The notes beneath the pieces are model-generated. The model was not told the origin of the DNA. It searched no databases and saw nothing but the letters and a program-made list of their open reading frames with translations. The position numbers and the translations under genes are program-made. Source: Archaeoglobus sulfaticallidus PM70-1 (GTDB lineage: Archaea > Halobacteriota > Archaeoglobi > Archaeoglobales > Archaeoglobaceae). Taken from it: DNA of 64,000 bases. Within the stretch, counting starts at the first letter, position 1. Each line of letters begins with the position of its first letter. Below, in pieces: positions 1 through 64,000 of the stretch. The stretch spans positions 682,001 to 746,000 of the forward strand of contig NC_021169.1 in assembly GCF_000385565.1 (NCBI RefSeq), in the 5' to 3' direction.

Positions 1-1
1 A

Positions 2-202
2 TCCGCATTGCTGGAGATAAATAACCTAAGCTTAGATGGTGTGAACATAAAGATAGACTATGTTGGAGCACCGAAGTACAGAATAATTGTTGAAAGTGAA
101 GACTACAAAACTGCGGAGAAAGCCCTCAAAAAAGCCGTTGATAAGGTTCTCAAGAAGATTAAAAAGCTTGGAGGGGAGGGAACATTCGAGAAGGAGGTCT
201 AA
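2..202 (+). CDS. Translation initiation factor aIF2 alpha subunit, C-terminal end (partial)
   Basis: The reading frame is open from the first bases of the window and ends with TAA at 200-202, so only about 66 C-terminal residues are present. The mixed alpha-beta sequence (LSLDGVNIKIDYVGAPKYRI, then an AEKALKKAVDKVL helix) matches the C-terminal domain of archaeal/eukaryotic eIF2-alpha, which contacts the gamma subunit in the ternary complex carrying initiator tRNA. The following nop10 and PAC2 genes reproduce the common archaeal order aIF2a-nop10-pac2, which supports the call. A TTG at 8 is internal and not the start. The S1 RNA-binding part lies outside the window. Confidence 0.85.
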   Translation, partial: SALLEINNLSLDGVNIKIDYVGAPKYRIIVESEDYKTAEKALKKAVDKVLKKIKKLGGEGTFEKEV

Positions 203-211
203 ATCGATACC

Positions 212-391
212 ATGAAATCGAGATTAAGGAAGTGCAGGAATTGTGGGAGATATACCTTAAAGGAATCCTGTCCGGTTTGTAAACAAAAAACTATCTCCCC
301 AATTCCACCAAAATTCTCGATTGAAGATAGATATGGAAAATACAGGAGAAAACTCAGAATGGAGAAAGGATTTTTTAGCTTTAAAGATTAG
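212..391 (+). CDS. nop10: H/ACA ribonucleoprotein core protein Nop10
   Basis: A 59-residue protein starting ATG at 212, nine bases after the aIF2-alpha stop and with GGAGGT just upstream inside that gene. An N-terminal zinc ribbon is formed by Cys8, Cys11, Cys20 and Cys23 (KCRNCG and CPVCK), followed by SPIPPKFSIEDRYGKYRRKL, the linear segment that wraps the Cbf5 pseudouridine synthase. Nop10 binds Cbf5 in H/ACA snoRNPs that pseudouridylate rRNA. Length is normal for archaea. It appears co-transcribed with aIF2-alpha and the PAC2 gene. The call is firm. Confidence 0.95.
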   Translation: MKSRLRKCRNCGRYTLKESCPVCKQKTISPIPPKFSIEDRYGKYRRKLRMEKGFFSFKD

Positions 392-403
392 GAGGTGATT
401 TTA

Positions 404-1183
404 ATGCTGAAAAAAGTAGATGTGAGGTTTTTCAAATCTCCTGAGGAATTTGGTTTGAAAGATCCGGTAATGATTGAAGGATTACCGGGGATAGGGCATG
501 TAGGAAAGCTGGTTGCCGATCATCTTGTTAAAGAGCTGAAGGCTGAGAAGGCTGTGGAAATCTACTCGCATTACTTCCCACCACAGGTTATGGTTGAAGA
601 GGATGGAACAATAAAGATGCCCAAAAACGAGGTCTATGTCCACAAAGCAAATGATGTTGCTCCGGATTTGGTCATCCTCGTAGGAGACTTCCAGAGCATA
701 AGCAACGAAGGCCATTTTGAGCTTGTTAATGCATATATCGACATCGCAAAGAAATTCGGCGTTAAAAGGATATTCACTCTTGGCGGTTACGGAATAGGAA
801 AGCTCGTTGAAGAGCCGTATGTGCTCGGGGCAGCCAACGATCCCAAGCTCATCGAGGAACTCTCACAGTACGACATACAGTTCGAGAAGGGTGAGCCTGG
901 TGGGGGAATAATCGGTGCTTCCGGGTTAATCCTGGGCGTTGCACAGCTTGAAGGAATAGAGTCTGCCTGTCTTATGGGAGTGACTTCTGGCTACATGGTC
1001 GATCCGAAAAGTGCCAAGGCCGTTCTTGAAGTTCTGATGAAAATGCTGAAGATAGATGTGAGCGTTGAGGCTCTCGAAGAGAGAGCCAGGGAGATGGAGA
1101 GGATCATAGCCCACATAAGGGAAATGCAGGAGACCACAATCCAGCAGTGGAAGAGCGACGAGGATTTGGGTTACTTCAGATAG
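404..1183 (+). CDS. PAC2 family protein (proteasome-assembly-chaperone-like)
   Basis: 259 residues from ATG at 404, which sits seven bases after a strong GGAGGTGA site; an in-frame GTG at 395 lies within that site and is unlikely. The N-terminal EGLPGIGHVGKL segment and the Rossmann-like alternation of strands (LVILVGDFQ, GVKRIFTLGGYGIGK, GGGIIGASGLILG) are typical of the PAC2 family, whose eukaryotic member helps assemble the 20S proteasome. The archaeal role is not established. Third gene of the aIF2a-nop10-pac2 unit. The end carries a 14-nt tandem duplication across the stop codon (1171-1198). Confidence 0.85.
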   Translation: MLKKVDVRFFKSPEEFGLKDPVMIEGLPGIGHVGKLVADHLVKELKAEKAVEIYSHYFPPQVMVEEDGTIKMPKNEVYVHKANDVAPDLVILVGDFQSISNEGHFELVNAYIDIAKKFGVKRIFTLGGYGIGKLVEEPYVLGAANDPKLIEELSQYDIQFEKGEPGGGIIGASGLILGVAQLEGIESACLMGVTSGYMVDPKSAKAVLEVLMKMLKIDVSVEALEERAREMERIIAHIREMQETTIQQWKSDEDLGYFR

Positions 1184-1201
1184 CTTACTTCAGATAACGG
1201 T

Positions 1202-1924
1202 ATGATCAAGGTTGGTTGCTGTGGCTTTCCAACCCCGATGAACAAATATTTCTCATTTTTTGATGTTGTTGAAGTGCAGAAGACTTTTTACGATTTTCCG
1301 AGAATCGACAGCATTAAGAGATGGAGAGAGAAAACTGATAGCATCAACAGAGATTTTGAGTTCATAATTAAAGCCAATCAGCTAATAACTCATCCACCTT
1401 CCAGCCCGACATACAAGAAATCGAAGCTGAAACCAAAAAATTCAGGTTTCTTCAGGATGGTTGAGGAGGTTACTGAAGCTTTGAAGAAGACTGTTGAAAT
1501 CGCAGATATACTGAGGTGTGACAAAATCCTGTTTCAGACTCCACCCTCGTTCAAACACTCGAGCGAGAACATAGAGAACATGGAAAGGTTCTTCACAGCC
1601 ATGAAAAACTATGGAAAATTCAGAATCATACTTGAGCTGAGAGGTTGGAAGGAGGCTGAAATACTGGATGCACTGGAAAGGCTATCCAGCTTCAGCCCGG
1701 TACACTGTGTTGATCCTTTCCGTTCCAGGCAGCTGAGCGGAGAGTTTCAGTACTTCAGATTGCATGGGAGGTATGAAAGCAACAGGATAATTTATTCTTA
1801 CAAGTACAGCAATTCAGAGCTTTCATCTCTCAAAAAACTCGTTAAAAAAGGGTATGTGATGTTCAACAACAAGTATATGCTGGAGGATGCAATGAGATTC
1901 AAAGAGATACTTAACTCTGACTGA
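1202..1924 (+). CDS. DUF72 family protein
   Basis: 240 residues. It begins MIKVGCCGFP and contains the family landmarks of DUF72 TIM-barrel proteins: the early Y/F-rich VVEVQKTFYD strand, FEFIIKANQLITHPP, CDKILFQTPPSF, FRIILELRG and the late FRLHGR motif. DUF72 proteins are widespread and have no assigned reaction. It follows the PAC2 gene by 18 bases on the same strand and could be in the same transcript. It converges on the DUF99 gene with only three bases between the stops. Confidence 0.8.
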   Translation: MIKVGCCGFPTPMNKYFSFFDVVEVQKTFYDFPRIDSIKRWREKTDSINRDFEFIIKANQLITHPPSSPTYKKSKLKPKNSGFFRMVEEVTEALKKTVEIADILRCDKILFQTPPSFKHSSENIENMERFFTAMKNYGKFRIILELRGWKEAEILDALERLSSFSPVHCVDPFRSRQLSGEFQYFRLHGRYESNRIIYSYKYSNSELSSLKKLVKKGYVMFNNKYMLEDAMRFKEILNSD

Positions 1925-1927
1925 ATG

Positions 1928-2494
1928 TTAGCCCCTCTTCGACTCACCATGAACGATTGCGGATGCAACCATGTGGGCTAACCTGAGCGGCTCCGGGATC
2001 TTTGCATCCTTCACAGACAGTCTTATAAACTTCTTGGCCTCCTCAAGCGTGCATCCGGCCTTTTGTATGAACAGCTCTCCAACATTAAAAACCTCTCCAG
2101 CCTTCTCGATCAGCAACCACCTATCTTCAAGGTTTGCTGAGCAGAGAGCATGCTTTATCGAACTGAAATCCGGTTTTTTCCGCATAACCACTACCACAGC
2201 AATTCCTGTCTCTTCGGCTATTCTGCTTATATCTGCAATGTTGAACCCGCCGAAGGTTAAACCGCTGAGAAAAATGCATTTCAGTTGAACATGAAACTTC
2301 GATCTCTTCACCATTCTTATCATCTTGTCTGTTGAATCATCCCCATCAACCTCAATCCTGTCTACCATGAACCCCTCAGGATAAAATCCTGAGGTGACAC
2401 ACCCAACGATAACAGCTTTTTCTCCCTTGAGATCAGAGACGGTAGAACTTATTCTGAAGCTGTCATCAAATCCGACAAATCTCCAGTTTTTCAT
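1928..2494 (-). CDS. DUF99 (UPF0215) family protein
   Basis: 188 residues, start ATG at 2494. It shows the family signature GFDDSFR near the N-terminus, a VIVGCVTSG strand, IFLSGLTFGGFNIAD and VVVVMRKKPD. DUF99 proteins are conserved in archaea and resemble endonuclease-V-like folds, but no activity is proven. It lies 12 bases downstream of rpoL in a csl4-rpoL-DUF99 run on the minus strand, so it is probably co-expressed with RNA polymerase and exosome components. Confidence 0.8.
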   Translation of the reverse strand: MKNWRFVGFDDSFRISSTVSDLKGEKAVIVGCVTSGFYPEGFMVDRIEVDGDDSTDKMIRMVKRSKFHVQLKCIFLSGLTFGGFNIADISRIAEETGIAVVVVMRKKPDFSSIKHALCSANLEDRWLLIEKAGEVFNVGELFIQKAGCTLEEAKKFIRLSVKDAKIPEPLRLAHMVASAIVHGESKRG

Positions 2495-2506
2495 TTTTAA
2501 GAAAAG

Positions 2507-2773
2507 TTAAGATGAGAGTGATCCGAGAATCTCATCGCACTCAGCAATTATCCTCTCATTGACCCTTTTTATCACCGCTATCGGATCCTCCCCGTTCGTT
2601 CTCACAATCAGCTCAGCTTCGTCTATGAGTGGATGGGGTATATCATATTTGGCTATCACAACGCTCTCATCTTCCAGAAGGTTGTGCTGGAGGAGATTCA
2701 AAAGCGTATGATCCTCTCCCTTTATCTTCAGCCTTATGTAATCCTTCTCGTATTCAATAATCTTAACCTCCAT
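2507..2773 (-). CDS. rpoL: DNA-directed RNA polymerase subunit L (Rpo11)
   Basis: 88 residues. The ATG at 2773 is chosen because AGGAGGG lies just upstream; a longer frame back to 2806 overlaps csl4 and has no family counterpart. The HTLLNLLQHNLLEDESVVIAKY segment followed by HPLIDEAELIVRTNG is the RPB11/AC19 signature that dimerises with subunit D to nucleate polymerase assembly. Length is typical. The csl4-rpoL neighbourhood is common in archaea. Confidence 0.95.
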   Translation of the reverse strand: MEVKIIEYEKDYIRLKIKGEDHTLLNLLQHNLLEDESVVIAKYDIPHPLIDEAELIVRTNGEDPIAVIKRVNERIIAECDEILGSLSS

Positions 2774-2783
2774 CGTATCCCTC

Positions 2784-3335
2784 CTACTCCCACTTTCCAG
2801 ATCCATAGTCTGAAGCTATCTTCCTTCTTTCAACATTCCCGCAATTTGGACACTTAAGAACCTTTCCGTCCTTCAAAAGTTCGTGCCTGCATTCTGAGCA
2901 TATTGCCTTCACGACACCCATATCACTCTCTTTTGTTGAAAGCTTGAGAAGCTTTGGATCTATCACCCTTGCCTTAACAACATCCATATACTTTACTGCC
3001 GAATTGATATCCTTGAGGTATTCATTCTGAATGTTTGATATGTGAAGAGCTGCAATTCCAGTATGCATTAAATCCCTGTCAAAACCGGATTTTCTGGATA
3101 ATTCAATAAGAGCTATTGAATTCCTCACATCTACAACTCTGCCGAGAATAGTATCTCCTCTCTCAATATTTGGAATTTTGTTGACGGATTCAACCCTTAA
3201 AACCCTATCCTTAACAACGAGCTTTCCTGCAACAGAGGCATAAAGTTCCCCATCTTCCTCATAAACTCCCTCGCCACAGATAAACTCCTCAGCAATACCT
3301 AACTTATCTCCCGGAAACACGAAATCTTTCGTCAT
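2784..3335 (-). CDS. csl4: Exosome complex RNA-binding subunit Csl4
   Basis: 183 residues with the three expected parts: an N-terminal domain (FVFPGDKLGIAEEF, then VVKDRVLRVESVNKIP), a central S1 RNA-binding fold (GDTILGRVVDVRNSIALIEL), and a C-terminal zinc ribbon with CSECRHE and CPNCGN. Csl4 caps the archaeal exosome (Rrp41/Rrp42) and directs RNA to it. It is the first gene of the csl4-rpoL-DUF99 unit; the stop lies 10 bases before the rpoL start. Confidence 0.93.
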   Translation of the reverse strand: MTKDFVFPGDKLGIAEEFICGEGVYEEDGELYASVAGKLVVKDRVLRVESVNKIPNIERGDTILGRVVDVRNSIALIELSRKSGFDRDLMHTGIAALHISNIQNEYLKDINSAVKYMDVVKARVIDPKLLKLSTKESDMGVVKAICSECRHELLKDGKVLKCPNCGNVERRKIASDYGSGKWE

Positions 3336-3468
3336 CTTTTCTCCCCATAATCTAAGACGCTTGATCTTTTAAATTTTTGGTTCATTGTGAGCATGATTCA
3401 ATCATTTTATTAATAATTGTCGTGAAAAATTTATTGGTTGATGAACCAGTATTATTGAAAAAAGTGAA

Positions 3469-3888
3469 ATGATGAACCGCTTGCTTATGCTCGTGGAAGA
3501 TGACGAGAACGATATCTTCCTGATAGAAAGCTCTGAAAAGGTCGGTGGAGGTTTACTGACGGTAACCAGAGATAGGGATGAAGCGATACAGTACCTCAGC
3601 AGAGAAGAGAGGTATGCAAACAGGGAAAGATTTCCCATACCGGATATGATCCTGCTCAATCTGAAAATGCCAAGAAAATCAGGTTTTGAAGTTCTTGAAT
3701 GATTAAAGAACCATGAGAAATTGAAGAAAATACCGGTAATTGTTCTAACCTCTCCATAAAATAAAAAGATATTGAAAAAGCTTATGAACTTTTTTGCAAA
3801 TTCTTATCTTGTGAAACCCGGAAGCTTTGTCGATCTTGTTAATATGGTATTTCCGGTGATAGAAGATGAGAGTGATGCTCATAGATAA
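3469..3888 (+). pseudogene. Single-domain response regulator, decayed (one nonsense and two frameshift lesions)
   Basis: The frame starts MMNRLLMLVEDDENDIFLI and runs through a receiver domain (DMILLNLKMPRKSGFEVLE) to a TGA at 3700-3702, where relatives carry Trp in a W-L-K-N/R motif. In the same frame KNHEKLKKIPVIVLTSP follows, then TAA at 3757. The next expected helix (KDIEKAYELF) is readable only in another frame, and FANSYLVKP returns to the original frame after a run of six T at 3790-3795. So one base was lost near the A-rich stretch at 3757-3768 and one T gained. The remaining frame ends at 3888 inside the next gene. Three independent lesions argue for a pseudogene rather than a sequencing slip. 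It was probably the partner of the downstream sensor. Confidence 0.8.
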
Positions 3889-6055
3889 CAACCCGGATGA
3901 TATAATTCTTACAACAAGGGAGTTGAAAAAAGAGTTCGATGATGTTGAGGTTCTGGAAATACTAGATGAGAAAGAATTCTTAAATGCTCTCGAAGAGGAA
4001 TTCGATGTTGTCATAACAGATTATCAACTTAAATGGGGTACTGGGATTGATATTCTAAAGAAAATCAGGGAGAAGCATCCTTTCTGGCCCGTGATAATGT
4101 TCACGGAAACAAGTAATGAAGAAGTTGCTATAAAAGCCATGAAAGCTGGCTTAGATGACTATGTGCTGAAATCCCCAAAACACTTTATCAGACTCTCAGT
4201 GGCGGTAAAAGTTGCAATAGAGAAAAAAAAGAAAGAAAAAGAGTTGGAAATATACAGAAGAGAACTTGAAAAGAGCGAAAAGAAGTACAGTGAACTCTGG
4301 AATAATGCAAATGACATGCTGTACTTACTCACCCCGGACGGAACATTCATTGATGCAAACAAATTAACATTAAATACTTTCGGATACACGAAAGAGAGTC
4401 TTGGAAAACTATCCTTCAAAGATATAATTGCCGATGAACACTTAGAGAAGGCGTTAAATGATCTTCAGGAAATTGTTAGCTCGGGAAAGGAGATATCCCA
4501 GGAGTATCTGTGTAAAACGAGAGACGGAAAACAGATATGGGTCGAGATCAGAAGTCATCCCATCTTCGAAAATGGTAAAATTGTTGCAATACAGGGAATT
4601 GCAAGAGATGTAACAGATAGAAAGAGGTTCGAAGAAGAGCTTATAAAGAAAGAAAGGAAATACAGAGACCTATTTGAAAATTCCCTAGATCTCATAGTGA
4701 TCACAAATTTGAGAGGTGAATTCATTGAGGTGAACAAAACTTTTGAAAAAGTTCTTGGATATTCAAAAGAAGAGATAATTGGTAAGAACTACAGGGAGTT
4801 CTTACCAGAAGAGTGTGCCAATGAAATTTTCAAAGAGTACAACAGGGCATTCAGGAGTGGAAAAAATATATACGGAATTGAATTAGAAGTTTTTGCGAAA
4901 GACGGTAAAAAAATAGTTCTCGAAGGAAATGTACGAATGATAAAGGAAAATGGAAAGATTGTAGCATTTCACGGCAATTTTAGAGATATTACTCCGAGAA
5001 AGAGGCTCGAGAATGAGTTAAAAGATAGCGAGGAAAAGTTCAGAAAAATTTTCGAATTGTCCCCCAGTCACATAGCAATTCTCGATGAAAATGGTGTCTT
5101 TTTAGAGCTGAATCCCGCAATGAAATCGAGTATTAAGCTGGATGCCGTCGGAAAATCTCTATACGAGATCTTTCCAAGAGATGTTGCCAAAAAGAGAATG
5201 GATTATCTCAAAAAAATGTTTGAAACAAATGAGATCATAATCTTTGAAGACAGTCGCAATGGTGAATATTTCCGTAACTTCCTTGTTCCATTAGAGTTGA
5301 AAGGAAAAAGATACTGTCTTCTGATCTCAAAGGATCTTACAGAACTGATAAGACTCAACAAGCTGCTTAAAACAATAGACAGAATCAATGATTTGCTCGT
5401 CAAAGAAAAAGATATAACGCTGCTCCTGAGAAGAGCTTGTGAGTACCTCTCCACCCTTGAAGAGTACTACTCTGTGTGGGTTGGAACTCTGGAAAAGAAT
5501 ATCGTAAAGACTATCGCATACGATGGAGAGAAGACGCCACATCCCGGAGAATTCGATGTTCAGGGATGTATGCTGAAAGCCTTGCAGAAAGATGGTTTTA
5601 TCGTTCAAAACATTAAAGATAGAGAAGAGAACTGTCCATTCTATGACGGCGATGCCTTTAGTTGCATAGTATTCCCTATGAAGGTAGATGATACCACGAA
5701 GGGATTTATAACCATACATTCCAAGATTCTGCCGAATGGGGAGGAAATTGAGCTTCTTTCAACTCTCGCAAACGATCTGGCCTTTGCAATAAAGGCTTTT
5801 GAGCTTGAAGAGGCGAAGAAAAGAGCTTTCAGGCAGATTGAAGACAACATCGAAAAATTTGCAATTCTCGTGGATCAAATCAGAAATCCCTTATCAGTAA
5901 TATCTGGTACGGCCGAGATGAAAGTTAAGAATAAAGAGATTGCAGAACTGATATTAAAGCAGGTAGAAGCAATCAATGATCTCGTAAAAAGGCTTGACGA
6001 TGGATGGCTTGAATCTGAGAAGGTCAGAGAGTTTCTGAAACAATTTTTCAGGTGA
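3866..6055 (+). CDS. REC-PAS-PAS-PAS-GAF-like signalling protein with degenerate histidine-kinase dimerisation region
   Basis: 729 residues. Order by eye: receiver domain (1-120, candidate phospho-Asp52 in VVITDYQL, Lys near 103), three PAS domains (about 137-255, 260-375, 385-490; the first two end in GIARDVTDRKR and GNFRDITPRKR), a GAF-like segment (about 505-650), and a C-terminal helix pair. The H-box position reads VDQIRNPLSVISG, with Asp-Gln where kinases have Ser-His, and there is no ATP-binding HATPase domain before the stop. It therefore cannot be a standard autokinase. It may sense ligands or redox and act by binding, or work with another kinase in trans. The start overlaps the decayed response regulator. 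An alternative ATG lies at 3875. Confidence 0.8.
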   Translation: MRVMLIDNNPDDIILTTRELKKEFDDVEVLEILDEKEFLNALEEEFDVVITDYQLKWGTGIDILKKIREKHPFWPVIMFTETSNEEVAIKAMKAGLDDYVLKSPKHFIRLSVAVKVAIEKKKKEKELEIYRRELEKSEKKYSELWNNANDMLYLLTPDGTFIDANKLTLNTFGYTKESLGKLSFKDIIADEHLEKALNDLQEIVSSGKEISQEYLCKTRDGKQIWVEIRSHPIFENGKIVAIQGIARDVTDRKRFEEELIKKERKYRDLFENSLDLIVITNLRGEFIEVNKTFEKVLGYSKEEIIGKNYREFLPEECANEIFKEYNRAFRSGKNIYGIELEVFAKDGKKIVLEGNVRMIKENGKIVAFHGNFRDITPRKRLENELKDSEEKFRKIFELSPSHIAILDENGVFLELNPAMKSSIKLDAVGKSLYEIFPRDVAKKRMDYLKKMFETNEIIIFEDSRNGEYFRNFLVPLELKGKRYCLLISKDLTELIRLNKLLKTIDRINDLLVKEKDITLLLRRACEYLSTLEEYYSVWVGTLEKNIVKTIAYDGEKTPHPGEFDVQGCMLKALQKDGFIVQNIKDREENCPFYDGDAFSCIVFPMKVDDTTKGFITIHSKILPNGEEIELLSTLANDLAFAIKAFELEEAKKRAFRQIEDNIEKFAILVDQIRNPLSVISGTAEMKVKNKEIAELILKQVEAINDLVKRLDDGWLESEKVREFLKQFFR

Positions 6056-6247
6056 TGTCGCTTTTGTGTATAATTAATAGTGATATAATTGTTCAAAATT
6101 TTTTCTTCTTTCTTATTGAGATTAAGTTCATCAGTAATTCTCAATGAACCACAGACCAACAAATAATTTAGCTTACTTGTTCAATAATTATTACATCTTG
6201 ATTTTTTAGCAAACAGCTTGGTACAAATCTCTGATACACCTAAAAAT

Positions 6248-6255
6248 TTATATAA
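6248..6255 (+). promoter_or_regulatory. TATA box of the histone gene
   Basis: TTATATAA about 53-60 bases ahead of the histone ATG with A-rich sequence before it (TAAAAA), fitting a BRE/TATA element. A GGAGGTG ribosome site follows at 6295-6301. Strong-looking signals match the high expression expected of a histone. Confidence 0.6.
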
Positions 6256-6307
6256 GAGAAGGTTAAGAAATCCATTGGAGCTTAGATAGCCACAGGAGGT
6301 GTTTTGG

Positions 6308-6511
6308 ATGGAATTGCCGTTAGCACCTGTTGAGAGAATAATCAGGAATGCGGGTGCGTCAAGAGTTAGTGAAGATGCGAAGAAAGCCCTTGCTGAGGCG
6401 CTTGAAGAATATGCATTAACTGTAGCCAGAAAAGCAGTAGATCTTGCAACCCACGCTGGAAGGAAGACAGTTAAGGCCGAAGATATCAAAATGGCCGCTA
6501 AAGAGTTTTAA
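6308..6511 (+). CDS. Archaeal histone
   Basis: 67 residues starting ATG at 6308, seven bases after AGGAGGTG; the upstream GTG at 6299 is part of that site. The whole protein is one histone fold: [21 protein letters not shown], a long central helix ([26 protein letters not shown] as alpha-2/loop) and [14 protein letters not shown]. Archaeal histones dimerise and wrap DNA in hypernucleosomes. There are no tails or extra domains. A T7 run at 6534-6540 follows and may terminate it. Confidence 0.95.
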
Positions 6512-6533
6512 TTTATGAATTTTTAAAATTCTA

Positions 6534-6540
6534 TTTTTTT
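6534..6540 (+). terminator. T-run terminator after the histone gene
   Basis: Seven T residues 23 bases after the histone stop in an A/T-rich stretch, the usual form of an archaeal terminator. No convincing hairpin is needed or seen. Confidence 0.45.
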
Positions 6541-6620
6541 GTTATATTCCAGCACCCATAATGTTGTTAAAAATCAAAACCTTAATATCATACAACGGGC
6601 ATTTTTTCTCTGGTGATCGT

Positions 6621-7514
6621 ATGAAAGTAAATGGCGTTGAGATTGAGGACACTTTTGCAGAAGCTTTTGGAATTAAGGTTGCAAGGGTTTTGATTACCGC
6701 GTACGACTACGACTGGGCCAAGGTAGCCGCTACAGAGGCGACCGGATTTGGAACCTCTGTAATAATGTGTCCAGCAGAGGCAGGGATTGAAAAGAAAGCC
6801 CTGCCATCAGAAACCCCGGATGGGAGACCGGGTTACTACATCCAGATCTGCCACATGTCCAAAAAGGGTCTTGAGGAGCAACTTCTTGCAAGAATCGGGC
6901 AGTGTGTGCTTACCGCCCCAACAACCGCAGCTTTTAATGGCCTGCCAGATGCTGAGAACAAGTTCGATATAGGCTTCAAGCTTAAGTTCTTCGCAGATGG
7001 GTATGAAAAAGAGCTGGAGGTTGGAGGCAGGAAATGCTGGGCAGTTCCAATGATGGAGGGAGACTTCATAGTGGAGAACGACATAGGATATGTTGACGGT
7101 GTTGCAGGAGGCAATTTCTTCATATTCGCAGAAACCCAGCCCTCCGGTCTTGCTGCAGCAAAGGCCGCTGTGCAGGCGATAGAGGATGTTGAAGGTGTGA
7201 TAACACCGTTCCCCGGAGGTATTGTAGCCTCTGGCTCCAAGGTCGGAGCTAACAAGTACAAGTTCCTCAAGGCAACAACCAATGAGAAGTTTGCACCATC
7301 AATCAGGGATCAGATTGAGGATACCCAGATCCCGGAGAATGTGAAGGCTGTCTATGAGCTTGTCATAAACGGCATCAGTATAGATGCCGTCAAGGAGGCT
7401 ACAAAGGTTGGAATTCTTGCTGCAACAAAAATACCGGGAGTCGTGAAGATCACTGCCGGAAACTATGGAGGTAAGCTCGGCCAGCACCTCATAAACCTGC
7501 ACGAGCTATTCTAA
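6621..7514 (+). CDS. mch: N5,N10-methenyl-tetrahydromethanopterin cyclohydrolase
   Basis: 297 residues from ATG at 6621 with GGTGAT just upstream; an open extension to 6561 has no family match. Diagnostic stretches are [45 protein letters not shown], and the C-terminal [21 protein letters not shown]. The enzyme interconverts methenyl- and formyl-tetrahydromethanopterin in the C1 branch used by methanogens and Archaeoglobales. Here it would work with the fwd genes at 41.2-43.2 kb. It stands as a single gene and ends in a T7 run. Confidence 0.96.
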
Positions 7515-7518
7515 CTTC

Positions 7519-7525
7519 TTTTTTT
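7519..7525 (+). terminator. T-run terminator after mch
   Basis: Seven consecutive T four bases after the mch stop, typical of archaeal transcription ends. Confidence 0.5.
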
Positions 7526-7571
7526 ATTTGATAGCTTTCTCGATTTACCAAAACAGGTGGCGACTGGAAAA

Positions 7572-7579
7572 ATTTTAAG
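7572..7579 (+). promoter_or_regulatory. TATA-like element of the stress-protein gene
   Basis: GGAAAAATTTTAAGT lies about 25-30 bases before the ATG at 7603. The short distance, and the lack of a ribosome site, suggest a leaderless transcript. Confidence 0.45.
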
Positions 7580-7602
7580 TATTTCAAAAACATCGAATAT
7601 TT

Positions 7603-8445
7603 ATGACATCTGTTTTCAATAAGATATTGATCCCGACAGATTTCTCGGATTATTCGAGAAAAACCATTGAATGTGGCAGGGAGTTTGCGGATCTCGGTGC
7701 AGAGGAGATTGTCCTTTTGCACATCGGGCTGTATGACCCATTTATTCTGTCTCTCGCTAGAATGAGCGTTGATGAGTATGTTGAGAAGATTAAGGAGAAG
7801 GCTGAAAATGAGCTAAAAGAACTGGCGGGAATTGTAGAGGAAAAGGGTCTAAAGGTAAGAACGATATTCCTTGCCACATATACAGACCCAGCAGAGGAGA
7901 TAGTCAGGATATCTGAAGAGGAAGGAGTTGATTTAATCTTAATAGGCTCTAAAGGGCATGGATGGCTGAAGGCTAAGCTCATCGGTGGGACCTCGGAGAG
8001 CGTTGCAAGGTTATCAAAAGTTCCGGTATTGATAACCAAGTTTCAGGTTGAGGAAAAGGATGGTGAGAAGTACTGCAGGTTGACATTTGAGAGGTTGCTC
8101 GACAGAGTGCTTTTCACCTTTGATAAGCCGGAAATTTCCGAAAAAGCCCTGAAAATCCTCGAGGAATTTTCTAGGGTTGGAAAGGTTTTTCTAGTGCATG
8201 TTGTTGAGAAGAGGAACGAAAGTGAAATAGAGGAAGAAATAAGAGAATATGGAGATTTCTTTGATGGGATTGCCAATGCAGAATGGAAGGTGCTCTGGGG
8301 AAATCCGGTTAATGAGATTCTGAACTATGCTCGTGAGACTAAATCGAGTTTGATAGTTGTTGGCAAAAAAGAGAGAAAGCTTGGCAAAGTCGCTGATTCT
8401 CTGCTGAGACACTCGGAAATTCCCATCATGATACTTAACAAATAG
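7603..8445 (+). CDS. Tandem universal stress protein (two UspA domains)
   Basis: 280 residues made of two Usp folds, about 1-146 and 155-280. The first begins FNKILIPTDFSDYSRKTIECG and keeps the nucleotide-binding pattern GSKGHG followed by GGTSESVARLSKVPVLI. The second begins DRVLFTFDKPEISEKAL and its glycine loop is degenerate (VVGKKERKLGKVADSLLRHS), so probably only one half binds ATP. The role is stress-related but not specific. The transcript is likely leaderless. Confidence 0.85.
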   Translation: MTSVFNKILIPTDFSDYSRKTIECGREFADLGAEEIVLLHIGLYDPFILSLARMSVDEYVEKIKEKAENELKELAGIVEEKGLKVRTIFLATYTDPAEEIVRISEEEGVDLILIGSKGHGWLKAKLIGGTSESVARLSKVPVLITKFQVEEKDGEKYCRLTFERLLDRVLFTFDKPEISEKALKILEEFSRVGKVFLVHVVEKRNESEIEEEIREYGDFFDGIANAEWKVLWGNPVNEILNYARETKSSLIVVGKKERKLGKVADSLLRHSEIPIMILNK

Positions 8446-8512
8446 GTTCGAAAAGAGTAACGAAAAGTTTATAAATTGTAAATACAGGTAATAAAAATGA
8501 GGGGTGTTCGGT

Positions 8513-8695
8513 ATGGATGACAAAAAGCAGGCTGTAATTGAGGCGTTCAAGAAATCCGAAAAGCCTTTACGCCCCGGGGAGATTGCCAAAATGATAGGAA
8601 TGGACAGCAAAGAGGTTTCAAAGATTATCGGTGAACTGAAAAAAGAGGGAATCGTTATCTCTCCGAAAAGGTGCTACTATTCTCTGAAAGAGTAA
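8513..8695 (+). CDS. Small winged-helix DNA-binding protein
   Basis: 60 residues from ATG at 8513, behind GAGGGGTG; a GTG at 8504 lies in that site. Nearly the whole protein is one helix-turn-helix with a short wing: KPLRPGEIAKMIGMDSKEVSKIIGELKKEGIV then SPKRCYYSLKE. It resembles the DNA-binding half of MarR/IclR-like regulators without an effector domain. A TATA-like TTTATAAAT at about 8468-8476 precedes it. Targets are unknown; the adjacent MFS genes converge on it. Confidence 0.75.
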   Translation: MDDKKQAVIEAFKKSEKPLRPGEIAKMIGMDSKEVSKIIGELKKEGIVISPKRCYYSLKE

Positions 8696-8701
8696 ATCTT
8701 T

Positions 8702-9832
8702 TTATTTCATTTTCATCATCAGAAGGAATGCCGGTATAGAAATAAAACAGATCGTTCCTGAGACTAAAAAGACATGGTATATGCCCATAGCATCCATTAT
8801 GCCCCCTGCGATCATCGGTGCTGTGATCATGCCTATACTCATCGCCGTGTTGAATGCCCCCATGGCAGTTCCCTGACCGATCTCTCTTCCAGCTATCGTA
8901 ACGAGAGCCATGGCCGAAGGCATCGATAAAGCTCCACCGATGCCTATGATCAGCGAAGCTAACAGCAAAGACTCAAAGCTCTTTAAGAATGGAATGAACA
9001 GGAAACAGAAGGCTATAATCGCTGAACCTGCAGAGATCAGTACTGCTTTATTGTGGTTATCTGCGAACCTTCCAAATCTCCTCTGAAGGATTGCTGTTGT
9101 AAATATGCTGGTAGATATCAACATACCCGTCTGAGTTGATGGTAAACTGATAAGATATCCAAGAACAGGTAGGAAAACCATGAAAACACCATTTGCAAAG
9201 GCATTCATAGCTCTAAAAAAGAGAATTGCCCGCATAACTTTGTTCTTCAAAGCCCCCTTCAAACTTGCTTGTCTATACTTGCCTCTGGACTCGGGGAGGA
9301 ACAGGAGGCAGATCAGGAAGGATATGAAAGACAGAACAGCCATTGATATGAAAACCGCCTCCATTCCGTACATATCCCTTATAACTCCACCCACTAGAGG
9401 GCCAAATCCCATTCCGAAGAACATCGATGCCATGAAGGTTCCCATATACATACCCTCTCTGCCTTTAGGAGACAGGTCGGCTATGTATGCAAGAGCCACA
9501 GGAATTACCATCGCCGATGCAATGCCATGCACTATTCTTACTGCGGTTAGAGAATAAACCGAGTTGGCATAGATGTAGATGAACGAGAGGATCGTGAAAA
9601 TCAGCAAACCAGTTAAAATGAAGAACCTTCTCCCCCTCGAGTCTGATAACTTGCCTATCAGTGGCATGAACACGGCTCTGGACAGTGAGAATCCAGAGAA
9701 TATCGCCCCAATCCACAACCCCGTGGCTCCAAGACTCTCAGCGTAGTATGGGAGCAACGGAACAACAATTCCCAGACCCAGCATAACTGAAAATACCGAT
9801 ATGAAAAGTACATTGAACACCCTCGAACCCAT
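8702..9832 (-). CDS. MFS transporter (paralogue 1)
   Basis: 376 residues, about 12 hydrophobic segments. The first loop motif after TM2 reads GKLSDSRGRRFF, matching the MFS G-x3-D-x-x-G-R-R/K signature, and the segment GFGPLVGG corresponds to the antiporter-type motif of TM5. Drug or metabolite efflux is the usual role; the substrate cannot be read. It is the last gene of a minus-strand run DUF167-TOPRIM-MFS-MFS and is related to the preceding MFS gene, so a tandem duplication is likely. Confidence 0.85.
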   Translation of the reverse strand: MGSRVFNVLFISVFSVMLGLGIVVPLLPYYAESLGATGLWIGAIFSGFSLSRAVFMPLIGKLSDSRGRRFFILTGLLIFTILSFIYIYANSVYSLTAVRIVHGIASAMVIPVALAYIADLSPKGREGMYMGTFMASMFFGMGFGPLVGGVIRDMYGMEAVFISMAVLSFISFLICLLFLPESRGKYRQASLKGALKNKVMRAILFFRAMNAFANGVFMVFLPVLGYLISLPSTQTGMLISTSIFTTAILQRRFGRFADNHNKAVLISAGSAIIAFCFLFIPFLKSFESLLLASLIIGIGGALSMPSAMALVTIAGREIGQGTAMGAFNTAMSIGMITAPMIAGGIMDAMGIYHVFLVSGTICFISIPAFLLMMKMK

Positions 9833-9864
9833 CTGACCTTCACCTCTGCTACCATCACCCAGGA

Positions 9865-11013
9865 CTATTTAAATTTTGGTTTGTTAATAATAAATCTCGA
9901 TAGAACGAGATACACTACCGCAGATAAAGCTGTGAACATCCCAGACAGTATAAACACGAAGGAAAAACCGTATGTCTCGGTAACATATCCCATTATCGCA
10001 GGTCCGAGGAATACGGCAAGCTGAAGGGATGTGCTGGATGCGCCCATCGCAAAACCCTGATGCTCTGGAGAGACCAGATCGGAGAGTAAGGCAAATCCTG
10101 CTGGATTGGCAAATCCCATTCCCAATCCGGTTAAAAATGTTCCCAGGGCTATGGCGTAAAAGCTTTGTGAAAGAAAGAGAAATATTCCTATTGCCTCAAT
10201 TACGAGTCCAAAAACGATTACTGGAAGCCTCCCTATCGAATCTGAAAGCTTTCCAGCTGGAACCCTAACCAAAGCAGATGACAGAAAAAGGAATGTTACG
10301 AGAAATCCAATATCTCTGTAATCATATCCAAGCCTGGGGAGATACAGCGGAATCGAGTATATGGAGATTACAGCACTCCCAAAAGTGGCGAAAAATGGAA
10401 CCATAGCTGCAAACATTGCTTTTTTATCCAGATCGAATTCGAACCCAAAAGAGCCCCTTCTCTCATCAACTCTGAAAAGCAGAAACGGCACAAACCCAAT
10501 TACAGCAACTATGCTGCATGAAATAAATACCTCTCTGACCCCGAAAACCTCTGCCACATATCCACCAATAGATGGGCCAAATGCATAGCCAAGCATTGTG
10601 AATGTTGCAATCCATCCCAGAGCCTCACCCTTTCTGCCCTCCTCAGACAGATCAATTACGAGAGCATTGATGGCAGGAACGAAAATCGCCATGGCAAGGC
10701 CATGCAGGAACCTCGCTAAAAGCAGTTCGATGTAATTTCTCGATACTATATAGAACAGGGGAGCTACGATGAAGAGGGAAAAACCAATCAGCGAAGTTCT
10801 GTATTTTCCAAACCTGTCCGCAATCATTCCAAAAAGCACCATTGTAAGAGATGTTACCAAAGCGAAACCTCCACTGATGACTCCAGCCCAGAATGCATTT
10901 GCACCGAGTTTCATTGAGTAGGGTGCGATGATCGGAAAAACTATGCTTCCCGCGAGATAGCCTACAAATCCAGCAAAATACAGTATTCCACTCCTCAAAT
11001 GTATCCCTGCCAC
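9865..11013 (-). CDS. MFS transporter (paralogue 2)
   Basis: 382 residues with about 12 membrane spans and the loop motif GMIADRFGKYRTS. TM5 carries GYAFGPSIGGYVAE. It starts with GTG at 11013, inside the end of the TOPRIM gene (19-base overlap), so translation is probably coupled. It shares the pattern and length of its downstream neighbour. The substrate is unknown. Confidence 0.83.
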   Translation of the reverse strand: MAGIHLRSGILYFAGFVGYLAGSIVFPIIAPYSMKLGANAFWAGVISGGFALVTSLTMVLFGMIADRFGKYRTSLIGFSLFIVAPLFYIVSRNYIELLLARFLHGLAMAIFVPAINALVIDLSEEGRKGEALGWIATFTMLGYAFGPSIGGYVAEVFGVREVFISCSIVAVIGFVPFLLFRVDERRGSFGFEFDLDKKAMFAAMVPFFATFGSAVISIYSIPLYLPRLGYDYRDIGFLVTFLFLSSALVRVPAGKLSDSIGRLPVIVFGLVIEAIGIFLFLSQSFYAIALGTFLTGLGMGFANPAGFALLSDLVSPEHQGFAMGASSTSLQLAVFLGPAIMGYVTETYGFSFVFILSGMFTALSAVVYLVLSRFIINKPKFK

Positions 11014-11402
11014 TCCAGCTCTATCTCCGCCTTTTTAATCAACTTTGGGATGTCTTCTATCGTTCTAACCTCTTTGCCAACTATTCTGAACAGTCTCTTT
11101 CTGTATTCTCTATCCACTGCTATGCCATTCAATTCAAGCTTTCTCGAAAGCTCCTTTTCGATCTTGTTTCCCCTATAATCCCAGTCTGTCAACAGTATGA
11201 CGAACCTGCTACGAACTGAATCCACTATTTCAGCATCCGAGCTTATCGATGCGAACCTGACTTCACCGTGAATTCCCATCTCTTTCAAAGCTTTCTCATC
11301 AGAGCGGCCTTCGACGATGATGACTGCTCCATCATCACAGGCTCTAGCGATCTCCTTGATTATCTCCCTTATCTCAACAAGTTCCTCATAACTCAGCTTC
11401 AT
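10995..11402 (-). CDS. TOPRIM domain protein (UPF0292-like)
   Basis: 135 residues from ATG at 11402 (a TTG at 11408 is the alternative). The TOPRIM core is clear: AVIIVEGRSDEKALKEMG supplies the catalytic Glu, and FVILLTDWDYRGNKIEKEL supplies the D-x-D. This small archaeal family resembles 5S rRNA maturase (M5) and primase TOPRIM domains and may act on RNA or DNA. No partner domain is attached. It overlaps the DUF167 gene upstream by 17 bases and the MFS gene downstream. Confidence 0.8.
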   Translation of the reverse strand: MKLSYEELVEIREIIKEIARACDDGAVIIVEGRSDEKALKEMGIHGEVRFASISSDAEIVDSVRSRFVILLTDWDYRGNKIEKELSRKLELNGIAVDREYRKRLFRIVGKEVRTIEDIPKLIKKAEIELEWQGYI

Positions 11403-11703
11403 TTTCAAATCTTCTTTTCAGGATCTCAACAACCCTATCATAGCTTAAATGAACCCTTATAACCTTATTCGAGCTCTTCTCACCTTTAAGTATCTCTACC
11501 TCTACTCCAAAGATCTTTTCCATCTCAGATATTATTTCCCTGTTCGCCTTGTTGTCTCTGGCAGGACTTTTAATCCTGACTTCTATGGCCTTCCTCCATT
11601 CGTTGTATGCGTGAGGTATTCTCGTTTTCTTGGCGTTTGCGGAAACCGATATACTCAGGATCGTCCTGTCTCCATCCTTTTTAAGTGCCTCTTCGAAACC
11701 CAT
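11386..11703 (-). CDS. DUF167 (YggU/UPF0235) family protein
   Basis: 105 residues. The family hallmarks are ISVSANAKKTRI near the N-terminus, the KSPARDNKANREIISEM segment and GEKSSNKVIRV, where relatives have the sequence G-x-x-S-x-x-K. Its function is unknown, though it is widespread in all domains. It is the first gene of the four-gene overlapping minus-strand operon. Confidence 0.82.
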   Translation of the reverse strand: MGFEEALKKDGDRTILSISVSANAKKTRIPHAYNEWRKAIEVRIKSPARDNKANREIISEMEKIFGVEVEILKGEKSSNKVIRVHLSYDRVVEILKRRFENEAEL

Positions 11704-11739
11704 AGCGCCTCACAACAGCACTCCAATATATTTTTAGCT

Positions 11740-12261
11740 TTACCATTTCTCCCAGTGCGTGAGCTCCTGAATCGGATATCTCCTTCTCTTTTCAGGTTTC
11801 TCGTCAGGGTATCCAATGGGGATAATGGCTACAGGTCTGGCATGATCCGGAATTCCCAGCAGGGAAGAGATTAACTCCTCGTGAAATGCACCAACCCAGA
11901 CGCATCCGAGTCCCAACGCTGTGGCTGCTATTAGCATGTTCTCAACCGCTGCTGTAGCGTCTTGCTCGGCATAAAACTTTCCCCTTTCACCATAAACCCT
12001 CATGCTCCGGGGATAGTTCGCACACACAACTATGACCACCGGAGCTTCTGCGATGAACATCTGGTTCAGAGAGGCTTTTGCGATTTCAACCTTCATCTTT
12101 TCATCCCTAACGACTATAAAGTCCCTCGCCTGTAAGTTTCCAGCAGATGGAGCAGAATTGCCAGCTTTCAGGATTTCAAGCAAAATATCATCGGGAACCT
12201 TCTCTTTCCTGAATTTTCTTATCGATACTCTGTTAAATATAACATCTAAACAGTCCGTCAT
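11740..12261 (-). CDS. Nitroreductase family flavoprotein
   Basis: 173 residues from ATG at 12261; an ATG 18 bases earlier (12279) is possible. Family features: [19 protein letters not shown] at the N-terminus (FMN phosphate-binding Arg residues), [18 protein letters not shown], and the later [15 protein letters not shown] with a [19 protein letters not shown] end. Members bind FMN and reduce nitro or other electrophilic compounds with NAD(P)H. The substrate is unknown. Confidence 0.85.
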
Positions 12262-12344
12262 CCTTAAACAGTTATACAAGAAAAATAAAAGGTTTGCGAT
12301 ATTTTTATGAAGCTTTAGCAGGTTATTTTGCAGATTATAATAAT

Positions 12345-13925
12345 TTACAACTCGATATATGTTGCATCTATTATTCCGTCGAGCTTCACCATCTGTTCGA
12401 GGACATCCTTCGACGGCACATCGTCCACAAGAAGTAGCATCAGCTGAATACCTCCCTTTCCTCCATGTCTACCAACGATCATTCCAGCGATATTGATGTT
12501 GTTCTCCCCAAACAGCGTTCCAACTCTCCCGATAACACCGGGTTTGTCCTCATGCAGAGAGATTATGTAGTTGCCCTTCGGTATGAAGTCCACCTTGTAC
12601 CTGTCGATCTTCAGTATTCTGTAATCATCCTTTCCAAAGCATGTTCCCTCAAGGGTTATGCTCTTTTCATCCCCCTCAGCATAAACTTCCAAAATGCTCG
12701 AGTAGTATTCAGAGGTCTCACTTTTGCTCTCCTCTATCCTTATTTTCCTCTCTCTCGCTACGGGAACGCATGAAACAAGATTTATGTTCGAACCCAGAAT
12801 CTCACCCAGCAGACCCATCAGGAACGATCTGGTTATGTAATCCGTCTCATATCCAGAGATTTCTCCCTTGTAGGTTATTCTCACGGCCTTGATGACATTT
12901 CCAAGCCTAGCTGAAGCAATCCTACCCATCTTCTCAGCCAGAAGCATGTAGGGCATAATCTTCTCATAGGCTGTTGGTTCAAGGCTCGGAAGATTTACAG
13001 CGTTCCTGGCCGGTAGACCTTTAGAGAAGTTTATAATTTCCCCAGCTATTGTCAAACCAACGCTTATCTGTGCTTCCTTGGTTGATGCTCCTATGTGTGG
13101 GGTTGTGACCACATTGTCCAGCTTGAGCAAAGGATTGTCTCCCGGCGGCTCGTTTTCATAGACATCCAGTCCAGCTCCAGCAAGCTTTCCATTAATCAGA
13201 CTCTCATAAAGGGCTTTCTCGTCAACTATTCCCCCCCTCGCACAGTTTATGATGTAAGCTCCATCCTTCATCAGCTCGAACTCCCTCTTAGAGAACATTC
13301 CAACAGTTTCCTTGGTCTTCGGAACATGTATCGTTATGAAATCAGATTTCCGCAGAACATCTTCAAATGGCAGGATCTCAACTCCAATCTCCTTCGCCTT
13401 CTCCTCGCTTATGTAGGGATCGTAAGCGAGAACATGCATCTCAAGCATCTTCGCCCTTTTCGCAACCTCATATCCAACTCTTCCAAGACCGATAACTCCT
13501 AGAGTCTTCCCTCTCAGCTCTGTGCCGATGAACTTCTTCCTCTCCCATTTCCCTTCCTTCACACTTCTATCCGCCTGTGGTATCTTTCTTGCCACAGCAA
13601 AGATCATCGCGATAGCAAGCTCCGCAGTAGATACAGAATTTCCACCCGGAGCATTCACAACCACAATGCCTTTCTCGGTTGCTTTCTTGATATCAATGTT
13701 ATCCACCCCAGCACCAGCCCTTCCAATAATCCTGAGGTTTTTCGCCGCCTCAATCACCTCAGCCGTAACCTTGGTCCCGCTTCTGACAATTAAACCATCA
13801 TAATCCGGTATGACTTTAATTAAGTCCTCCTGCGACAGGCTGGTCATTACATCAACATCTATTCCAGCGTTTTTCATCATTGCAATCGCTTCATCCGGTA
13901 TAGGGTCTGAAACAAGTACCTTCAT
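12345..13925 (-). CDS. serA: D-3-phosphoglycerate dehydrogenase
   Basis: 526 residues from ATG at 13925, matching the long form of SerA. Order: catalytic substrate-binding part, NAD-binding Rossmann core ([17 protein letters not shown]), catalytic Arg in [15 protein letters not shown], Glu in [11 protein letters not shown], His in TTPHIGAST, then an intervening ASB domain and a C-terminal ACT domain ([19 protein letters not shown]). It oxidises 3-phosphoglycerate in the first step of serine synthesis, with ACT-linked feedback expected. It is monocistronic. A 15-nt tandem duplication lies upstream. Confidence 0.95.
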
Positions 13926-14038
13926 TAAAGCAACTAAGACCATGGGATTTAAACTTTTACTGTTGATTTTTTCTGCCGAGTAATTTTTCTCAAAGTAATT
14001 TTTCTCAAGACATACACATCAAAGAATTATCCCGAGAA

Positions 14039-15049
14039 TTATCCTAACAGCCCCACTCCTTCAATTACAACCCTGTTCCCATCAAAGTAGATTATATCTC
14101 CAAAAAACTGTTTTATGACATAGGCATTGCTTTTCTGATGCATTGTTATCTCAGAAGTCGTGTATGATGTTTTTCCTTTCGCCAGAGCGGCAAACACCAT
14201 CACCTGATCGGCGATATGCCTGTCAAAAACCGCTTTTGAATTCATCTCTTTCGCAATCTCCATTGCTGATTCCTGACCGACATTCTCAGCCCTCTTCCCT
14301 TTCTCACCCAGAGCGGATCCTCCCTTGTACCCGCTCCAGAGTGTTATTCCACTGCCAGTTGAGTAGGCTTTGGTTACTTCCAATTTTATATCGCTCTCAA
14401 AACCATTTTTTCTCAGAAATCGCTCAGCAGATTTTGCCTGCCTTGATGCAACATGGTCAGGCAGATTTGAACAGTGGCTTATCCCATACACGGTTTTGCT
14501 TTTGGTATCTTTGAAGTCATTGAAATCAACACCCTCCAGTGAGGATTCTTCTGTTTCCACAACCACCTCGCCACCACCCTTTGGATAGTATCCCCTCGTT
14601 ATAACCTCAAAATTGCACCTAACACCAAGCTCGGACAGGGCCTTTAAGGTTACATTCCTGAAGTAGTCCACGGTTGGGGCCCATTTCACATCAGTTCCCC
14701 CTCTGATTTTCATCCTACAACCCCTCAGGATAGATGGCAGCAGAATCGATTGGAGAATCAGTGTAACACTTCCTGCAGTTCCAATATCAATCTCAAGGCC
14801 TTTAGGCTTTAAGTCAGATGGTCTGAAGGTAACCTCCATCGATCTCACTTTCAGCCCCTCAACCTCGGCATCACACAGCATTTTCGCAGACTCTATCCCT
14901 TTAAGGTGCTGAGGGGCCAAGCCCGGCTTTGGACGGTTGGCTCTGATTCTTGTGATCCTGACAGCCTTACCGGTTATGCATGAAAGAGCAATCGAGCTTC
15001 TGAGAATCTGCCCCCCACCCTCCCCAAAGCTTCCATCTATTTCGATCAT
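14039..15049 (-). CDS. rtcA: RNA 3'-terminal phosphate cyclase
   Basis: 336 residues, a normal length. It starts MIEIDGSFGEGGGQILRSSI and carries RPKPGLAPQHLKGIESA, GTAGSVTLILQ and the RGYYPKGGGEV motif. The late FDRHIADQVMVFAAL segment contains the His that is adenylylated in this family. The enzyme converts 3'-phosphate RNA ends to 2',3'-cyclic phosphates with ATP. No RtcB ligase gene is next to it here. Confidence 0.95.
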   Translation of the reverse strand: MIEIDGSFGEGGGQILRSSIALSCITGKAVRITRIRANRPKPGLAPQHLKGIESAKMLCDAEVEGLKVRSMEVTFRPSDLKPKGLEIDIGTAGSVTLILQSILLPSILRGCRMKIRGGTDVKWAPTVDYFRNVTLKALSELGVRCNFEVITRGYYPKGGGEVVVETEESSLEGVDFNDFKDTKSKTVYGISHCSNLPDHVASRQAKSAERFLRKNGFESDIKLEVTKAYSTGSGITLWSGYKGGSALGEKGKRAENVGQESAMEIAKEMNSKAVFDRHIADQVMVFAALAKGKTSYTTSEITMHQKSNAYVIKQFFGDIIYFDGNRVVIEGVGLLG

Positions 15050-15126
15050 ATCTTTCAGAAGTACTGCTAAATATAAAGGCGTTATTCCTGATTCTCTATT
15101 GGATTTTGCTGCCCTCCATCAACAAC

Positions 15127-15966
15127 TCAATTTCGGTAATAGAATCCATCCTCTTCTCTAACCAGCCCCCTCGATATCAGGTAATCAAGGTGCTTTCTGA
15201 TCATGTTCCTCTCAAAGAAGTCGAGCAGTTCTTTGGCATACGGCTTCTTTCTGTAGAATGGGGATATCTCAACCAGATCCTCCAGACTCTTTCCATCTTC
15301 AAGCAGTTCCAGCAAAAGCCTGTCCCTTTCGTCAAAAACTCTTAGATACTCCTCTATCCTATCGTCAAACTCCTCTCTGCTGAAGACTTTCATGAGATGA
15401 GATGAGATATACAACTCAAAATCCATCTTCCTCAGCTCTTCGATGCTCTTCCTGAACTGCTCAAGATCGCTTTCAGGGTTACCATACCATGGACCGAATC
15501 TCGTTAGATCTATATCTGCCCCATACATTATCCTGCCATCTATCAGAAAAACATGCATGTCGAGAGTATGTCCCGGAAGCTTGTACGCTATTATTTCCGG
15601 ATTCTCAAAGATCAACCCCTCTTCATACTTCTCAGACTTAAATCCCCTCAAACCCACACCTTTCACGAATTCCTTCCAGTATTCAGCGAGTTCATCAGCA
15701 AGTCTGTTTGCGAGAGTATCGATATCAGTCTCAAATCCCTCAGGAGATAGAACCTTCCTTCCCATCTCATTGAATACCCACGCATCAAGCACATGATCTG
15801 GATGCGTGTGCGATAAAAGAACCACCTCAACTCTATCCTTAACTGCCCCCACATCCCCCAATCCAGCATCTATCAGGATGCTGTCCAGAAGCAAGCAGTT
15901 ACAGTAAGGAAACTTTCCTTTATTCTTTCCCTCAAGGAGGAATGTTCTTTCATCGATCTTCAGCAT
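15127..15966 (-). CDS. MBL-fold metallo-hydrolase
   Basis: 279 residues. The metal motif HTHPDHVLDAW (H-x-H-x-D-H) is at about 53-58, a further His lies in YKLPGHTLDMHVF, and Asp in MYGADIDLT. The last 90 residues are helical with a winged-helix look, as in LACTB2-like proteins that fuse the MBL core to a C-terminal helix-turn-helix. Those relatives are nucleases or glyoxalase-II-like hydrolases. No substrate can be assigned. Confidence 0.82.
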   Translation of the reverse strand: MLKIDERTFLLEGKNKGKFPYCNCLLLDSILIDAGLGDVGAVKDRVEVVLLSHTHPDHVLDAWVFNEMGRKVLSPEGFETDIDTLANRLADELAEYWKEFVKGVGLRGFKSEKYEEGLIFENPEIIAYKLPGHTLDMHVFLIDGRIMYGADIDLTRFGPWYGNPESDLEQFRKSIEELRKMDFELYISSHLMKVFSREEFDDRIEEYLRVFDERDRLLLELLEDGKSLEDLVEISPFYRKKPYAKELLDFFERNMIRKHLDYLISRGLVREEDGFYYRN

Positions 15967-16017
15967 GGTGCAAATAAATATATCAAAGTTAAAAAATTTA
16001 CTGGATTTTTTATGGAA

Positions 16018-17331
16018 TCAGAACTTCAGCGTTCTGGCAGCAACTATGAGCGGCTCCCATGTTGGAGCAAAAGGAGGTGCATAAGCCAGATCGGCGAAGA
16101 AGAGATCCTTGGTTGTCATTCCCGTCTGTATAACTGCAGCCATCGTATTCACTCTCATCAGAACCGAATCGTAGCCGGCTATCTGCGCTCCAAGAATCCT
16201 CTTCGTGTTCCTGTCAGCTATGACCTTGATAAAGGTCTTTCTCCCTCCAGGATAGTAGTGAACCCTTGTCTGTGCCTTTATGAAGGTTGTTTGCGGATCG
16301 AAGCCAGCTTCTCTTGCCTCTTTCTCATTCAATCCAGTTCTACCTATCTCGAGCTCATGGAACTTCGTTATCTGCGTTCCAAGAACTCCTGGAAACTCCA
16401 GATCTCCTCCACATATGTTCACTCCAGCCACATAGCCCATCTTGTTCCCCGGAGGAGCTAATGGATTCCACACCCTCTTGCCAGTAACCATGTGGAAAGT
16501 TTCTGCACAATCACCGCAGGCATAAACATTCTCCATGCTCGTTTGCATTTTCCTGTCAGTCCATATGGCACCTGTTTCACCGATCTTCACCCCCAGCCTC
16601 TCAGCCAGTTCCGTGTTGGGCTTGGCTCCAACAGCCACGATAACCATATCCGCTTTATACTCGCCCTTGTCAGTAACGACTTTCTCAACCCTGTCTTTGC
16701 CCTCAAAGGCTGTGACTTTCTCATTCAGCCTCAGATCCACCCATTTCTCCATTTCCTTCTTAACCACCTCTGCAATATCCTCATCGAAGTTCGGAAGCGG
16801 ATGATTGAGCATCTCTATGACTGTAACATTCTTTTTCCTCGCTGAAAAAGCCTCAGCCATCTCTAAGCCAATGTATCCCGAACCCACGATAACTATGTTT
16901 TCAGCTTTCTCAGCATATCTCACAATTCTCTCAGCATCAGGTGGCAGATCGACTGTGAATATACCCTCAAGATCTATACCCTCTATCCCTGGTCGTATGG
17001 GACTTGCTCCGGTAGCTATAACCAGATAATCCCACTCAATCTCCTTCTCCTCACCGTTTTCAACATATTTTACCGAGTTTCTGGTGACATCGGTAACCTT
17101 TGTGTTCATGCGCAGATCAATACCTCTCTTCTCAATGAAGACCTCTGGTGGGTAGTACATCAGCTTTGGCAACTCGCTAACACCCTCCACGACATAGGGT
17201 ATCCCACATGGTGCATGACTGACGAAATTGGTTGCTTCAAAAACGGTCACCTTCCATTCGGGTTTTAGGGCTCTAACCCTCGAAGCGCTGCTCATTCCTC
17301 CAGCGCCACCGCCAATAACAACAACCCTCAT
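16018..17331 (-). CDS. CoA-disulfide reductase / NAD(P)H oxidase-like flavoprotein (copy 1)
   Basis: 437 residues. FAD-binding [17 protein letters not shown] at the N-terminus, then [13 protein letters not shown], where Cys42 is the single active-site Cys of the CoA-disulfide-reductase/NoxA group. A second nucleotide fold reads [19 protein letters not shown] for NAD(P)H, and GDCAETF closes the FAD site. The C-terminal dimerisation domain supplies Tyr residues (VHYYPGG). It may reduce CoA disulfide, polysulfide or oxygen. A close paralogue is at 56864-58186. It diverges from the HTH regulator at 17476. Confidence 0.88.
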
Positions 17332-17475
17332 TCGATCACCAACTTAATTAATTATTGAAGTTCAATATAAAGGTATGCTTTTAAGCGGTAGAGTTCCATT
17401 CCAGTTGCTATAAGGGTTTATCGCCAGTTTATTACTGAAGCAAAATATTATATAGTAAATCATACCTATCAGTAT

Positions 17476-18435
17476 TTGATGCAGATAGGTGTGCTGCAAA
17501 TAGTGCTGAAAATTCTGAAGAGGGCTGGTTTTGCTGTGACAGATTTAGTCGAAACCAAGCCGAGATGTTTTGACATAGTCGCAAGAAAAGAAGATGAGGC
17601 TTTTCTTATCAAAGTACTCTACAATATCGATTCCTTTAAACTTGAAATGGCACAAGAAATGAAGAAAATAGCCAAACTCCTCAATGCTGTTCCTTTAGTG
17701 GTTGGAGAAAAGTTCAAGCTCGATTTTCTTGAAAGGGGTGTCGTTTATAACAGATACGGTCTGCCTGTTATAAATACAGCCACATTCTACGATTTCATAA
17801 TCGATGAAATCTCACCGATGGTCTATTCCGCTCCAGGCGGGTACTATGTAAAGCTCGACTATGAGAAAATCAGGGAGGTCAGGGAGGAGCTTGGCCTGTC
17901 GCTCGGAGAGATGGCGAAGTATCTGGGAGTTTCGAGAAGGACTGTCAAGAAATATGAGGAGGGCATAGACACCTCAGTCGAGAATGCCCTCAAGCTTGAA
18001 GAACTCCTCGGAACATACATCATCAAGGCGATAGACCTCAAGAATTTCGTTAAATATGAAGAGAATCTTGAAGAGGAAAAGCCAGAGATGGAAGAGAGTG
18101 AGGCAGAGATTGTCGAACAGCTAAGGGTGCTCGGAATAAAGGTCTATCCCATAAAGCATGCACCGTTCGACCTGCTCACAAGGCCTGAAGAGTGTGAGGA
18201 GACGATTTTAACCGGAATCAAGCAGGTTAGAGAGATAAAGAAGAGGGTTAAAGTGCTTGGAAGGGTTTCAGAAGTTTTATCGACAAAGGCTGCGTATATC
18301 GTGGAAAAGAAGGTGTCCGAGCCATCCGACATGGTTGTATTCCTCATGAAAGAGGATCTCGAATGCATATTTTCTGCCAAGGACTTCATCACATTCATAA
18401 ATGAAAAGACAGAATCAACCGAAAAGAATATATAG
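17476..18435 (+). CDS. XRE-type HTH regulator with N-terminal nuclease-like fold
   Basis: 319 residues. Residues 1-120 look like a restriction-endonuclease-like sensor (VETKPRCFDIVARKEDEAFLIKV, a D-x-n-(D/E)-x-K-like strand pattern). Residues about 130-185 form the Cro/C1-type HTH (REELGLSLGEMAKYLGVSRRTVKKYEEG), and a C-terminal domain follows. This matches the archaeal family of putative HTH regulatory proteins often beside the thermosome gene. The stop overlaps the TATA element of the thermosome promoter. Its targets are unknown; a link to the chaperonin gene is inference from position. Confidence 0.82.
   Translation: MMQIGVLQIVLKILKRAGFAVTDLVETKPRCFDIVARKEDEAFLIKVLYNIDSFKLEMAQEMKKIAKLLNAVPLVVGEKFKLDFLERGVVYNRYGLPVINTATFYDFIIDEISPMVYSAPGGYYVKLDYEKIREVREELGLSLGEMAKYLGVSRRTVKKYEEGIDTSVENALKLEELLGTYIIKAIDLKNFVKYEENLEEEKPEMEESEAEIVEQLRVLGIKVYPIKHAPFDLLTRPEECEETILTGIKQVREIKKRVKVLGRVSEVLSTKAAYIVEKKVSEPSDMVVFLMKEDLECIFSAKDFITFINEKTESTEKNI
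18428..18434 (+). promoter_or_regulatory. TATA box of the thermosome gene
   Basis: AAGAATATATAG overlaps the last codons and stop of the HTH gene, about 45-50 bases before the thermosome GTG. GGGGGTGA just before the GTG is the ribosome site. Confidence 0.5.
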
Positions 18436-18477
18436 AACTACTATACCACTTATTCTTGAAATTAAGGGGGTGAGATA

Positions 18478-20112
18478 GTGGCTACACTACATGGTCAGCC
18501 GGTCTTGATCCTGAAGGAGGGAACCCAGAGGACTGTTGGTAGGGATGCTCAGAGACTGAATATAATGGCTGCGAAGGTTATTGCTGAGGCAGTTAAGAGC
18601 ACCCTCGGTCCAAAGGGAATGGACAAGATGCTTGTTGACAGTCTGGGTGATGTTGTCATCACGAATGATGGAGTTACAATCCTCAAGGAGATGGATGTTG
18701 AGCATCCAGCTGCAAAAATGATCATAGAGGTTGCAAAGACACAGGAGGATGAGGTTGGAGACGGCACAACTACTGCTGTAGTTCTCGCTGGTGAGTTCCT
18801 CAGGAAAGCTGAGGAGCTGCTCGAGCAGGAGATTCACCCAACGATAATAGCAAGAGGTTACAGACTGGCTGCCAACAAGGCGATGGAGGTTCTTGACAGC
18901 ATTGCAGAGAAGATAGATGTCAACGATGAGGAGAAGCTGAAGAGGATCGCTTCAACAGCCATAACGGGCAAGCACGCAGAGTATGCTGTTGGCTATCTGG
19001 CTGAGCTGGTGGTTCAGACAATAAAGGCAGTAGCTGAGGATGAGAACGGAAAGTACAAGGTTGATCTCGACAATGTCAAGCTCGAGAAGAGACAGGGCGG
19101 TGGAATTGAGGATACAAAGCTCGTGAAGGGTATAGTGATTGACAAAGAGGTTGTGCACCCATCAATGCCGAAGAGAATAAAGGATGCGAAGATCGCAGTT
19201 CTGAAGACAGCACTGGAAGTCAAGGAGACCGAGACCGATGCAGAGATAAGAATAACCGATCCAGAGATGCTCCAGAAGTTCATCGAGCAGGAAGAGAAGA
19301 TGCTGAAAGACATGGTCGATACACTGGTTAACGCTGGAGCGAATGTTGTCTTCTGCCAGAAGGGTATCGATGATCTTGCACAGTACTACCTAGCAAAAGC
19401 CGGAGTGCTTGCGGTAAGGAGGGTCAGGCAGAGCGACATCGACAAGATCGCAAAGGCAACTGGCGCCAAGATACTCACAGATCTAAGAGATGTTAAGCCA
19501 GAGGATCTCGGTACCGCAGAACTCGTCGAGGAGAGGAAGATCGGCGATGAGAAGATGGTGTTCATCGAGGGCTGCAAGAATCCAAAGGCTGTGACAGTGC
19601 TGATCAGAGGTGGTACCGAGCACATCGTTGATGAGGTCGAGAGGTCTCTGACCGATGCACTGAAGGTCACAAAAGTTGCTGTCGAGAGCGGATATGTTGT
19701 TGCCGGCGGTGGTGCTCCAGAGGCCGAGATCAGCCTGAAGCTCAAGCAGTGGGCTCCAACCCTTGGTGGAAGAGAGCAGCTGGCTGCCGAGGCTTTCGCA
19801 AATGCGCTTGAGGTTATCCCAAGAGCACTGGCCGAGAACGCTGGACTCGACCCAATAGACATCATCGTTGAGATCAGAAAGGCCCATGAGGAGGGCAAGA
19901 AGACCTATGGCGTTGATGTCTTCGACGGCAAGGTCAAGTGCATGATGGAGAAGGGAGTCCTCGAGCCGCTCAAGGTCAAGAAGCAGGCTATAAGCAGTGC
20001 TACAGAGGTCGCCATAATGATACTGAGAATCGACGATGTAATTGCTGCAAAGGGAATGGAGACCGGCAAGGGTGGAGAGGACACTGACACGGACAGCGAG
20101 GACAGCGACTAA
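18478..20112 (+). CDS. Thermosome subunit (group II chaperonin)
   Basis: 544 residues from GTG at 18478 after GGGGGTGAGATA. Group II landmarks: [88 protein letters not shown] and VDVFDGK. The C-terminal tail is short and acidic ([13 protein letters not shown]). It folds proteins in an ATP-driven double ring. Which of the paralogous subunits it is (alpha or beta) cannot be decided here. It probably has its own promoter and is expected to be heat-induced. Confidence 0.96.
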
Positions 20113-20351
20113 ATAAATTCTAATTTTTAATTTTATTTGCTTTTCTTCGTTTAGCTGTTTTGGCGATGTGCTTACTGTTTGACTCAAGCAGATCTATATT
20201 AGCATATTTAATTTTAAGATACCATAATGATGTGATATTTTTTACAGGATGTGTTTGATCATTGAGTGGATTGATTTCAAAAATTTTAATCAAAATTAAA
20301 GGCAGAATGAAGGGAAAATTATATAAATTAGTTGTTTCAATTTTCTATTGA

Positions 20352-20785
20352 ATGTCGGAAGGTGACATACTGGTTGAAAGGCTCGAAAAAAAATAATTGA
20401 AAAGGATAGAGAGATTGCGGAGTTGAAGAAGATGCTGTCACTGAAGGACATGGAGCTTGAGGAACTGAAAAAGAGCATAGTTAAAGAGGTAAAAAACGAG
20501 CTTCTGTTCGAGTTCAAGAAGGTCAAAGAGCTTGAAGCAAAAATAATAGAGTTCTCAAAGCTGATCGATGCCCTGTCATCTGAAGTGCTCTACCTGAAGA
20601 GTGAACTCAAGAAAATGGACGAGAGTAAAGAGACCCGAAAGGAGGATAGAGTGCTCGAAGACAGAAGGGTTGCTAAGGAAAGAGTAATTGAGAAGAGAGT
20701 GGACGATGAGGATGTCGAACTGCTAACTGCAGAGGAAAAGAAAACCAGAGAAGATGAGGATGACGGAATCATTTACTGTGATTAA
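20352..20785 (+). pseudogene. Coiled-coil protein upstream of smc, reading frame shifted at an A8 run
   Basis: ATG at 20352 opens MSEGDILVERLEKK and stops at TAA 20394. From the run of eight A (20386-20393) the other frame continues IIEKDREIAELKKMLSLKD without a break to 20785, giving one coherent coiled coil of about 144 residues with an acidic end (EDEDDGIIYCD). One more A would restore the frame. It could be a disrupted gene, a sequence error, or slippage on A-A-A (ribosomal -1 shift or transcript slippage). An internal TTG at 20423 could start a 120-residue product. The heptad-rich sequence and position six bases before smc suggest a chromosome-structure role, but that is inference. Confidence 0.65.
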
Positions 20786-20790
20786 AGTTT

Positions 20791-23700
20791 ATGTACATCA
20801 AGAAGATAGTCCTGAAAAACTTTAAATCATTTAATAAAAAAGTTGAAATTCCCTTTTTTAAGGGATTTACCGTTATCAGCGGCCCCAACGGGAGCGGGAA
20901 GTCGAATATTGTAGATGCGATACTTTTCTGTCTTGGATTGACTCCATCGACAAGATACCTGAGAGCGGACAGGGTTGGAGACCTCATATATTCTGGAAAT
21001 GGAAAGCTGGGCGAAGCTGAGGTTACCGTTATTTTCGACAACGATGGAGAAGAGATAAAGATCACCAGAAAGATAAAGAGAACGAGCAAGGGCAACTACA
21101 CCTACAACTACTTAAACGGGAAATCCGTTAATCTGGCTGAGATTCAGAGGCTTTTGCAGAACTTTGGCATATACAGCGATGCGTACAATGTCGTGATGCA
21201 GGGAGATGTCACAAGAATAGCTGAAATGACACCATTTCAAAGAAGGAAGATCATAGACGATATAGCCGGAATTTCAGAATTTGATGAGAAGAAAGCAAAA
21301 GCCATAGAGGAGCTTGAAGCTGTCAGGGAGAACATAGAGCGGATAAACACGATACTCATCGAAGTTAGCAACCAGCTTGAGCAGTTGAAGGCTGATAGGG
21401 AAGAAGCTCTCAGATACAAATCGCTCATAGAGGAAAAGGAGCTGAATTTGAAGTATCTAAAGATCAACAAGTTCCTGAGCCTAAACAGGAGAAAAAGAAT
21501 GATTAAAAGGGACATAGAGAACCTTGAGATGAGAAAAGATAAGATTTTGAAGGAGATCATTGATATCAACTCGAAGCTGAACGAGCTGAACACGAAAGCC
21601 GATGAAATCTCAGCAGAAATATACAGACTCGCTGATGAAAGCTATAAAACTATACAGAACGAAATAATTGAGATATCCTCAAAAAGGGAGGGGCTGAAGA
21701 GCTCAATTGAGATGAAAAAGAAGGAGATAAAGGACATTGAGGATGAAAAAACCAAGCTCCTCGTTTCGATATCAAAGCTGAAAGAAGAGGTGTCGAAGGT
21801 TGAGGAGGAATTACAGAAGTTCTCCATCCAAAAGATGAGTGTTCAGGAGGTTCTTGACGATCTGGAGTCCAAGAAGAGCCTGATCATTTCAAAGCTCAAT
21901 CTGATGGATTCAGCATACTCAGAGCTCAGAGATCAGTTGCTGAAGAAGAAAGAGATCCTTGATGAACTGAAGGAAAGGAAATCAAGCAAGGTCAACGAGA
22001 GAGACAGGCTGCTGGAGGTTATCAGAAGGATAGGGATGGAGATTGAGGACATTGAAGGCGAGATCGAGACGCTCAGAAAGGAGAGCATAACGCTGAATGA
22101 AGAGTTGAAGGAGCTGAATAAAAAATACAAGGAAGTTGAGAAGGAGCTGGAAGCTGCCATAAAGAGAAGGAATGAGGCAGATAATAAGATATTCTCCATA
22201 CGGAATCAGATTTCCTCACTTGAAGAAGAGAAGAAGAATTTAGAGGTGGAGCTTTCAAAGATTAAGGCTCAGCTCTCTTTGCTTGAGAGCAGCTTCTCCA
22301 AGGCTGTTGAGTTGATTCTGGAAGCTAAAAGCAGAAAAGCCATGCCGGGTGTTTTCGGGACAGTATCCCAGCTGTGTGAGGTCGATGAGAAGTTTGCAGT
22401 AGCACTGGAGGTTTCTGCGGGGAACTCCCTGCAATATCTGGTTGTTGAGAATGAGGATGATGCGATAAGGTGTATCAAGTATCTCAAGCAAATAGATGGA
22501 GGTAGAGCAACATTCATACCTCTTAACAAGATAAAGAAGAATTTTGGAGATATAAAGCTTGATAGGAGCGTTTTGAAAGAGAAAGGTGTTATCGATTACG
22601 CGATAAACCTGATAAAGTGTGAAAAGAAGTTCAAACCCGTTTTCAACTTCGTGTATCGGGACACGCTTGTGGTTGAGGACATCGACACGGCCAAGAGGTT
22701 AATGGATGGCAGAAGGATAGTTACGCTTGATGGAGATATAGTTGAGAGAGCCGGAACGATAAGCGGTGGCAGCAAACAGAAGAGCAAGGGCATTCTGGCA
22801 ACAAAAGAGCTTTTCGAGAAGGAGAAGAAGCTTGAAGAGGAAATAACAGTTATAGAGAGTAGAAAAGCCGAGATGCTGGGGAATCTGAGGTTGGTTGAAG
22901 AGGAAAGGAGGATTCATCAGAGCAATGTGGAGGAGATCAACTCCAGACTCTCCGAATTGAGCAGTAAAATATCCGTTGCCGAATCCAAGCTGAGAGATAA
23001 CGAGAACAGGATTGAAGAATTGAAGGAGAAGCTCACATACAAGCAGAAAGAGAGAGCTGAGATCTACGAAAGAATGTCTGGGGTTGAAGAGGAGATAGAA
23101 AAGATAGATGAGGAGATCAGAAAGATTTCTGGAGAGATAGAAGAAATAGAGGCAAAGATGAGGGGCAGCGAGATCCCGGCACTTACAAGAAAGCTTGAGG
23201 AGATCAAAGAGGAAATAGACAGAAATAGCAGAGCCATGTATTCCATAACCAAGAATCTCGAGAATTCTGAGTTCAAGCTGCAACAGCTCAAGGACCTCGT
23301 GCTGGAGAAAGAGATCAAAATTGATGAGCTTGACAGGAAAATAGAGAACCTCAAAAAGGAGATAGAAAACGATAGCCAGCTTTATAGCGAGCTTGGAGAG
23401 AGACTTATCACACTGAAGGAAAAGGAGAAGGAAGTAGGAGAATCCGTTAAGGATCTCAGAGATAAAAGATCAAAGCTGCTTGCCGAGATCAAAAAACTCG
23501 AGAAAGATAGAGATGAAAAGAGGTTCGAGGTTACCGGAATCGAAGAGACCATAAAAGCGAAGGAAGAGAGTCTGAAAGATATAGAAGAGCAAATCCGGGA
23601 GCTTGGAGAGATAGAGTATGATGAGGAAGAGGTACAGAATATACCAAGAATGGAGCATGTGAAAAGAAGACTTGAAGAGATAGAGCTTGAGCTGAAGAAG

Positions 23701-24294
23701 TTCGGAGATGTCAACCTGAAAGCAATACAGGATTATGAAGAGGTGAAAGCGAGGAAGGAAGAGCTCATGAGCAAGAAACTTACTCTTGAGAAGGAAAGGA
23801 GTGAGATACTGGAAAAGATAGAGAGATACGAGAAGATGAAGAGGGATACCTTCTTCGAGACATTCAACGCGATAAACATGCACTTCAAAGAGATAATTTC
23901 GAAACTCGCTGAGGGAGAAGGCGAACTGTACCTCGACAATGCTGATGATCCGTTCAATAGCGGGCTGTACATGAGAGTTAGAGTTAGAGACAAGCCCATT
24001 CAGAAAATAGAGTCGATGAGCGGTGGAGAGAAGAGCCTTGTGGCCTTATCGCTGATATTCGCGATCCAAAAGTTCAAGCCCGCACCATTCTACGCCTTCG
24101 ACGAGGTGGACATGTTCCTTGACGGCATAAATGTAGAGAAGGTCGCGAAGCTGATAAGCGAGAGATCTAAGAACGCTCAGTTCATTGTGGTGTCACTCAG
24201 GAAGCCCATGCTCGAGAAAGCAGATTCAATCGTTGGGGTAACCCTCTCCAAAGATAACTCCTCAACTGTAACAGGAATAAAGATGAAGGCCTGA
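20791..24294 (+). CDS. smc: Chromosome segregation protein SMC
   Basis: 1167 residues, full length. Walker A is GPNGSGKSN (31-39), the ABC signature is MSGGEKSLVALSLIF, and Walker B is FYAFDEVDMFLDG near the C-terminus. Two long coiled-coil arms (about 170-500 and 680-1010) flank a hinge (GVFGTVSQLCEVDEKFAVALE onward, with GGRATFIPL and GTISGGSKQ). SMC dimers with ScpA and ScpB form condensin-like rings that organise and segregate chromosomes. It is followed directly by scpA and scpB, a classic operon. Confidence 0.97.
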   Translation: MYIKKIVLKNFKSFNKKVEIPFFKGFTVISGPNGSGKSNIVDAILFCLGLTPSTRYLRADRVGDLIYSGNGKLGEAEVTVIFDNDGEEIKITRKIKRTSKGNYTYNYLNGKSVNLAEIQRLLQNFGIYSDAYNVVMQGDVTRIAEMTPFQRRKIIDDIAGISEFDEKKAKAIEELEAVRENIERINTILIEVSNQLEQLKADREEALRYKSLIEEKELNLKYLKINKFLSLNRRKRMIKRDIENLEMRKDKILKEIIDINSKLNELNTKADEISAEIYRLADESYKTIQNEIIEISSKREGLKSSIEMKKKEIKDIEDEKTKLLVSISKLKEEVSKVEEELQKFSIQKMSVQEVLDDLESKKSLIISKLNLMDSAYSELRDQLLKKKEILDELKERKSSKVNERDRLLEVIRRIGMEIEDIEGEIETLRKESITLNEELKELNKKYKEVEKELEAAIKRRNEADNKIFSIRNQISSLEEEKKNLEVELSKIKAQLSLLESSFSKAVELILEAKSRKAMPGVFGTVSQLCEVDEKFAVALEVSAGNSLQYLVVENEDDAIRCIKYLKQIDGGRATFIPLNKIKKNFGDIKLDRSVLKEKGVIDYAINLIKCEKKFKPVFNFVYRDTLVVEDIDTAKRLMDGRRIVTLDGDIVERAGTISGGSKQKSKGILATKELFEKEKKLEEEITVIESRKAEMLGNLRLVEEERRIHQSNVEEINSRLSELSSKISVAESKLRDNENRIEELKEKLTYKQKERAEIYERMSGVEEEIEKIDEEIRKISGEIEEIEAKMRGSEIPALTRKLEEIKEEIDRNSRAMYSITKNLENSEFKLQQLKDLVLEKEIKIDELDRKIENLKKEIENDSQLYSELGERLITLKEKEKEVGESVKDLRDKRSKLLAEIKKLEKDRDEKRFEVTGIEETIKAKEESLKDIEEQIRELGEIEYDEEEVQNIPRMEHVKRRLEEIELELKKFGDVNLKAIQDYEEVKARKEELMSKKLTLEKERSEILEKIERYEKMKRDTFFETFNAINMHFKEIISKLAEGEGELYLDNADDPFNSGLYMRVRVRDKPIQKIESMSGGEKSLVALSLIFAIQKFKPAPFYAFDEVDMFLDGINVEKVAKLISERSKNAQFIVVSLRKPMLEKADSIVGVTLSKDNSSTVTGIKMKA

Positions 24295-24300
24295 TAGAAC

Positions 24301-25026
24301 ATGACTCCTGAAAATCTTGAAGATCCGATAGAATTGCTCGTTGAGATGGCGAAGAGGGGAGAGATAGATCCGTGGAACATCGATGTGATAGATGTGGCCT
24401 CAAAGTTTCTTGAAAAACTTGAGAAGGCCCAAAAGCTCGATCTGAGGATTTCCGGAAGGGTTTTACTCTATGCAGCAATCCTTGTAAGAATGAAAGCTGA
24501 GATCCTTGCCAACGAAGCTTTAATGACCAGAGGGGGGGCTGAAGAGGAGGTTGAGGAGGAGAGCTACATCCCCGACGAGATCGATTTCGATACCTTCCCA
24601 TTCGATTTTGATGAGAAACCAAGCGAGAGACCAGACAAGAAAGAGACAGAGAATTATGATCTGCCAAAGAGAAGAACCGTCAGAAGATTCACAACCCTCG
24701 ATGACCTGATAAAAGAGCTGGAGATGGCTGAAAGAGTTGAGAGAAGAAAGAGAGTCAGGAAAAAAGTGGTCAGAGAGGTCGAGGATCCACTGAAGGTTCC
24801 ACATGAAGAGAACATTGAGGAGACGCTCATAAGGATTGAAGCGGAACTCCTGAAGTACTTCAGAATAAAGGATGCAATTCTCTTTTCCGAGCTTGTAGGA
24901 ATGAAAGAAAGAAAGGAGAAGGTCACATACTTCCTTTCAATCCTGCACCTCGCATACAGGAAGATAATCGAACTGAGGCAGGAAAGGATTTTTGAAGAGG
25001 ATATTGAGATAAGGTTGATCAGATAA
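24301..25026 (+). CDS. scpA: Segregation and condensation protein A (kleisin)
   Basis: 241 residues starting six bases after smc. The N-terminal kleisin signature PIELLVEMAKRGEIDPWNIDVIDVASKFLE binds the SMC neck, YAAILVRMKAEIL follows, an acidic linker occupies about 80-125, and a C-terminal winged helix (VTYFLSILHLAYRKIIELRQ) binds the SMC head. Its placement between smc and scpB confirms the role as bridging kleisin. Confidence 0.94.
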   Translation: MTPENLEDPIELLVEMAKRGEIDPWNIDVIDVASKFLEKLEKAQKLDLRISGRVLLYAAILVRMKAEILANEALMTRGGAEEEVEEESYIPDEIDFDTFPFDFDEKPSERPDKKETENYDLPKRRTVRRFTTLDDLIKELEMAERVERRKRVRKKVVREVEDPLKVPHEENIEETLIRIEAELLKYFRIKDAILFSELVGMKERKEKVTYFLSILHLAYRKIIELRQERIFEEDIEIRLIR

Positions 25027-25050
25027 ATCGAGGGTTAGCAGGTAGATAAC

Positions 25051-25593
25051 ATGGAAGATAAAAACGAAAACGAGGTAAGGAAGATCGTTGAGGCTATTCT
25101 TTTCTCCTCATCTGAACCAATATCCCCATCGAAAATAGCGAGGATTGTCAGGGTCAAGACTGAGATTGTTGAGAAAGTTCTCAGAGATCTTGTTCACGAG
25201 TACAATATAAGGGATAGCTCAATAGAGATTATTGAGCTTAAAGGTAGCTATTTGATGAGGGTTAAGCCGAATTACACCAGATTCGTTGACAGATTCAGCG
25301 AAAAAGATCTCGACAGAGGTACGAGGAGGACTCTAGTTGTTATAGCGATCAGGCAGCCAATAAAGCTATCCGAGCTTGCTAAGATCAGGGGTAACAGGTG
25401 CTACGAGCATGTAAAGAAGCTTGAGGAGATCGGGTTCATAGAGACCAGGAAGGAGGGCAGGAGCAAGATAATCACAACCACCAAGTACTTCGCAAAATAC
25501 TATGGGCTAGAAAAAAGCGATCCAGAGTATGTAAGGGAATTTTTCAGCGAGTTACAGAAGAAGGGCAAGCTTTCTGATTACAGCAGGGAATAA
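25051..25593 (+). CDS. scpB: Segregation and condensation protein B
   Basis: 180 residues with two winged-helix domains: KIVEAILFSSSEPISPSKIARIV at the N-terminus and RRTLVVIAIRQPIKLSELAKIRGNRCYEHVKKL in the second half, plus TTKYFAKYYGL near the end. ScpB dimers bind the kleisin ScpA. It is the last gene of the smc-scpA-scpB operon, 24 bases after scpA. Confidence 0.92.
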   Translation: MEDKNENEVRKIVEAILFSSSEPISPSKIARIVRVKTEIVEKVLRDLVHEYNIRDSSIEIIELKGSYLMRVKPNYTRFVDRFSEKDLDRGTRRTLVVIAIRQPIKLSELAKIRGNRCYEHVKKLEEIGFIETRKEGRSKIITTTKYFAKYYGLEKSDPEYVREFFSELQKKGKLSDYSRE

Positions 25594-25659
25594 CTTTGAT
25601 GGTACAAATTTTGCAAAAGAATTCGCAAACTTTTTCTTGCAGTACCTTAGAGATTATTC

Positions 25660-26349
25660 ATGGATTTTATTATAATCTCTGTCGGCAACGAACTTTTGAG
25701 TGGAGATACAGCAAACTCGAATTCAGTATACATGGCAAAAAAGCTTGTTCAAATGGGACACAGGGTTAAGAGGATCATCGTAATTCCGGACGATGTTGAT
25801 GAGATTGCCGAGGAGGTCAGGAAGGCAAGCGAAAAGGCTGATTTTGTGCTCGTTACCGGCGGGCTAGGAGCGACCCACGACGATGTTACTGCTGAGGGGA
25901 TAGCGAAAGCCTTCAATGTCGAGCTTGTGGTTGATGAAAAAACTGCCAACCGCCTCAGAAGGTTCTCCAGAAATGAAGAAGCAATAAGGAAGGTTGCATC
26001 CGTCCCGAAAGGTTCTGAGATTATTCCAAACGACAGGGGTGCTGCTCCAGCATTCATATTCAGGAATGTGGCCGTTATGCCTGGAGTGCCTGCAGAGATG
26101 GAGGATACATTCAATAAGATCATAAAGAGGTTTTCCGAGGAGGAATACTATGAGGACACGCTCAAGGTTAATGGATATGAGAGTCAGATTCTGAAAGAGC
26201 TGAACAAAGTTGTGGAAGAATTTAAGGATGTTTCCATCGGTTCCTATCCAAAGCCGGGTTATGTTGTGATCAAGTTCTCTGGCAGGAATAAGGGGAGGGT
26301 TGAAGAGGCCAAGAAGAGGCTTGAAGAGCTTTTGAAGGTCAGAAAATGA
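25660..26349 (+). CDS. CinA-like molybdopterin-binding-domain protein
   Basis: 229 residues. It begins IISVGNELLSGDTANSNSVYMAKKL and contains the MoaB/Mog-type fold signature LVTGGLGATHDDVTAEGIAKAF followed by VMPGVPAEMEDTF, as in the N-terminal (COG1058) part of CinA. The C-terminal amidase half of bacterial CinA is absent, as is usual in archaea. Relatives are linked to nucleotide-pyrophosphate or ADP-ribose hydrolysis; the archaeal substrate is unproven. It overlaps the next gene by four bases (ATGA), so the two are coupled. Confidence 0.85.
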   Translation: MDFIIISVGNELLSGDTANSNSVYMAKKLVQMGHRVKRIIVIPDDVDEIAEEVRKASEKADFVLVTGGLGATHDDVTAEGIAKAFNVELVVDEKTANRLRRFSRNEEAIRKVASVPKGSEIIPNDRGAAPAFIFRNVAVMPGVPAEMEDTFNKIIKRFSEEEYYEDTLKVNGYESQILKELNKVVEEFKDVSIGSYPKPGYVVIKFSGRNKGRVEEAKKRLEELLKVRK

Positions 26350-27011
26350 AACCGTTCGTTTTTGTCAATATAGCTTCAAGTATAGATGGCAAGATAAGCG
26401 ATGAGAGCAGGAAGCAGGTGAGAATATCCTGCAGAGAGGACTTTCAGAGAGTGGATAGACTGAGGGCCTTCTCAGATGCCATCATGGTAGGTATAGGAAC
26501 GGTTCTGTCAGATGATCCATCTCTGACAGTGAAAGATGAGAGGCTCAGGTATGAGCGGGTTCAAGCTGGCAAGGACGAGAATCCTATCAGAGTGGTTGTG
26601 GATAGCAGACTGAGAATACCGCTAAATGCGAAAATTCTGGATGATAGAGCGAGAACGATAGTTGCCACCACCGAGAAAGGTCTTGAAAGGGTAAAGCTCA
26701 TAGAGGAGAGAGCAGAGGTGGTTGTTTTTGGGCGAGAAAAGGTTGATCTCAGGCTGCTGTGTGAGTACCTCTACAAGATTGGAGTCAGAAGGTTGATGGT
26801 AGAGGGTGGAGGAACGCTGATAAACTCGCTGCTGAGAGAGAAGATGATAGACGAGTTCAACATCTACTACGGCAACATGATTATCGGTGGCAGGAACTCT
26901 CCTACGGTTGTCGATGGTGAATCATTTGCAGATCCGGTAAGGCTCGAGCTGATAAGCTGTCAGAAACTCGGGGAAGGTATTTTTACCAGATGGAGGGTTG
27001 TTTACAGATAG
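26346..27011 (+). CDS. 2,5-diamino-6-ribosylamino-4(3H)-pyrimidinone 5'-phosphate reductase
   Basis: 221 residues of the RibD C-terminal reductase family. FVFVNIASSIDGKISDESRKQ, FSDAIMVGIGTVLSDDPSLTV, PIRVVVDSRLRIPLNAKI and RRLMVEGGGTLINSLL are all family motifs (dihydrofolate-reductase-like fold). In archaea this stand-alone enzyme reduces the ribose of the riboflavin precursor with NAD(P)H. Start ATG overlaps the CinA-like stop. Confidence 0.92.
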   Translation: MKPFVFVNIASSIDGKISDESRKQVRISCREDFQRVDRLRAFSDAIMVGIGTVLSDDPSLTVKDERLRYERVQAGKDENPIRVVVDSRLRIPLNAKILDDRARTIVATTEKGLERVKLIEERAEVVVFGREKVDLRLLCEYLYKIGVRRLMVEGGGTLINSLLREKMIDEFNIYYGNMIIGGRNSPTVVDGESFADPVRLELISCQKLGEGIFTRWRVVYR

Positions 27012-27030
27012 GTTGTTTGCATGTGAGAAA

Positions 27031-27140
27031 CCATCAAAGCGTGACCTCCTTCCGCCAGTTCATTGATGGACATCTTGTGGGTTCAAGCGCATGCTATCCT
27101 CCCCACTTCGGGTAGGGCCACATGGAGTTGTCCCTATACT
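27031..27140 (-). mobile_element. Remnant of an IS200/IS605-type element: TnpB C-terminal tail and right-end hairpin
   Basis: On the minus strand an open frame ends ...GTTPCGPTRSGEDSMRLNPQDVHQ-stop (27140 to 27060), in the style of TnpB C-terminal tails. It is followed by GGCGGAAGGAGGTCAC, close to the conserved end of many such elements, inside a perfect 7-bp inverted repeat (CCATCAA 27031-27037, TTGATGG 27063-27069). No upstream TnpB RuvC or zinc-finger sequence remains; the frame is stopped before that. It fills the gap between the riboflavin reductase and ubiA genes. The call rests on style and the terminal motif, not a search. Confidence 0.45.
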
Positions 27141-27200
27141 CCTAAGAGTACAAAGTCCAAAAGCCTAAAAGTTTAAAATCCTCATGCGAGAGTCTGGTGC

Positions 27201-28070
27201 ATGGCTAAAGCCAAGGACTACCTGGACTTCATAAAAATTGAGCATACACTCTTTGCTCTCCCTTTTGCCTATACAGGTGCCTTTTTAGCAGCTGATGGAT
27301 GGTTTGGGTACCGGATCTTCTTCCTGATCCTTACAGCCTTTACAGGGCTCAGGGTGTTTGCCATGAGTATCAACAGGATAATCGATAGAGAAATAGACGC
27401 TCTTAATCCAAGAACATCCAGCAGACATCTTCCAAAGGGCATTATTTCTGTTAAAGAGGCTTACATCATCGCATTTCTCGGCCTGATCGTTTACTTCCTG
27501 TCAGCCTACCTGATAAACAGAACTGCATTCATGCTCTCACCCATACCGGCGATAACTGCATGGGTATATCCCTATTTAAAAAGATACACTTGTTTATCGC
27601 ACTTCGTTCTCGGACTCAACCTTGCCTACGCTCCCGGTGGAGGATGGGTGGCAGTAACAGACTCCATAAACATTTTTGGTAGCGAATTCATACCGTTCAT
27701 GCTCGGGATCGGGATCATGTTCTGGGTTGCCGGTTTTGACATTATATATGCCCTGCAGGATGTTGAGTTCGACAGAAAGTATGGGCTGCATTCTATAGGT
27801 GCTCACTTCGGGAGTGGAGTTGCAAAAATCGTTTCAGCGATAAGCCACATCCTGTTTTTCTCGATCTCTGCCTACACGCTCCTGTTCCATGTTGAAAGAA
27901 AGGTAATCCCCTATGGGCTGGCTGGAATTGCCATGCTTCTGATATTCGAGCATTACATCATAAGAGAGAAGTATGATGAGAAAAAAATTCAACTTGCGTT
28001 CTTTTATTCAAACGCTGTGATAAGTTCGCTTTTCCTTGGAACAATAATACTCAATGTTCTTTTGAAGTGA
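27201..28070 (+). CDS. UbiA-family prenyltransferase (probably MqnP-type, menaquinone synthesis)
   Basis: 289 residues, 8-9 membrane spans. Both Asp-rich prenyl-diphosphate motifs are present: NRIIDREIDALNPRTSSR and DVEFDRKYGLHSIG. The sequence type is that of 4-hydroxybenzoate/MqnP octaprenyltransferases, rather than the geranylgeranylglyceryl-phosphate synthases of the same superfamily. Archaeoglobales use menaquinone, so attachment of the isoprenoid chain to a futalosine-pathway aromatic acid is the likely job; that last step is inference. It stands alone. Confidence 0.83.
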   Translation: MAKAKDYLDFIKIEHTLFALPFAYTGAFLAADGWFGYRIFFLILTAFTGLRVFAMSINRIIDREIDALNPRTSSRHLPKGIISVKEAYIIAFLGLIVYFLSAYLINRTAFMLSPIPAITAWVYPYLKRYTCLSHFVLGLNLAYAPGGGWVAVTDSINIFGSEFIPFMLGIGIMFWVAGFDIIYALQDVEFDRKYGLHSIGAHFGSGVAKIVSAISHILFFSISAYTLLFHVERKVIPYGLAGIAMLLIFEHYIIREKYDEKKIQLAFFYSNAVISSLFLGTIILNVLLK

Positions 28071-28081
28071 AACACCGGAAT

Positions 28082-28327
28082 CTATTCCTCATAGTCATAA
28101 TCGTAGTATTCTTCCTCAAACTCCTCCTCGAATTCCTCTTCCTCCTCTTCTTCAAAGGCAAGGGACTCGATGGAGTAAACTTCGTTTGTATCGAGTACCA
28201 GCAGTTCATCACCCTTTACTATCATGGACAGTCCGCATAGGCTACACTGAATCTCCATTCCCTCATACATGTCTGAGAGTTCCAGCACCTCTCCACATGA
28301 TGGACATTTAATTACCTTGATCACCAT
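28082..28327 (-). CDS. Small zinc-ribbon protein with very acidic C-terminal tail (LysW-like layout)
   Basis: 81 residues. Two knuckles, KCPSCGEVLEL and QCSLCGLSMIV, form a rubredoxin-like zinc ribbon with an EGMEIQ turn between them; the last 25 residues are almost all Glu, Asp and Tyr (ends YDYDYEE). This layout resembles LysW/ArgW amino-group carrier proteins, which have a CPxCG...CxxCG ribbon and a C-terminal Glu, but the canonical EDWGE end is missing. No lysX-like ligase is adjacent. It may instead be a small transcription- or protein-binding factor. It converges on ubiA (stops 11 bases apart). Confidence 0.6.
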   Translation of the reverse strand: MVIKVIKCPSCGEVLELSDMYEGMEIQCSLCGLSMIVKGDELLVLDTNEVYSIESLAFEEEEEEEFEEEFEEEYYDYDYEE

Positions 28328-28412
28328 CGGTTAAAGGCAGAAATTATCAAATAAAAATTTTACCTTTTGGAGACCCCAAAACTCTTTTCTATTTTTACGA
28401 GAATTACACAGT

Positions 28413-28805
28413 ATGATTCAAATAAGAACATCGAAGAGAGTTGAGATCATTGACATAACATCCAGAGTTGCTGAAGAGGTTGAGAGAAGTGGGATCAGAG
28501 AGGGGATTGCTGTCATATACACGAAACACACAACCACGGGCATAGTGATCAACGAGGGTGAAAGCGGGCTTCTTAAGGATATAGAAAACATGCTATCGAA
28601 GCTAGTTCCTCAGAATCAGGGTTATATCCATGACAGAATAGATAACAATGCCGATGCTCATCTCAGAGCAGTGCTCCTCGGTAACAGTGCGGTTGTTCCG
28701 GTATCTGATGGAAGACTTGAACTGGGAACATGGCAGAGCATATTATTTATAGAGCTTGATGGTCCAAGAAATAGAAGTGTTGTTGTTAAGGTGATAGGTC
28801 AGTAG
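28413..28805 (+). CDS. yjbQ: YjbQ family protein (UPF0047, possible thiamine-phosphate synthase)
   Basis: 130 residues. The active-site-like motifs are KHTTTGIVINEGESGLLKD, HDRIDNNADAHLRAVLLG and GRLELGTWQSILFIELDGPR. Some family members can replace thiamine-phosphate synthase genetically, but the true reaction is unsettled. It is followed after 22 bases by rlmE on the same strand. Confidence 0.87.
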   Translation: MIQIRTSKRVEIIDITSRVAEEVERSGIREGIAVIYTKHTTTGIVINEGESGLLKDIENMLSKLVPQNQGYIHDRIDNNADAHLRAVLLGNSAVVPVSDGRLELGTWQSILFIELDGPRNRSVVVKVIGQ

Positions 28806-28827
28806 AGAAAACCATAGGAGAATCTGA

Positions 28828-29436
28828 ATGAGCAAGCCGAGAAGATCTCAGGACAGGCAGGACTACTACTACTGGAAGGCTAAGAAAGAAGGCTACAGAA
28901 GCAGGGCAGCCTACAAGCTGATCCAGATAAATAAGAAGTTCAGGCTGATAAAAGAGGGAGACAGAGTGCTTGATCTTGGCGCCTCTCCCGGTGGGTGGAG
29001 TCAGGTTGCCGTGAAGTTCGGGGCAGAGGTTGTTGCTGTTGATCTGAACCCCATGCCTCCTATCGAAGGGGTTACATTTGTCAGGGGAGATATAACCAAG
29101 AACGAGACTTTCAGGGCAGTTAGGGAGATATGCGATGAGTTCGATGTGGTTATAAGCGATGCCGCTCCAAAGCTGACGGGCAAGTGGACGATAGATCATC
29201 TGATCTCAATAGACCTCGCGAGAGCCTCGTACAACTTTGCAGAAGAGTTTTTGAGATATGGTGGGAACTTCCTAGTTAAGGTCTTTCAGGGCGAAGAGAT
29301 AGAAAAATTTTATAGAGATGTTTCCAAGAACTTCAGGTTCAAGAAAATGCACTCACCTCAGGCATCGAGGAAGAGGAGCGCTGAAATCTACTTCATCGGA
29401 AAGGGGTTTAAGAAAAACAGGGGACCCGTGGGGTAG
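28828..29436 (+). CDS. rlmE: Ribosomal RNA uridine-2'-O-methyltransferase (RlmE/FtsJ family)
   Basis: 202 residues. It starts with YYYWKAKKEGYRSRAAYKLIQ (first Lys of the K-D-K-E tetrad), SAM motif VLDLGASPGGWSQVA, Asp in VVISDAAPKLTG, Lys in NFLVKVFQG, and Glu in RSAEIYFIGKGF. This is the SAM-dependent enzyme that 2'-O-methylates U2552-equivalent of 23S rRNA. Archaeal versions may act on tRNA instead. The last 15 bases, including the stop, are also the first 15 bases of tRNA-Arg(TCG). Confidence 0.92.
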   Translation: MSKPRRSQDRQDYYYWKAKKEGYRSRAAYKLIQINKKFRLIKEGDRVLDLGASPGGWSQVAVKFGAEVVAVDLNPMPPIEGVTFVRGDITKNETFRAVREICDEFDVVISDAAPKLTGKWTIDHLISIDLARASYNFAEEFLRYGGNFLVKVFQGEEIEKFYRDVSKNFRFKKMHSPQASRKRSAEIYFIGKGFKKNRGPVG

Positions 29437-29493
29437 CGGATATCCCGGAGGCCTTCGGAGCCTCAAACCCGGGTTCAACTCCCGGCGGGTCCG
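29422..29493 (+). tRNA. tRNA-Arg (anticodon TCG)
   Basis: A 72-nt cloverleaf: acceptor GGACCCG with CGGGTCC, D stem GGG/CCC, anticodon stem GAGGC/GCCTC with loop CTTCGGA (anticodon TCG at 29455-29457), T arm CCGGG-TTCAACT-CCCGG, discriminator G. CCA is not encoded. It begins inside the 3' end of rlmE. Confidence 0.93.
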
Positions 29494-29939
29494 CATTCAG
29501 TATTTATTCTGCTGTTATGATATTTTTTGACAACCAGAACAAACTGGCAGATACCATCTCAACCAAACATCTCAACCAGTATGGCTTGAAGAATTGGAAG
29601 AGAGAGTACAGAAAAATTATGAACTCTTATTCTGAGAGTTTCCTGCATGTTTATAACCTCCGAGTCCAATCCAGAGACATGGAAGATGCGGCAAGCTCGG
29701 TGAACTCGCCCTCAAACTTGAGAAGTACAAGGTGTAATAAGATGTAACATACTGGTTGCATTCTTGTGGCTGATACTCGGGATGATATTCAGATCGGAGG
29801 GGTTCTACTTAACTCGGTATACCTGATCGGAAGGGGTGCTGGCTTCGAGGTATCTCCATACCAGGAAAATCGATGGCGCAAAAGGTGATATGAGCTGACA
29901 TCGTAAATGCCAAAAGAATTCTGATCATGACCACATTTT
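29494..29939. other. Gap of about 450 bases with no credible gene
   Basis: After tRNA-Arg(TCG), no frame shows a convincing family. A plus-strand frame at 29517-29747 (76 residues, KREYRKIMNSYSESF) has no recognisable motif. It contains an 11-nt repeat CATCTCAACCA at 29556-29566 and 29569-29579. A stretch at 29757-29822 reads as a hydrophobic segment (VAFLWLILGMIF) and then breaks. The look is of decayed DNA. Confidence 0.5.
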
Positions 29940-30228
29940 ATTTTCAGAGAGATGAGCGATGGTGAGCTTGCCAAAGCTACCGGCCTGAGGTGGGAAGTCG
30001 TCAACACACCTAAGCAGGCTTGAGAGTAGAGGATATCTGGAACGAAAAAATAACGAGCAGAGAGTACCAGAACTTTTGTAAAGATTATAGTAAAGGGTTG
30101 AGAAATACAGAGAAGAGGTAGAAAAGCTGAACAGGCTTTTGAGTGGGGTTGATGGCGGGAGTGATGGCCATAGAGAATATAAGGAGCAAAGTTTCATAGA
30201 GAGGAACATAAAGAGCAGAACCATCTAG
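29940..30228 (+). pseudogene. Remnant of a winged-helix regulator
   Basis: From 29940 the frame reads IFREMSDGELAKATGLRWEVVNT, a helix-turn-helix start, then shifts by one base near 30006. The next frame gives HLSRLESRGYLERKNNEQRV, the recognition helix and wing, hits a TAA at 30079 and two more stops, then continues in the same frame as RVEKYREEVEKLNRLLSGVDGG to a TAG at 30226-30228. One frameshift and several stops within a coherent wHTH plus coiled-coil tail indicate a dead gene. Its 3' end overlaps that of the antiparallel purH gene by about 35 bases. Confidence 0.6.
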
Positions 30229-30694
30229 CTATGGCCATATCATATCTTGCTATGCGTTCAAAAGCCTCACATGCAAGTTTCAGCCTGAACTCTTCCGTAA
30301 CACCATTTACAAGATTTTCTACAACCTCTTCATACTGCTCCGGAGTTGAAATCGCCATAACCTGCCTGTAGTTTTTTGATGCAGCTCTCAGGAGGGAAAC
30401 ACCACCCACATCTATATTCTCCACGCAGGGCATATCCTCAAACGGATAAAGATCAACCACCACCATATCAATCTCCCCAGAAAATATCGCCTCGTAAACA
30501 GCAGGATAGAGTGTTTTGAGCTCAGGTGTTTCCCTTAATCCAGTCATCTCAGACAGATGCTTCACCCTTACCCCCCTGCTTTCGAGGTAGCTTGCCGTAC
30601 CTTCGGTTGCGATTATCTCAACCCCCATCTCTTCAAGTTTTGCTGCAAACTCGGCAACACTCTCTTTGCTGCTTACAGATATGAGTGCCCGCAT
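30194..30694 (-). CDS. purH: IMP cyclohydrolase domain protein (PurH N-terminal type)
   Basis: 166 residues equal to the MGS-like cyclohydrolase domain of bacterial PurH without the AICAR-transformylase half. Motifs: ALISVSSKESVAEFAAKL, ATEGTASYLESRGV, MTGLRETPELKTLYPAVYEAI, VVVDLYPFEDMP and DVGGVSLLRAASKNYRQV. It closes the purine ring, FAICAR to IMP. The C-terminus (ARWFCSLCSSL) reads antisense to the dead winged-helix gene and may not be the original tail. It is a single gene. Confidence 0.88.
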   Translation of the reverse strand: MRALISVSSKESVAEFAAKLEEMGVEIIATEGTASYLESRGVRVKHLSEMTGLRETPELKTLYPAVYEAIFSGEIDMVVVDLYPFEDMPCVENIDVGGVSLLRAASKNYRQVMAISTPEQYEEVVENLVNGVTEEFRLKLACEAFERIARYDMAIARWFCSLCSSL

Positions 30695-31002
30695 AATAAC
30701 AGAGGGAGTAGCTAAAATAAAGCTCTTCTGGTAAATTGCAGGAGTTTTAGTTCTTCTATCATCTCAGGAATGTTATCTCCACTGCCAGTAATATGAGGAT
30801 CCCTCACCATCCCTTACGATTACAACAATCCATCCTTTCTCCGAGCTTTCTGGAATAATCAGCACTATTCAGCTTTCCAGATATTTCGGAAAGTAACTTT
30901 CAGGATGTGCATTGGCTCCGATACATCAGCGTATGTGATCTATATGAACCCACCAAAACCTTCAAATATTCAACGGCATACCATAAAACTGGAATTTCTT
31001 CT
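30695..31002. other. Gap of about 310 bases before tRNA-Arg(CCT), probable gene debris
   Basis: No intact frame. On the minus strand, VLIIPESSEKGWIVVIVRDGEG (about 30870-30800) is followed in another frame by ITGSGDNIPEMIEELKLL (about 30795-30740). The two pieces look like one small protein broken by a frameshift, but the family is not recognised. Confidence 0.35.
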
Positions 31003-31077
31003 GGGCCCGTAGCCTAGCATGGATAAGGCGACGGCCTCCTAAGCCGTAGATCGCGGGTTCAAATCCCGCCGGGTCCG
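31003..31077 (+). tRNA. tRNA-Arg (anticodon CCT)
   Basis: 75-nt cloverleaf: acceptor GGGCCCG pairs with CGGGTCC (one G-T), anticodon stem ACGGC/GCCGT with loop CTCCTAA (anticodon CCT at 31038-31040), T arm GCGGG-TTCAAAT-CCCGC, discriminator G, no encoded CCA. The second arginine tRNA within 1.6 kb. Confidence 0.93.
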
Positions 31078-31302
31078 CTTAATTTACAATTCAATACATT
31101 TTTTGGGTTTTTTAGAAATAACAGCAACGCTATGAAAGTATTACACAACTCAAATTCAGCAGGCTAGATTATGCTCAAATATGATTGCTGAACGGCCTAC
31201 CAAATGTTTTCAAAAGTTGCGAAAAATCTAACAAAATTAATTATTACCATTTTCAGATAATTTAAAAATTTTTTCCCTATTTGAACCAATAACTTTATTC
31301 TT

Positions 31303-31319
31303 TGAAAATTTTTAAATAC
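31303..31319 (+). promoter_or_regulatory. BRE/TATA-like promoter of the acyl-CoA dehydrogenase gene
   Basis: TGAAAATTTTTAAATAC, with a purine-rich BRE part then TTTAAATA, about 30-46 bases before the ATG at 31349. The 270 bases before the gene are A/T-rich and hold no other gene. Confidence 0.45.
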
Positions 31320-31348
31320 TTTATCGATGACTGATAATAGGTGATAGC

Positions 31349-32536
31349 ATGTTATTGGATTTTATCTTGACTGAAGAGCAGAAAGACATAAAAGAGGCTG
31401 CAAGAGAGTTTGCAGAAAAAGAGATCGCACCAGTAGCTGAGGAATACGATTTGAAAGAAGAATTCCCATGGGATGTTTATAAAAAGGCAGTAAAACTCGG
31501 ATTCATCGGTATGGGAATACCGGAGAAGTATGGCGGACAGGGCTTGAAGATGCTCGATGCCTGTTTGGTGGTCGAAGAGTTCTTCAGAGTTGATGCTGGA
31601 ATTGGAATGATTCTCGCATCCACATTCGGATCCGAAATGCTTCTCTACTTCGGAACAGAGGAGCAGAAGCAGAAGTACCTCCCACCACTGTGCGAGGGGA
31701 AGGCAATTTGTGGAGCAGCATTTACCGAGCCGGGAGCCGGAAGTGATGTTGCTGGTATAAAACTGAAGGCTGAGAAGGATGGTGATGAGTGGGTTCTTAA
31801 CGGTACTAAAACATTCATAACAAACGGAACCATCGCGGACTGGTTCGTTGTTCTTGCCAGAACGGATCCGAATGCAAAGAAAAGGCATGAGGGAATGAGT
31901 GTTTTCATTGTTGAGGCAGACAGCGAGGGCTTAGAGAGGACAAAGATCAAGAACAAGCTCGGTATAAGGTCTAGCGATACTGCAGAACTTAACTTCAAGA
32001 ATGTCAGGGTTCCGGCAGAGAACCTCGTCGGGCAGGAGGGCAACGGTTTCGCTCAGGCTATGATGTTCTTCAACACCACGAGGATCCCAGTTGCATTTCA
32101 GGCTGTGGGTATCGCACAGGGAGCGTTCGAGCTTGCCTTTGAGTACTCAAAGAACAGAGAGATTTTCGGAAGGAAGCTCAAGGACTTCCAGCTCACACAG
32201 GACAAGTTTGCCAGAATGAGAACCGAAATCGAGGCTGCAAGGTTGCTTGCGGTTCAGGCAGCCATGCAGGCAGACACCGGAATGCCAGATCCTGGCCTGA
32301 CTGCGATGGCGAAGTACTACTGCGGCAAGACTGCCGTGAAGGTGTGTGATGAGGCACTCCAGATATTCGGCGGATACGGATATATCGGAGAATATCCGAT
32401 TTCAAGATACTACAGGCATGCAAAGATAACAGAGTTATATGAAGGAACCAAGGAGGTCGAGAAGGAAGTTATCGCAAGATCACTTTACGGAAAGGTTCCA
32501 TCACAGATTGCCGTATTGAGAAAGCCACCATACTAA
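31349..32536 (+). CDS. Acyl-CoA dehydrogenase
   Basis: 395 residues. The N-terminal helical domain (LTEEQKDIKEAAREFAEKEIAP), FAD site AAFTEPGAGSDVAGIKLKA, KTFITNGTIADWFVVLART, and the C-terminal catalytic region QIFGGYGYIGEYPISRYYRHAK with ITELYEGTKEVEKEVIAR (Glu in YEGT is the catalytic-base position). It oxidises acyl-CoA to enoyl-CoA in beta-oxidation, passing electrons to ETF. It is followed by an SCP-2 gene, a sensible partner. Chain-length preference cannot be read. Confidence 0.95.
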   Translation: MLLDFILTEEQKDIKEAAREFAEKEIAPVAEEYDLKEEFPWDVYKKAVKLGFIGMGIPEKYGGQGLKMLDACLVVEEFFRVDAGIGMILASTFGSEMLLYFGTEEQKQKYLPPLCEGKAICGAAFTEPGAGSDVAGIKLKAEKDGDEWVLNGTKTFITNGTIADWFVVLARTDPNAKKRHEGMSVFIVEADSEGLERTKIKNKLGIRSSDTAELNFKNVRVPAENLVGQEGNGFAQAMMFFNTTRIPVAFQAVGIAQGAFELAFEYSKNREIFGRKLKDFQLTQDKFARMRTEIEAARLLAVQAAMQADTGMPDPGLTAMAKYYCGKTAVKVCDEALQIFGGYGYIGEYPISRYYRHAKITELYEGTKEVEKEVIARSLYGKVPSQIAVLRKPPY

Positions 32537-32548
32537 TTTTTATTTTTT
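32537..32548 (+). terminator. T-rich terminator after acyl-CoA dehydrogenase
   Basis: TTTTTATTTTTT directly follows the stop codon, the typical archaeal termination signal. Confidence 0.45.
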
Positions 32549-32598
32549 AAGGTCCTAAGTTGTAAAAAATTAAAAATGTAAATGAGGGGGTGTTTTAA

Positions 32599-32937
32599 AT
32601 GGCTGAGGCAAAGGAATTGGTTAAAAAACTTGTTGAGCTTGGAAACCAGTCCGATGAGATAAAAAATGAGATGAAGGGTTGGGGTGGAGTCGTGCAGTTC
32701 GATATAGACGGTGAGAAGTTCTATATAAAATACAACGACGACGGCACCGCAGAATTCGTTGAAGGAGAGGCCAACTCTCCGAATTTCACGGTCATAGCGA
32801 GTGATGAGTACTGGGTCAAGGTAATGAAGGGTGAGGAAGACCCAATAATGGGATTCATGACAGGTAAATACAAGATACAGGGCAACATAATGGAGTCCCA
32901 GAAGCTCGCTGGAGTTATGAAAAAGGTCAAGCTCTAA
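32599..32937 (+). CDS. SCP-2 sterol-transfer family protein
   Basis: 112 residues with an SCP-2 fold: GVVQFDIDGEKFYIKYNDDGTAEF, PNFTVIASDEYWVKVMKGEEDPIMGFMTGKYKIQGNIMESQKLAGVM. The family binds lipids or acyl-CoA in a hydrophobic tunnel. It lies 62 bases after the acyl-CoA dehydrogenase and has its own GAGGGGGTG ribosome site. Delivery of acyl-CoA to the dehydrogenase is an inference from position. Confidence 0.87.
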   Translation: MAEAKELVKKLVELGNQSDEIKNEMKGWGGVVQFDIDGEKFYIKYNDDGTAEFVEGEANSPNFTVIASDEYWVKVMKGEEDPIMGFMTGKYKIQGNIMESQKLAGVMKKVKL

Positions 32938-32960
32938 AACCCTTTAATTTTTCTTTTGGG

Positions 32961-32973
32961 AAAACTTAAATAA
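32961..32973 (+). promoter_or_regulatory. Promoter element of the Alba gene
   Basis: AAAACTTAAATAA, a BRE/TATA-like element about 32-44 bases before the ATG at 33005; GGGGTGAT is the ribosome site. Confidence 0.45.
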
Positions 32974-33004
32974 CCATTCAAAATTTTTCTGCTGGGGTGA
33001 TACA

Positions 33005-33274
33005 ATGACAGAGCATGTGGTCTTTGTTGGCAACAAGCCTGTAATGAACTACGTCCTCGCCACAATAACCCAGTTCAACGAGGGAGTGGACAAGGTAGTT
33101 ATAAAGGCGAGGGGGAGAGCGATAAGCAGGGCTGTAGATGTGGCAGAAATCGTGAGAAACAGATTCCTGCCGAATGTAAAAGTAGAGGACATCCAGATCG
33201 GCACAGAAGAGCTGGATTCAACCCAGGGCAAGCCATTAAATGTCTCCACGATAGAGATTTACCTCAGCAAATAA
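33005..33274 (+). CDS. albA: DNA/RNA-binding protein Alba
   Basis: 89 residues: [40 protein letters not shown], then the hairpin [25 protein letters not shown]. Lys12 in NKPVMNY is the position acetylated in relatives. Alba dimers coat DNA and RNA. Together with the histone at 6.3 kb, the organism has both chromatin systems. Confidence 0.95.
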
Positions 33275-33283
33275 CCTTATTTT

Positions 33284-33808
33284 TTATTTCTCAATAATTT
33301 CTCTGGCTACAATATCCTCACATTCTATTTTCCTGGCAGTTATGCTCTCAGCCACAATCTTTTTTGCACTGATTCTTTGCTTAGCCCTGATGTAGTCTTC
33401 TGAGAAAATCTCGTCTGCAAGAATGCTTGAAATTTCGGACACAACAGCCTTGGCCTTTATCCGCTTGGAGATTATCGATTTTGTTGCCTGAATTATCCCG
33501 CCCTCAATCTCATCCGCCTCGATCGACCATCCAGCGGATACCTTATCTGCATGAATTTTCCTCGCTTTTATGTATCCTCCAGCCTTTATCGATTTAGCTG
33601 TGATGTAGCTCCCAGACCGCAGGTGTTTCGAGACATCTATGTAGCTTTCAGCCCGAATAAACGATTCAGCCTCTATAGACTTCCCCTTGATGTATCCCTC
33701 AGCCTTTATGAATCCCTTAACCTTGCATGGCTGGGTGAATTCGATGTCGCCATCATAACTCAGGTTTCCGTCGATGACTTTCCTACTCTCAACCAACATG
33801 TCCATCAT
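33284..33808 (-). CDS. Six-residue-repeat beta-helix protein (bactofilin-like layout)
   Basis: 174 residues composed almost wholly of short repeats with a six-residue period, of the form (G/S)-x-I-x-A-x: GYIKGKSIEAESFIRAESYI, GSYITAKSIKAGGYIKARKI, GGIIQATKSIISKRIKAKAV. Ile/Val and Ala/Gly alternate at fixed positions, as expected for a parallel beta-helix such as bactofilins or polymer-forming cytoskeletal proteins. No signal peptide or membrane span is seen, so it should be cytoplasmic. It overlaps the DUF371 stop by four bases, the last gene of a DUF1284-DUF371 operon. Function unknown; a filament-forming role is only a possibility. Confidence 0.65.
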   Translation of the reverse strand: MMDMLVESRKVIDGNLSYDGDIEFTQPCKVKGFIKAEGYIKGKSIEAESFIRAESYIDVSKHLRSGSYITAKSIKAGGYIKARKIHADKVSAGWSIEADEIEGGIIQATKSIISKRIKAKAVVSEISSILADEIFSEDYIRAKQRISAKKIVAESITARKIECEDIVAREIIEK

Positions 33809-34236
33809 TCAATCTCGATAATAAAAAAGATTTCCGTTTCCGGATACCTCAGATGGCTAACGAACTCCCTGCTCAGGTCTCTGGCAGCTTTATTCGCCTT
33901 AACCAGCAGGGTTCTCCCACAGACAAAAGAGCTTTTTCTGACTACTATATCTGTCGGATGATCAAAGGTTAGCTTTTCGCTTCCAAATCCAAATAATTCC
34001 TCTTTCAGACCATAATCAGGCAATTCAAGAGTTATTTTGCATTTCAAACCTTCCTTGAGCCTTTCCTTCAACCCGGAAGACAGTTCAGATATGCTCTTGT
34101 CAGCATCCACTCCAACTATGCAGTCTCCCCTTAAAGACAGCTCTCTATCCTTTGTTACCTCAAGAGTTGTTCTGTGGGTTGCTCTGATGTTCTCATGTCC
34201 TCTTGCCACGATAACCTCCCTCATATGCATAACCAT
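33805..34236 (-). CDS. DUF371 family protein
   Basis: 143 residues from ATG at 34236, which shares bases with the stop of the upstream gene (TGATG). The archaeal DUF371 motif set is present: ARGHENIRATHRTTLEVTKD, CIVGVDADKSISEL, FGFGSEKLTFDHPTDIVVRKS and CGRTLLVKANKAARDL. No function is known. A longer start at 34269 is open, but would overlap the upstream gene further. Confidence 0.82.
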   Translation of the reverse strand: MVMHMREVIVARGHENIRATHRTTLEVTKDRELSLRGDCIVGVDADKSISELSSGLKERLKEGLKCKITLELPDYGLKEELFGFGSEKLTFDHPTDIVVRKSSFVCGRTLLVKANKAARDLSREFVSHLRYPETEIFFIIEIE

Positions 34237-34616
34237 CAACTCTGCTTCCACCTCTCGTCCTTCCCACAAACATGGCTGTATTCACAATCGAAGCACGCAT
34301 ACCTCTTCCATATTTTCAGGATCTCATCAAGTTTGCTCTCAACTTCCGCCCATCCAACCCTATCTCCGGGCTTTACCTTAAGCAGGTTCATAGCAAGGAG
34401 GTCGAGTTCCATGATGTCCTCCTCGCCTTTGTTGCATATGCCGTCCTCAAGATTTGGGCATGCGATGCAGACATCGTCAGCCCCTACAACAATCTCGATC
34501 TCCTGTTTCCTGACATTTTCAAGAAAGCTTTTCAAATTATCTACGAATTCCTCAGTGTAACCCTCTCCCTTGAAGAAGTGCAAGCATATCAGGTGATGAC
34601 CTCTCGCCCTCATCAA
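34236..34616 (-). CDS. DUF1284 family Cys-rich protein
   Basis: 126 residues. The signature RARGHHLICLHFFKGEGYTEEFVDN opens the protein; Cys residues lie at VCIACPNLEDGICNKGEEDI and, near the end, YACFDCEYSHVC. The Cys pattern could bind a metal or iron-sulfur cluster. Function unknown. First gene of the overlapping DUF1284-DUF371-beta-helix operon. Confidence 0.82.
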   Translation of the reverse strand: MMRARGHHLICLHFFKGEGYTEEFVDNLKSFLENVRKQEIEIVVGADDVCIACPNLEDGICNKGEEDIMELDLLAMNLLKVKPGDRVGWAEVESKLDEILKIWKRYACFDCEYSHVCGKDERWKQS

Positions 34617-34701
34617 CAGAACATGAGGCAGTCTGTTTTTATCTTTGCCGCCTTAAAGTTTTTCCAGAAAAGTTTAGAGAAGTTTCTTAAAAATGAAAAA
34701 A

Positions 34702-35286
34702 TTAAAGCGGGACTATTTCTCCCCCATATACTTCGTTCAGAACCTGGGCGAGGGCTGCATATATCGCAGACAGTCCGCAAACAATCCCTTCAAATCCTGC
34801 AAGCTGTTTTATGAATGTGCTGCCCGTCGCATCGCCTATGGCCAGCATGAAGAACAGAATTGTCAGTGTAAGGAACACGAACTGGAGTGCCCTGTTTATC
34901 CTCAAGGTCGCTATGAAAAGCACAGCAGTGAACAATCCCCACATCGAGAAATACGCGACCATCGCTATGTTCTCTGGTGGGGATGTCAGACCCATAGAGG
35001 GCATTAAGATCAGCGTAACAAGGGTCAGCCAGAAGAGACCGTAGGATGTAAAGGCTGTGGCTCCAAAGGTGTTGTTCTTCCTCCACTCCATTATTCCGGC
35101 AATTATCTGTGCAAGACCTCCATAGAATATGCCCATCGCAAGGATCATGGCTCCCAGCTTGTAAATCCCGGCATTATGTATGTTCAGCAAAACAGTGGTC
35201 ATACCAAACCCCATCAATCCAAGTGGAGCTGGATTCGCTGTGGAATCCAAAATTTTGACAACATTCGATTTCTCAAGCTCTATCAT
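34702..35286 (-). CDS. satP: Acetate/succinate transporter, GPR1/FUN34/YaaH (SatP) family
   Basis: 194 residues, six membrane spans. The entry motif of the family ([18 protein letters not shown], i.e. NPAPLGL) is at residues 17-23, and the second half holds GTALF-like repeats ([17 protein letters not shown]). Members carry acetate as acid or anion. It lies 16 bases after the acetyl-CoA synthetase stop, so uptake and activation of acetate are encoded together. Confidence 0.92.
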
Positions 35287-35302
35287 ATTTTACACCCCTA
35301 CA

Positions 35303-37282
35303 TTACCCAAAATACACCTCACCGCTTGCAGCCTTTCTTACAAAGTCAACAGCCTCTGGATTGGCGAGGGTTGTTATGTCTCCGGGATCCTTGCCGAGCA
35401 TTACTGCTCTGCAGACTCTCCGCATGATCTTGCCGCTTCTTGTTTTGGGGAGGTCCGGGACGAAGTAGATCTCATCGGGCCTTGCTATCTTGCCTATCTC
35501 CTTGGCGACATGCTGCTTGAGGTCGTCAATGAGTTGTTCGCTTGGCTCGATGCCTGACTTCAGGACAACGAAAGCCACTATGGCTTCTCCCTTAACCTCA
35601 TGGGGTTTGCCGACAACCGCAGCCTCGCTGACTGCAGGATGGCTAACAAGGGCTGACTCCACTTCAGAGTTGCCTATCCTGTGGCCGGAAACATTCAGGA
35701 CATCATCGAGCCTGCCCTGTATCCAGAAGTAACCCTCGCTATCGACTCTTGCAGCATCTCCCGTGAAGTAGATGTTTGGATAGGCGCTCCAGTAGGTGTT
35801 GATGTAACGCTCCTCAGCCCTCCATAAACCGCGAAGCATAGCCGGCCATGGCTTCTTTATCACGAGGTACCCACCAGCATTCCTGCCGTGGAGGGAGTTT
35901 CCTTCAGGATCGAAGACATCTGCATCTATTCCCGGGAAGGGCTTGGTTGCCGATCCTGGCTTGAGAGGAGTTATTGGTAATGGGGAGATCATCTGCATGC
36001 CGGTTTCGGTCTGCCACCATGTGTCCATTATCTGACACTGCTCGTTGCCAATGTACTTGTAGTACCAGACCCAGGCTTCGGGGTTTATTGGCTCTCCAAC
36101 AGTGCCGAGCAGTCTGAGGGTTGAGAGGTCGTGGTTTTGTGGATACTTCTCGCCCAAACGCATGAACATCCTGATGGCTGTTGGGGCTGTGTAGAACACT
36201 GTGACACCATACCGCTCTATTATTTCCCACCATCTTGCCGGGGTTGGGTGAGTGGGGGCGCCTTCGTACATAACGGAGGTTGCTCCCAGAATCAGGGGGG
36301 CATAAACGATGTAGCTGTGCCCGGTGATCCAGCCTATGTCTGCTGAGCACCACCAGATATCATCTTCTTTGATATCGAAGATGAAGTGTAGGGTTGATGC
36401 GGTTCCAACGGCATAGCCTCCATGTGCGTGGATAACACCTTTGGGCTTTCCTGTCGTGCCAGAGGTGTAGAGGATGAAGAGGGTGTCGTTTGCGTCCATA
36501 ATCTCTGTTTCGCACTTTCTCGAGCCAAGTACATCCTGCCACCAGTGGTCTCTTCCTTCTTTCATTGGCGGGTTGATGTTGGTTCTGTCGTAGACGATGA
36601 CATTCTCGATTGTTGTTTGATCGAGGATTTGGTCTGCTCTGCTCTTCAGCTCGATTACCTTGCCACCTCTGTAGAAGCCGTCTGCTGTGATCAGGAGCTT
36701 GGCCTCTGCATCCTGTATTCTGTCGAGGAGTGCCTTCTCGCTGAAACCCGAGAAGACTACAGAGTGGATCGCTCCGATTTTAGCGCATGCCAGCATTGCT
36801 ATTGGCAGCTCGGGGATCATGGGGAGCCAGATCGTCACTCTGTCTCCCTTGCGAATACCCAGATCTTTGAGGGCGTTTGCGAACCTGTTGACCTCTCTGT
36901 AGAGGTCGTGGTAGGTTAGCTTTCTTATGTCCCCGGGCTCGCCCTCCCAGATGTATGCCAGCTTGTTTTTTCTGAGCTTCGCCTGCTTGTCAAGGGCATC
37001 GTGCACGATGTTGTACTTGGCGTTGATGAACCACTTTGCGTATGGAGGGTTCCACTCCAGGACTTGGGTGTAGGGCTCATACCATTCGATGCTGACCTCT
37101 CTGGCCATCTCGCTCCAGAACCACTCAATGTTCTGTGCTTTCCTGAGGAGTTCGTCGTAGGTGGGGATGTCGTGTTCGTCCATGAACCTCTTTACATTAG
37201 AGTTTTCTACAAGTTCTTCAGGAGGGTAGAAGGTTCTACCCTCCTGAAGCAGGCTGGCTATTGTTTCCTGGGTTTCTTTCAT
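35303..37282 (-). CDS. acs: Acetyl-CoA synthetase, AMP-forming
   Basis: 659 residues, full length. Adenylate-forming core motifs: [21 protein letters not shown] (P-loop), [48 protein letters not shown], and C-terminal [12 protein letters not shown] with the catalytic Lys. It converts acetate, ATP and CoA to acetyl-CoA, AMP and PPi. Paired with satP this suggests growth on or scavenging of acetate. It diverges from the ribbon-helix-helix gene across a palindrome-rich spacer of about 220 bases. Confidence 0.95.
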
Positions 37283-37335
37283 GATTTATCACCGTATAAA
37301 TCTAAAGTCTTTAAGTATAAAACTTTTATTATGAT

Positions 37336-37345
37336 TTAATATTAA
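37336..37345. promoter_or_regulatory. Palindrome TTAATATTAA in the acs upstream region
   Basis: A perfect 10-bp palindrome about 55 bases upstream of the acs ATG, in an A/T-rich stretch with several TTAAA/TTTAA elements. It may be part of the acs promoter or a regulator site. A/T-rich sequence makes chance palindromes likely, so support is weak. Confidence 0.35.
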
Positions 37346-37432
37346 TAATGTTTAAAATGTTAAATCGTTATTAAATCTGTGAAAACTGCTGTACTTTTTT
37401 GCGTAATTGTTGGGCACGATACAGCATTGGAT

Positions 37433-37449
37433 ATTAATCTACGATTAAT
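37433..37449. promoter_or_regulatory. Inverted repeat ATTAATC-TAC-GATTAAT, candidate operator
   Basis: Perfect 7-bp arms with a 3-bp spacer, 52 bases before the ATG of the ribbon-helix-helix gene and in the spacer shared with acs. Short symmetric arms are the usual target form of RHH proteins. Autoregulation and control of acs are inference. Confidence 0.45.
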
Positions 37450-37500
37450 TATTGACAAAATTCCATGCAAACCCCCACATTTATTAAAAAAGGAGTATTC

Positions 37501-38076
37501 ATGAACAAAAAAGTTAAAATAGATAATGAACTTTCAGTGTTTGTGGTTGACAGATTAAGCATTTCAATTGATTCTGAAACAAGAGAAAAGCTGGATATTC
37601 TGTGCAAAAAGAAAGAGAAGAGCAAGAGTGAACTGATAAGAGACCTGATAGACTTTGGATATGAGCTTGCCAAGTCAGAGGTGGATATGGAGACGATAAA
37701 GGTATGGATAGACTATCTTGCTAAGAGGCAGCATATGATTCTGGATATTGAGCACTGGAGGGTTATTTTTTCTGAGATTGAGAAGATTGAGGATCATAAT
37801 TTCTGGGGGCATATGGAGGAGATCGGATTAAGTCATTCTTTCCAGTACAAGATGAAAGGGTTGGATAGCATAGAGAAGATACTGAGGTATGTGGAGAAGG
37901 CTAACTGGTATGAGATAAAGGAAGAACGGGATGGAGTATATACGCTGATTCTTAACGATCCTAAAATTAAAAGGTTTGTGAAGGTGTTTCTGGAGAAGGT
38001 TTTCGAGGGGCAGGGGATTAAGGCGAGGATTAATGAGGGGTTTGGGAAGTTGATAATCTCGCAGCGCTCACAGTAA
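37501..38076 (+). CDS. Ribbon-helix-helix regulator with C-terminal sensor-like domain
   Basis: 191 residues from ATG at 37501, seven bases after AAGGAG; an upstream ATG at 37465 is less likely. Residues about 16-55 form the RHH: DRLSISIDSETREKLDILCK then KSKSELIRDLIDFGYELA. The remaining 130 residues (MILDIEHWRVIFSEIEKIED, GHMEEIGLSHSFQYKMKGLD, WYEIKEERDGVYTLILND) form a domain not recognised here. It diverges from acs-satP. The gene ends in a 9-nt tandem duplication (TCACAGTAA twice). Confidence 0.7.
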   Translation: MNKKVKIDNELSVFVVDRLSISIDSETREKLDILCKKKEKSKSELIRDLIDFGYELAKSEVDMETIKVWIDYLAKRQHMILDIEHWRVIFSEIEKIEDHNFWGHMEEIGLSHSFQYKMKGLDSIEKILRYVEKANWYEIKEERDGVYTLILNDPKIKRFVKVFLEKVFEGQGIKARINEGFGKLIISQRSQ

Positions 38077-39030
38077 TCACAGTAATTCGTTCAGCCTGAC
38101 CAATACCCTTACAGCCTTCTCGATATCTTCCAACTTAACCTTTTCCCGCTCGGTGTGACAGTATTTCAGATCTCCGGGGCCCCATACTACGACATCCGCC
38201 TTTCGCTTGAGATTTAAGGCATCAGTCCACGATGGCATGAAGGTGTGCCTCACTTCAAATCCGCAATCGCTGATTGCCCTCTCGAGAATTGTTGCAACCT
38301 CTCCAGAGTAGAATCCATCAATAGCATCTTCAACGATAACATTCCCGTATTTCCCGGCTATGCTCTTTATAACCTCAATAGAGCTATTAACATCCGATTC
38401 CGGGCTTAGCAAAACATCGAACTTGATTCTGCACAAATCAGGTATTATGTATTCATCTCCTCCACCCTCTATTTTTAAGGGAGATATTGTGAAATTCTTT
38501 TTAAGCTCGATCATCAGTTCAAAGGCCTTTTCTATCGCATTCTCTCCGGCTTCGGGGATTGAAGCATGAGATTTTCTTCCATATATCTCTACAACCAGAT
38601 CTATGCTCCCATAGTGCGTGGAAGCTATATGCATTGATGTGGGCTCCATAATTACTGCCATCCCTCCATCCCAGTCCTTTGCAAAACTTTTGGATCCTTT
38701 TCCACCCTCCTCCTCATCACAGAAAAAGGCGAGGCAGTAGTCCACACTCTCTGCTGCTTTCAGCATCGCCGCGATACTGGCTTTTGCATCGCAGACACCA
38801 GTGCCATAAGCATAAACACCATCAAAATCGAATTCTCTTTTTACTCTAACTGTGTCGAGATGTGTTGAGACCAGAAAGTTGCTGTCAGTATTGATGGCCA
38901 CATAATCCTCACAGTCCGAAACATCGTATCCCAATTTTTCCAGATAGTTTTTAACAAAGCTTTTTATCTCCTCCTCGTTTCCACTGGGAGATTCAATCTG
39001 AACAAGTTTTTTTAGCAACGATAGAACCAT
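38077..39030 (-). CDS. M20 family metallopeptidase / deacylase (ArgE/DapE/LysK group)
   Basis: 317 residues from ATG at 39030; a longer open frame overlaps the divergent GNAT gene. Motifs: LVQIESPSGNEEEI, the first metal His-Asp in VSTHLDTV, bridging Asp in GTGVCDAKASIAAML, the Glu pair in FFCDEEEGGKGS, and dimer-domain His in GRKSHASIPEAG. Members remove acyl groups from amino acids or cut small peptides with two zinc ions. The substrate is unknown; similarity of layout to LysK makes an amino-acid carrier role possible but unproven. Stops abut the RHH gene stop. Confidence 0.82.
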   Translation of the reverse strand: MVLSLLKKLVQIESPSGNEEEIKSFVKNYLEKLGYDVSDCEDYVAINTDSNFLVSTHLDTVRVKREFDFDGVYAYGTGVCDAKASIAAMLKAAESVDYCLAFFCDEEEGGKGSKSFAKDWDGGMAVIMEPTSMHIASTHYGSIDLVVEIYGRKSHASIPEAGENAIEKAFELMIELKKNFTISPLKIEGGGDEYIIPDLCRIKFDVLLSPESDVNSSIEVIKSIAGKYGNVIVEDAIDGFYSGEVATILERAISDCGFEVRHTFMPSWTDALNLKRKADVVVWGPGDLKYCHTEREKVKLEDIEKAVRVLVRLNELL

Positions 39031-39067
39031 AATAGCTTTTAAGGTGGGACAGTTAAAATCTTTATTG

Positions 39068-39544
39068 ATGGAAGATTTTATTGATGGATGTACGATACGA
39101 AAAGTTGACAGAAGTGACCTCGAAGCTTTCGTTAACATCTACATCGAAGCTTATCGAGGACTTGAAGAGTACGCATACACAAAGAGGAAGGAGATAAAGA
39201 ACTACTTCAAATGGCTCAGAAACAGAGATGAAGATGGATTCATGGTTCTTGAGGGTGATGAGATTATAGGATTTGTTGCATGCGATACGAACTGGGTTAG
39301 CATTTTCGATAGGCTTAAGGTTGGAGAGATACATGAACTCGTGCTACACCCAGAGTACAGGAATAAGGGTTTTGGTAGCTTTTTGCTCAACAAAGCTGTT
39401 GAATATGCAAAAAGCAAAGATAGAAAACTCGCAGAACTGTGGGTTGGGGAGAAGAACTACAGAGCGCGGAAGTTCTACATGAAAAATGGGTTTAATGAAA
39501 AAGGAAAGTGGGGTATCTGGATCAGGATGGTAAAAAAGATTTAG
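39068..39544 (+). CDS. GNAT family N-acetyltransferase
   Basis: 158 residues from ATG at 39068. The acetyl-CoA site is VGEIHELVLHPEYRNKGFGSFLLNKAVEYA (R-x-x-G-x-G/A form: RNKGFGS), followed by the usual ELWVGEKNYRARKFYMKNGF. The substrate cannot be predicted. It starts about 37 bases from the divergent M20 gene and its stop abuts the permease stop. Confidence 0.88.
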   Translation: MEDFIDGCTIRKVDRSDLEAFVNIYIEAYRGLEEYAYTKRKEIKNYFKWLRNRDEDGFMVLEGDEIIGFVACDTNWVSIFDRLKVGEIHELVLHPEYRNKGFGSFLLNKAVEYAKSKDRKLAELWVGEKNYRARKFYMKNGFNEKGKWGIWIRMVKKI

Positions 39545-40219
39545 CTACTTAACTTCATATGTTCCGAGTCTTTTCTGCGAGTAGCTCACCAGTCTGCTGA
39601 GCGGGATTGTCATCATCAGGTAGAACAAAGCCACGCCAAGAAACGGTGTCCATGCATTGAAAGTTGTGTTTACGATCTGCCTTCCAACCCTCGTCAGCTC
39701 AACGATGGATATCACGGAGAGAAGCGATGAGTCCTTCAGTAAAGCTATGAACTCGTTCCCAAGTGCTGGAAGTATGTTTCTGAACGCCTGCGGAAATATC
39801 ACATATCTCATGGCCTGCAGATAGCTCATCCCAAGCGATCTCGCTGCCTCCATCTGTCCGATAGGTATCGATTCTATTCCTGCCCTAACTATTTCCGCAA
39901 TATACGCCCCACTGCAAACACTCAAGGCAATAATTCCCGCTGGCTCTGGCTCAAGGTTTATGCCAATTGCTGGAAGGCCAAAGTAGATTATGAGGATCTG
40001 CACTAGCAAGGGTGTTCCTCTGATCACCTCAACATAGAATGTTGATACCGCAAAGGGTATTGGGTTCTTTGATACCCTGCCAAGCCCTGCAATCGTGCCT
40101 ATAATCAGCCCGAAGAGTATTGAAACGAGTGTGAGCTTCAGTGTTACAAAGGCTCCAAAGGCTAAATCCGGGAGGATCCTTATGAACAGATCGATGTCAA
40201 ACTGACCTATCCCTGCCAT
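39545..40219 (-). CDS. Polar amino acid ABC transporter, permease
   Basis: 224 residues with five membrane spans and the HisM/GlnP-type loop QMEAARSLGMSYLQAMRYVIFPQA (EAA motif that docks the ATPase). RGTPLLVQILIIYFGLP is also characteristic. It follows the binding-protein gene by 20 bases. No ATP-binding subunit gene adjoins it. Confidence 0.92.
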   Translation of the reverse strand: MAGIGQFDIDLFIRILPDLAFGAFVTLKLTLVSILFGLIIGTIAGLGRVSKNPIPFAVSTFYVEVIRGTPLLVQILIIYFGLPAIGINLEPEPAGIIALSVCSGAYIAEIVRAGIESIPIGQMEAARSLGMSYLQAMRYVIFPQAFRNILPALGNEFIALLKDSSLLSVISIVELTRVGRQIVNTTFNAWTPFLGVALFYLMMTIPLSRLVSYSQKRLGTYEVK

Positions 40220-40239
40220 TTCTGATCAAAAAATAAAAA

Positions 40240-41067
40240 TTAGGAACCGAACCATTTCTCATAAATCTTGTCGTATGTTCCATCCTTCTTTATCTCTTCA
40301 AGTGCCTTGTTTATCGCTTCGAGCAGTCCCTTGTTATCCTTGTTTACAGCTATACCGTAGTACTCAGGTTCGAACTCTGGATCCTCAACAACCCGGTAAA
40401 CCTTTGGATCCTTCTTAACTGCCAGATATGCAACGAAGTTGTCGATAATAGCAGCGTCAGCATCTCCCTTCTGTATAGCCATCAAAGCCTCTGGTGTACC
40501 TTCGAACCTTATTATCTCCAGGTTAATGCCCTTCTCCTTCAGCCTCTCTGCAGCGAAGTCTCCAGTTGTTCCCTGCTGAACGGCAACCTTCTTCCCGTCG
40601 AGATCCTTAACACTCTGGATGCTCGTATCATCAGCCCTTGTGATTATAACCTGCTTGGCCTCGAAGTATGGCTCACTGAAATCAACCTGCTTGGCCCTCT
40701 CTTCAGTTATGGTCATTGCAGAGCAGATTACATCGTATTTCTTTGATAGCAGTCCTGGAATTATGCCATCCCATGCAGTGTTAACGAACTTAACCTCCAA
40801 ACCAAGCCTCTTCGCTATCTCGGTCATCAGATCTATATCAAATCCAGCATACTTTCCTGTTTTCTCATCCGTGAACTCAAATGGTGGATATGCTATGTCG
40901 CTTCCAACTGTGAGCATGCCTTCCGTAACGAGGTAGTACTTAGGTATCTCATTCTCGGCTGGCGTCTGTGTGGGAGCCGGCGTCTGCTTCGGTGTCTCCG
41001 ACTGTGTGCATCCGGCAAAGCCGATTGCTATTAACAGCACCACTACAACAAACCACATTTTCTTCAT
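40240..41067 (-). CDS. Polar amino acid ABC transporter, substrate-binding lipoprotein
   Basis: 275 residues from ATG at 41067 behind GGGGTGA; the frame stays open to 41088 but without support. Signal peptide MKKMWFVVVVLLIAIGFAGC ends in a lipobox (FAGC), then a Thr/Pro-rich linker (TPAPTQTPAE), then the SBP-bac-3 fold: LTVGSDIAYPPFEFTDEKTG, YAGFDIDLMTEIAKRLGLEV, WDGIIPGLLSKKYDVICSAM, VAVQQGTTGDFAAERLKEKG. It captures a polar amino acid outside the membrane. The ligand cannot be named. Confidence 0.93.
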   Translation of the reverse strand: MKKMWFVVVVLLIAIGFAGCTQSETPKQTPAPTQTPAENEIPKYYLVTEGMLTVGSDIAYPPFEFTDEKTGKYAGFDIDLMTEIAKRLGLEVKFVNTAWDGIIPGLLSKKYDVICSAMTITEERAKQVDFSEPYFEAKQVIITRADDTSIQSVKDLDGKKVAVQQGTTGDFAAERLKEKGINLEIIRFEGTPEALMAIQKGDADAAIIDNFVAYLAVKKDPKVYRVVEDPEFEPEYYGIAVNKDNKGLLEAINKALEEIKKDGTYDKIYEKWFGS

Positions 41068-41208
41068 TATTTCACCCCAGGCTTTCAAAAATTGAATAAT
41101 ATTTTAGTCTTTCGAATGTGAACTGTTCACGATCTCTTTAATATTGATAAAAATCTATTAAGTCAAATAATTTAGACAGGCCAATACAAAAGAGAGAGTC
41201 GATAAAAC

Positions 41209-41577
41209 TCAAATAAAACGCTCTAAGATCTCCTTTACACTGGTTGGTCTCAGATTCGATGAAGAAATCGTAGCCTTGAACATCTTCAAATTATCTCCAG
41301 AAAGATAGTTGGAGTAAATGCTGTTTGGCATCATTGCACCCTCATCTGGCGCTGTGTCAGAATACATGACCTTTAGCCTCACAGCCCTCCCCCCACTTTC
41401 AACCTCAACAACATCACCCTCTTTAAAGCCCATTTTCTTCGCGTACTCTGGATTTAAGAACAGAACTGCTGAAAGTTTCTCGAACTCCTCTTCATCTTTC
41501 TCTGCTGTAGCCTGATGTGAGTTTCTCGCAACTACAACATCCACAACAGCTCTCTTGATGAATTTCCCGAACTTCAT
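41209..41577 (-). CDS. fwdD: Formylmethanofuran dehydrogenase subunit D
   Basis: 122 residues of the molybdopterin-dinucleotide-binding beta-barrel type: VVVARNSHQATAEKDEEE, AVLFLNPEYAKKMGFKEGDVVEVESGGRAVRLKV and DEGAMMPNSIYSNYL. It corresponds to the C-terminal part of formate dehydrogenase-type enzymes, split off as FwdD. Its ATG shares bases with the fwdB stop, so translation is coupled. Confidence 0.9.
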   Translation of the reverse strand: MKFGKFIKRAVVDVVVARNSHQATAEKDEEEFEKLSAVLFLNPEYAKKMGFKEGDVVEVESGGRAVRLKVMYSDTAPDEGAMMPNSIYSNYLSGDNLKMFKATISSSNLRPTSVKEILERFI

Positions 41578-42773
41578 CAGATCCCCTCCAGTATCCTCTT
41601 CAGAATAGAAATATCGCTTACATCACCCTCTTTTAGCGGTTCAACCTCAATCCTTACTCCATCACTTCTAACCATAGTTCCTCCCTGATCATAGCCAGTT
41701 ATAGCCGAAGGCAAAACAACATCAGCTGTTCTAGCTGTAAAGGTGTTCTTGGGGTCAATCACAATCTTCTTTATTTTTGAGAGCTTTCTGGCAACCTCAA
41801 AGGGCAGCGAGTTCAGTGGATCCGTTCCGATGATTAGTGCCGTGTCTATTTCATCGTTCAAAATCAGGTTTTTGAACTCAAAATCTTTTGAAGCTTTTCC
41901 TTCTCTGAATGAATATCTGTTCACAAAACCCGTTTTCTCAAACATGAGCTCGTTGAACCCTCTCATGTTTGCATGGAATCCTGCTGGCAGGAAGTACACG
42001 TTCGAGATCTCGTTCATCTTATTAACCATCTCCAGAAATCTGCTGTAGTCTGAGTTCAAACCATACTTAAGCCCCAGTCCTCCGAAGATTACATTGAAGT
42101 CGGCTCTTTTCATTTCACTGATTATTCTCGAAACATCCTTGAAATAGTTTCCAGCCTTTCCATCCAAAGCTGAGATGAAGCCGTCAATTAACTCGAGATC
42201 GTTATTGACCTGGATGAACCTTGCATTCTTCTTTGCGAGCTTTGCAGTATGGCTTTTTCTAACATCCACAACAACCAGAAACCTGTCCTCTTCATATCCT
42301 CTCTGTCTCTTTCCAGCCCTAGGGTAATATGTGTAGAGAGAGAGATGCCTTGAGAGGCTGTTGTATGGATCGGTACCCCAGTAAAATATCACATACGCGT
42401 TCTTCTTTACCTCATCAAGCGTGGTTGTTGGGATCTCTTTTTTCAAAATCATCTCAACAAAATCACCAAGGCAGAAGGAGGAGTTGTCATCGATGAACGC
42501 TTCCTTTTTCTCCGCGAGCTTTATTGCTAACTCCTGGGCCTCCAGAGGAACCGTATCAAGACCATATACGGCAAGATTCTTTGAATTGCTAATCAGTTCA
42601 ATTGCCTTATTCAGTGCAGTATCGAAATCCACTTCCTTCCCATCAACTTTTGGCTTCGCCTTGTTATTCTCGGCATTCCTAAATATGCTCGCCCCTCTCC
42701 TGCAGGCGTTGAATACCTTATCCTTGACAACGATGTCTGTGCATAAACACGAGCAACCAGCACAGGTTACCAT
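41577..42773 (-). CDS. fwdB: Formylmethanofuran dehydrogenase subunit B (catalytic, molybdopterin)
   Basis: 398 residues from ATG at 42773, two bases after the fwdG stop. N-terminal TCAGCSCLCTDI and a following Cys-Arg-Arg-Gly segment form the [4Fe-4S] site. Cys in NSSFCLGDFVEMIL is the likely ligand to W/Mo (Cys, not selenocysteine). The body follows formate-dehydrogenase alpha form (NVIFGGLGLKYG, TALIIGTDPLNSLPFEVARKL, DVVLPSAITGYDQGGTMVRSDGVRIEV). With FwdA and FwdC (not in the window) it reduces CO2 onto methanofuran or works in reverse. Confidence 0.93.
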   Translation of the reverse strand: MVTCAGCSCLCTDIVVKDKVFNACRRGASIFRNAENNKAKPKVDGKEVDFDTALNKAIELISNSKNLAVYGLDTVPLEAQELAIKLAEKKEAFIDDNSSFCLGDFVEMILKKEIPTTTLDEVKKNAYVIFYWGTDPYNSLSRHLSLYTYYPRAGKRQRGYEEDRFLVVVDVRKSHTAKLAKKNARFIQVNNDLELIDGFISALDGKAGNYFKDVSRIISEMKRADFNVIFGGLGLKYGLNSDYSRFLEMVNKMNEISNVYFLPAGFHANMRGFNELMFEKTGFVNRYSFREGKASKDFEFKNLILNDEIDTALIIGTDPLNSLPFEVARKLSKIKKIVIDPKNTFTARTADVVLPSAITGYDQGGTMVRSDGVRIEVEPLKEGDVSDISILKRILEGI

Positions 42774-42775
42774 GG

Positions 42776-43246
42776 CTAACCCTCCACAAATCTTATCGCA
42801 TCGCTCGGACAGTTCTCCCTGCAGGCAACACACAGTATTCTGTTTTTACCATATCTCCTGCACTTCTTCATATTTATAACCTTAACAACACCATCCTCTA
42901 TGCGAAGTATCGGATCATCTATCGTTGGCCCATAGCCCGATCCCATGCCATAAGGGTCATCCGAAGCGTGAACGGGACACACAACCACACAGTTAGCACA
43001 TCCCGAGCATAACTCTTCATCGACTATCAGTCCGGTCTCAGTAGCCTCCTCAATCCCTTTCAGCATCTTTTTAAGCTCCTCAAGCTGTGGAGCGTATTTT
43101 TTCTCTTCAAAAAGAGGTGTGCAGTCTTCAAGCTTTCTCTCCCTGTTTATTACCTTGAATGCAAAGCTCATGCATGTTGCTTCCCCGCACTTCTTGCAGT
43201 TGGTTTTTGGTAAGAGTTTATAAACCTCCATCGGGGTAATCGCCAT
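42776..43246 (-). CDS. fwdG: Polyferredoxin-type iron-sulfur subunit of formylmethanofuran dehydrogenase (FwdG-like)
   Basis: 156 residues. The N-terminal domain has LLPKTNCKKCGEATCMSFAF, the 4Fe-4S type shared with acetyl-CoA decarbonylase subunits, then two ferredoxin clusters: ELCSGCANCVVVCPVHA and ILCVACRENCPSDAIRF. It should feed electrons to FwdB. First gene of the fwdG-fwdB-fwdD operon. A role in another ferredoxin-linked complex is possible, but the overlap-level spacing argues for Fwd. Confidence 0.82.
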   Translation of the reverse strand: MAITPMEVYKLLPKTNCKKCGEATCMSFAFKVINRERKLEDCTPLFEEKKYAPQLEELKKMLKGIEEATETGLIVDEELCSGCANCVVVCPVHASDDPYGMGSGYGPTIDDPILRIEDGVVKVINMKKCRRYGKNRILCVACRENCPSDAIRFVEG

Positions 43247-43319
43247 ACTTTATAAATTTATCACACAAAATATATGGTTTTTTGAAACGATTTATAATGT
43301 AAAGAGTGATTAAAGTGTT

Positions 43320-43454
43320 GAGAAACTGGGAATCTCACTGATTTTTACAGGATTGCTGGGCGATATAATTGTTCCAAAGGTTGCTTCCATATGTGCAACA
43401 GCAATTTTCGTAACCGGTTTGGTTCTGCTGGTTTTTTGGGATAACAAAGGCTAA
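43320..43454 (+). other. Start-less small hydrophobic frame (possible gene fragment)
   Basis: 44 codons reading EKLGISLIFTGLLGDII..., then two hydrophobic segments (SLIFTGLLG and ATAIFVTGLVLLVFW) and a DNKG-stop end. No ATG, GTG or TTG precedes it in frame before a stop, so it looks like the C-terminal scrap of a small membrane protein, or needs an unusual start. A 10-nt repeat ATGTTAAGTT follows (43456-43465 and 43469-43478). Confidence 0.3.
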
Positions 43455-43520
43455 AATGTTAAGTTAGGATGTTAAGTTGGCTACTGGTAAAGAAGTAATA
43501 AGCAAAATAAAAACAACAGA

Positions 43521-46036
<2,516 letters not shown>

Positions 46037-46225
46037 TCAAACTTTATCTCTCAGCTCAGGTGGCAGCATGTTTGGAATGCCATCCTCTATCGGATACTTC
46101 TCATTACATTTCTCGCAGATAAGAGTTCCCGCAATAATTTCCTCATCTTTCTCTTCCTCAACCTCGAGCGTGAGATCGCCCTTACAAACGGGGCATGCGA
46201 GGATGTCAAGAAGTTGCCTCTTCAT
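46037..46225 (-). CDS. Trm112 family zinc protein
   Basis: 62 residues from ATG at 46225. KRQLLDILACPVCKGDLTL and LICEKCNEKYPIEDGIPNMLP are the Trm112 motifs. Trm112 activates several methyltransferases that modify tRNA, rRNA and release factor. It ends 12 bases before pyrG on the same strand and may be co-transcribed. Longer starts (to 46270) lack support. Confidence 0.88.
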   Translation of the reverse strand: MKRQLLDILACPVCKGDLTLEVEEEKDEEIIAGTLICEKCNEKYPIEDGIPNMLPPELRDKV

Positions 46226-46634
46226 GAACCAAGTTGGATACGAGAGTTTAAAAATTTTGGTGGAGATCATTCTGGTGATGTAATTTGATATAATAGCCCC
46301 AAACTTTAATGCAACACAAACCTTGTAGTATCCTGAAATAACTTTACACCCCGAACAAACCTATGTGAGGAATCTAACCAACAGAGACATACTCAGAATG
46401 ATGAAACGGTGGCTGAAAAGTGAAATCGGTAAGAAAGATATCTGAATTCTCAGCTACAAGGCAGAGAATTTCAAAGAAACAGGCAGAATTCCTTCTTTCT
46501 CCCTGATTATCCATTCTATTACTCTCTCGTCAAGTTTCATGTTAGGATTTGGAGATGTGAGAAATAATTTCGGGAAAACACAAATTATAAAGCGAATGGA
46601 AATAATTAAAAAACGATAGCAGACAAATCTTAAC
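46226..46634. other. Gap of about 410 bases with transposase-like debris
   Basis: No intact gene. On the plus strand a short frame near 46366-46445 ends LRMMKRWLKSEIGKKDI and is not recognised. On the minus strand the 46454-46540 fragment resembles the start of a transposase. The remainder is A/T-rich spacer before the YhhQ gene. Confidence 0.4.
46454..46540 (-). pseudogene. Possible transposase N-terminal fragment
   Basis: MKLDERVIEWIIREKEG followed by about 11 residues to a stop. The K-L-x-E-x-x-x-x-W-I-I-R-x-K-x-x-G pattern resembles the first helix-turn-helix of archaeal IS-type transposases (IRxIIRxKxxG). It breaks off immediately. If correct, it marks an old insertion at the edge of the queuosine gene pair. 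Confidence 0.3.
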
Positions 46635-47345
46635 ATGCTCTACCAAAACGAGATACTCTGGTTTATCCTTCTCATAGTAAACTTTTCAGGGATTACCTTA
46701 GCATACAGATTATTTGGTAAGTCTGGACTCTATGCATGGACTGCAATGGCTATAATAATAGCCAATATACAAGTAATGAAAACAATAAAGTTCTTTGGAC
46801 TTGTTACAGCAATGGGGAACATCATCTATGGTTCTACATTTCTGGTAACGGATATTCTGTGTGAAAACTACGGGAAAGAGTCTGCAAGAAAAGCAGTGAT
46901 GATCGGGTTCTTTACCCTGATATTTACCACGATAATCATGCAGTTATGTCTTGCATTCATTCCCGATCAAAGTGACACTTTGAGTCCCGCACTCGAGCAG
47001 ATTTTCAGTCTACTTCCGAGAATAACCGTTGCAAGCCTCACAGCATACATCATAAGCCAGTTTCATGATGTTTGGGCATTTGATTTCTGGAAAAGAAAAA
47101 CTAAAGGTAAGCACTTATGGTTAAGGAATAACGCATCAACCATGGTTTCTCAGTTGATTGATAATGCGGTTTTTACATGGATTGCGTTCGTTGGATTTGG
47201 AATTTTCTGGGAACAGGTTTTCCCATGGGAGGTTATAGCAGAGATTTTCATCACCTCTTACATAATGAAATTCATTGTCGCTGTGCTGGACACACCATTC
47301 GTTTATCTGAGCAGGGTAATTAAGGAGTCATTGGCAGAAAAGTAA
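46635..47345 (+). CDS. yhhQ: Queuosine-precursor transporter (YhhQ/VUT family)
   Basis: 236 residues, about six membrane spans. Family landmarks: TFLVTDILCENYGKESARKAVMIGF (the D-x-x-x-E-x-Y-G-K motif), ASLTAYIISQFHDVWAFDFWK, RNNASTMVSQLIDNAVFTWIAF, and VAVLDTPFVYLSRVIKE. Bacterial YhhQ imports preQ0, preQ1 or related bases. The gene converges on a bacterial-type tRNA-guanine transglycosylase with only eight bases between stops, which makes a queuosine-related role likely here. It is A/T-richer by eye than the pyrG side. Confidence 0.88.
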   Translation: MLYQNEILWFILLIVNFSGITLAYRLFGKSGLYAWTAMAIIIANIQVMKTIKFFGLVTAMGNIIYGSTFLVTDILCENYGKESARKAVMIGFFTLIFTTIIMQLCLAFIPDQSDTLSPALEQIFSLLPRITVASLTAYIISQFHDVWAFDFWKRKTKGKHLWLRNNASTMVSQLIDNAVFTWIAFVGFGIFWEQVFPWEVIAEIFITSYIMKFIVAVLDTPFVYLSRVIKESLAEK

Positions 47346-47353
47346 GTGTAATG

Positions 47354-48547
47354 TTATTGATAACCCAACCATCTCTTTTTTAATTCGTAAAATGCTCCAC
47401 TTTCAATAGAATCACGAATTTTTTCAACAAGCCTGATAATGAAGTAGACATTGTGGTATGATGCAAGTCTGAAGTATGTGAGTTCATTGGAAACATAGAG
47501 GTGTCTGAGATAGGCTCTTGAATACTCCTGACATACAAAACAATCACAACTTCTATCGACTGGATTTGTGTCAAATCGGAATTTTGCATTCTTGATGTGA
47601 ATTCTGAATTTGTTTTCTGGTTTTCCACCTTCCTCAGGGCTAATGTAAAGATGTCCTCTCCTTGCCCACCTCGTTGGAGCGACACAATCGAACATATCTA
47701 CGCCCCGTTCAATACAATTGAACAAATCCTCGACCGCACCTATTCCAAGCAAATGTCTGGGTTTTTCCTCCGGTAAAAGCGGTATAACCCATTCAAGAAT
47801 GTTATGCATATCCCTCTTGCTCTTTCCAAGTGAGCCTCCAATCCCAAAACCATCAAAATCTCTTTCCGCCATGAATTTTGCCGACCTTTCTCTCAAATCC
47901 CTGTATTCTCCCCCTTGAACAATTCCAAAAATTGCCTGCTTTTTATTATAATACTGAAGGCATTCTTCAGCCCATCTGTGGGTTCTTTCAAGAGCTATTT
48001 CCGTATATTTTTTGTCCGATAAAGGAGAAGTGCATTCATCAAATGCAAAAATGATGTCGGAACCAAGGTTTGATTGTATTTCCATTGATTTTCTTGGTGT
48101 GAGTTCAACGATCTCCCCGCTTATATGATTTTTGAATCTTACACCTCTGTCATCCACATAAGCCCATTTCTCACCCTTAAAATCAATATCTTTCAATCCC
48201 TCAAGGAAAATATTATTCGCAATCTTTCCAACTCCGTGCTCCATACCAAAACCAAGTGAGAATGCTTGAAAACCCCCAGAATCAGTTACAATGGGTAAAT
48301 CAATGTTCATGAATTTGTGCAATCCACCAAGCTTTTTTATTACCTCGTCTCCAGGACGGAGGTGGAGATGATATGTGTTTGCAAGCAAAACCTCCGCACC
48401 CATTTCTTTCAAATCCCTGTTATCAAGTCCTCTAACACTCGCAAGGGTTGCCACAGGTATAAAAACCGGAGTATTAAATTTTCCATGCTTGGTTTTTACA
48501 ACACCTGTCCTCATTCTGTCTAATGTTGTGTCAATTTTGAATTTCAT
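47354..48547 (-). CDS. tgt: Bacterial-type tRNA-guanine(34) transglycosylase
   Basis: 397 residues, about 380 being usual for bacterial TGT and far shorter than archaeal arcTGT with its PUA domain. Active-site map: Asp89 in TDSGGFQAFSLG, Asp170-Glu-Cys172 in FAFDECTS, Gln211 in FGIVQGG, nucleophile Asp287 in GVDMFDCVAPTRWARRGHLY, zinc ligands Cys334, Cys336, Cys339 and His365. The loop after GIGG reads SLGKSKRDM, one residue shorter than the LAVGE-type loop of preQ1-specific enzymes and Gly-containing as in queuine-using enzymes. It exchanges G34 of GUN-anticodon tRNAs for a 7-deazaguanine. Such an enzyme is not expected in an archaeon, which uses position 15. Confidence 0.9.
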   Translation of the reverse strand: MKFKIDTTLDRMRTGVVKTKHGKFNTPVFIPVATLASVRGLDNRDLKEMGAEVLLANTYHLHLRPGDEVIKKLGGLHKFMNIDLPIVTDSGGFQAFSLGFGMEHGVGKIANNIFLEGLKDIDFKGEKWAYVDDRGVRFKNHISGEIVELTPRKSMEIQSNLGSDIIFAFDECTSPLSDKKYTEIALERTHRWAEECLQYYNKKQAIFGIVQGGEYRDLRERSAKFMAERDFDGFGIGGSLGKSKRDMHNILEWVIPLLPEEKPRHLLGIGAVEDLFNCIERGVDMFDCVAPTRWARRGHLYISPEEGGKPENKFRIHIKNAKFRFDTNPVDRSCDCFVCQEYSRAYLRHLYVSNELTYFRLASYHNVYFIIRLVEKIRDSIESGAFYELKKRWLGYQ

Positions 48548-48746
48548 CCTGAGGTAAGAATTTGTCTTTGCTTAAATTGTTTGCTTCAAATTGATACCTG
48601 TGTCTTATCTAACTTTGGACTTTTTCAGAAGGAGTCATGTGGTTTGTTAGGAGTGTGAGACTGAGTAAAATTTGGGATACCACAATGCACCACAAACCTC
48701 ATAAACAGTTATAAACTAACATTAGGCAATCAGGTTTAGTGCAAAA

Positions 48747-48829
48747 GCCGGGGTGGCAGAGAGGCACTGCGCGAGCCTGGAGAGCTCGTGTCCCTTTGGG
48801 ACGCGTGGGTTCAAGTCCCACCCCCGGCG
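48747..48829 (+). tRNA. tRNA-Ser (anticodon GGA)
   Basis: 83-nt class II cloverleaf: acceptor GCCGGGG/CCCCGGC, anticodon stem CGAGC/GCTCG with loop CTGGAGA (anticodon GGA), long variable arm GTCCC-TTT-GGGAC, T arm GTGGG-TTCAAGT-CCCAC, discriminator G. No CCA. It borders the tgt gene, a common place for transferred DNA. Confidence 0.93.
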
Positions 48830-48981
48830 TTTTATTTTGGATTCTAATCCTATCAATTTCACAACACACCCCCATATTCTGTTTTTATGGTTTGTAGAAA
48901 AATCGCCAGATAGCAACTTTTTTAAGTGAGTTATTGTTAGTTTAATCCCCATATACATTTATATGTAATGGAGGGGAAGGA

Positions 48982-51117
48982 ATGGTAAAACTGACTAATT
49001 ACCTCGTTTTCGGTTTTCTAGCTTTAACGATCTTGGTGGCTCCAGCCTCGGCAATCGGAATTCTGAAAATTGATCTGCCATCAAGAGCGATGGTTGGAGA
49101 TGAGGTCGAGATAAAGATTATTGAATCTTTGTCAGGAGATCCAGTAGAGGGTGTTACGGTTTACATTAATGGGGTTGAAATTGGCACGACAGATGAGGAT
49201 GGCAAAATAACTTACGTTTTCAACTCTCCAGGAGTTTATCTGATCGGAGCGAGTAAGTTTGGTTATACTCCTGCGGCAAGCTTAAGTTTGAGTGTTGAAC
49301 CTCGTGAGGTTGAGACTCCAGGGTCTGAGACTCCCACTAAAACTCCTACTCCTGAAATTCCTGAAACTGAAGAATATAGAGGTTTGGTTTTCAGGGGAGA
49401 TTTAATTTATGAGTTGTTTGGTGATAAAGTATTTGACTCAATAAACATTAAGGATCTTGAAATATCTGATTTAATTGAAAAAGCAAGGGATGTTAAACCT
49501 ACCTCACCAGTAGCATTTTTCACCGACGGGAACAACTACATGATCCTCTATGGCGAGATCGATGTGGAAAAGAGTGGTTATTACAGGATTGAGGGTTACA
49601 GCCTGGGTGTTGATGTTGAATTTGAAGACAAGTCCTGGAAACTCTTTGAGGTCACCAACATTGAGAAACTTAATGCTGAAAATGTTGAGGTTGTGGACCT
49701 TTTGAATAATCCGGGTAATTTTGCCGGTAAGGAGATCGTTGTTGATGGTCCTTTCAGGGAAGTATCATTTAATGTGAAATCTTTCGGCACTCCTGTATGC
49801 GTTGGCTCAATAAGCACGCTTCCTGTTGACTTCAACGAGTTCGTAAAAGAGCTGATGGATGCTGGAAAGAAATTGCAGAAAGAGCCAGACAGAGAGACGA
49901 TTGAGGAATTAACAAAGTTTACAGGAGCCTCAACATTCAGATTCGAGAGAATTGTTGAAACTGGCACTACTCAGGCATACTGGAAGGCGTTGAATGCTGA
50001 GATAACAGCCTTGGTAATCCCAGCCTATCTGGTCGATCTGCTTTTCCCGGATGAACTGAGAGAATTCATTTCTGAAAAAGGTGTGGTTTTGCTCATTGAG
50101 AATGTTAACATAAGGGCTGAGGTGGCTAGCATAGGCGATATACTTGCGAATCCAAGACAGTACTATGGTAAAGTTGTGGAAATTTCTGGAGTCTATAATA
50201 TTGCCAAGGACCTCAGTGTTAAGAACATGGTTGCAACAATGTTCCCTCCGGCAGCAACATCTCCGGTTGATGTCTATTTCGAGCCAATGGCTACATTCGA
50301 ATCGTCATTGCCTGTTGTTAACGCTCTTCTCGGGTTTGGCATCACAGGCTTTGAGCATAATTATAGTAGTATCGGTGATGTGGTGTCAGTTGATGGGAAA
50401 TATACTCTCAAAGGAGTTGTTTTAACAGCAAGCCTGCTCGATAACTCATTACCATCAGTACCAGTTCTGGTGGTGTTTGAGAGGTACAGACAGAACTTTG
50501 AAGATCACACCATCCCGGTGGATCAGGCTGAAGATGCAATCAGGACCTTCACCCTTATCAAAGAAACCATCGCAGGAGTAAATGCAGAAGAGGGGAAAAC
50601 ACAATATGAAAAGCCTGAAGAACCACCAATAACTCCAACACCTACAGAGAATACCCAAATATCAGTTCCGACTGCAACTCCAATTCTAGAGGAAACTGAA
50701 AAACCAGCTCCAACCTCTAAGCTTGAATCCCTCAGCCTCAGCATAACACCCAGCAAAATAACGGCAAAACCTGGAGAGACGATAAATCTCAAGCTTAAAG
50801 TTGATTGGGAGCCCAAGGACTGGAAGGGTAAGGCTGATGTGAAAGTTGTTCTCTCAGCTGCAGGGTTCAAGAAGGAGTTTGAACTTCCAGGAATAGTGCT
50901 TGAGAACCCACCAATTGAGACTGAATTCAGCTACACTCTGCCTGAGAATCTGCCACCGCTGACTTATGAGGCAAAGATAATCGTTGAGGCTGAGGATAAA
51001 AAAGCGGAAAGTGAGGTAGAGGTAGCAGTGGGGTTAAGCCAAACACCAGGGTTTGAGGTTGTTATAGCGCTAATATCAGTGGCTGGAGGTATCGCTTTAA
51101 GGGGTGCAAGGAAGTGA
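48982..51117 (+). CDS. Large surface protein with PGF-CTERM archaeosortase signal
   Basis: 711 residues. Signal peptide 1-24 (YLVFGFLALTILVAPASA), an Ig/PEGA-like domain (EGVTVYINGVEIGTTDEDGK), a Thr/Pro linker (TPTKTPTPEIPETE), a middle region with two related OB-like repeats (LLNNPGNFAGKEIVVDGPFR and ILANPRQYYGKVVEISGVYN), a second Thr/Pro linker (ITPTPTENTQ), a C-terminal Ig-like domain (ITPSKITAKPGETINLKLKV), and the tail TPGFEVVIALISVAGGIALRGARK split as PGF, hydrophobic span and basic end. That tail is the PGF-CTERM signal cut by archaeosortase A and replaced by a lipid anchor. Exact role is unknown. The start follows GGAGGGGAAGG. Asn-x-Ser/Thr sites are few. Confidence 0.82.
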   Translation: MVKLTNYLVFGFLALTILVAPASAIGILKIDLPSRAMVGDEVEIKIIESLSGDPVEGVTVYINGVEIGTTDEDGKITYVFNSPGVYLIGASKFGYTPAASLSLSVEPREVETPGSETPTKTPTPEIPETEEYRGLVFRGDLIYELFGDKVFDSINIKDLEISDLIEKARDVKPTSPVAFFTDGNNYMILYGEIDVEKSGYYRIEGYSLGVDVEFEDKSWKLFEVTNIEKLNAENVEVVDLLNNPGNFAGKEIVVDGPFREVSFNVKSFGTPVCVGSISTLPVDFNEFVKELMDAGKKLQKEPDRETIEELTKFTGASTFRFERIVETGTTQAYWKALNAEITALVIPAYLVDLLFPDELREFISEKGVVLLIENVNIRAEVASIGDILANPRQYYGKVVEISGVYNIAKDLSVKNMVATMFPPAATSPVDVYFEPMATFESSLPVVNALLGFGITGFEHNYSSIGDVVSVDGKYTLKGVVLTASLLDNSLPSVPVLVVFERYRQNFEDHTIPVDQAEDAIRTFTLIKETIAGVNAEEGKTQYEKPEEPPITPTPTENTQISVPTATPILEETEKPAPTSKLESLSLSITPSKITAKPGETINLKLKVDWEPKDWKGKADVKVVLSAAGFKKEFELPGIVLENPPIETEFSYTLPENLPPLTYEAKIIVEAEDKKAESEVEVAVGLSQTPGFEVVIALISVAGGIALRGARK

Positions 51118-51127
51118 TCGGGCCAAC

Positions 51128-51147
51128 AGATAGAACACTTGCTATCT
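51128..51147 (+). terminator. Hairpin terminator after the surface-protein gene
   Basis: AGATAG (51128-51133) and CTATCT (51142-51147) form a 6-bp stem with an 8-base loop, followed by TTTA, 11 bases after the stop codon. Confidence 0.4.
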
Positions 51148-51162
51148 TTAGATGACATGTTG

Positions 51163-51223
51163 GGCTTCCGCCCATCCTATCCCTCCAATCTTACTTCGGC
51201 TCTGGAATTTAAGGGCGGAAGCC
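51163..51223. repeat. Inverted repeat GGCTTCCGCCC / GGGCGGAAGCC
   Basis: Perfect 11-bp arms (51163-51173 and 51213-51223) with a 39-base spacer. G/C-rich arms in an A/T-rich gap could form an RNA hairpin or be the end of a lost mobile element. It lies between the surface-protein gene and the small zinc-binding ORF. Confidence 0.55.
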
Positions 51224-51265
51224 GTATATACAGCTGCTTGTTTAAGCTTTTGTGAGATTCTTGAC

Positions 51266-51430
51266 ATGACCATGCCTCCTGAAAGAGTCAGGGTGAGATG
51301 TCCGAGATGCAAAACTTGGTATGAAGATTGGTATTATCCAACTATCAACCTCCCCCCGAACCCTGATCAAATGTTTCTAAGACCAAATCAAAGAACAAAG
51401 TTGCACAACTCGAGGAGAATGAAGCAATAA
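51266..51430 (+). CDS. Small CxxC protein, possibly truncated
   Basis: 54 residues from ATG at 51266. One Cys pair in RVRCPRCKTWYEDWYYPTINL, then a basic, Asn/Pro-rich end. The motif C-P-x-C-x-x-x-Y-x-D-W-x-x-P-(S/T)-I-N resembles a short zinc-binding segment in other archaeal proteins. With only one knuckle it may need a partner or be a fragment. No clear ribosome site. It ends 13 bases before the antiparallel tRNA-Leu. Confidence 0.4.
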   Translation: MTMPPERVRVRCPRCKTWYEDWYYPTINLPPNPDQMFLRPNQRTKLHNSRRMKQ

Positions 51431-51443
51431 ACAACAAAAAGCA

Positions 51444-51526
51444 TGCGGGGGGAGGGATTCGAACCCTCGAACCCCTACGGGACTGGACCCTAAATCCAGC
51501 GCCTTTGTCCGCTCGGCAACCCCCGC
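51444..51526 (-). tRNA. tRNA-Leu (anticodon TAG)
   Basis: 83-nt class II cloverleaf on the minus strand: acceptor GCGGGGG/CCCCCGC, anticodon stem CTGGA/TCCAG with loop TTTAGGG (anticodon TAG), variable arm around CCCGTAGGGG, T arm GAGGG-TTCGAAT-CCCTC, discriminator A. CCA is not encoded. Confidence 0.93.
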
Positions 51527-51658
51527 AAGAATGATATAACTTGAAACATTGTACTATTTCTGCGTTGCGCTTATCAAGTTTTTGCATGCAAATGTTGTAA
51601 ATGTTGCAATCACATCCCAAAAAGGTTTATTGGGTGCTATTGCATACCCTTATCGACA

Positions 51659-52612
51659 ATGAAGTGCCTGATCTGCAACAGAGAGACACACACGGAAACC
51701 ATTCCTTTATGCGCTGACTGCATAAGAACTAACCCTGAAACAGCGGATAAAATCTCCCGCACCCTTCATAAGAGCGTTTCAGGTGATAGAAAGTGTTCTC
51801 TCTGTGAGAATTTCTGTAATTTCAGTGTAACGGGACTGTGCGGTCTGGACAGAAGTCTAATCTCTCCGAACAGGGCCATGATGACATACTACGAAGACCC
51901 TCTGCCAACGAACTGCTGCAACGCATGGTTCTGCAGAGGTAGCTCGCTGAGAGGAACTAATCTGGCTGTTTTCTACTATGGATGCAACTTTGACTGTCTC
52001 TACTGCCAGAACTGGGAGCATAAAAAGGCTGGCAGGATCATCAGTCTGGATGTTGCAGTTGAGTATGCAATGAAAGATAGAATAAAGTGTATATGCCACT
52101 TTGGAGGCTCGCCAGAACCCCAATTACAGTTCGCAATAAGGTTCAGCAGGAAAGTGCTGAAAGAAAGAGATATAATGATTTGCTGGGAGTGGAACGGTGG
52201 TGGAAGGGAGAAGTTTGTTAAAGAGGCTGTAAAGATAAGCTCTGAAAGCAAGGGAACTGTAAAATTCGATTTAAAGGCCTGGAATGATAATCTGTATAAG
52301 ATTCTAACGGGCAGGAGCAATAAGCCCACATTGAAGAACTTCAAACTCGCATATGATATCGACCCTGAGGTTGTGTCTGCAACAACGCTGCTCGTTCCAT
52401 ATTATGTGGATGAAAAGGAGGTGGAGGGCATAGCTTCCTTTATAGCTGAAGTTGATGAGGACATACCTTACAGCCTTCTGGTCTTCCATCCCGACTACAG
52501 GCTGAGGGATTTACCGGTTACACCGAGAGAACAGGTTGTGAGGTGCTACAATGCCGCCAGAAGGTATTTGAAAAATGTAAATATTGGAAACTTGAGTTTG
52601 TTGGGCTTCTAA
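51659..52612 (+). CDS. Radical SAM protein, PflA-activase-like
   Basis: 317 residues. The radical SAM cluster motif is FYYGCNFDCLYCQNWEHKKAG (C-x3-C-x2-C). N-terminal Cys pairs (KCLICNRET, PLCADC, RKCSLCENFC) suggest zinc or additional clusters. Next come HFGGSPEPQLQFAIRF, CWEWNGGG and VKFDLKAWNDNLYKILTGRS, typical of pyruvate-formate-lyase-activating-enzyme relatives in archaea. The substrate is unknown. It overlaps the convergent flavoprotein gene by four bases. Confidence 0.85.
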   Translation: MKCLICNRETHTETIPLCADCIRTNPETADKISRTLHKSVSGDRKCSLCENFCNFSVTGLCGLDRSLISPNRAMMTYYEDPLPTNCCNAWFCRGSSLRGTNLAVFYYGCNFDCLYCQNWEHKKAGRIISLDVAVEYAMKDRIKCICHFGGSPEPQLQFAIRFSRKVLKERDIMICWEWNGGGREKFVKEAVKISSESKGTVKFDLKAWNDNLYKILTGRSNKPTLKNFKLAYDIDPEVVSATTLLVPYYVDEKEVEGIASFIAEVDEDIPYSLLVFHPDYRLRDLPVTPREQVVRCYNAARRYLKNVNIGNLSLLGF

Positions 52613-53397
52613 TCAGACTCCCCGAAGATCATTTCGGTTTGTCTTTTAAGCTCATCTTTTATTTCCTTGTATTTCTCCTTTAAACCTATAAGCTCTACAC
52701 TGAAATGCTTGACGACCCATTCCGGTGTGAACCTCTCCCCCCGCTTCAGTATATTGAGTTCTGTGTCAAGCAAAGAGCCACAAACCGGGCAGTCGAGTTT
52801 GCCATCGATTACTCTGAATACCGTGTTGAGACAAACAGGACACTGTCCATCCATAACAACTCTCTTTTCCTCCTTTATTGCCTCAGCGACAAGATCGAGC
52901 TTTTTTATGCTTTCAGTCATGAACATCTCAGCCGGGAGTGCGGACTTTATCTCAATGTTCGCCAGCACATCCACTCCAAGCACCTTCGCCAGAACTAGGT
53001 GGGTGGCGGAAGCCCAGCCTTTCATATCCTCAAAACCATGGAAGGTCAGAACAACACCCTTCTTGTTCTTAAATCTTTCAAAATACTTCATCGACATAAA
53101 GCACCTGTCAATGAATGCTTTGAGGTTTCCGGTAGCATCCAGCCAGTAAACTGGAGAGCTTATGAGCAGAACATCACACTCATCTATTTTCCTGAGAATT
53201 TCCTCGACATCATCATCTATCTTGCAGTCCTCACCATAAAGACATCTGTAACAGGCTTTGCATGGCCTGATATCTTTTTTTACGAGGTTTATGATCTCCA
53301 GCTCTGCATTTAGGGCTTTTGCGATGTATTTTGATGCAAGAACACTGTTTCCTTTCTTTCTCTCTGTCGAGACTATACTTAACAATTTTTTGCTCAT
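52609..53397 (-). CDS. Flavodoxin-fold FMN reductase with C-terminal zinc ribbon
   Basis: 262 residues from ATG at 53397 (a TTG at 53412 is open upstream). The FMN fold begins LLSIVSTERKKGNSVLASKYIAKAL; CKACYRCLYGEDCKIDD and LLISSPVYWLDATGNLKAFIDRCF are typical of NADPH-dependent FMN/iron-sulfur flavoproteins. The last third adds CPVCLNTVF and LDCPVCGSLL, a zinc ribbon not usual in this family. It probably transfers electrons in the cytoplasm. The end overlaps the radical SAM gene, so the two may share a setting. Confidence 0.8.
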   Translation of the reverse strand: MSKKLLSIVSTERKKGNSVLASKYIAKALNAELEIINLVKKDIRPCKACYRCLYGEDCKIDDDVEEILRKIDECDVLLISSPVYWLDATGNLKAFIDRCFMSMKYFERFKNKKGVVLTFHGFEDMKGWASATHLVLAKVLGVDVLANIEIKSALPAEMFMTESIKKLDLVAEAIKEEKRVVMDGQCPVCLNTVFRVIDGKLDCPVCGSLLDTELNILKRGERFTPEWVVKHFSVELIGLKEKYKEIKDELKRQTEMIFGESD

Positions 53398-53551
53398 AAA
53401 ATTCTGGTTCAATACCAGGGATTTAAGCTTTGTTTTTTATGATAGTTTTTGAGTTGTGGAAGTGGCAGTAGTAAACTAATAAAGGAGCTGTCAAAAATAG
53501 TGTTTCAGGATTTGGAGCGGAATTCTGTCTGATTGATTTGAGATCTTTACG

Positions 53552-53578
53552 ATATTATGGTATTTTACACCATAATAT
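53552..53578. promoter_or_regulatory. Perfect 10-bp inverted repeat ATATTATGGT-N7-ACCATAATAT, candidate operator
   Basis: Arms 53552-53561 and 53569-53578 with a 7-base spacer ATTTTAC. It lies 93 bases upstream of the DUF166 gene. Perfect 20-base dyad symmetry with a fixed centre is what a dimeric repressor would bind. A palindrome this long is unlikely by chance. The regulator is unknown. Confidence 0.55.
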
Positions 53579-53587
53579 TTACTCAAA

Positions 53588-53636
53588 ACCCGAAACAACC
53601 GCAAACTCAGACCAAGAAACCCAAACAATTTCGGGT
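53588..53636 (+). repeat. Inverted repeat ACCCGAAA / TTTCGGGT in the DUF166 leader
   Basis: 8-bp perfect arms (53588-53595 and 53629-53636) with a 33-base spacer, 34 bases before the ATG at 53671. Transcribed, it could form a hairpin in the 5' leader. Whether it is regulatory is unknown. Confidence 0.4.
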
Positions 53637-53670
53637 AAAAAATTAACTATTTTGAAATGAACTCTATACT

Positions 53671-54519
53671 ATGAATTCGAATCTGAAGCTTGTGGTGTTC
53701 TATAACGGATTTTTCGGTGAGAGGTTCATCGCAAACCTGATGAATTATTCAAACTCATGCCCCTCTTTCGGGGCCTGTGGGCTGGATCAATGCGTTCAGT
53801 GCAAGCAGGGCGCTTACAGCTTCTCCAAAAATATAGTCGCTACCTTTGGTCTTCTGAGCAGAGAGAATATGCCGGATTTCATTGAGGATGCAGAGGACTT
53901 TTTACCAAAAAAGATTCCAAAGGCAGATATTGCAGTAGCGATAAACATCCATCCGGATATTCTCATGGCGCTGCCTGAGAAACTGAAAGAGTCTGGATTC
54001 AAGGCTTTAATCGTTCCAGTGGAGGAGCCGAGGTGGTGTTCTGCCGGACTGGCAAAGCAGTTAAAGGAGAGCTGCACAGAAATCGGACTTGAATTCGCAG
54101 CTCCAAAGCCGTTCTGCCTGCTCAGGAAGTCAGAAGACACACCAACGATCAACCGCTTCATCGATGAGATGGGCATTGGTTATCCGGAGTTTGAGGTAGA
54201 TGTTGAGGATAGCAGGGGTGTGAAGAAGATCAAGAACTTTAGAGTTATAAGGAGCCAGCCATGTGGTGCTGGGTGGTATATAGGAATAAAACTGAGGGAG
54301 TTTGAGTTTAAAGACATGAGGGAGCTATGGGACAGGGTTTCCAGCTCACACCACTCGTTCCCGTGTACAGCAAGCATGGAGAAGGACAACGAATATAACG
54401 AAACTCTGCTTCATGTTGCCGGATACACTGCGAGGCATGCAGTCGATAAAGCCATAGGATATGAGGGAGATGAAGACATTCCCGAGCATCTGATACCCAT
54501 AGTCAAGGGAAGTACCTGA
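53671..54519 (+). CDS. DUF166 family protein
   Basis: 282 residues of the archaeal DUF166 family (once annotated as thymidylate-synthase-like). Motifs: LVVFYNGFFGERFIANLM, SCPSFGACGLDQCVQCKQGAYS, NIHPDILMALPEKL, IVPVEEPRWCSAGLAKQLKE, EIGLEFAAPKPFCLL and RSQPCGAGWYIGIKL. The conserved Cys cluster and the G-A-G-W loop suggest a metal or cofactor site; no activity is proven. It follows a palindrome-bearing intergenic region and its end overlaps the helicase gene by 17 bases. Confidence 0.82.
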   Translation: MNSNLKLVVFYNGFFGERFIANLMNYSNSCPSFGACGLDQCVQCKQGAYSFSKNIVATFGLLSRENMPDFIEDAEDFLPKKIPKADIAVAINIHPDILMALPEKLKESGFKALIVPVEEPRWCSAGLAKQLKESCTEIGLEFAAPKPFCLLRKSEDTPTINRFIDEMGIGYPEFEVDVEDSRGVKKIKNFRVIRSQPCGAGWYIGIKLREFEFKDMRELWDRVSSSHHSFPCTASMEKDNEYNETLLHVAGYTARHAVDKAIGYEGDEDIPEHLIPIVKGST

Positions 54520-56806
54520 ACTCAGTATACCCGGAGTACTTGGAATCGTCGAGCCTCTTTTTTATCCCTCTGAATATCTTTTCTATTATGTTCATCGCCC
54601 CGATTCTGTTTAGCGGGGTGTTGTTGTTACCACACTGGTAGCTGTAGGTGCATGAGGGGCATCCCTCTATCCTGCCACATTTGCAGTTTTTGAGCACATC
54701 ATAGGATATTCTGAAGGCTCTTTCAAGCCTCTTGAACAGCAACCTGCTCAGGCCACTCCCTCCAAAGCTGGCATCGTAGATGAAAATATCTCCATCCGGA
54801 GTTGATATCCCGCCTATCTGCGAACTACCGCCTCCAGTAAGCATATCGCTCGTCTCGATCAGAACATGTTCCAGTGCGTGAAAGCTTCCGGCATAGAAAT
54901 CATCATAATCCATTGAATCAGGAAAGGGTGCTGAGAACAGGAAGCCTTTGGTTGAGAAAGTGTACGAAACCGGCTCATCCAGATACCTCACGGCCCTATC
55001 CTCACCGAAAGTGCTCCTCTCCATATAACCAAAAACGCTCATCGTTATTTCTAGAGAACAGTAGGCTGAACTGACGGGAGACCCTATTCTCTCAATAATA
55101 TCTTTGATAACAGGTATTGATGTGTAGAGAGGCTGGGTTATGATATCCTCTCTACAGGGCTCTAAAACAGCTTTGCTCAGGCTGAACTCAACACTCCTCA
55201 GCCTCTCTCCATTGTGGATCAAAACAGCTCCCGGAAACATCTCCTTTATTGCTACTGGCAGACTTCTCTCTCCAATGACCTTCCCATCCCTGTACATCTT
55301 AACGCTGTCACCAATACCCCTCATGCTGAACTCCCTCATTTTTCTGACTCCTTTGTCTGTTGCAAAAACTCTGTCATCGATCATAAGGTATCCTTTAGCC
55401 AAACAATCTTCCAGAATTCTCCTTTCAAAATCTCCAAGCTCATTGATGCTAAAAGGTCTCTCAATAGCCATGGAGATTAAATGGAAGTTCAGCAGCTCCT
55501 CATTCTCTTTCTCAACAAATCCAAGCTGTTCACTGTCGAAGTACTCTTCCGGCTTTTCTCGGTAATAGTTGCTTATCGCATCATCGCTCCTCAACAGGAT
55601 AACCCCAACACACTTCTGACCCATCCTCCCTGCTCTTCCAAGCCTCTGAATAAAGTGCGGGAAGCTCACGATCTCGGAAACTACAACATCCACATCGCCT
55701 ATATCCACTCCAAGTTCAAGAGTGGAGGTTGAGACAACAACCTTTATCTCCCCATCCCTGAACCTTCTCTCAACCTCCTTCCTGACATCCTTCCTCAGAC
55801 CAGCTTTGTGTATGGCAGCTCTGATTCCCTGTCTGTTCAGTGTGAATGCAAAGTATTCAACTGATCTATAGCTGTTTCCGAATATTAGAACCTTCTTATC
55901 TGGAAAGGATTTCACTATATCGCTTATTGCCTTAAAGAGGTTCTGGGTATATAGCATAACGATGTGACTCTCTCCCTTCCTTTTCTCCGCTTTAACCCAC
56001 TCGAATTTTTCATCAAACAGCGATTCTGCAAACTCCTTAGCATTCGAAAGCGTTGCCGACGCACAGGCGATCTGGAAATTGCGGAACCTTTTCAGCCTTC
56101 TGATTAAGTAGTAAAGATTTGCTCCGATGATTCCTGAGTAGTAGTGCAGTTCATCAACTGCTAAGAAACACAGGTCTTTTACAACCTTCCTGAACTCTGC
56201 TGTGTTCCTCAGGTGGTAGTCGAGCATGTCCGGGTTTGTTAAAAGGATGTCGAACCTGCCATTGAGAACATCCCTTCTCTCCCTTGCTGTTGAATCGCCA
56301 TCGAATCTAATAGCTCTTAGCCCGCAGTATTCCGAGTAGTGCCTTATCTTGAGTTCCTGATCTGCTGCGAGAGCCTTTGTTGGGTAGATTATGATCCCTT
56401 TGCCATAATTCCTGACCCGCTCGATCATCGGGATAACAAATGCCTCAGTTTTCCCGAAACCGGTTGGGGCTGTAATCACGACATTTTTCCCATCAAGCAA
56501 AAACTCTATTGCATCCTTCTGGAAGTTATAAAGCTTATCTATTCCCCTATCTATTAAGGCGAGCTTCAAATCTCCTGAAAAATTTAGATCAGACAGTTCT
56601 ATATCTGGCAGAGGATCAACAGGGTTCAGGATTCTGTAATGAATTATCTCATCATCGGTATCGAACAGGTTGCGAAGCTCACTGTAGGACTCCGGAGATA
56701 TTTCATTCAGCAGCCTTAGATTCTTCTTTCTTGTGCTCTCCTTTTTACAAATACACTTTCGCTTTATTCTGCCGCATCTCTCGCAGAAGAACTTGCTGAC
56801 ATCCAT
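54503..56806 (-). CDS. DEAD/DEAH helicase with DUF1998 zinc domain (MrfA-like)
   Basis: 767 residues. N-terminal FCERCGRIKRKCICK is an extra Cys cluster. Helicase core: ITAPTGFGKTEAF (Walker A), ILLTNPDMLDYHL, FLAVDELHYYSG (DELH box), CASATLSN, KKVLIFGNSYRSVEYF, VVSTSTLELGVDIGDVDVVVSE, and FIQRLGRAGRMGQK. The C-terminal DUF1998 part ends with GRIEGCPSCTYSYQCGNNN carrying four Cys. Bacterial MrfA of this type repairs DNA after mitomycin damage as a 3'-5' helicase. A repair or defence role is inference. Confidence 0.88.
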   Translation of the reverse strand: MDVSKFFCERCGRIKRKCICKKESTRKKNLRLLNEISPESYSELRNLFDTDDEIIHYRILNPVDPLPDIELSDLNFSGDLKLALIDRGIDKLYNFQKDAIEFLLDGKNVVITAPTGFGKTEAFVIPMIERVRNYGKGIIIYPTKALAADQELKIRHYSEYCGLRAIRFDGDSTARERRDVLNGRFDILLTNPDMLDYHLRNTAEFRKVVKDLCFLAVDELHYYSGIIGANLYYLIRRLKRFRNFQIACASATLSNAKEFAESLFDEKFEWVKAEKRKGESHIVMLYTQNLFKAISDIVKSFPDKKVLIFGNSYRSVEYFAFTLNRQGIRAAIHKAGLRKDVRKEVERRFRDGEIKVVVSTSTLELGVDIGDVDVVVSEIVSFPHFIQRLGRAGRMGQKCVGVILLRSDDAISNYYREKPEEYFDSEQLGFVEKENEELLNFHLISMAIERPFSINELGDFERRILEDCLAKGYLMIDDRVFATDKGVRKMREFSMRGIGDSVKMYRDGKVIGERSLPVAIKEMFPGAVLIHNGERLRSVEFSLSKAVLEPCREDIITQPLYTSIPVIKDIIERIGSPVSSAYCSLEITMSVFGYMERSTFGEDRAVRYLDEPVSYTFSTKGFLFSAPFPDSMDYDDFYAGSFHALEHVLIETSDMLTGGGSSQIGGISTPDGDIFIYDASFGGSGLSRLLFKRLERAFRISYDVLKNCKCGRIEGCPSCTYSYQCGNNNTPLNRIGAMNIIEKIFRGIKKRLDDSKYSGYTEFRYFP

Positions 56807-56863
56807 TGGTTGGATTTACGGCTCTCTGAACAAATTAGTTTTGTTAGGCTATTTGCCAGACCA

Positions 56864-58186
56864 TCACGGAATTCCGAGCTTTCTGAACAGATTCCTTGCA
56901 CAGACAACCAGCGGATCCCATACTCTTGATTCAGGAGGGAAATATGGCAAATCAGCGAAAAAGAAATCCTCTACCATGGCCTTTTTGTAAAGCAATGATG
57001 AGGCTGCGTAAATCCTTTTGGCAACTCCTTTCCCTATGCACTGGACGCCCAGCACCCTTCCGTCAACATCTGACACCATTTTAACCGTTATGTCTCCATT
57101 CGGAATGTATCTTGCAGTTGATTTTGTCGTTATCGTTACCGATATGGTCTCGAAGCCATGCATTTTAGCCTCTTTCTCACTCAAACCTGCTCTGCCTATC
57201 TCCAGATCGTAGAAGCCCGTTATCTGACTTCTCAAAGCTCCGGGAAACTCCATCTCGAAGCCAGAAATGTTAACTCCCGCGACATAACCCATTTTGTTCG
57301 CCGGGACGGCAAGAGGAATCCAGTCCGGTTTGCCCGTGATTATGTTTGTGGTTTCAGCACAGTCCCCAGCGGAATACACATTCTCTATGTTCGTCTGCAT
57401 TCTGCTGTTTACTGCTATAGCCCCCGTCTTGCCAAGTTTAACCCCTAGCTGTTTAGCAAGCTCTATGTTCGGCTGGGAACCTATGGCCGATATGACCATG
57501 TCGCATCTGTACTCTCCCTTATCCGTCACAACCCTCTCAACCCTGTCTTTCCCCTCAATAGCCTCAACCTTTTCGCTGAACCTCGCATTCACAACTTTCT
57601 GCAACCTCTCTTTGAGGACCGAGCCAATCTCTACATCATATTCCGGAAGCGGATATTCCTCTTTCTCGATGAGAACAACATTCTTTCCAAGTCGTGAGAT
57701 CGCTTCAGCCATTTCCACGCCTATGTATCCTGAGCCAACGATAACAATGCTCCTGCAATTCTTCACGAGCCTTTTTACCTTCTCTCCGTTCTCTATGTAA
57801 TGAACGCACAGCACACCCTCGATTTCCTCGCATTGGACATTGAGTGGTGCTGCTCTCGCCCCAGTGGCAAACAGAAGCTTGTCCCACTCGAACCTCTCTT
57901 TTCTGCCATCTCTCAGTACATGGAGTTCTCCATCGCCAACCTCAAGAACCTCAGTTCTAGTGAGAACATCTATCCCCCTTCGCTCCCTGAAAAAATCGAT
58001 GTCGTAGCTGCACAGGTTGTTTATGCTGTCAACAATCCCGGAAACATAAAAGGGTATTCCACATGGAGCATGACTGACATAGGGGGATTTCTCGAAAACC
58101 TTTACATCCCAGTCCGGTCTCAATCTCTTTATTCTCGAGGCACAACTCATTCCCGCCGCTCCACCGCCGATTATTGCTACTTTCAA
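56864..58186 (-). CDS. CoA-disulfide reductase / NAD(P)H oxidase-like flavoprotein (copy 2)
   Basis: 440 residues from TTG at 58186, chosen because GGAGGGA lies just upstream and the protein then starts LKVAIIGGGAAGMSCASR as family members do; the open frame to 58279 is non-homologous. Cys42 lies in SHAPCGIPF. The second nucleotide fold reads [17 protein letters not shown] and the FAD end SAGDCAETT. It parallels copy 1 at 16018-17331 over the whole length. It lies just upstream of the helicase gene on the same strand (57 bases). Confidence 0.88.
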   Translation of the reverse strand: MKVAIIGGGAAGMSCASRIKRLRPDWDVKVFEKSPYVSHAPCGIPFYVSGIVDSINNLCSYDIDFFRERRGIDVLTRTEVLEVGDGELHVLRDGRKERFEWDKLLFATGARAAPLNVQCEEIEGVLCVHYIENGEKVKRLVKNCRSIVIVGSGYIGVEMAEAISRLGKNVVLIEKEEYPLPEYDVEIGSVLKERLQKVVNARFSEKVEAIEGKDRVERVVTDKGEYRCDMVISAIGSQPNIELAKQLGVKLGKTGAIAVNSRMQTNIENVYSAGDCAETTNIITGKPDWIPLAVPANKMGYVAGVNISGFEMEFPGALRSQITGFYDLEIGRAGLSEKEAKMHGFETISVTITTKSTARYIPNGDITVKMVSDVDGRVLGVQCIGKGVAKRIYAASSLLYKKAMVEDFFFADLPYFPPESRVWDPLVVCARNLFRKLGIP

Positions 58187-58467
58187 GCAATCCCTCCAGA
58201 TATAATTATAACGAATTACTATTTTAATTTTTTGGGATAAATTTAGTCTGAGATGCTGCACCACACGATATCCGCTCAAAACATGGAGTGATGTTGAGTG
58301 GTAAATAAGTTAGTAATGAAGTTGCATTTTCCAGGTGTCTAGAACTTTCACTCCGTATCTCACACTCTACCACACCGTTTTTAATAAGCAAAAATATAAG
58401 AACTTTTATTAAATTAAAAATTTAAATTTTTGAGCCCCTCGCATTAAGTGACAAAGAATGGGTTTGT
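58187..58467. other. Intergenic spacer of about 280 bases
   Basis: A/T-rich with no credible frame. T- and A-rich tracts around 58380-58430 probably hold promoter or terminator signals for the flanking genes. Confidence 0.4.
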
Positions 58468-58995
58468 TTAATTTTTAAACATCTTCTCAGTTCCCTCATC
58501 GAGCAGCAGGTGTGTGCTCTCTATGTTAACCAAGACTGTAAAGACCTCTTTAACCCTCGCCTCAACAGCCTCCTGTGCTGATTTCGTATAGAACTTTATT
58601 GCTTTCGACTCCCTCTCAAACGACTCTTTAACATTCTCGAGGTCGTCATCGCTAGCATCGATTTTCGGAATTTCAGGCTTCTTTATCTTCAAAAGCTTGC
58701 ATATAACACTAGCATGCTCAGACTCCACCTTGCTTAAAGCTTTGAACATAGCTTTGAAGTATTCGTTCTTGGACTTCTCCATAGCCGCTCTGTAAAATCC
58801 AGCATTGGTCAGCTCAAGCTCAAGAGCCTGTTCGAGATTCTTCCTCGAGATCTCGCTGAGCTCCACATCGTTCTCATCTCTCCACTCCTCAGCAGGAACC
58901 ATAAATTCCTTCGGAGCTCCGCAGAATGGACAGTGAGATGGTGGGTAATTCCCAATGTACGGATCTCCACAGATTCTGCATCTGTAAACTCTCAT
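58468..58995 (-). CDS. Rubrerythrin-like protein, rubredoxin domain first
   Basis: 175 residues from ATG at 58995. The N-terminal rubredoxin-like knuckle is YRCRICGDPYIGNYPPSHCPFCGAP; then a four-helix ferritin-like domain with Glu in ALELELTNAGFYRAAM and the E-x-x-H in KVESEHASVICK and NIESTHLLLDEG. Rubrerythrins reduce peroxide with electrons from rubredoxin. The order (rubredoxin first) is the reverse of classical rubrerythrin. It probably protects this strict anaerobe; electron donors are not in the window. Confidence 0.85.
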   Translation of the reverse strand: MRVYRCRICGDPYIGNYPPSHCPFCGAPKEFMVPAEEWRDENDVELSEISRKNLEQALELELTNAGFYRAAMEKSKNEYFKAMFKALSKVESEHASVICKLLKIKKPEIPKIDASDDDLENVKESFERESKAIKFYTKSAQEAVEARVKEVFTVLVNIESTHLLLDEGTEKMFKN

Positions 58996-59093
58996 ATGTA
59001 CAATATGCAGCAAAACTATAAAATATTTTTGTGTTTTTGAGTTAGCCTGATCTAAGCCATTTGATTTTCAACAGGTCAACTTAAAAAATAAAT

Positions 59094-61052
59094 TCAGAGT
59101 TCTATGACCTCTCCCGTCCTCTCGTAAACTTTCAGACCATTTGGCAGGGATCGCCTGAGCTCCTCTGACCTCAGAACATCTATAAACTCCTGAACTACAT
59201 CTTTTGAGAACCTGTCCTTTGATATCAGGAAATCATACTCCTCTCCCCTCAGCGGTATGAAATCCAGAGAATACCTATCAGCTACTGTTTTTATACCCAG
59301 ACCAGCATCAGCCTTGTTCATCAAAACAGAAACGGCAACGCTTGTGTGGGATTTCGCTTCAATCTCATATCCCCTCAGCTTTTTAACGATTTTCCTGAAT
59401 TCAATTCCCTTCTTATCAGCTATCTCTTTAAGGTACATGTCAAAAAGCACCCTCGTTCCGGAGCCACGGTTTCTGTTGACAATCCTGCATTCCAGATCGA
59501 CAAGATCCTCAATACATTTAATCCCCAGTGGATTTCCCTTTTGAACGATTATCCCCTGCTCCCTTATGTACCCTTTAACGAGGTAGCAACTCTTCAGCCC
59601 ATACTTCTTTATGAATGGGATGTTGTACTCTCCGCTCTCATCCAGCAGGTGTGTGCCGGCAATATCAGCCTCTCCTCTCTTAACTGCCAGAATCCCTCCA
59701 GTGGACCCGGCATTGATTATCTTGACCGATATGCTCGCATCTTTCTCCCTCAAAATTCTGTAGATAACATCAAGCCCTATGCAGTGGCTTCCGATTATCA
59801 TCAGATCAGCTGGCTTTATGCTCTCGCTGAAGAGCGTTACCTCAACCTCGCTCCCCTCATCGACTATGGAGATGTCCTCATCGATTCTGATGAATCCGTC
59901 AGACCTCGAGAGGGATGTGATGGCACCAGAATAGTGTCCGGATACCGGATATGCTGAGTAACCCTCTTTACCCATCACAAGATTAACCGGAAGGTATTCC
60001 ACCCTGCCGTGAGAGGAGAAGGTCTTGACCGCAAGCCTCGCCTTAACAGAGATCCGCTTTTTTCTCATCCCGGAAAGCTTTCTGATCAGAGGACTAACAA
60101 AGACATTGTATATCATCAAGGCAGAGGTTGGGTTTCCTGGAAGCCCAAAAGCTGGTTTATTTCCAAGCATAGCCACTATCGTCGGCTTACCGGGCTTTAC
60201 AGATATGCCGTGAACAACAACTCCAGGATCCCACCTGTCGAGGAGTTTGTATATCATGTCTCCTGAGCCTGCAGAAGTACCTCCAGAGCATATTATCACA
60301 TCGTAATCCAGTGCTCTGTTAATCATCTCTTCGATCTCCTTTTCATCATCCCTGGCTACTCCAAGAAAAACGGGTTCTGCCCCATCTTCCATCAGTGAAG
60401 CCATGATGGCATAGGAGTTTATGTCATATATCTTGCCAAATTCCAGCTCTCTCCCCGGGCTGACGATCTCATTACCTGTTGAGAATACGGCAACCCTTGG
60501 CTTCCTGAACACCTTAACGCGATCGTATCCGGATGAACTGAGAACTCCTATCTCTCTTGCTGTTAAAACTGTTCCGGCTCTGACTATAAGCTCTCCAGCC
60601 ATTATGTCTGAACCGGCAGGCATTATGTTCTCTCCCGGAGCCACTGGCCTGTAGATGTTAACATACTCGCCATCCATGGATGTATATTCCTCCATGACAA
60701 CGGCATTGGCTCCCGATGGGATTACAGCCCCTGTGGAAATCTCCACAGCTGTCCCTTCTTCAACCACCACAGAAGGATGATCCCCTGCAGACACCCTACC
60801 AGCTACCTTCAGCCTTACCGGACTGTCTTCATCGGCCTGAAATGTATCGCTTGCTATGACAGCATAACCATCCATCGTGGATCTATCAAAGGGGGGAACA
60901 TCTATTCTCGCATAGTAGTCCTCAAAAACAACCCTGTTGTAAGCCTCTTTCAATTCAACCTCATCTGCGGTCGGTTCAACTTTGAAGCCGTTAATTATCG
61001 AAATAACCTTTGATTCTGGAATGAGTTCCCTGAAAACTTTCCTGCTCATCAA
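59094..61052 (-). CDS. moeA: Molybdopterin molybdenumtransferase MoeA fused to a periplasmic-binding-like domain
   Basis: 652 residues. The MoeA part (1-400) has DVPPFDRSTMDGYAVIASD, GAVIPSGANAVVMEEYT, VFSTGNEIVSPG, IICSGGTSAGSGDMIYKLL and PGKPTIVAMLGNKPAFGLPGNPTSAL. From about 410 a PBP-like domain follows (LMIIGSHCIGLDVIYRIL, INAGSTGGILAVKRGEADIAGTHLL, GTRVLFDMYL, VLMNKADAGLGIKTVADRY). MoeA inserts Mo or W into molybdopterin; the extra domain may bind the oxyanion or act as its sensor. Archaea often have two MoeA paralogues. Its ATG overlaps the upstream moeA stop by four bases. Confidence 0.9.
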   Translation of the reverse strand: MMSRKVFRELIPESKVISIINGFKVEPTADEVELKEAYNRVVFEDYYARIDVPPFDRSTMDGYAVIASDTFQADEDSPVRLKVAGRVSAGDHPSVVVEEGTAVEISTGAVIPSGANAVVMEEYTSMDGEYVNIYRPVAPGENIMPAGSDIMAGELIVRAGTVLTAREIGVLSSSGYDRVKVFRKPRVAVFSTGNEIVSPGRELEFGKIYDINSYAIMASLMEDGAEPVFLGVARDDEKEIEEMINRALDYDVIICSGGTSAGSGDMIYKLLDRWDPGVVVHGISVKPGKPTIVAMLGNKPAFGLPGNPTSALMIYNVFVSPLIRKLSGMRKKRISVKARLAVKTFSSHGRVEYLPVNLVMGKEGYSAYPVSGHYSGAITSLSRSDGFIRIDEDISIVDEGSEVEVTLFSESIKPADLMIIGSHCIGLDVIYRILREKDASISVKIINAGSTGGILAVKRGEADIAGTHLLDESGEYNIPFIKKYGLKSCYLVKGYIREQGIIVQKGNPLGIKCIEDLVDLECRIVNRNRGSGTRVLFDMYLKEIADKKGIEFRKIVKKLRGYEIEAKSHTSVAVSVLMNKADAGLGIKTVADRYSLDFIPLRGEEYDFLISKDRFSKDVVQEFIDVLRSEELRRSLPNGLKVYERTGEVIEL

Positions 61053-62341
61053 AAACTCCTCCTGAAGTAGTTTATCAAAATTACCTCTACCTCTTCTCCC
61101 GCCTCATACCCTTCAACTTCTTCCGGCACCTCTATGATCCCATCAGCCTTGCACAATGAGCTTATTATCCCGGAGCCGGATGTTCTCAGCGGGTAGGCGA
61201 AAATCCTCCCATCAACCTCTTCGAGGTAAACCCTTGTGAGCGTTCTGATTCCTGCTGAAGATGGTATTCTTCTTCCAGCATAAGCTTTTATAACTGATCC
61301 CGGCGGTATCATCTTCTTTGCATCGATCCCATACATCTTCATAAGCACAGGTGGAACTATCAAGTTGAAAGCCAGATAGTTGGCAACAGGAAACCCGGGA
61401 AGCAGAATTACGGGTTTTCCTCTGCAGGTTGTGAATCCTGCAGGCATTCCTGGTTTTATCGAAAGCCCATGGACGAAAACTCCATCCCTGTACCTGTTAA
61501 CGATTTGAGGTACGAGATCCTTCGACCCTACGGAAGTCCCTCCACTGAATATAATGATGTCTGCAGAACTCAGAGCTTTCTCGAACACATCTGTCAGCTC
61601 TTTTTCATCATCTCTGACGATGCCAAAATCCATAGCTATTGCGTTCAGCTGCTTTATCCTTCCCATCAGCATGTATCTGTTCGTGTCAACTATCTGGGCA
61701 CCCTTTATGTCATCATATGGTTCCACGAGCTCGTTTCCTGTGCTTACAATCGCGATCTTTGCTCTCCTGAACACCTTGATTCTGAGGTTTCCGGAGGCTG
61801 ACAGCAGGCCTATGTGGTGTGGCTGAATGATCTCTCCCCTCTTTACAACCACCTCTCCCTTTCTGATATCCTCTCCTGCCCTTGAAACATTTTTGAATGG
61901 TGGGACGGAGGAATATACCTCAATCGTGCTTTCATCTATCTGTGAGGTGTATTCGATCATAACCACGGCATTGGCATTTTTTGGCAGAGGTGAACCGGTG
62001 GATACTCTGACAGCCTCTCCGGATTCAATCGCGACATCTTTCTGTTCACCAATCTCAATCGAGTCGATAACTCTGAAAATTATCGGATTGGATGTTGATG
62101 CAGAGTATGTATCCTCGGCAATTACAGCGTATCCATCTACCGCAGACCTGTCAAAGTGAGGAACATCTCTCTTCGAGTAAACATCTTCATAGCAAACTCT
62201 ATTCAGAGCGTTAAAGAAATCCACTTCCTCCCAGTCGAGCAGGGGAACATTCTTCAAAAAGAGTTTGAGGGCTTGATATACATTCACCTTCCTGTAAAAT
62301 CCTTTCTCGCGAACATCTTCGAATTCAGATGGGGAGTTCAT
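61049..62341 (-). CDS. moeA: Molybdopterin molybdenumtransferase MoeA (paralogue without fusion)
   Basis: 430 residues. DVPHFDRSAVDGYAVIAEDTY, STGSPLPKNANAVVMIEYT, VSTGNELVEPYDDI, IIFSGGTSVGSKDLVPQIV, KPGMPAGFTTCRGKPVILLPGFPVANYL. First gene of the two-gene moeA operon. Two MoeA types with different sequences suggest separate handling of molybdate and tungstate for enzymes such as the formylmethanofuran dehydrogenase here; that is inference. Confidence 0.92.
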   Translation of the reverse strand: MNSPSEFEDVREKGFYRKVNVYQALKLFLKNVPLLDWEEVDFFNALNRVCYEDVYSKRDVPHFDRSAVDGYAVIAEDTYSASTSNPIIFRVIDSIEIGEQKDVAIESGEAVRVSTGSPLPKNANAVVMIEYTSQIDESTIEVYSSVPPFKNVSRAGEDIRKGEVVVKRGEIIQPHHIGLLSASGNLRIKVFRRAKIAIVSTGNELVEPYDDIKGAQIVDTNRYMLMGRIKQLNAIAMDFGIVRDDEKELTDVFEKALSSADIIIFSGGTSVGSKDLVPQIVNRYRDGVFVHGLSIKPGMPAGFTTCRGKPVILLPGFPVANYLAFNLIVPPVLMKMYGIDAKKMIPPGSVIKAYAGRRIPSSAGIRTLTRVYLEEVDGRIFAYPLRTSGSGIISSLCKADGIIEVPEEVEGYEAGEEVEVILINYFRRSF

Positions 62342-62436
62342 AAAAATTGTTGATCACAGAGATTTAACATTTTTTGATTTGTGGAAGGTAACATGAGGGC
62401 CTTAAAAGATTTAAATCCATCAGCGAGCATCGGATT

Positions 62437-62889
62437 ATGCTTTCACTTGTGATAGCATCAGCCTTCAAAAGCAAAGGAAAAAAGAGAATGAGCAAGTCCG
62501 ATCTGACGTATCTGCTGTCCTTCGATCTCAAGTGGTTCTCCCACAGCACGAGCAAAAAGGTTGTTGAGGAGGCGATAAGGAAGGGGCTGCTTACCTTCAA
62601 CGAAGGCATGCTCGAACCAACTTTCGATTTGAAGCAGGTGGATGTTCCCGTGGGCTTCAAGCCGGATGTAAAAAAGATATTCGATCTGGGGGTTTTCGAG
62701 GAACTCGTGGATCTGATTTCAGAAAGGCTTGGAATTGATAAATCTGAAGTTGTCTCTGCTATAAACAGAAAACAGGAGGAAATGTCGAACCTGCTTTATG
62801 CTGAAGTTATCTCTTTAATCTATGCTAAGGAGTGCGGTATCGATGTGAAGCCCTACCTCCCAAAACTCTGGGAGGAGGTGTTTTTGTAG
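62437..62889 (+). CDS. DUF2240 family protein
   Basis: 150 residues. Archaeal DUF2240 layout: MSKSDLTYLLSFDLKWFSHS, VVEEAIRKGLLTFNEGMLEP, a basic-acidic linker, then ISERLGIDKSEVVSAINRKQEEMSNLL and an EVISLIYAKECGIDV end. The N-terminal half looks like a winged helix. Function unknown. It is divergent from moeA (95 bases apart). Confidence 0.75.
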   Translation: MLSLVIASAFKSKGKKRMSKSDLTYLLSFDLKWFSHSTSKKVVEEAIRKGLLTFNEGMLEPTFDLKQVDVPVGFKPDVKKIFDLGVFEELVDLISERLGIDKSEVVSAINRKQEEMSNLLYAEVISLIYAKECGIDVKPYLPKLWEEVFL

Positions 62890-62918
62890 GGGGCAGCTTT
62901 ATGATGGATGCTGCTCCC
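62889..62918 (+). terminator. Hairpin after the DUF2240 gene
   Basis: GGGGGCAGC (62889-62897) and GCTGCTCCC (62910-62918) can pair at eight of nine positions with a 12-base loop. No T-run follows, so termination is uncertain. The 296-base gap to thiD is otherwise empty. Confidence 0.35.
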
Positions 62919-63185
62919 TTCGCACACCTTCAACCTTTATCCTCTCATAACTCTCAAATTTTTAATGGAGTGTGGTCCAAGACCACTATCTCTCGCATCT
63001 CCATAGCTGAACACTTCCAAGATAAATATTTGGATCTTGAATGATTTTTATGATCTAGGACATTTTGATGAAAAATTACCAGAATGGAAAGTTAAATGTT
63101 GGCGAAAACTGTAAAAGGATCTTAAAATTGTATTCAACTTGTGTTCAACTCTAAAATATTAAAAAACTAGCGCCTAATTACGAGT

Positions 63186-63956
63186 ATGGCAAACAGAACA
63201 TCGATACTTTCAATTGCAGGACTTGATCCATCCGGATGTGCGGGCATTACACTTGATAGTGCCGTTATTAGAGCTCTCGGGTTTCATTCATGCACCATTG
63301 TCACCTCAATAACCTTCCAGAACACATGCAAAGCTATAGGTCATGAGGTAGTTCCCAGAGAGGTTGTGGAGAAACAGCTCTTGAGTATTTTAGAAGATCT
63401 GAACATTGCTGGTGTTAAAATCGGAGTAATACACGAAGCCCATACTGAAACTTTAAAGCTTCTGAATGATTTCGATGTTGTTGTATGGGATCCTGTTTTC
63501 AAATCCACAACCGGACATACATTTTCAGATATAAGCAGAATTGCTAAAAGGGTTTGCGAGGTTGCAAAGGTCATAACCCCCAATAAATATGAGGCCGAGG
63601 TTCTTTCAGGAGTTAAAATCGAATCCATAGATGACGCCAGAGCCTGTGCTGAAAAGCTTTCAGAGATGCTGAATGTCTCCGTCGTGATCACCGGTGGTGG
63701 GCTAGAGGGTAATGATGTCGTCTATGACATGATAAGAGATCATGTATTCACAGTATCTGCGGAATTTTCGGATTTTGAGATAAGGGGAACTGGCTGCGCT
63801 TACAGTACGGCACTCACATGTTTCCTAACAAAAAGGAAACTTGATGATGCATGCAGACTTGCGAGGCTTTATTTACTCAGTTCAGTTAAATCAGCAAAGC
63901 CTGTGGGAAAGTGCCATCCCTGTGTGACTCCTGCAACAGATTTCGTTCAGTTTTAG
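63186..63956 (+). CDS. thiD: Hydroxymethylpyrimidine phosphate kinase (ThiD family)
   Basis: 256 residues. RTSILSIAGLDPSGCAGITLD, SCTIVTSITFQNTCKAI, VKIGVIHEAHTETL, VVWDPVFKSTTGHTF, VITPNKYEAEVLSG and VVITGGGLEGNDVVYDMI are ribokinase-fold features of ThiD; the anion hole reads RGTGCAYSTALTCFL. It phosphorylates HMP-P to HMP-PP in thiamine synthesis. Several family positions are replaced by Cys, so an altered substrate cannot be excluded. The ThiN domain often fused in archaea is absent. Confidence 0.85.
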   Translation: MANRTSILSIAGLDPSGCAGITLDSAVIRALGFHSCTIVTSITFQNTCKAIGHEVVPREVVEKQLLSILEDLNIAGVKIGVIHEAHTETLKLLNDFDVVVWDPVFKSTTGHTFSDISRIAKRVCEVAKVITPNKYEAEVLSGVKIESIDDARACAEKLSEMLNVSVVITGGGLEGNDVVYDMIRDHVFTVSAEFSDFEIRGTGCAYSTALTCFLTKRKLDDACRLARLYLLSSVKSAKPVGKCHPCVTPATDFVQF

Positions 63957-64000
63957 CCTATACGGCACTTATCATTGAAAGTCAAGATTCCAGAATTTTT

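Follow-up and report, generated by a model that had tools for sequence, protein, structure and literature searches.

The window, i.e. the whole 64,000-nucleotide stretch of DNA analysed here, comes from the genome of Archaeoglobus sulfaticallidus PM70-1, which consists of one contig of 2,076,931 bases. At the locus under study, a gene for a queuosine-precursor transporter (QPTR) faces a gene for a bacterial-type tRNA-guanine transglycosylase (bTGT), and their features are given in Table 1. The sequence bears out the positions and lengths of the two convergent open reading frames proposed by the first-pass annotation, including the eight bases between them, as well as the tRNA-Ser placed beside the pair. 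As a kept neighbour of the TGT, this tRNA did not stand up to comparison, since no tRNA was found in the available flanks of five loci from the same genus, and three other relatives have a different tRNA at 0.9-3.8 kb from the TGT locus. The "transposase scrap" proposed on the other side, a minus-strand ORF of 60 amino acids (46454-46636), gave zero Pfam matches, which weakens that assignment.

Table 1. Features of the transporter-transglycosylase locus (positions in the window)
Feature	Position	Strand	Description or basis
QPTR/YhhQ queuosine-precursor transporter	46635..47345	+	236 aa, class A clade; TIGR00697 and Pfam Vut_1
Gap separating the two convergent stop codons	47346..47353	.	8 bases, read from sequence
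Bacterial-type TGT, short-loop long subtype	47354..48547	-	397 aa; TIGR00430, tree, fold match
Specificity loop, residues 237-247 (GGSLGKSKRDM)	47807..47839	-	alignments; one residue shorter than GGLAVGEPKEDM/GGLSIGEPKE.M
Subfamily insert, residues 99-131	48155..48253	-	33 residues vs. 5-16 in canonical enzymes
Nucleophile Asp287	47687..47689	-	alignment-invariant; position by homology to Z. mobilis TGT
Zinc ligands Cys334, Cys336, Cys339	47531..47548	-	alignment-invariant
Zinc ligand His365	47453-47455	-	alignment-invariant
tRNA-Ser(GGA)	48747-48829		near TGT

Family assignment, fold and base pocket

The transporter scored 263 bits against TIGR00697, far above the cut-off (50.95) and in line with the YhhQ-family importer first read from the sequence, and 191 bits against Pfam Vut_1. 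As for the TGT, it reached 552 bits with TIGR00430 (cut-off 306.75) vs. 136 bits with the arcTGT model TIGR00432 (cut-off 350), and Pfam recognised the TGT domain only, the PUA domain being absent. The catalytic pair Asp89 and Asp287 and the zinc ligands Cys334/336/339 and His365 were invariant in the alignment of archaeal homologues. Family scores, catalytic and zinc residues and the missing PUA domain thus agree with the bacterial layout suggested at first, and place the enzyme outside arcTGT. Its AlphaFold model (mean pLDDT 87.5) superimposed on the Z. mobilis TGT with TM-scores of 0.85-0.91, which confirms the fold; the insert region has a low model confidence and is left unplaced by the structure model.

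The first-pass annotation had described the loop after GIGG as shorter than the LAVGE loop of preQ1 enzymes, and the alignments show that it has one residue less. The window loop (GGSLGK) departs from the preQ1-type motif GG[LV][SA]VGE: the Val of LAVGE is gone, and the position of the loop Glu, occupied by Lys, Asn, Gln or Arg in the subtype, is Lys in the window enzyme. This Val of the preQ1 enzymes would clash with queuine, and queuine-using TGTs carry GG[LS][AS]G (PMC11570991), a motif in which the Ser of GGSLG fits and the Leu at the fourth residue does not. Concerning the rest of the pocket, the equivalent of Z. mobilis Tyr106 is Phe93, and Cys172 is retained at the position of Val in the queuine-binding Z. 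mobilis mutant (PDB 4hqv, listed in the database as the queuine complex of the Y106F/C158V/V233G mutant). With Cys172 retained and Lys in place of the loop Glu, the pocket exactly matches neither the E. coli enzyme nor the published queuine motif. The loop change would be compatible with a bulkier base than preQ1.

Distribution and phylogeny of the short-loop subtype

TIGR00430 matches above the cut-off were found in 56 of the 394 Halobacteriota genomes. QueA occurs in eight of these 56 genomes and in none outside them; the 48 bTGT genomes that are devoid of QueA all lie outside the QueA-linked TGT group. All readable QueA-free Halobacteriota bTGTs have the loop shortened by one residue (GGSLG), within GIGGSLGKSK in all Archaeoglobi and AIGGSLG[NQ][CS]K in Methanotrichaceae and family f7, and their segment after DSGGFQ.FSLG spans roughly 31-38 residues, more in a few cases, vs. 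5-16 in canonical enzymes. This short-loop long subtype is present in 32 of the 55 Archaeoglobaceae. Within the Archaeoglobi, bTGT was found in 7 of the 13 genera of family f1 and also in a second family (f3). The short loop and the insert were also seen in Woese- and Pacearchaeota, one Thermoplasmatales MAG, many Chloroflexota, one Trueperaceae MAG and an alphaproteobacterial endosymbiont, and QueA was not found in the Woese-, Pace- and Thermoplasmatales genomes examined. The QueA-linked archaeal TGTs carry GIGGLSIGEPK or AIGGLSIGEPK, have no insert and adjoin QueA.

Other loop types were observed as well. Two candidate-phyla TGTs beside QueA (L174 and L212) have a third type, GGESIGY/GGETIGY, and a tree position near the archaeal short-loop enzymes, and DPANN TGTs (L273-L278) show the variants GGFFGESK, GGSFGKDE and GGSFGRN, with no QPTR within the short flank available.

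In the quick TGT trees, computed with no bootstrap, with a few long-branched rows and, for the tree described here, without the loop and insert columns, the Archaeoglobi TGTs form one clade (SH-aLRT 96), nested in a clade with those of Methanotrichaceae and DPANN (SH-aLRT 96). The bacterial short-loop TGTs share this archaeal clade's side of the tree, whereas a separate clade (SH-aLRT 100), placed among canonical bacterial enzymes, holds the QueA-linked archaeal TGTs. One archaeal origin of all bTGTs was rejected (AU test on the quick tree, p = 0.02), so that at least two acquisitions by archaea are likely on this phylogenetic evidence.

Acquisition of the window gene with a mobile element in recent times was also rejected, since the TGTs of the class form one monophyletic group, the putative transposase ORF is without Pfam match and relatives do not keep tRNA-Ser beside the gene. 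Horizontal transfer had been suggested at first: its local, possibly mobile form finds no support, given the spread of the subtype across the class and in other archaea, and any transfer from bacteria must, for the same reason, be old. The window TGT is a member of an old subfamily, and not a recent stray import.

Pairing with the transporter and genomic background

When the neighbours within 4.5 kb of the TGT were clustered into families, QPTR was the only gene recurring beside the subtype across archaeal groups (34 loci, 9 of 12 groups), with any other family reaching at most three groups; no third recurring partner emerged among them. The two genes are mostly convergent in Archaeoglobaceae and DPANN, and overlap on the same strand in Methanotrichaceae. 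In the transporter tree, the window QPTR shares a clade with the QPTRs that adjoin the TGT in DPANN and Thermoplasmatales. Because the TGT partners fall in two deep QPTR clades, the pairing would have arisen, or been kept, more than once.

Among the Archaeoglobaceae, class A QPTR is found in 29 of the 32 genomes with bTGT (31 counting two partial matches) vs. 3 of the 23 without (Fisher p = 5e-9, or 7e-11 with the partial matches, values which overstate the case because related genomes are not independent), and per genus in 7/7 with bTGT vs. 1/6 without. The class B QPTR is spread over 13/32 and 9/23 of the same genomes (p = 1), and was consequently discarded as a TGT partner. The recurrence at 34 loci and the tracking of bTGT by class A argue, at the level of gene content, for the functional pairing suggested by the first reading. 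Of the two QPTRs of the source genome, the second is a class B copy (L123:5313-6032, i.e. G000:C1:1493312-1494031; 190 bits against Vut_1), the cargo of which could perhaps be preQ0.

A true arcTGT (TgtA) is also encoded in this genome (611 bits with TIGR00432; locus L122), followed by ArcS (553 bits with NF040592), and QueC was detected with 235 bits, so that preQ0 and archaeosine should be made, as had been presumed for this organism. QueF (PF14489), QueA (PF02547) and QueH (PF02677) gave no match in the source genome, the same searches giving matches in control bacteria; in the 55 Archaeoglobaceae, no QueA was found and no QueH above the cut-off. With all three absent, preQ1 should be neither made nor matured by QueF/QueA/QueH, and preQ1 made by the cell itself was rejected on the lack of QueF. 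We know of no use of QueG without QueA. The PF14489 (QueF-family) genes of Archaeoglobaceae (genera g2, g6, g8 and g10), which may be QueF-like archaeosine synthases, occur mostly in bTGT-free genera. As for the potential targets, the four GUN tRNAs are present, each with U33-G34-U35: Asn(gtt), Asp(gtc), His(gtg) and Tyr(gta), the latter with a 23-base intron.

Predicted function and comparison with known systems

Queuine is a vitamin-like base, and the pair probably constitutes a direct queuine-salvage system of the Chlamydia type, acting at G34 of the four GUN tRNAs. Queuine set free by other microbes would enter through the class A QPTR, and the short-loop TGT would swap guanine for it at position 34 of tRNA-Asn, -Asp, -His and -Tyr, so that queuosine occupies the wobble position. 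Archaeosine at position 15 would be made separately, by TgtA and ArcS. We infer all three elements, i.e. that queuine is the base taken up and inserted, that transport is inward and that position 34 is the target. For bacteria that have tgt and QPTR only, queuine salvage is the expected route, and Chlamydia trachomatis follows it with a TGT of changed specificity (PMC11570991); the source genome has the same complement, with tgt and QPTR present and QueF, QueA and QueH absent. This reading is further supported by the split between QueA-linked archaeal TGTs, which keep LSIGE, and QueA-free ones, which have GGSLG, by class A QPTR tracking bTGT when class B does not, and by an endosymbiont-family TGT (L235) with an adjoining QPTR and the same GGSLG loop. 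It is weakened by the ability of Bartonella, another organism with tgt and QPTR only, to use preQ1 (PMC11570991), and by a loop that misses the strict motif, with its Glu replaced and Cys172 kept. Also to be counted against it are the Chloroflexota carrying the subtype, where the 1.5 kb around the TGT holds no QPTR, so that archaea show the pairing best, and the Trueperaceae and Anaerolineae MAGs with a short-loop TGT (L253 and L254), each of which has a divergent QueA-like gene (187 and 168 bits, in open frames of 561-591 aa).

Could the subfamily have a new role, on another RNA or DNA target or at another tRNA position? Its insert and changed loop mark it as distinct, and DpdA, a TGT relative, acts on DNA, but such a role is very improbable given the retained catalytic and zinc residues, the score of 27 bits with the DpdA model NF041059 (cut-off 200) and the steady pairing with a 7-deazaguanine transporter, no DNA-modification gene or other family recurring as a further partner. 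Closer to queuine salvage, the departure of the loop from the strict queuine motif means that another 7-deazaguanine could be inserted at G34, either self-made preQ0 or an undescribed base imported by the QPTR. QueC, TgtA and ArcS point to preQ0 production, the loop is without the Glu of preQ1 enzymes and archaeal COG1738 proteins have been proposed as preQ0 importers (PMC5372724); this is nonetheless rather unlikely, as a cell making preQ0 gains little from an importer of its own, yet class A tracks the TGT closely, the separate class B QPTR could serve preQ0, and a smaller base would need no wider pocket. Should the short-loop archaeal TGTs at large insert such a base, neither queuine nor preQ1 (preQ0 or an undescribed one), at position 34, a new wobble nucleoside would exist beside archaeosine-15 in Archaeoglobi, Methanotrichaceae and some DPANN, a prospect we regard as unlikely. 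Imported preQ1 could also stay as the final modification, like in Bartonella henselae, which has tgt and QPTR, no QueA, and preQ1 in its tRNA (PMC11570991), and preQ1 would indeed need import in a genome without QueF. It is quite improbable here, because the Bartonella TGT keeps GGLAVG while the window TGT and its clade do not, and the QueA-linked TGTs show that archaeal preQ1 enzymes keep the LSIGE loop.

To our knowledge, descriptions of queuosine confine it to bacteria and eukaryotes, archaea being said not to make it. With such a salvage pair spread over several archaeal lineages, archaeal tRNA would be expected to contain queuosine or a sister nucleoside, but only where the environment supplies the base, so that cells grown in defined medium could lack it. 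If queuine salvage is true, archaea would be the third domain taking queuine from bacteria. The archaeal COG1738 transporters, suggested to import preQ0 (PMC5372724) and so far assumed to do so, would then split into groups with different predicted cargo. Neither a QueA-free salvage type nor queuine salvage as such was found described for archaea in the literature covered, a limited negative given that it was largely without subscription papers and preprints.

The window TGT shares its superfamily with arcTGT (TgtA), which is a separate gene in the source genome, and has the fold, catalytic Asp, zinc site and target loop architecture in common with the preQ1-type Tgt of E. coli and Z. mobilis, from which it differs by a loop without the Val and Glu of LAVGE and by an extra segment of 24-48 residues after DSGGFQ.FSLG. 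Bacterial Q genes in archaea are already known, since Castelle et al. (2021; PMC8204110) described archaeal genomes with a bacterial Q pathway (QueA, QueH-like, Tgt). Their system is alike in having a bacterial-type TGT in archaea, but its TGTs adjoin QueA and QueH, whereas the window TGT is QueA-free; the QueA-linked archaeal TGTs examined here, with an LSIGE loop and no insert, branch with canonical bacterial enzymes, unlike the window TGT. The pair also resembles the Chlamydia trachomatis type, with bTGT and QPTR only, no QueA, QueH or QueF, and a loop altered from LAVGE. Compared with it, the window pair lies in an archaeon that should also make archaeosine, and its TGT has an extra insert and a GGSLG loop shorter by one residue.

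Follow-up and report, generated by a model that had tools for sequence, protein, structure and literature searches.

The archaeon Archaeoglobus sulfaticallidus PM70-1 carries adjoining genes for a bacterial-type tRNA-guanine(34) transglycosylase (bTGT) and an importer of the YhhQ/COG1738 family (QPTR), which probably form a module for the direct salvage of queuine. Both lie in the window, the whole stretch of 64,000 nucleotides analysed (NC_021169.1, positions 682,001 to 746,000), in which we annotated the following features:

46635..47345, forward strand: QPTR (YhhQ/COG1738) importer, type A, 236 aa (TIGR00697, 263 bits against a cut-off of 51; type-A clade in the tree)
47354..48547, reverse strand: bTGT, 397 aa (TIGR00430, 552 bits against a cut-off of 307; PF01702, E=7e-132)
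47816..47845, reverse strand: substrate-pocket loop GIGGSLGKSK, TGT residues 235-244, invariant or nearly so in Archaeoglobi
48173..48250, reverse strand: insertion of ~26 residues after SGGFQAFSLG, residues ~100-125, FGMEHGVGKIANNIF..., common to the QueA-less clade
47687..47689, reverse strand: D287, predicted nucleophile, in the motif MFDCVAPTR, invariant in the alignment
47531..47548, reverse strand: zinc site C334, C336, C339, with H365 at 47453-47455, invariant in the alignment
48747-48829: tRNA-Ser(GGA)

In the mechanism that we propose, the type-A QPTR would take up the finished base, queuine, that other organisms release. The bTGT would exchange it for G34 in tRNAs with a GUN anticodon (Asp, Asn, His, Tyr), passing through a covalent D287-tRNA intermediate. 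Because the finished base would be inserted directly, QueA, QueG and QueH would be unneeded. Archaeosine at G15 would be made separately by arcTGT and ArcS, with a second QPTR, type B, probably handling preQ0, and in some related archaea an additional hydrolase of the Qng1 type would release queuine from queuosine (5'-phosphate). We infer the identity of the substrate, its transport, position 34 as its target and the presence of queuosine (Q) in the tRNA from computational evidence.

The assignment of the two proteins to the bTGT and QPTR families is firm, and the enzyme likely belongs among the queuine-inserting TGTs. TIGR00697 is named 'queuosine precursor transporter' and TIGR00430 'tRNA guanosine(34) transglycosylase Tgt', and the two genes are convergent, with 8 bases separating their stop codons, just as the original prediction had described them. 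The score of the TGT for the archaeal family TIGR00432 (arcTGT) amounts to 136 bits, below the cut-off of 350, and PF01702 is its sole Pfam domain, with PUA and the other C-terminal domains of arcTGT absent, which bears out the claim that it is a bacterial-type enzyme. The residues proposed as nucleophile (D287) and zinc site (C334, C336, C339 and H365) are invariant in an alignment of 16 Archaeoglobi TGT sequences; the role of D287 is presumed by homology with D280 of the Z. mobilis enzyme. With a mean pLDDT of 80, the AlphaFold model of the TGT matches the Z. mobilis enzyme along its length, with TM values of 0.82-0.88 and a Foldseek E value of about 1e-38. The adjoining tRNA-Ser gene was found as predicted. 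A possible transposase scrap near the pair, at 46.4-46.6 kb, remained unsupported, given that a 60-aa ORF upstream of the genes matches no Pfam or NCBIfam family. A short frame in positions 46360-46460 reads RNLTNRDILRMMKRWLKSEIGKKDI and then ends in a stop codon; it may be the sequence that had been taken for this scrap. A scan for sigma-70 promoters returned chance-level numbers only, and the sigma-70 consensus is irrelevant to archaea.

The host had been thought to make archaeosine otherwise, and its genome, a single contig of 2,076,931 bases, indeed encodes an arcTGT (C1:139.9-140.9 kb) directly followed by ArcS (DUF5591/PUA), which makes its archaeosine system separate from the pair in the window. 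Archaeal COG1738 homologs have been proposed to act in preQ0 salvage (PMC5372724), so that the pair could conceivably feed this very system, with the QPTR bringing in preQ0 and the bTGT serving as a back-up of arcTGT at G15. We give this explanation very little credence, because the window TGT lacks the arcTGT domains and scores poorly for TIGR00432, because the host has an arcTGT and ArcS of its own, and because of the way in which the QPTRs are distributed. Split by score and tree, these transporters fall into type A (at least 220 bits), to which the window copy belongs, and type B (138-209 bits). Among 60 genomes, comprising the host and 59 relatives, 22 contained a bTGT over the cut-off, and a fragment in G007 raises this number to 23. 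Type A was present in all 23 of them, as against one of the 37 others (G011), an association with a Fisher p value of 1e-15 that ignores the kinship between genomes. Type B, by comparison, occurred in 27 genomes, 13 of which have no bTGT, and in G001 its gene lies 2.8 kb from arcTGT-ArcS. The simplest reading of this distribution is that type A serves the bTGT, and type B probably serves the supply of preQ0 for archaeosine.

The type-B copy of the host (C1:1,493,414) is located downstream of a radical SAM/SPASM gene of the AF0577 type, TIGR04084 (L079:3926-6032; C1:1,491,925-1,494,031). The same neighborhood recurs in G001, with arcTGT-ArcS and the gene for aTrm56 close by. An involvement in 7-deazaguanine metabolism is conceivable for the radical SAM gene; its candidacy as RaSEA or QueE, and with it that link to archaeosine, was dropped once NCBIfam assigned it to TIGR04084.

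The juxtaposition of importer and transglycosylase is more than chance, since the same neighbors recur in Archaeoglobi, DPANN, Thermoplasmata and Methanothrix/ANME. We scanned the surroundings of the TGT in 80 loci of named relatives, drawn from Archaeoglobus, Geoglobus, Mnemosynella, Woesearchaeota, Nanoarchaeota, Aenigmatarchaeota, Thermoplasmata, Methanothrix and ANME-1, with a few bacteria among them, mainly Patescibacteria. A QPTR adjoins the TGT in all 25 Methanothrix/ANME loci, all three from Thermoplasmata, 11 of the 18 from DPANN and 9 of the 26 from Archaeoglobi, and none of the 80 loci has QueA in its flanks. The adjoining QPTR of DPANN is mostly of type A and convergent with the TGT, like the pair in the window. 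Methanothrix and ANME-1 loci (L141-L181) contain a third, distant type of QPTR, about 30% identical to type B, which stands in tandem right after the QueA-less tgt and in many loci overlaps it.

A search for queA and queG, proposed along with the original prediction, returned no match at all for QueA in profile searches of the host genome and its 59 relatives, with control genomes responding, and in the same 60 genomes neither QueG nor QueH exceeded its cut-off. QueG-like partial matches (up to 75 bits) are of the ferredoxin type and lie far under the cut-off of 200 bits, and QueH matches in G010 and G030 (20 bits) are likewise too weak. A domain search found no QueF in the host genome, and in the relatives this domain occurs mostly in genomes without a bTGT. 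Lacking QueA, QueG, QueH and QueF, the host would have to obtain any preQ1 for its bTGT from its surroundings, and no known factor would turn this base into Q. It is conceivable, if unlikely, that the QPTR imports preQ1 (or preQ0) and that the bTGT leaves it unprocessed at G34. Bartonella, where a genome with tgt only can still insert preQ1, counts against queuine as the substrate; B. henselae has only bTGT and QPTR, and traces suggest unprocessed preQ1 (PMC11570991). In addition, the QPTR of E. coli moves preQ0 and preQ1 (PMC5372724), and the window TGT retains the Cys of the FDECT motif (Cys158 in Z. mobilis) found in preQ1 enzymes. The lack of a QueF domain in the host genome speaks against unprocessed preQ1, as do the architecture of the substrate pocket, which in Bartonella is of the preQ1 type (GGLAVG), and the presence of Qng1 genes next to related TGTs, which makes sense for queuine only. 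Queuine enzymes of eukaryotes have Val at the position of the FDECT Cys, and its retention in the window TGT thus remains a point against the queuine reading.

The pocket loop of the window TGT, GGSLGKSK, has Gly where preQ1 enzymes have Val or Ile and is one residue shorter, in line with the original prediction, which had described the loop after GIGG as containing Gly and as shorter than the LAVGE loop. Among 393 genomes surveyed across the phylum, 56 contain a bTGT over the cut-off and eight contain QueA, which adjoins the bTGT in all eight. The loop of these QueA-linked enzymes invariably reads GGLSIGE (8/8), resembling the GGLAVGE of E. coli, and the QueA-less bTGTs read have GGSLG[KN]xK, with one GGALG and two GGSFG variants, so that in this set the type of loop tracks the presence of QueA with no exception. 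The eight genomes, from three other families of Halobacteriota (L205-L212), combine adjacent queA-tgt genes and the GGLSIGE loop with variants of an FDxCP motif, and presumably represent a separate archaeal route of de novo queuosine synthesis. In Z. mobilis TGT, Val233 at the pocket blocks queuine, and Gly makes room for it (PMC3660597). Queuine-salvaging TGTs typically have the motif GG[LS][AS]G (PMC11570991), to which GGSLG is a close but inexact match, Gly again replacing Val, but the residue before it being Leu. The QueA-less enzymes also share the insertion of ~26 residues, which is absent from E. coli TGT and the QueA-linked archaeal TGTs in our alignment and is poorly predicted by AlphaFold (pLDDT under 50 over residues 101-126). 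An as yet unrecognized enzyme might turn inserted preQ1 into Q or a new archaeal wobble base, given that our searches covered only the known QueA, QueG and QueH families and many radical SAM proteins are encoded. However, the strict correspondence between loop type and QueA makes such a step highly improbable, and the only genes recurrently linked to the TGT are the QPTR and, rarely, Qng1, with no other third gene.

Qng1 frees queuine from queuosine 5'-phosphate. A full-length Qng1 (PF10343, E=4e-78; PDB 7uk3, E=7e-70) is encoded in the woesearchaeotal locus L142, where its gene overlaps the start of the longest frame of a GGSLG TGT on the same strand, and a genuine Qng1 (E=7e-93) lies 25 bases upstream of a GGSLG TGT in Chloroflexi (L182). 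This proximity in two loci points to queuine as the substrate of the GGSLG clade. Archaeoglobi have a divergent homolog, found in 10 of the relatives, all of which have type-A QPTR and nine of which have a bTGT; at the genus level, the association is weak, and a physical link to the TGT was not seen in Archaeoglobi. PF10343 (Q_salvage) exceeds the cut-off in eight of these 10 genomes, and the scores of four of the proteins reach 31-35 bits against a gathering score of 25, with a partial match. The AlphaFold model of the Archaeoglobi protein (pLDDT 89) has Qng1 as its best PDB match (Z 24.5 over 266 residues), as against Z 15.1 for the match to AGOG. An assignment as an AGOG DNA glycosylase, raised by a C-terminal PF09171 match, was rejected, as the fold search favors Qng1. 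K199 and D231 of Qng1, mutated in PDB entries 7u5a and 7ulc, respectively, align with K191 and D219 of the protein from L076; AGOG glycosylases have a similar Lys/Asp pair, so that these two residues alone are not discriminating. A family search identified neither Qng1 nor a Qng1-like gene in the host genome, and the host would thus depend on free queuine. Two genomes with a bTGT contain Qng1-like genes broken by stop codons (L199 in G176:C40 and L200 in G264:C35). These broken copies suggest that the gene has been lost more than once, which fits its absence from the host. A genuine Qng1 (L201, G390:C1:1397199-1397477; PF10343, E=4e-54) also occurs in a Halobacteriota genome without a listed bTGT match.

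To determine the origin of the pair, we rely on a quick bTGT tree with 80 rows and a careful one with 40, neither of which has arcTGT among its rows. Both separate QueA-linked and QueA-less TGTs into two clades and place the window enzyme in the GGSLG clade, in agreement with profile scores that assign it to bacterial Tgt and not arcTGT. The TGTs of Archaeoglobi form one clade (100/100), nearest to sequences from Nanoarchaeota and Woesearchaeota (DPANN), and their type-A QPTRs likewise form one clade (support 98). As judged from these trees, the TGT gene of the window has been passed down within Archaeoglobi, several genera of which have lost it. The horizontal transfer invoked in the original prediction is thus rejected as a recent acquisition by the host; on a wider scale, the patescibacterial TGTs of the GGSLG clade (L146, L147, L153, L158) group with Methanothrix sequences, and genes have likely been transferred between Patescibacteria and archaea. 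A GC content of 39% (vs 44% for the window) and a third-position GC of 35% for tgt might hint at a functionless relic of horizontal transfer, but both fall inside the range of the window, whose lowest 1.2-kb segments have 36-39%. Moreover, both genes are co-inherited and remain intact throughout the genus (six of six genomes) and in seven genera of Archaeoglobaceae, and the catalytic and zinc residues are invariant, so that a relic is hardly credible.

The core of the original prediction, a G34 TGT with a 7-deazaguanine importer next to an archaeosine system, probably acting on queuine, survives all the computational tests that we ran. The substrate can now be argued more firmly, given the lack of QueA, QueG and QueH, the loop type that goes with QueA absence, and the linkage to Qng1 in relatives. 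We further consider it reasonably plausible that archaea of several phyla own a queuosine salvage system, made up of the distinct GGSLG bTGT clade with its insertion, a QPTR dedicated to it and, in some of them, an archaeal branch of Qng1. In that case, hyperthermophilic Archaeoglobi would carry two modifications on the same tRNA, archaeosine at G15 and, supplied by bacterial neighbors, scavenged queuosine at G34. The nucleosides of A. fulgidus tRNA have been listed in published work cited in PMC6313347. To our knowledge, Q was not reported there, which speaks against the queuine reading; the growth medium may matter on this point.

A literature search, with subscription papers outside its scope, found queuine salvage described for no archaeon, Archaeoglobi included. 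The usual account has it that Archaea lack queuosine and make archaeosine in its place, and textbooks attribute queuosine to bacteria and eukaryotes only. Queuosine biosynthesis genes have already been published for DPANN and Methanosarcinales (PMC8204110), as have archaeal COG1738 transporters with a proposed role in preQ0 supply (PMC5372724); what appears to be new is a separate QueA-less clade of archaeal TGTs with its own loop and insertion, a dedicated transporter and a link to Qng1. If our reading is correct, many archaea, including the cultured Archaeoglobus fulgidus, would, like animals, rely on bacteria for a micronutrient, and archaeal Q34 would be directly testable. Work on specificity could then draw on naturally occurring queuine-type TGTs and on a single genome with two sorted transporter paralogs, and the system would suggest a salvage economy common to archaea and Patescibacteria of anoxic communities.

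Among known systems, the direct salvage of Chlamydia trachomatis, compared by description (PMC11570991, PMC11130926), likewise combines tgt and QPTR without QueA, QueG or QueH and has Gly for Val in the pocket. The window host differs in being an archaeon that also makes archaeosine, in its GGSLG loop, which has one residue less, in the insertion of ~26 amino acids, and in having archaeal relatives of which some carry a Qng1-type hydrolase. Eukaryotes also insert queuine directly and hydrolyze queuosine with Qng1 (DUF2419), but use a QTRT1/QTRT2 heterodimer instead of a single bTGT, whereas Qng1 is absent from the host and strongly diverged in other Archaeoglobi. The QueA-QueH-Tgt clusters of DPANN and Methanosarcinales (PMC8204110) share the presence of a bacterial-type TGT in archaea but make Q via QueA, unlike the window pair, which has no QueA and another pocket loop. 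The Tgt enzymes of E. coli and Z. mobilis and the YhhQ of E. coli agree with the pair in fold, catalytic residues, zinc site and transporter family, and differ in their preQ1 pocket (GGLAVGE), preQ0/preQ1 transport and full de novo pathway. Finally, arcTGT has in common with the window TGT the TIM-barrel superfamily, but possesses extra C-terminal domains with PUA, acts at G15 and is encoded by a separate gene in the host.
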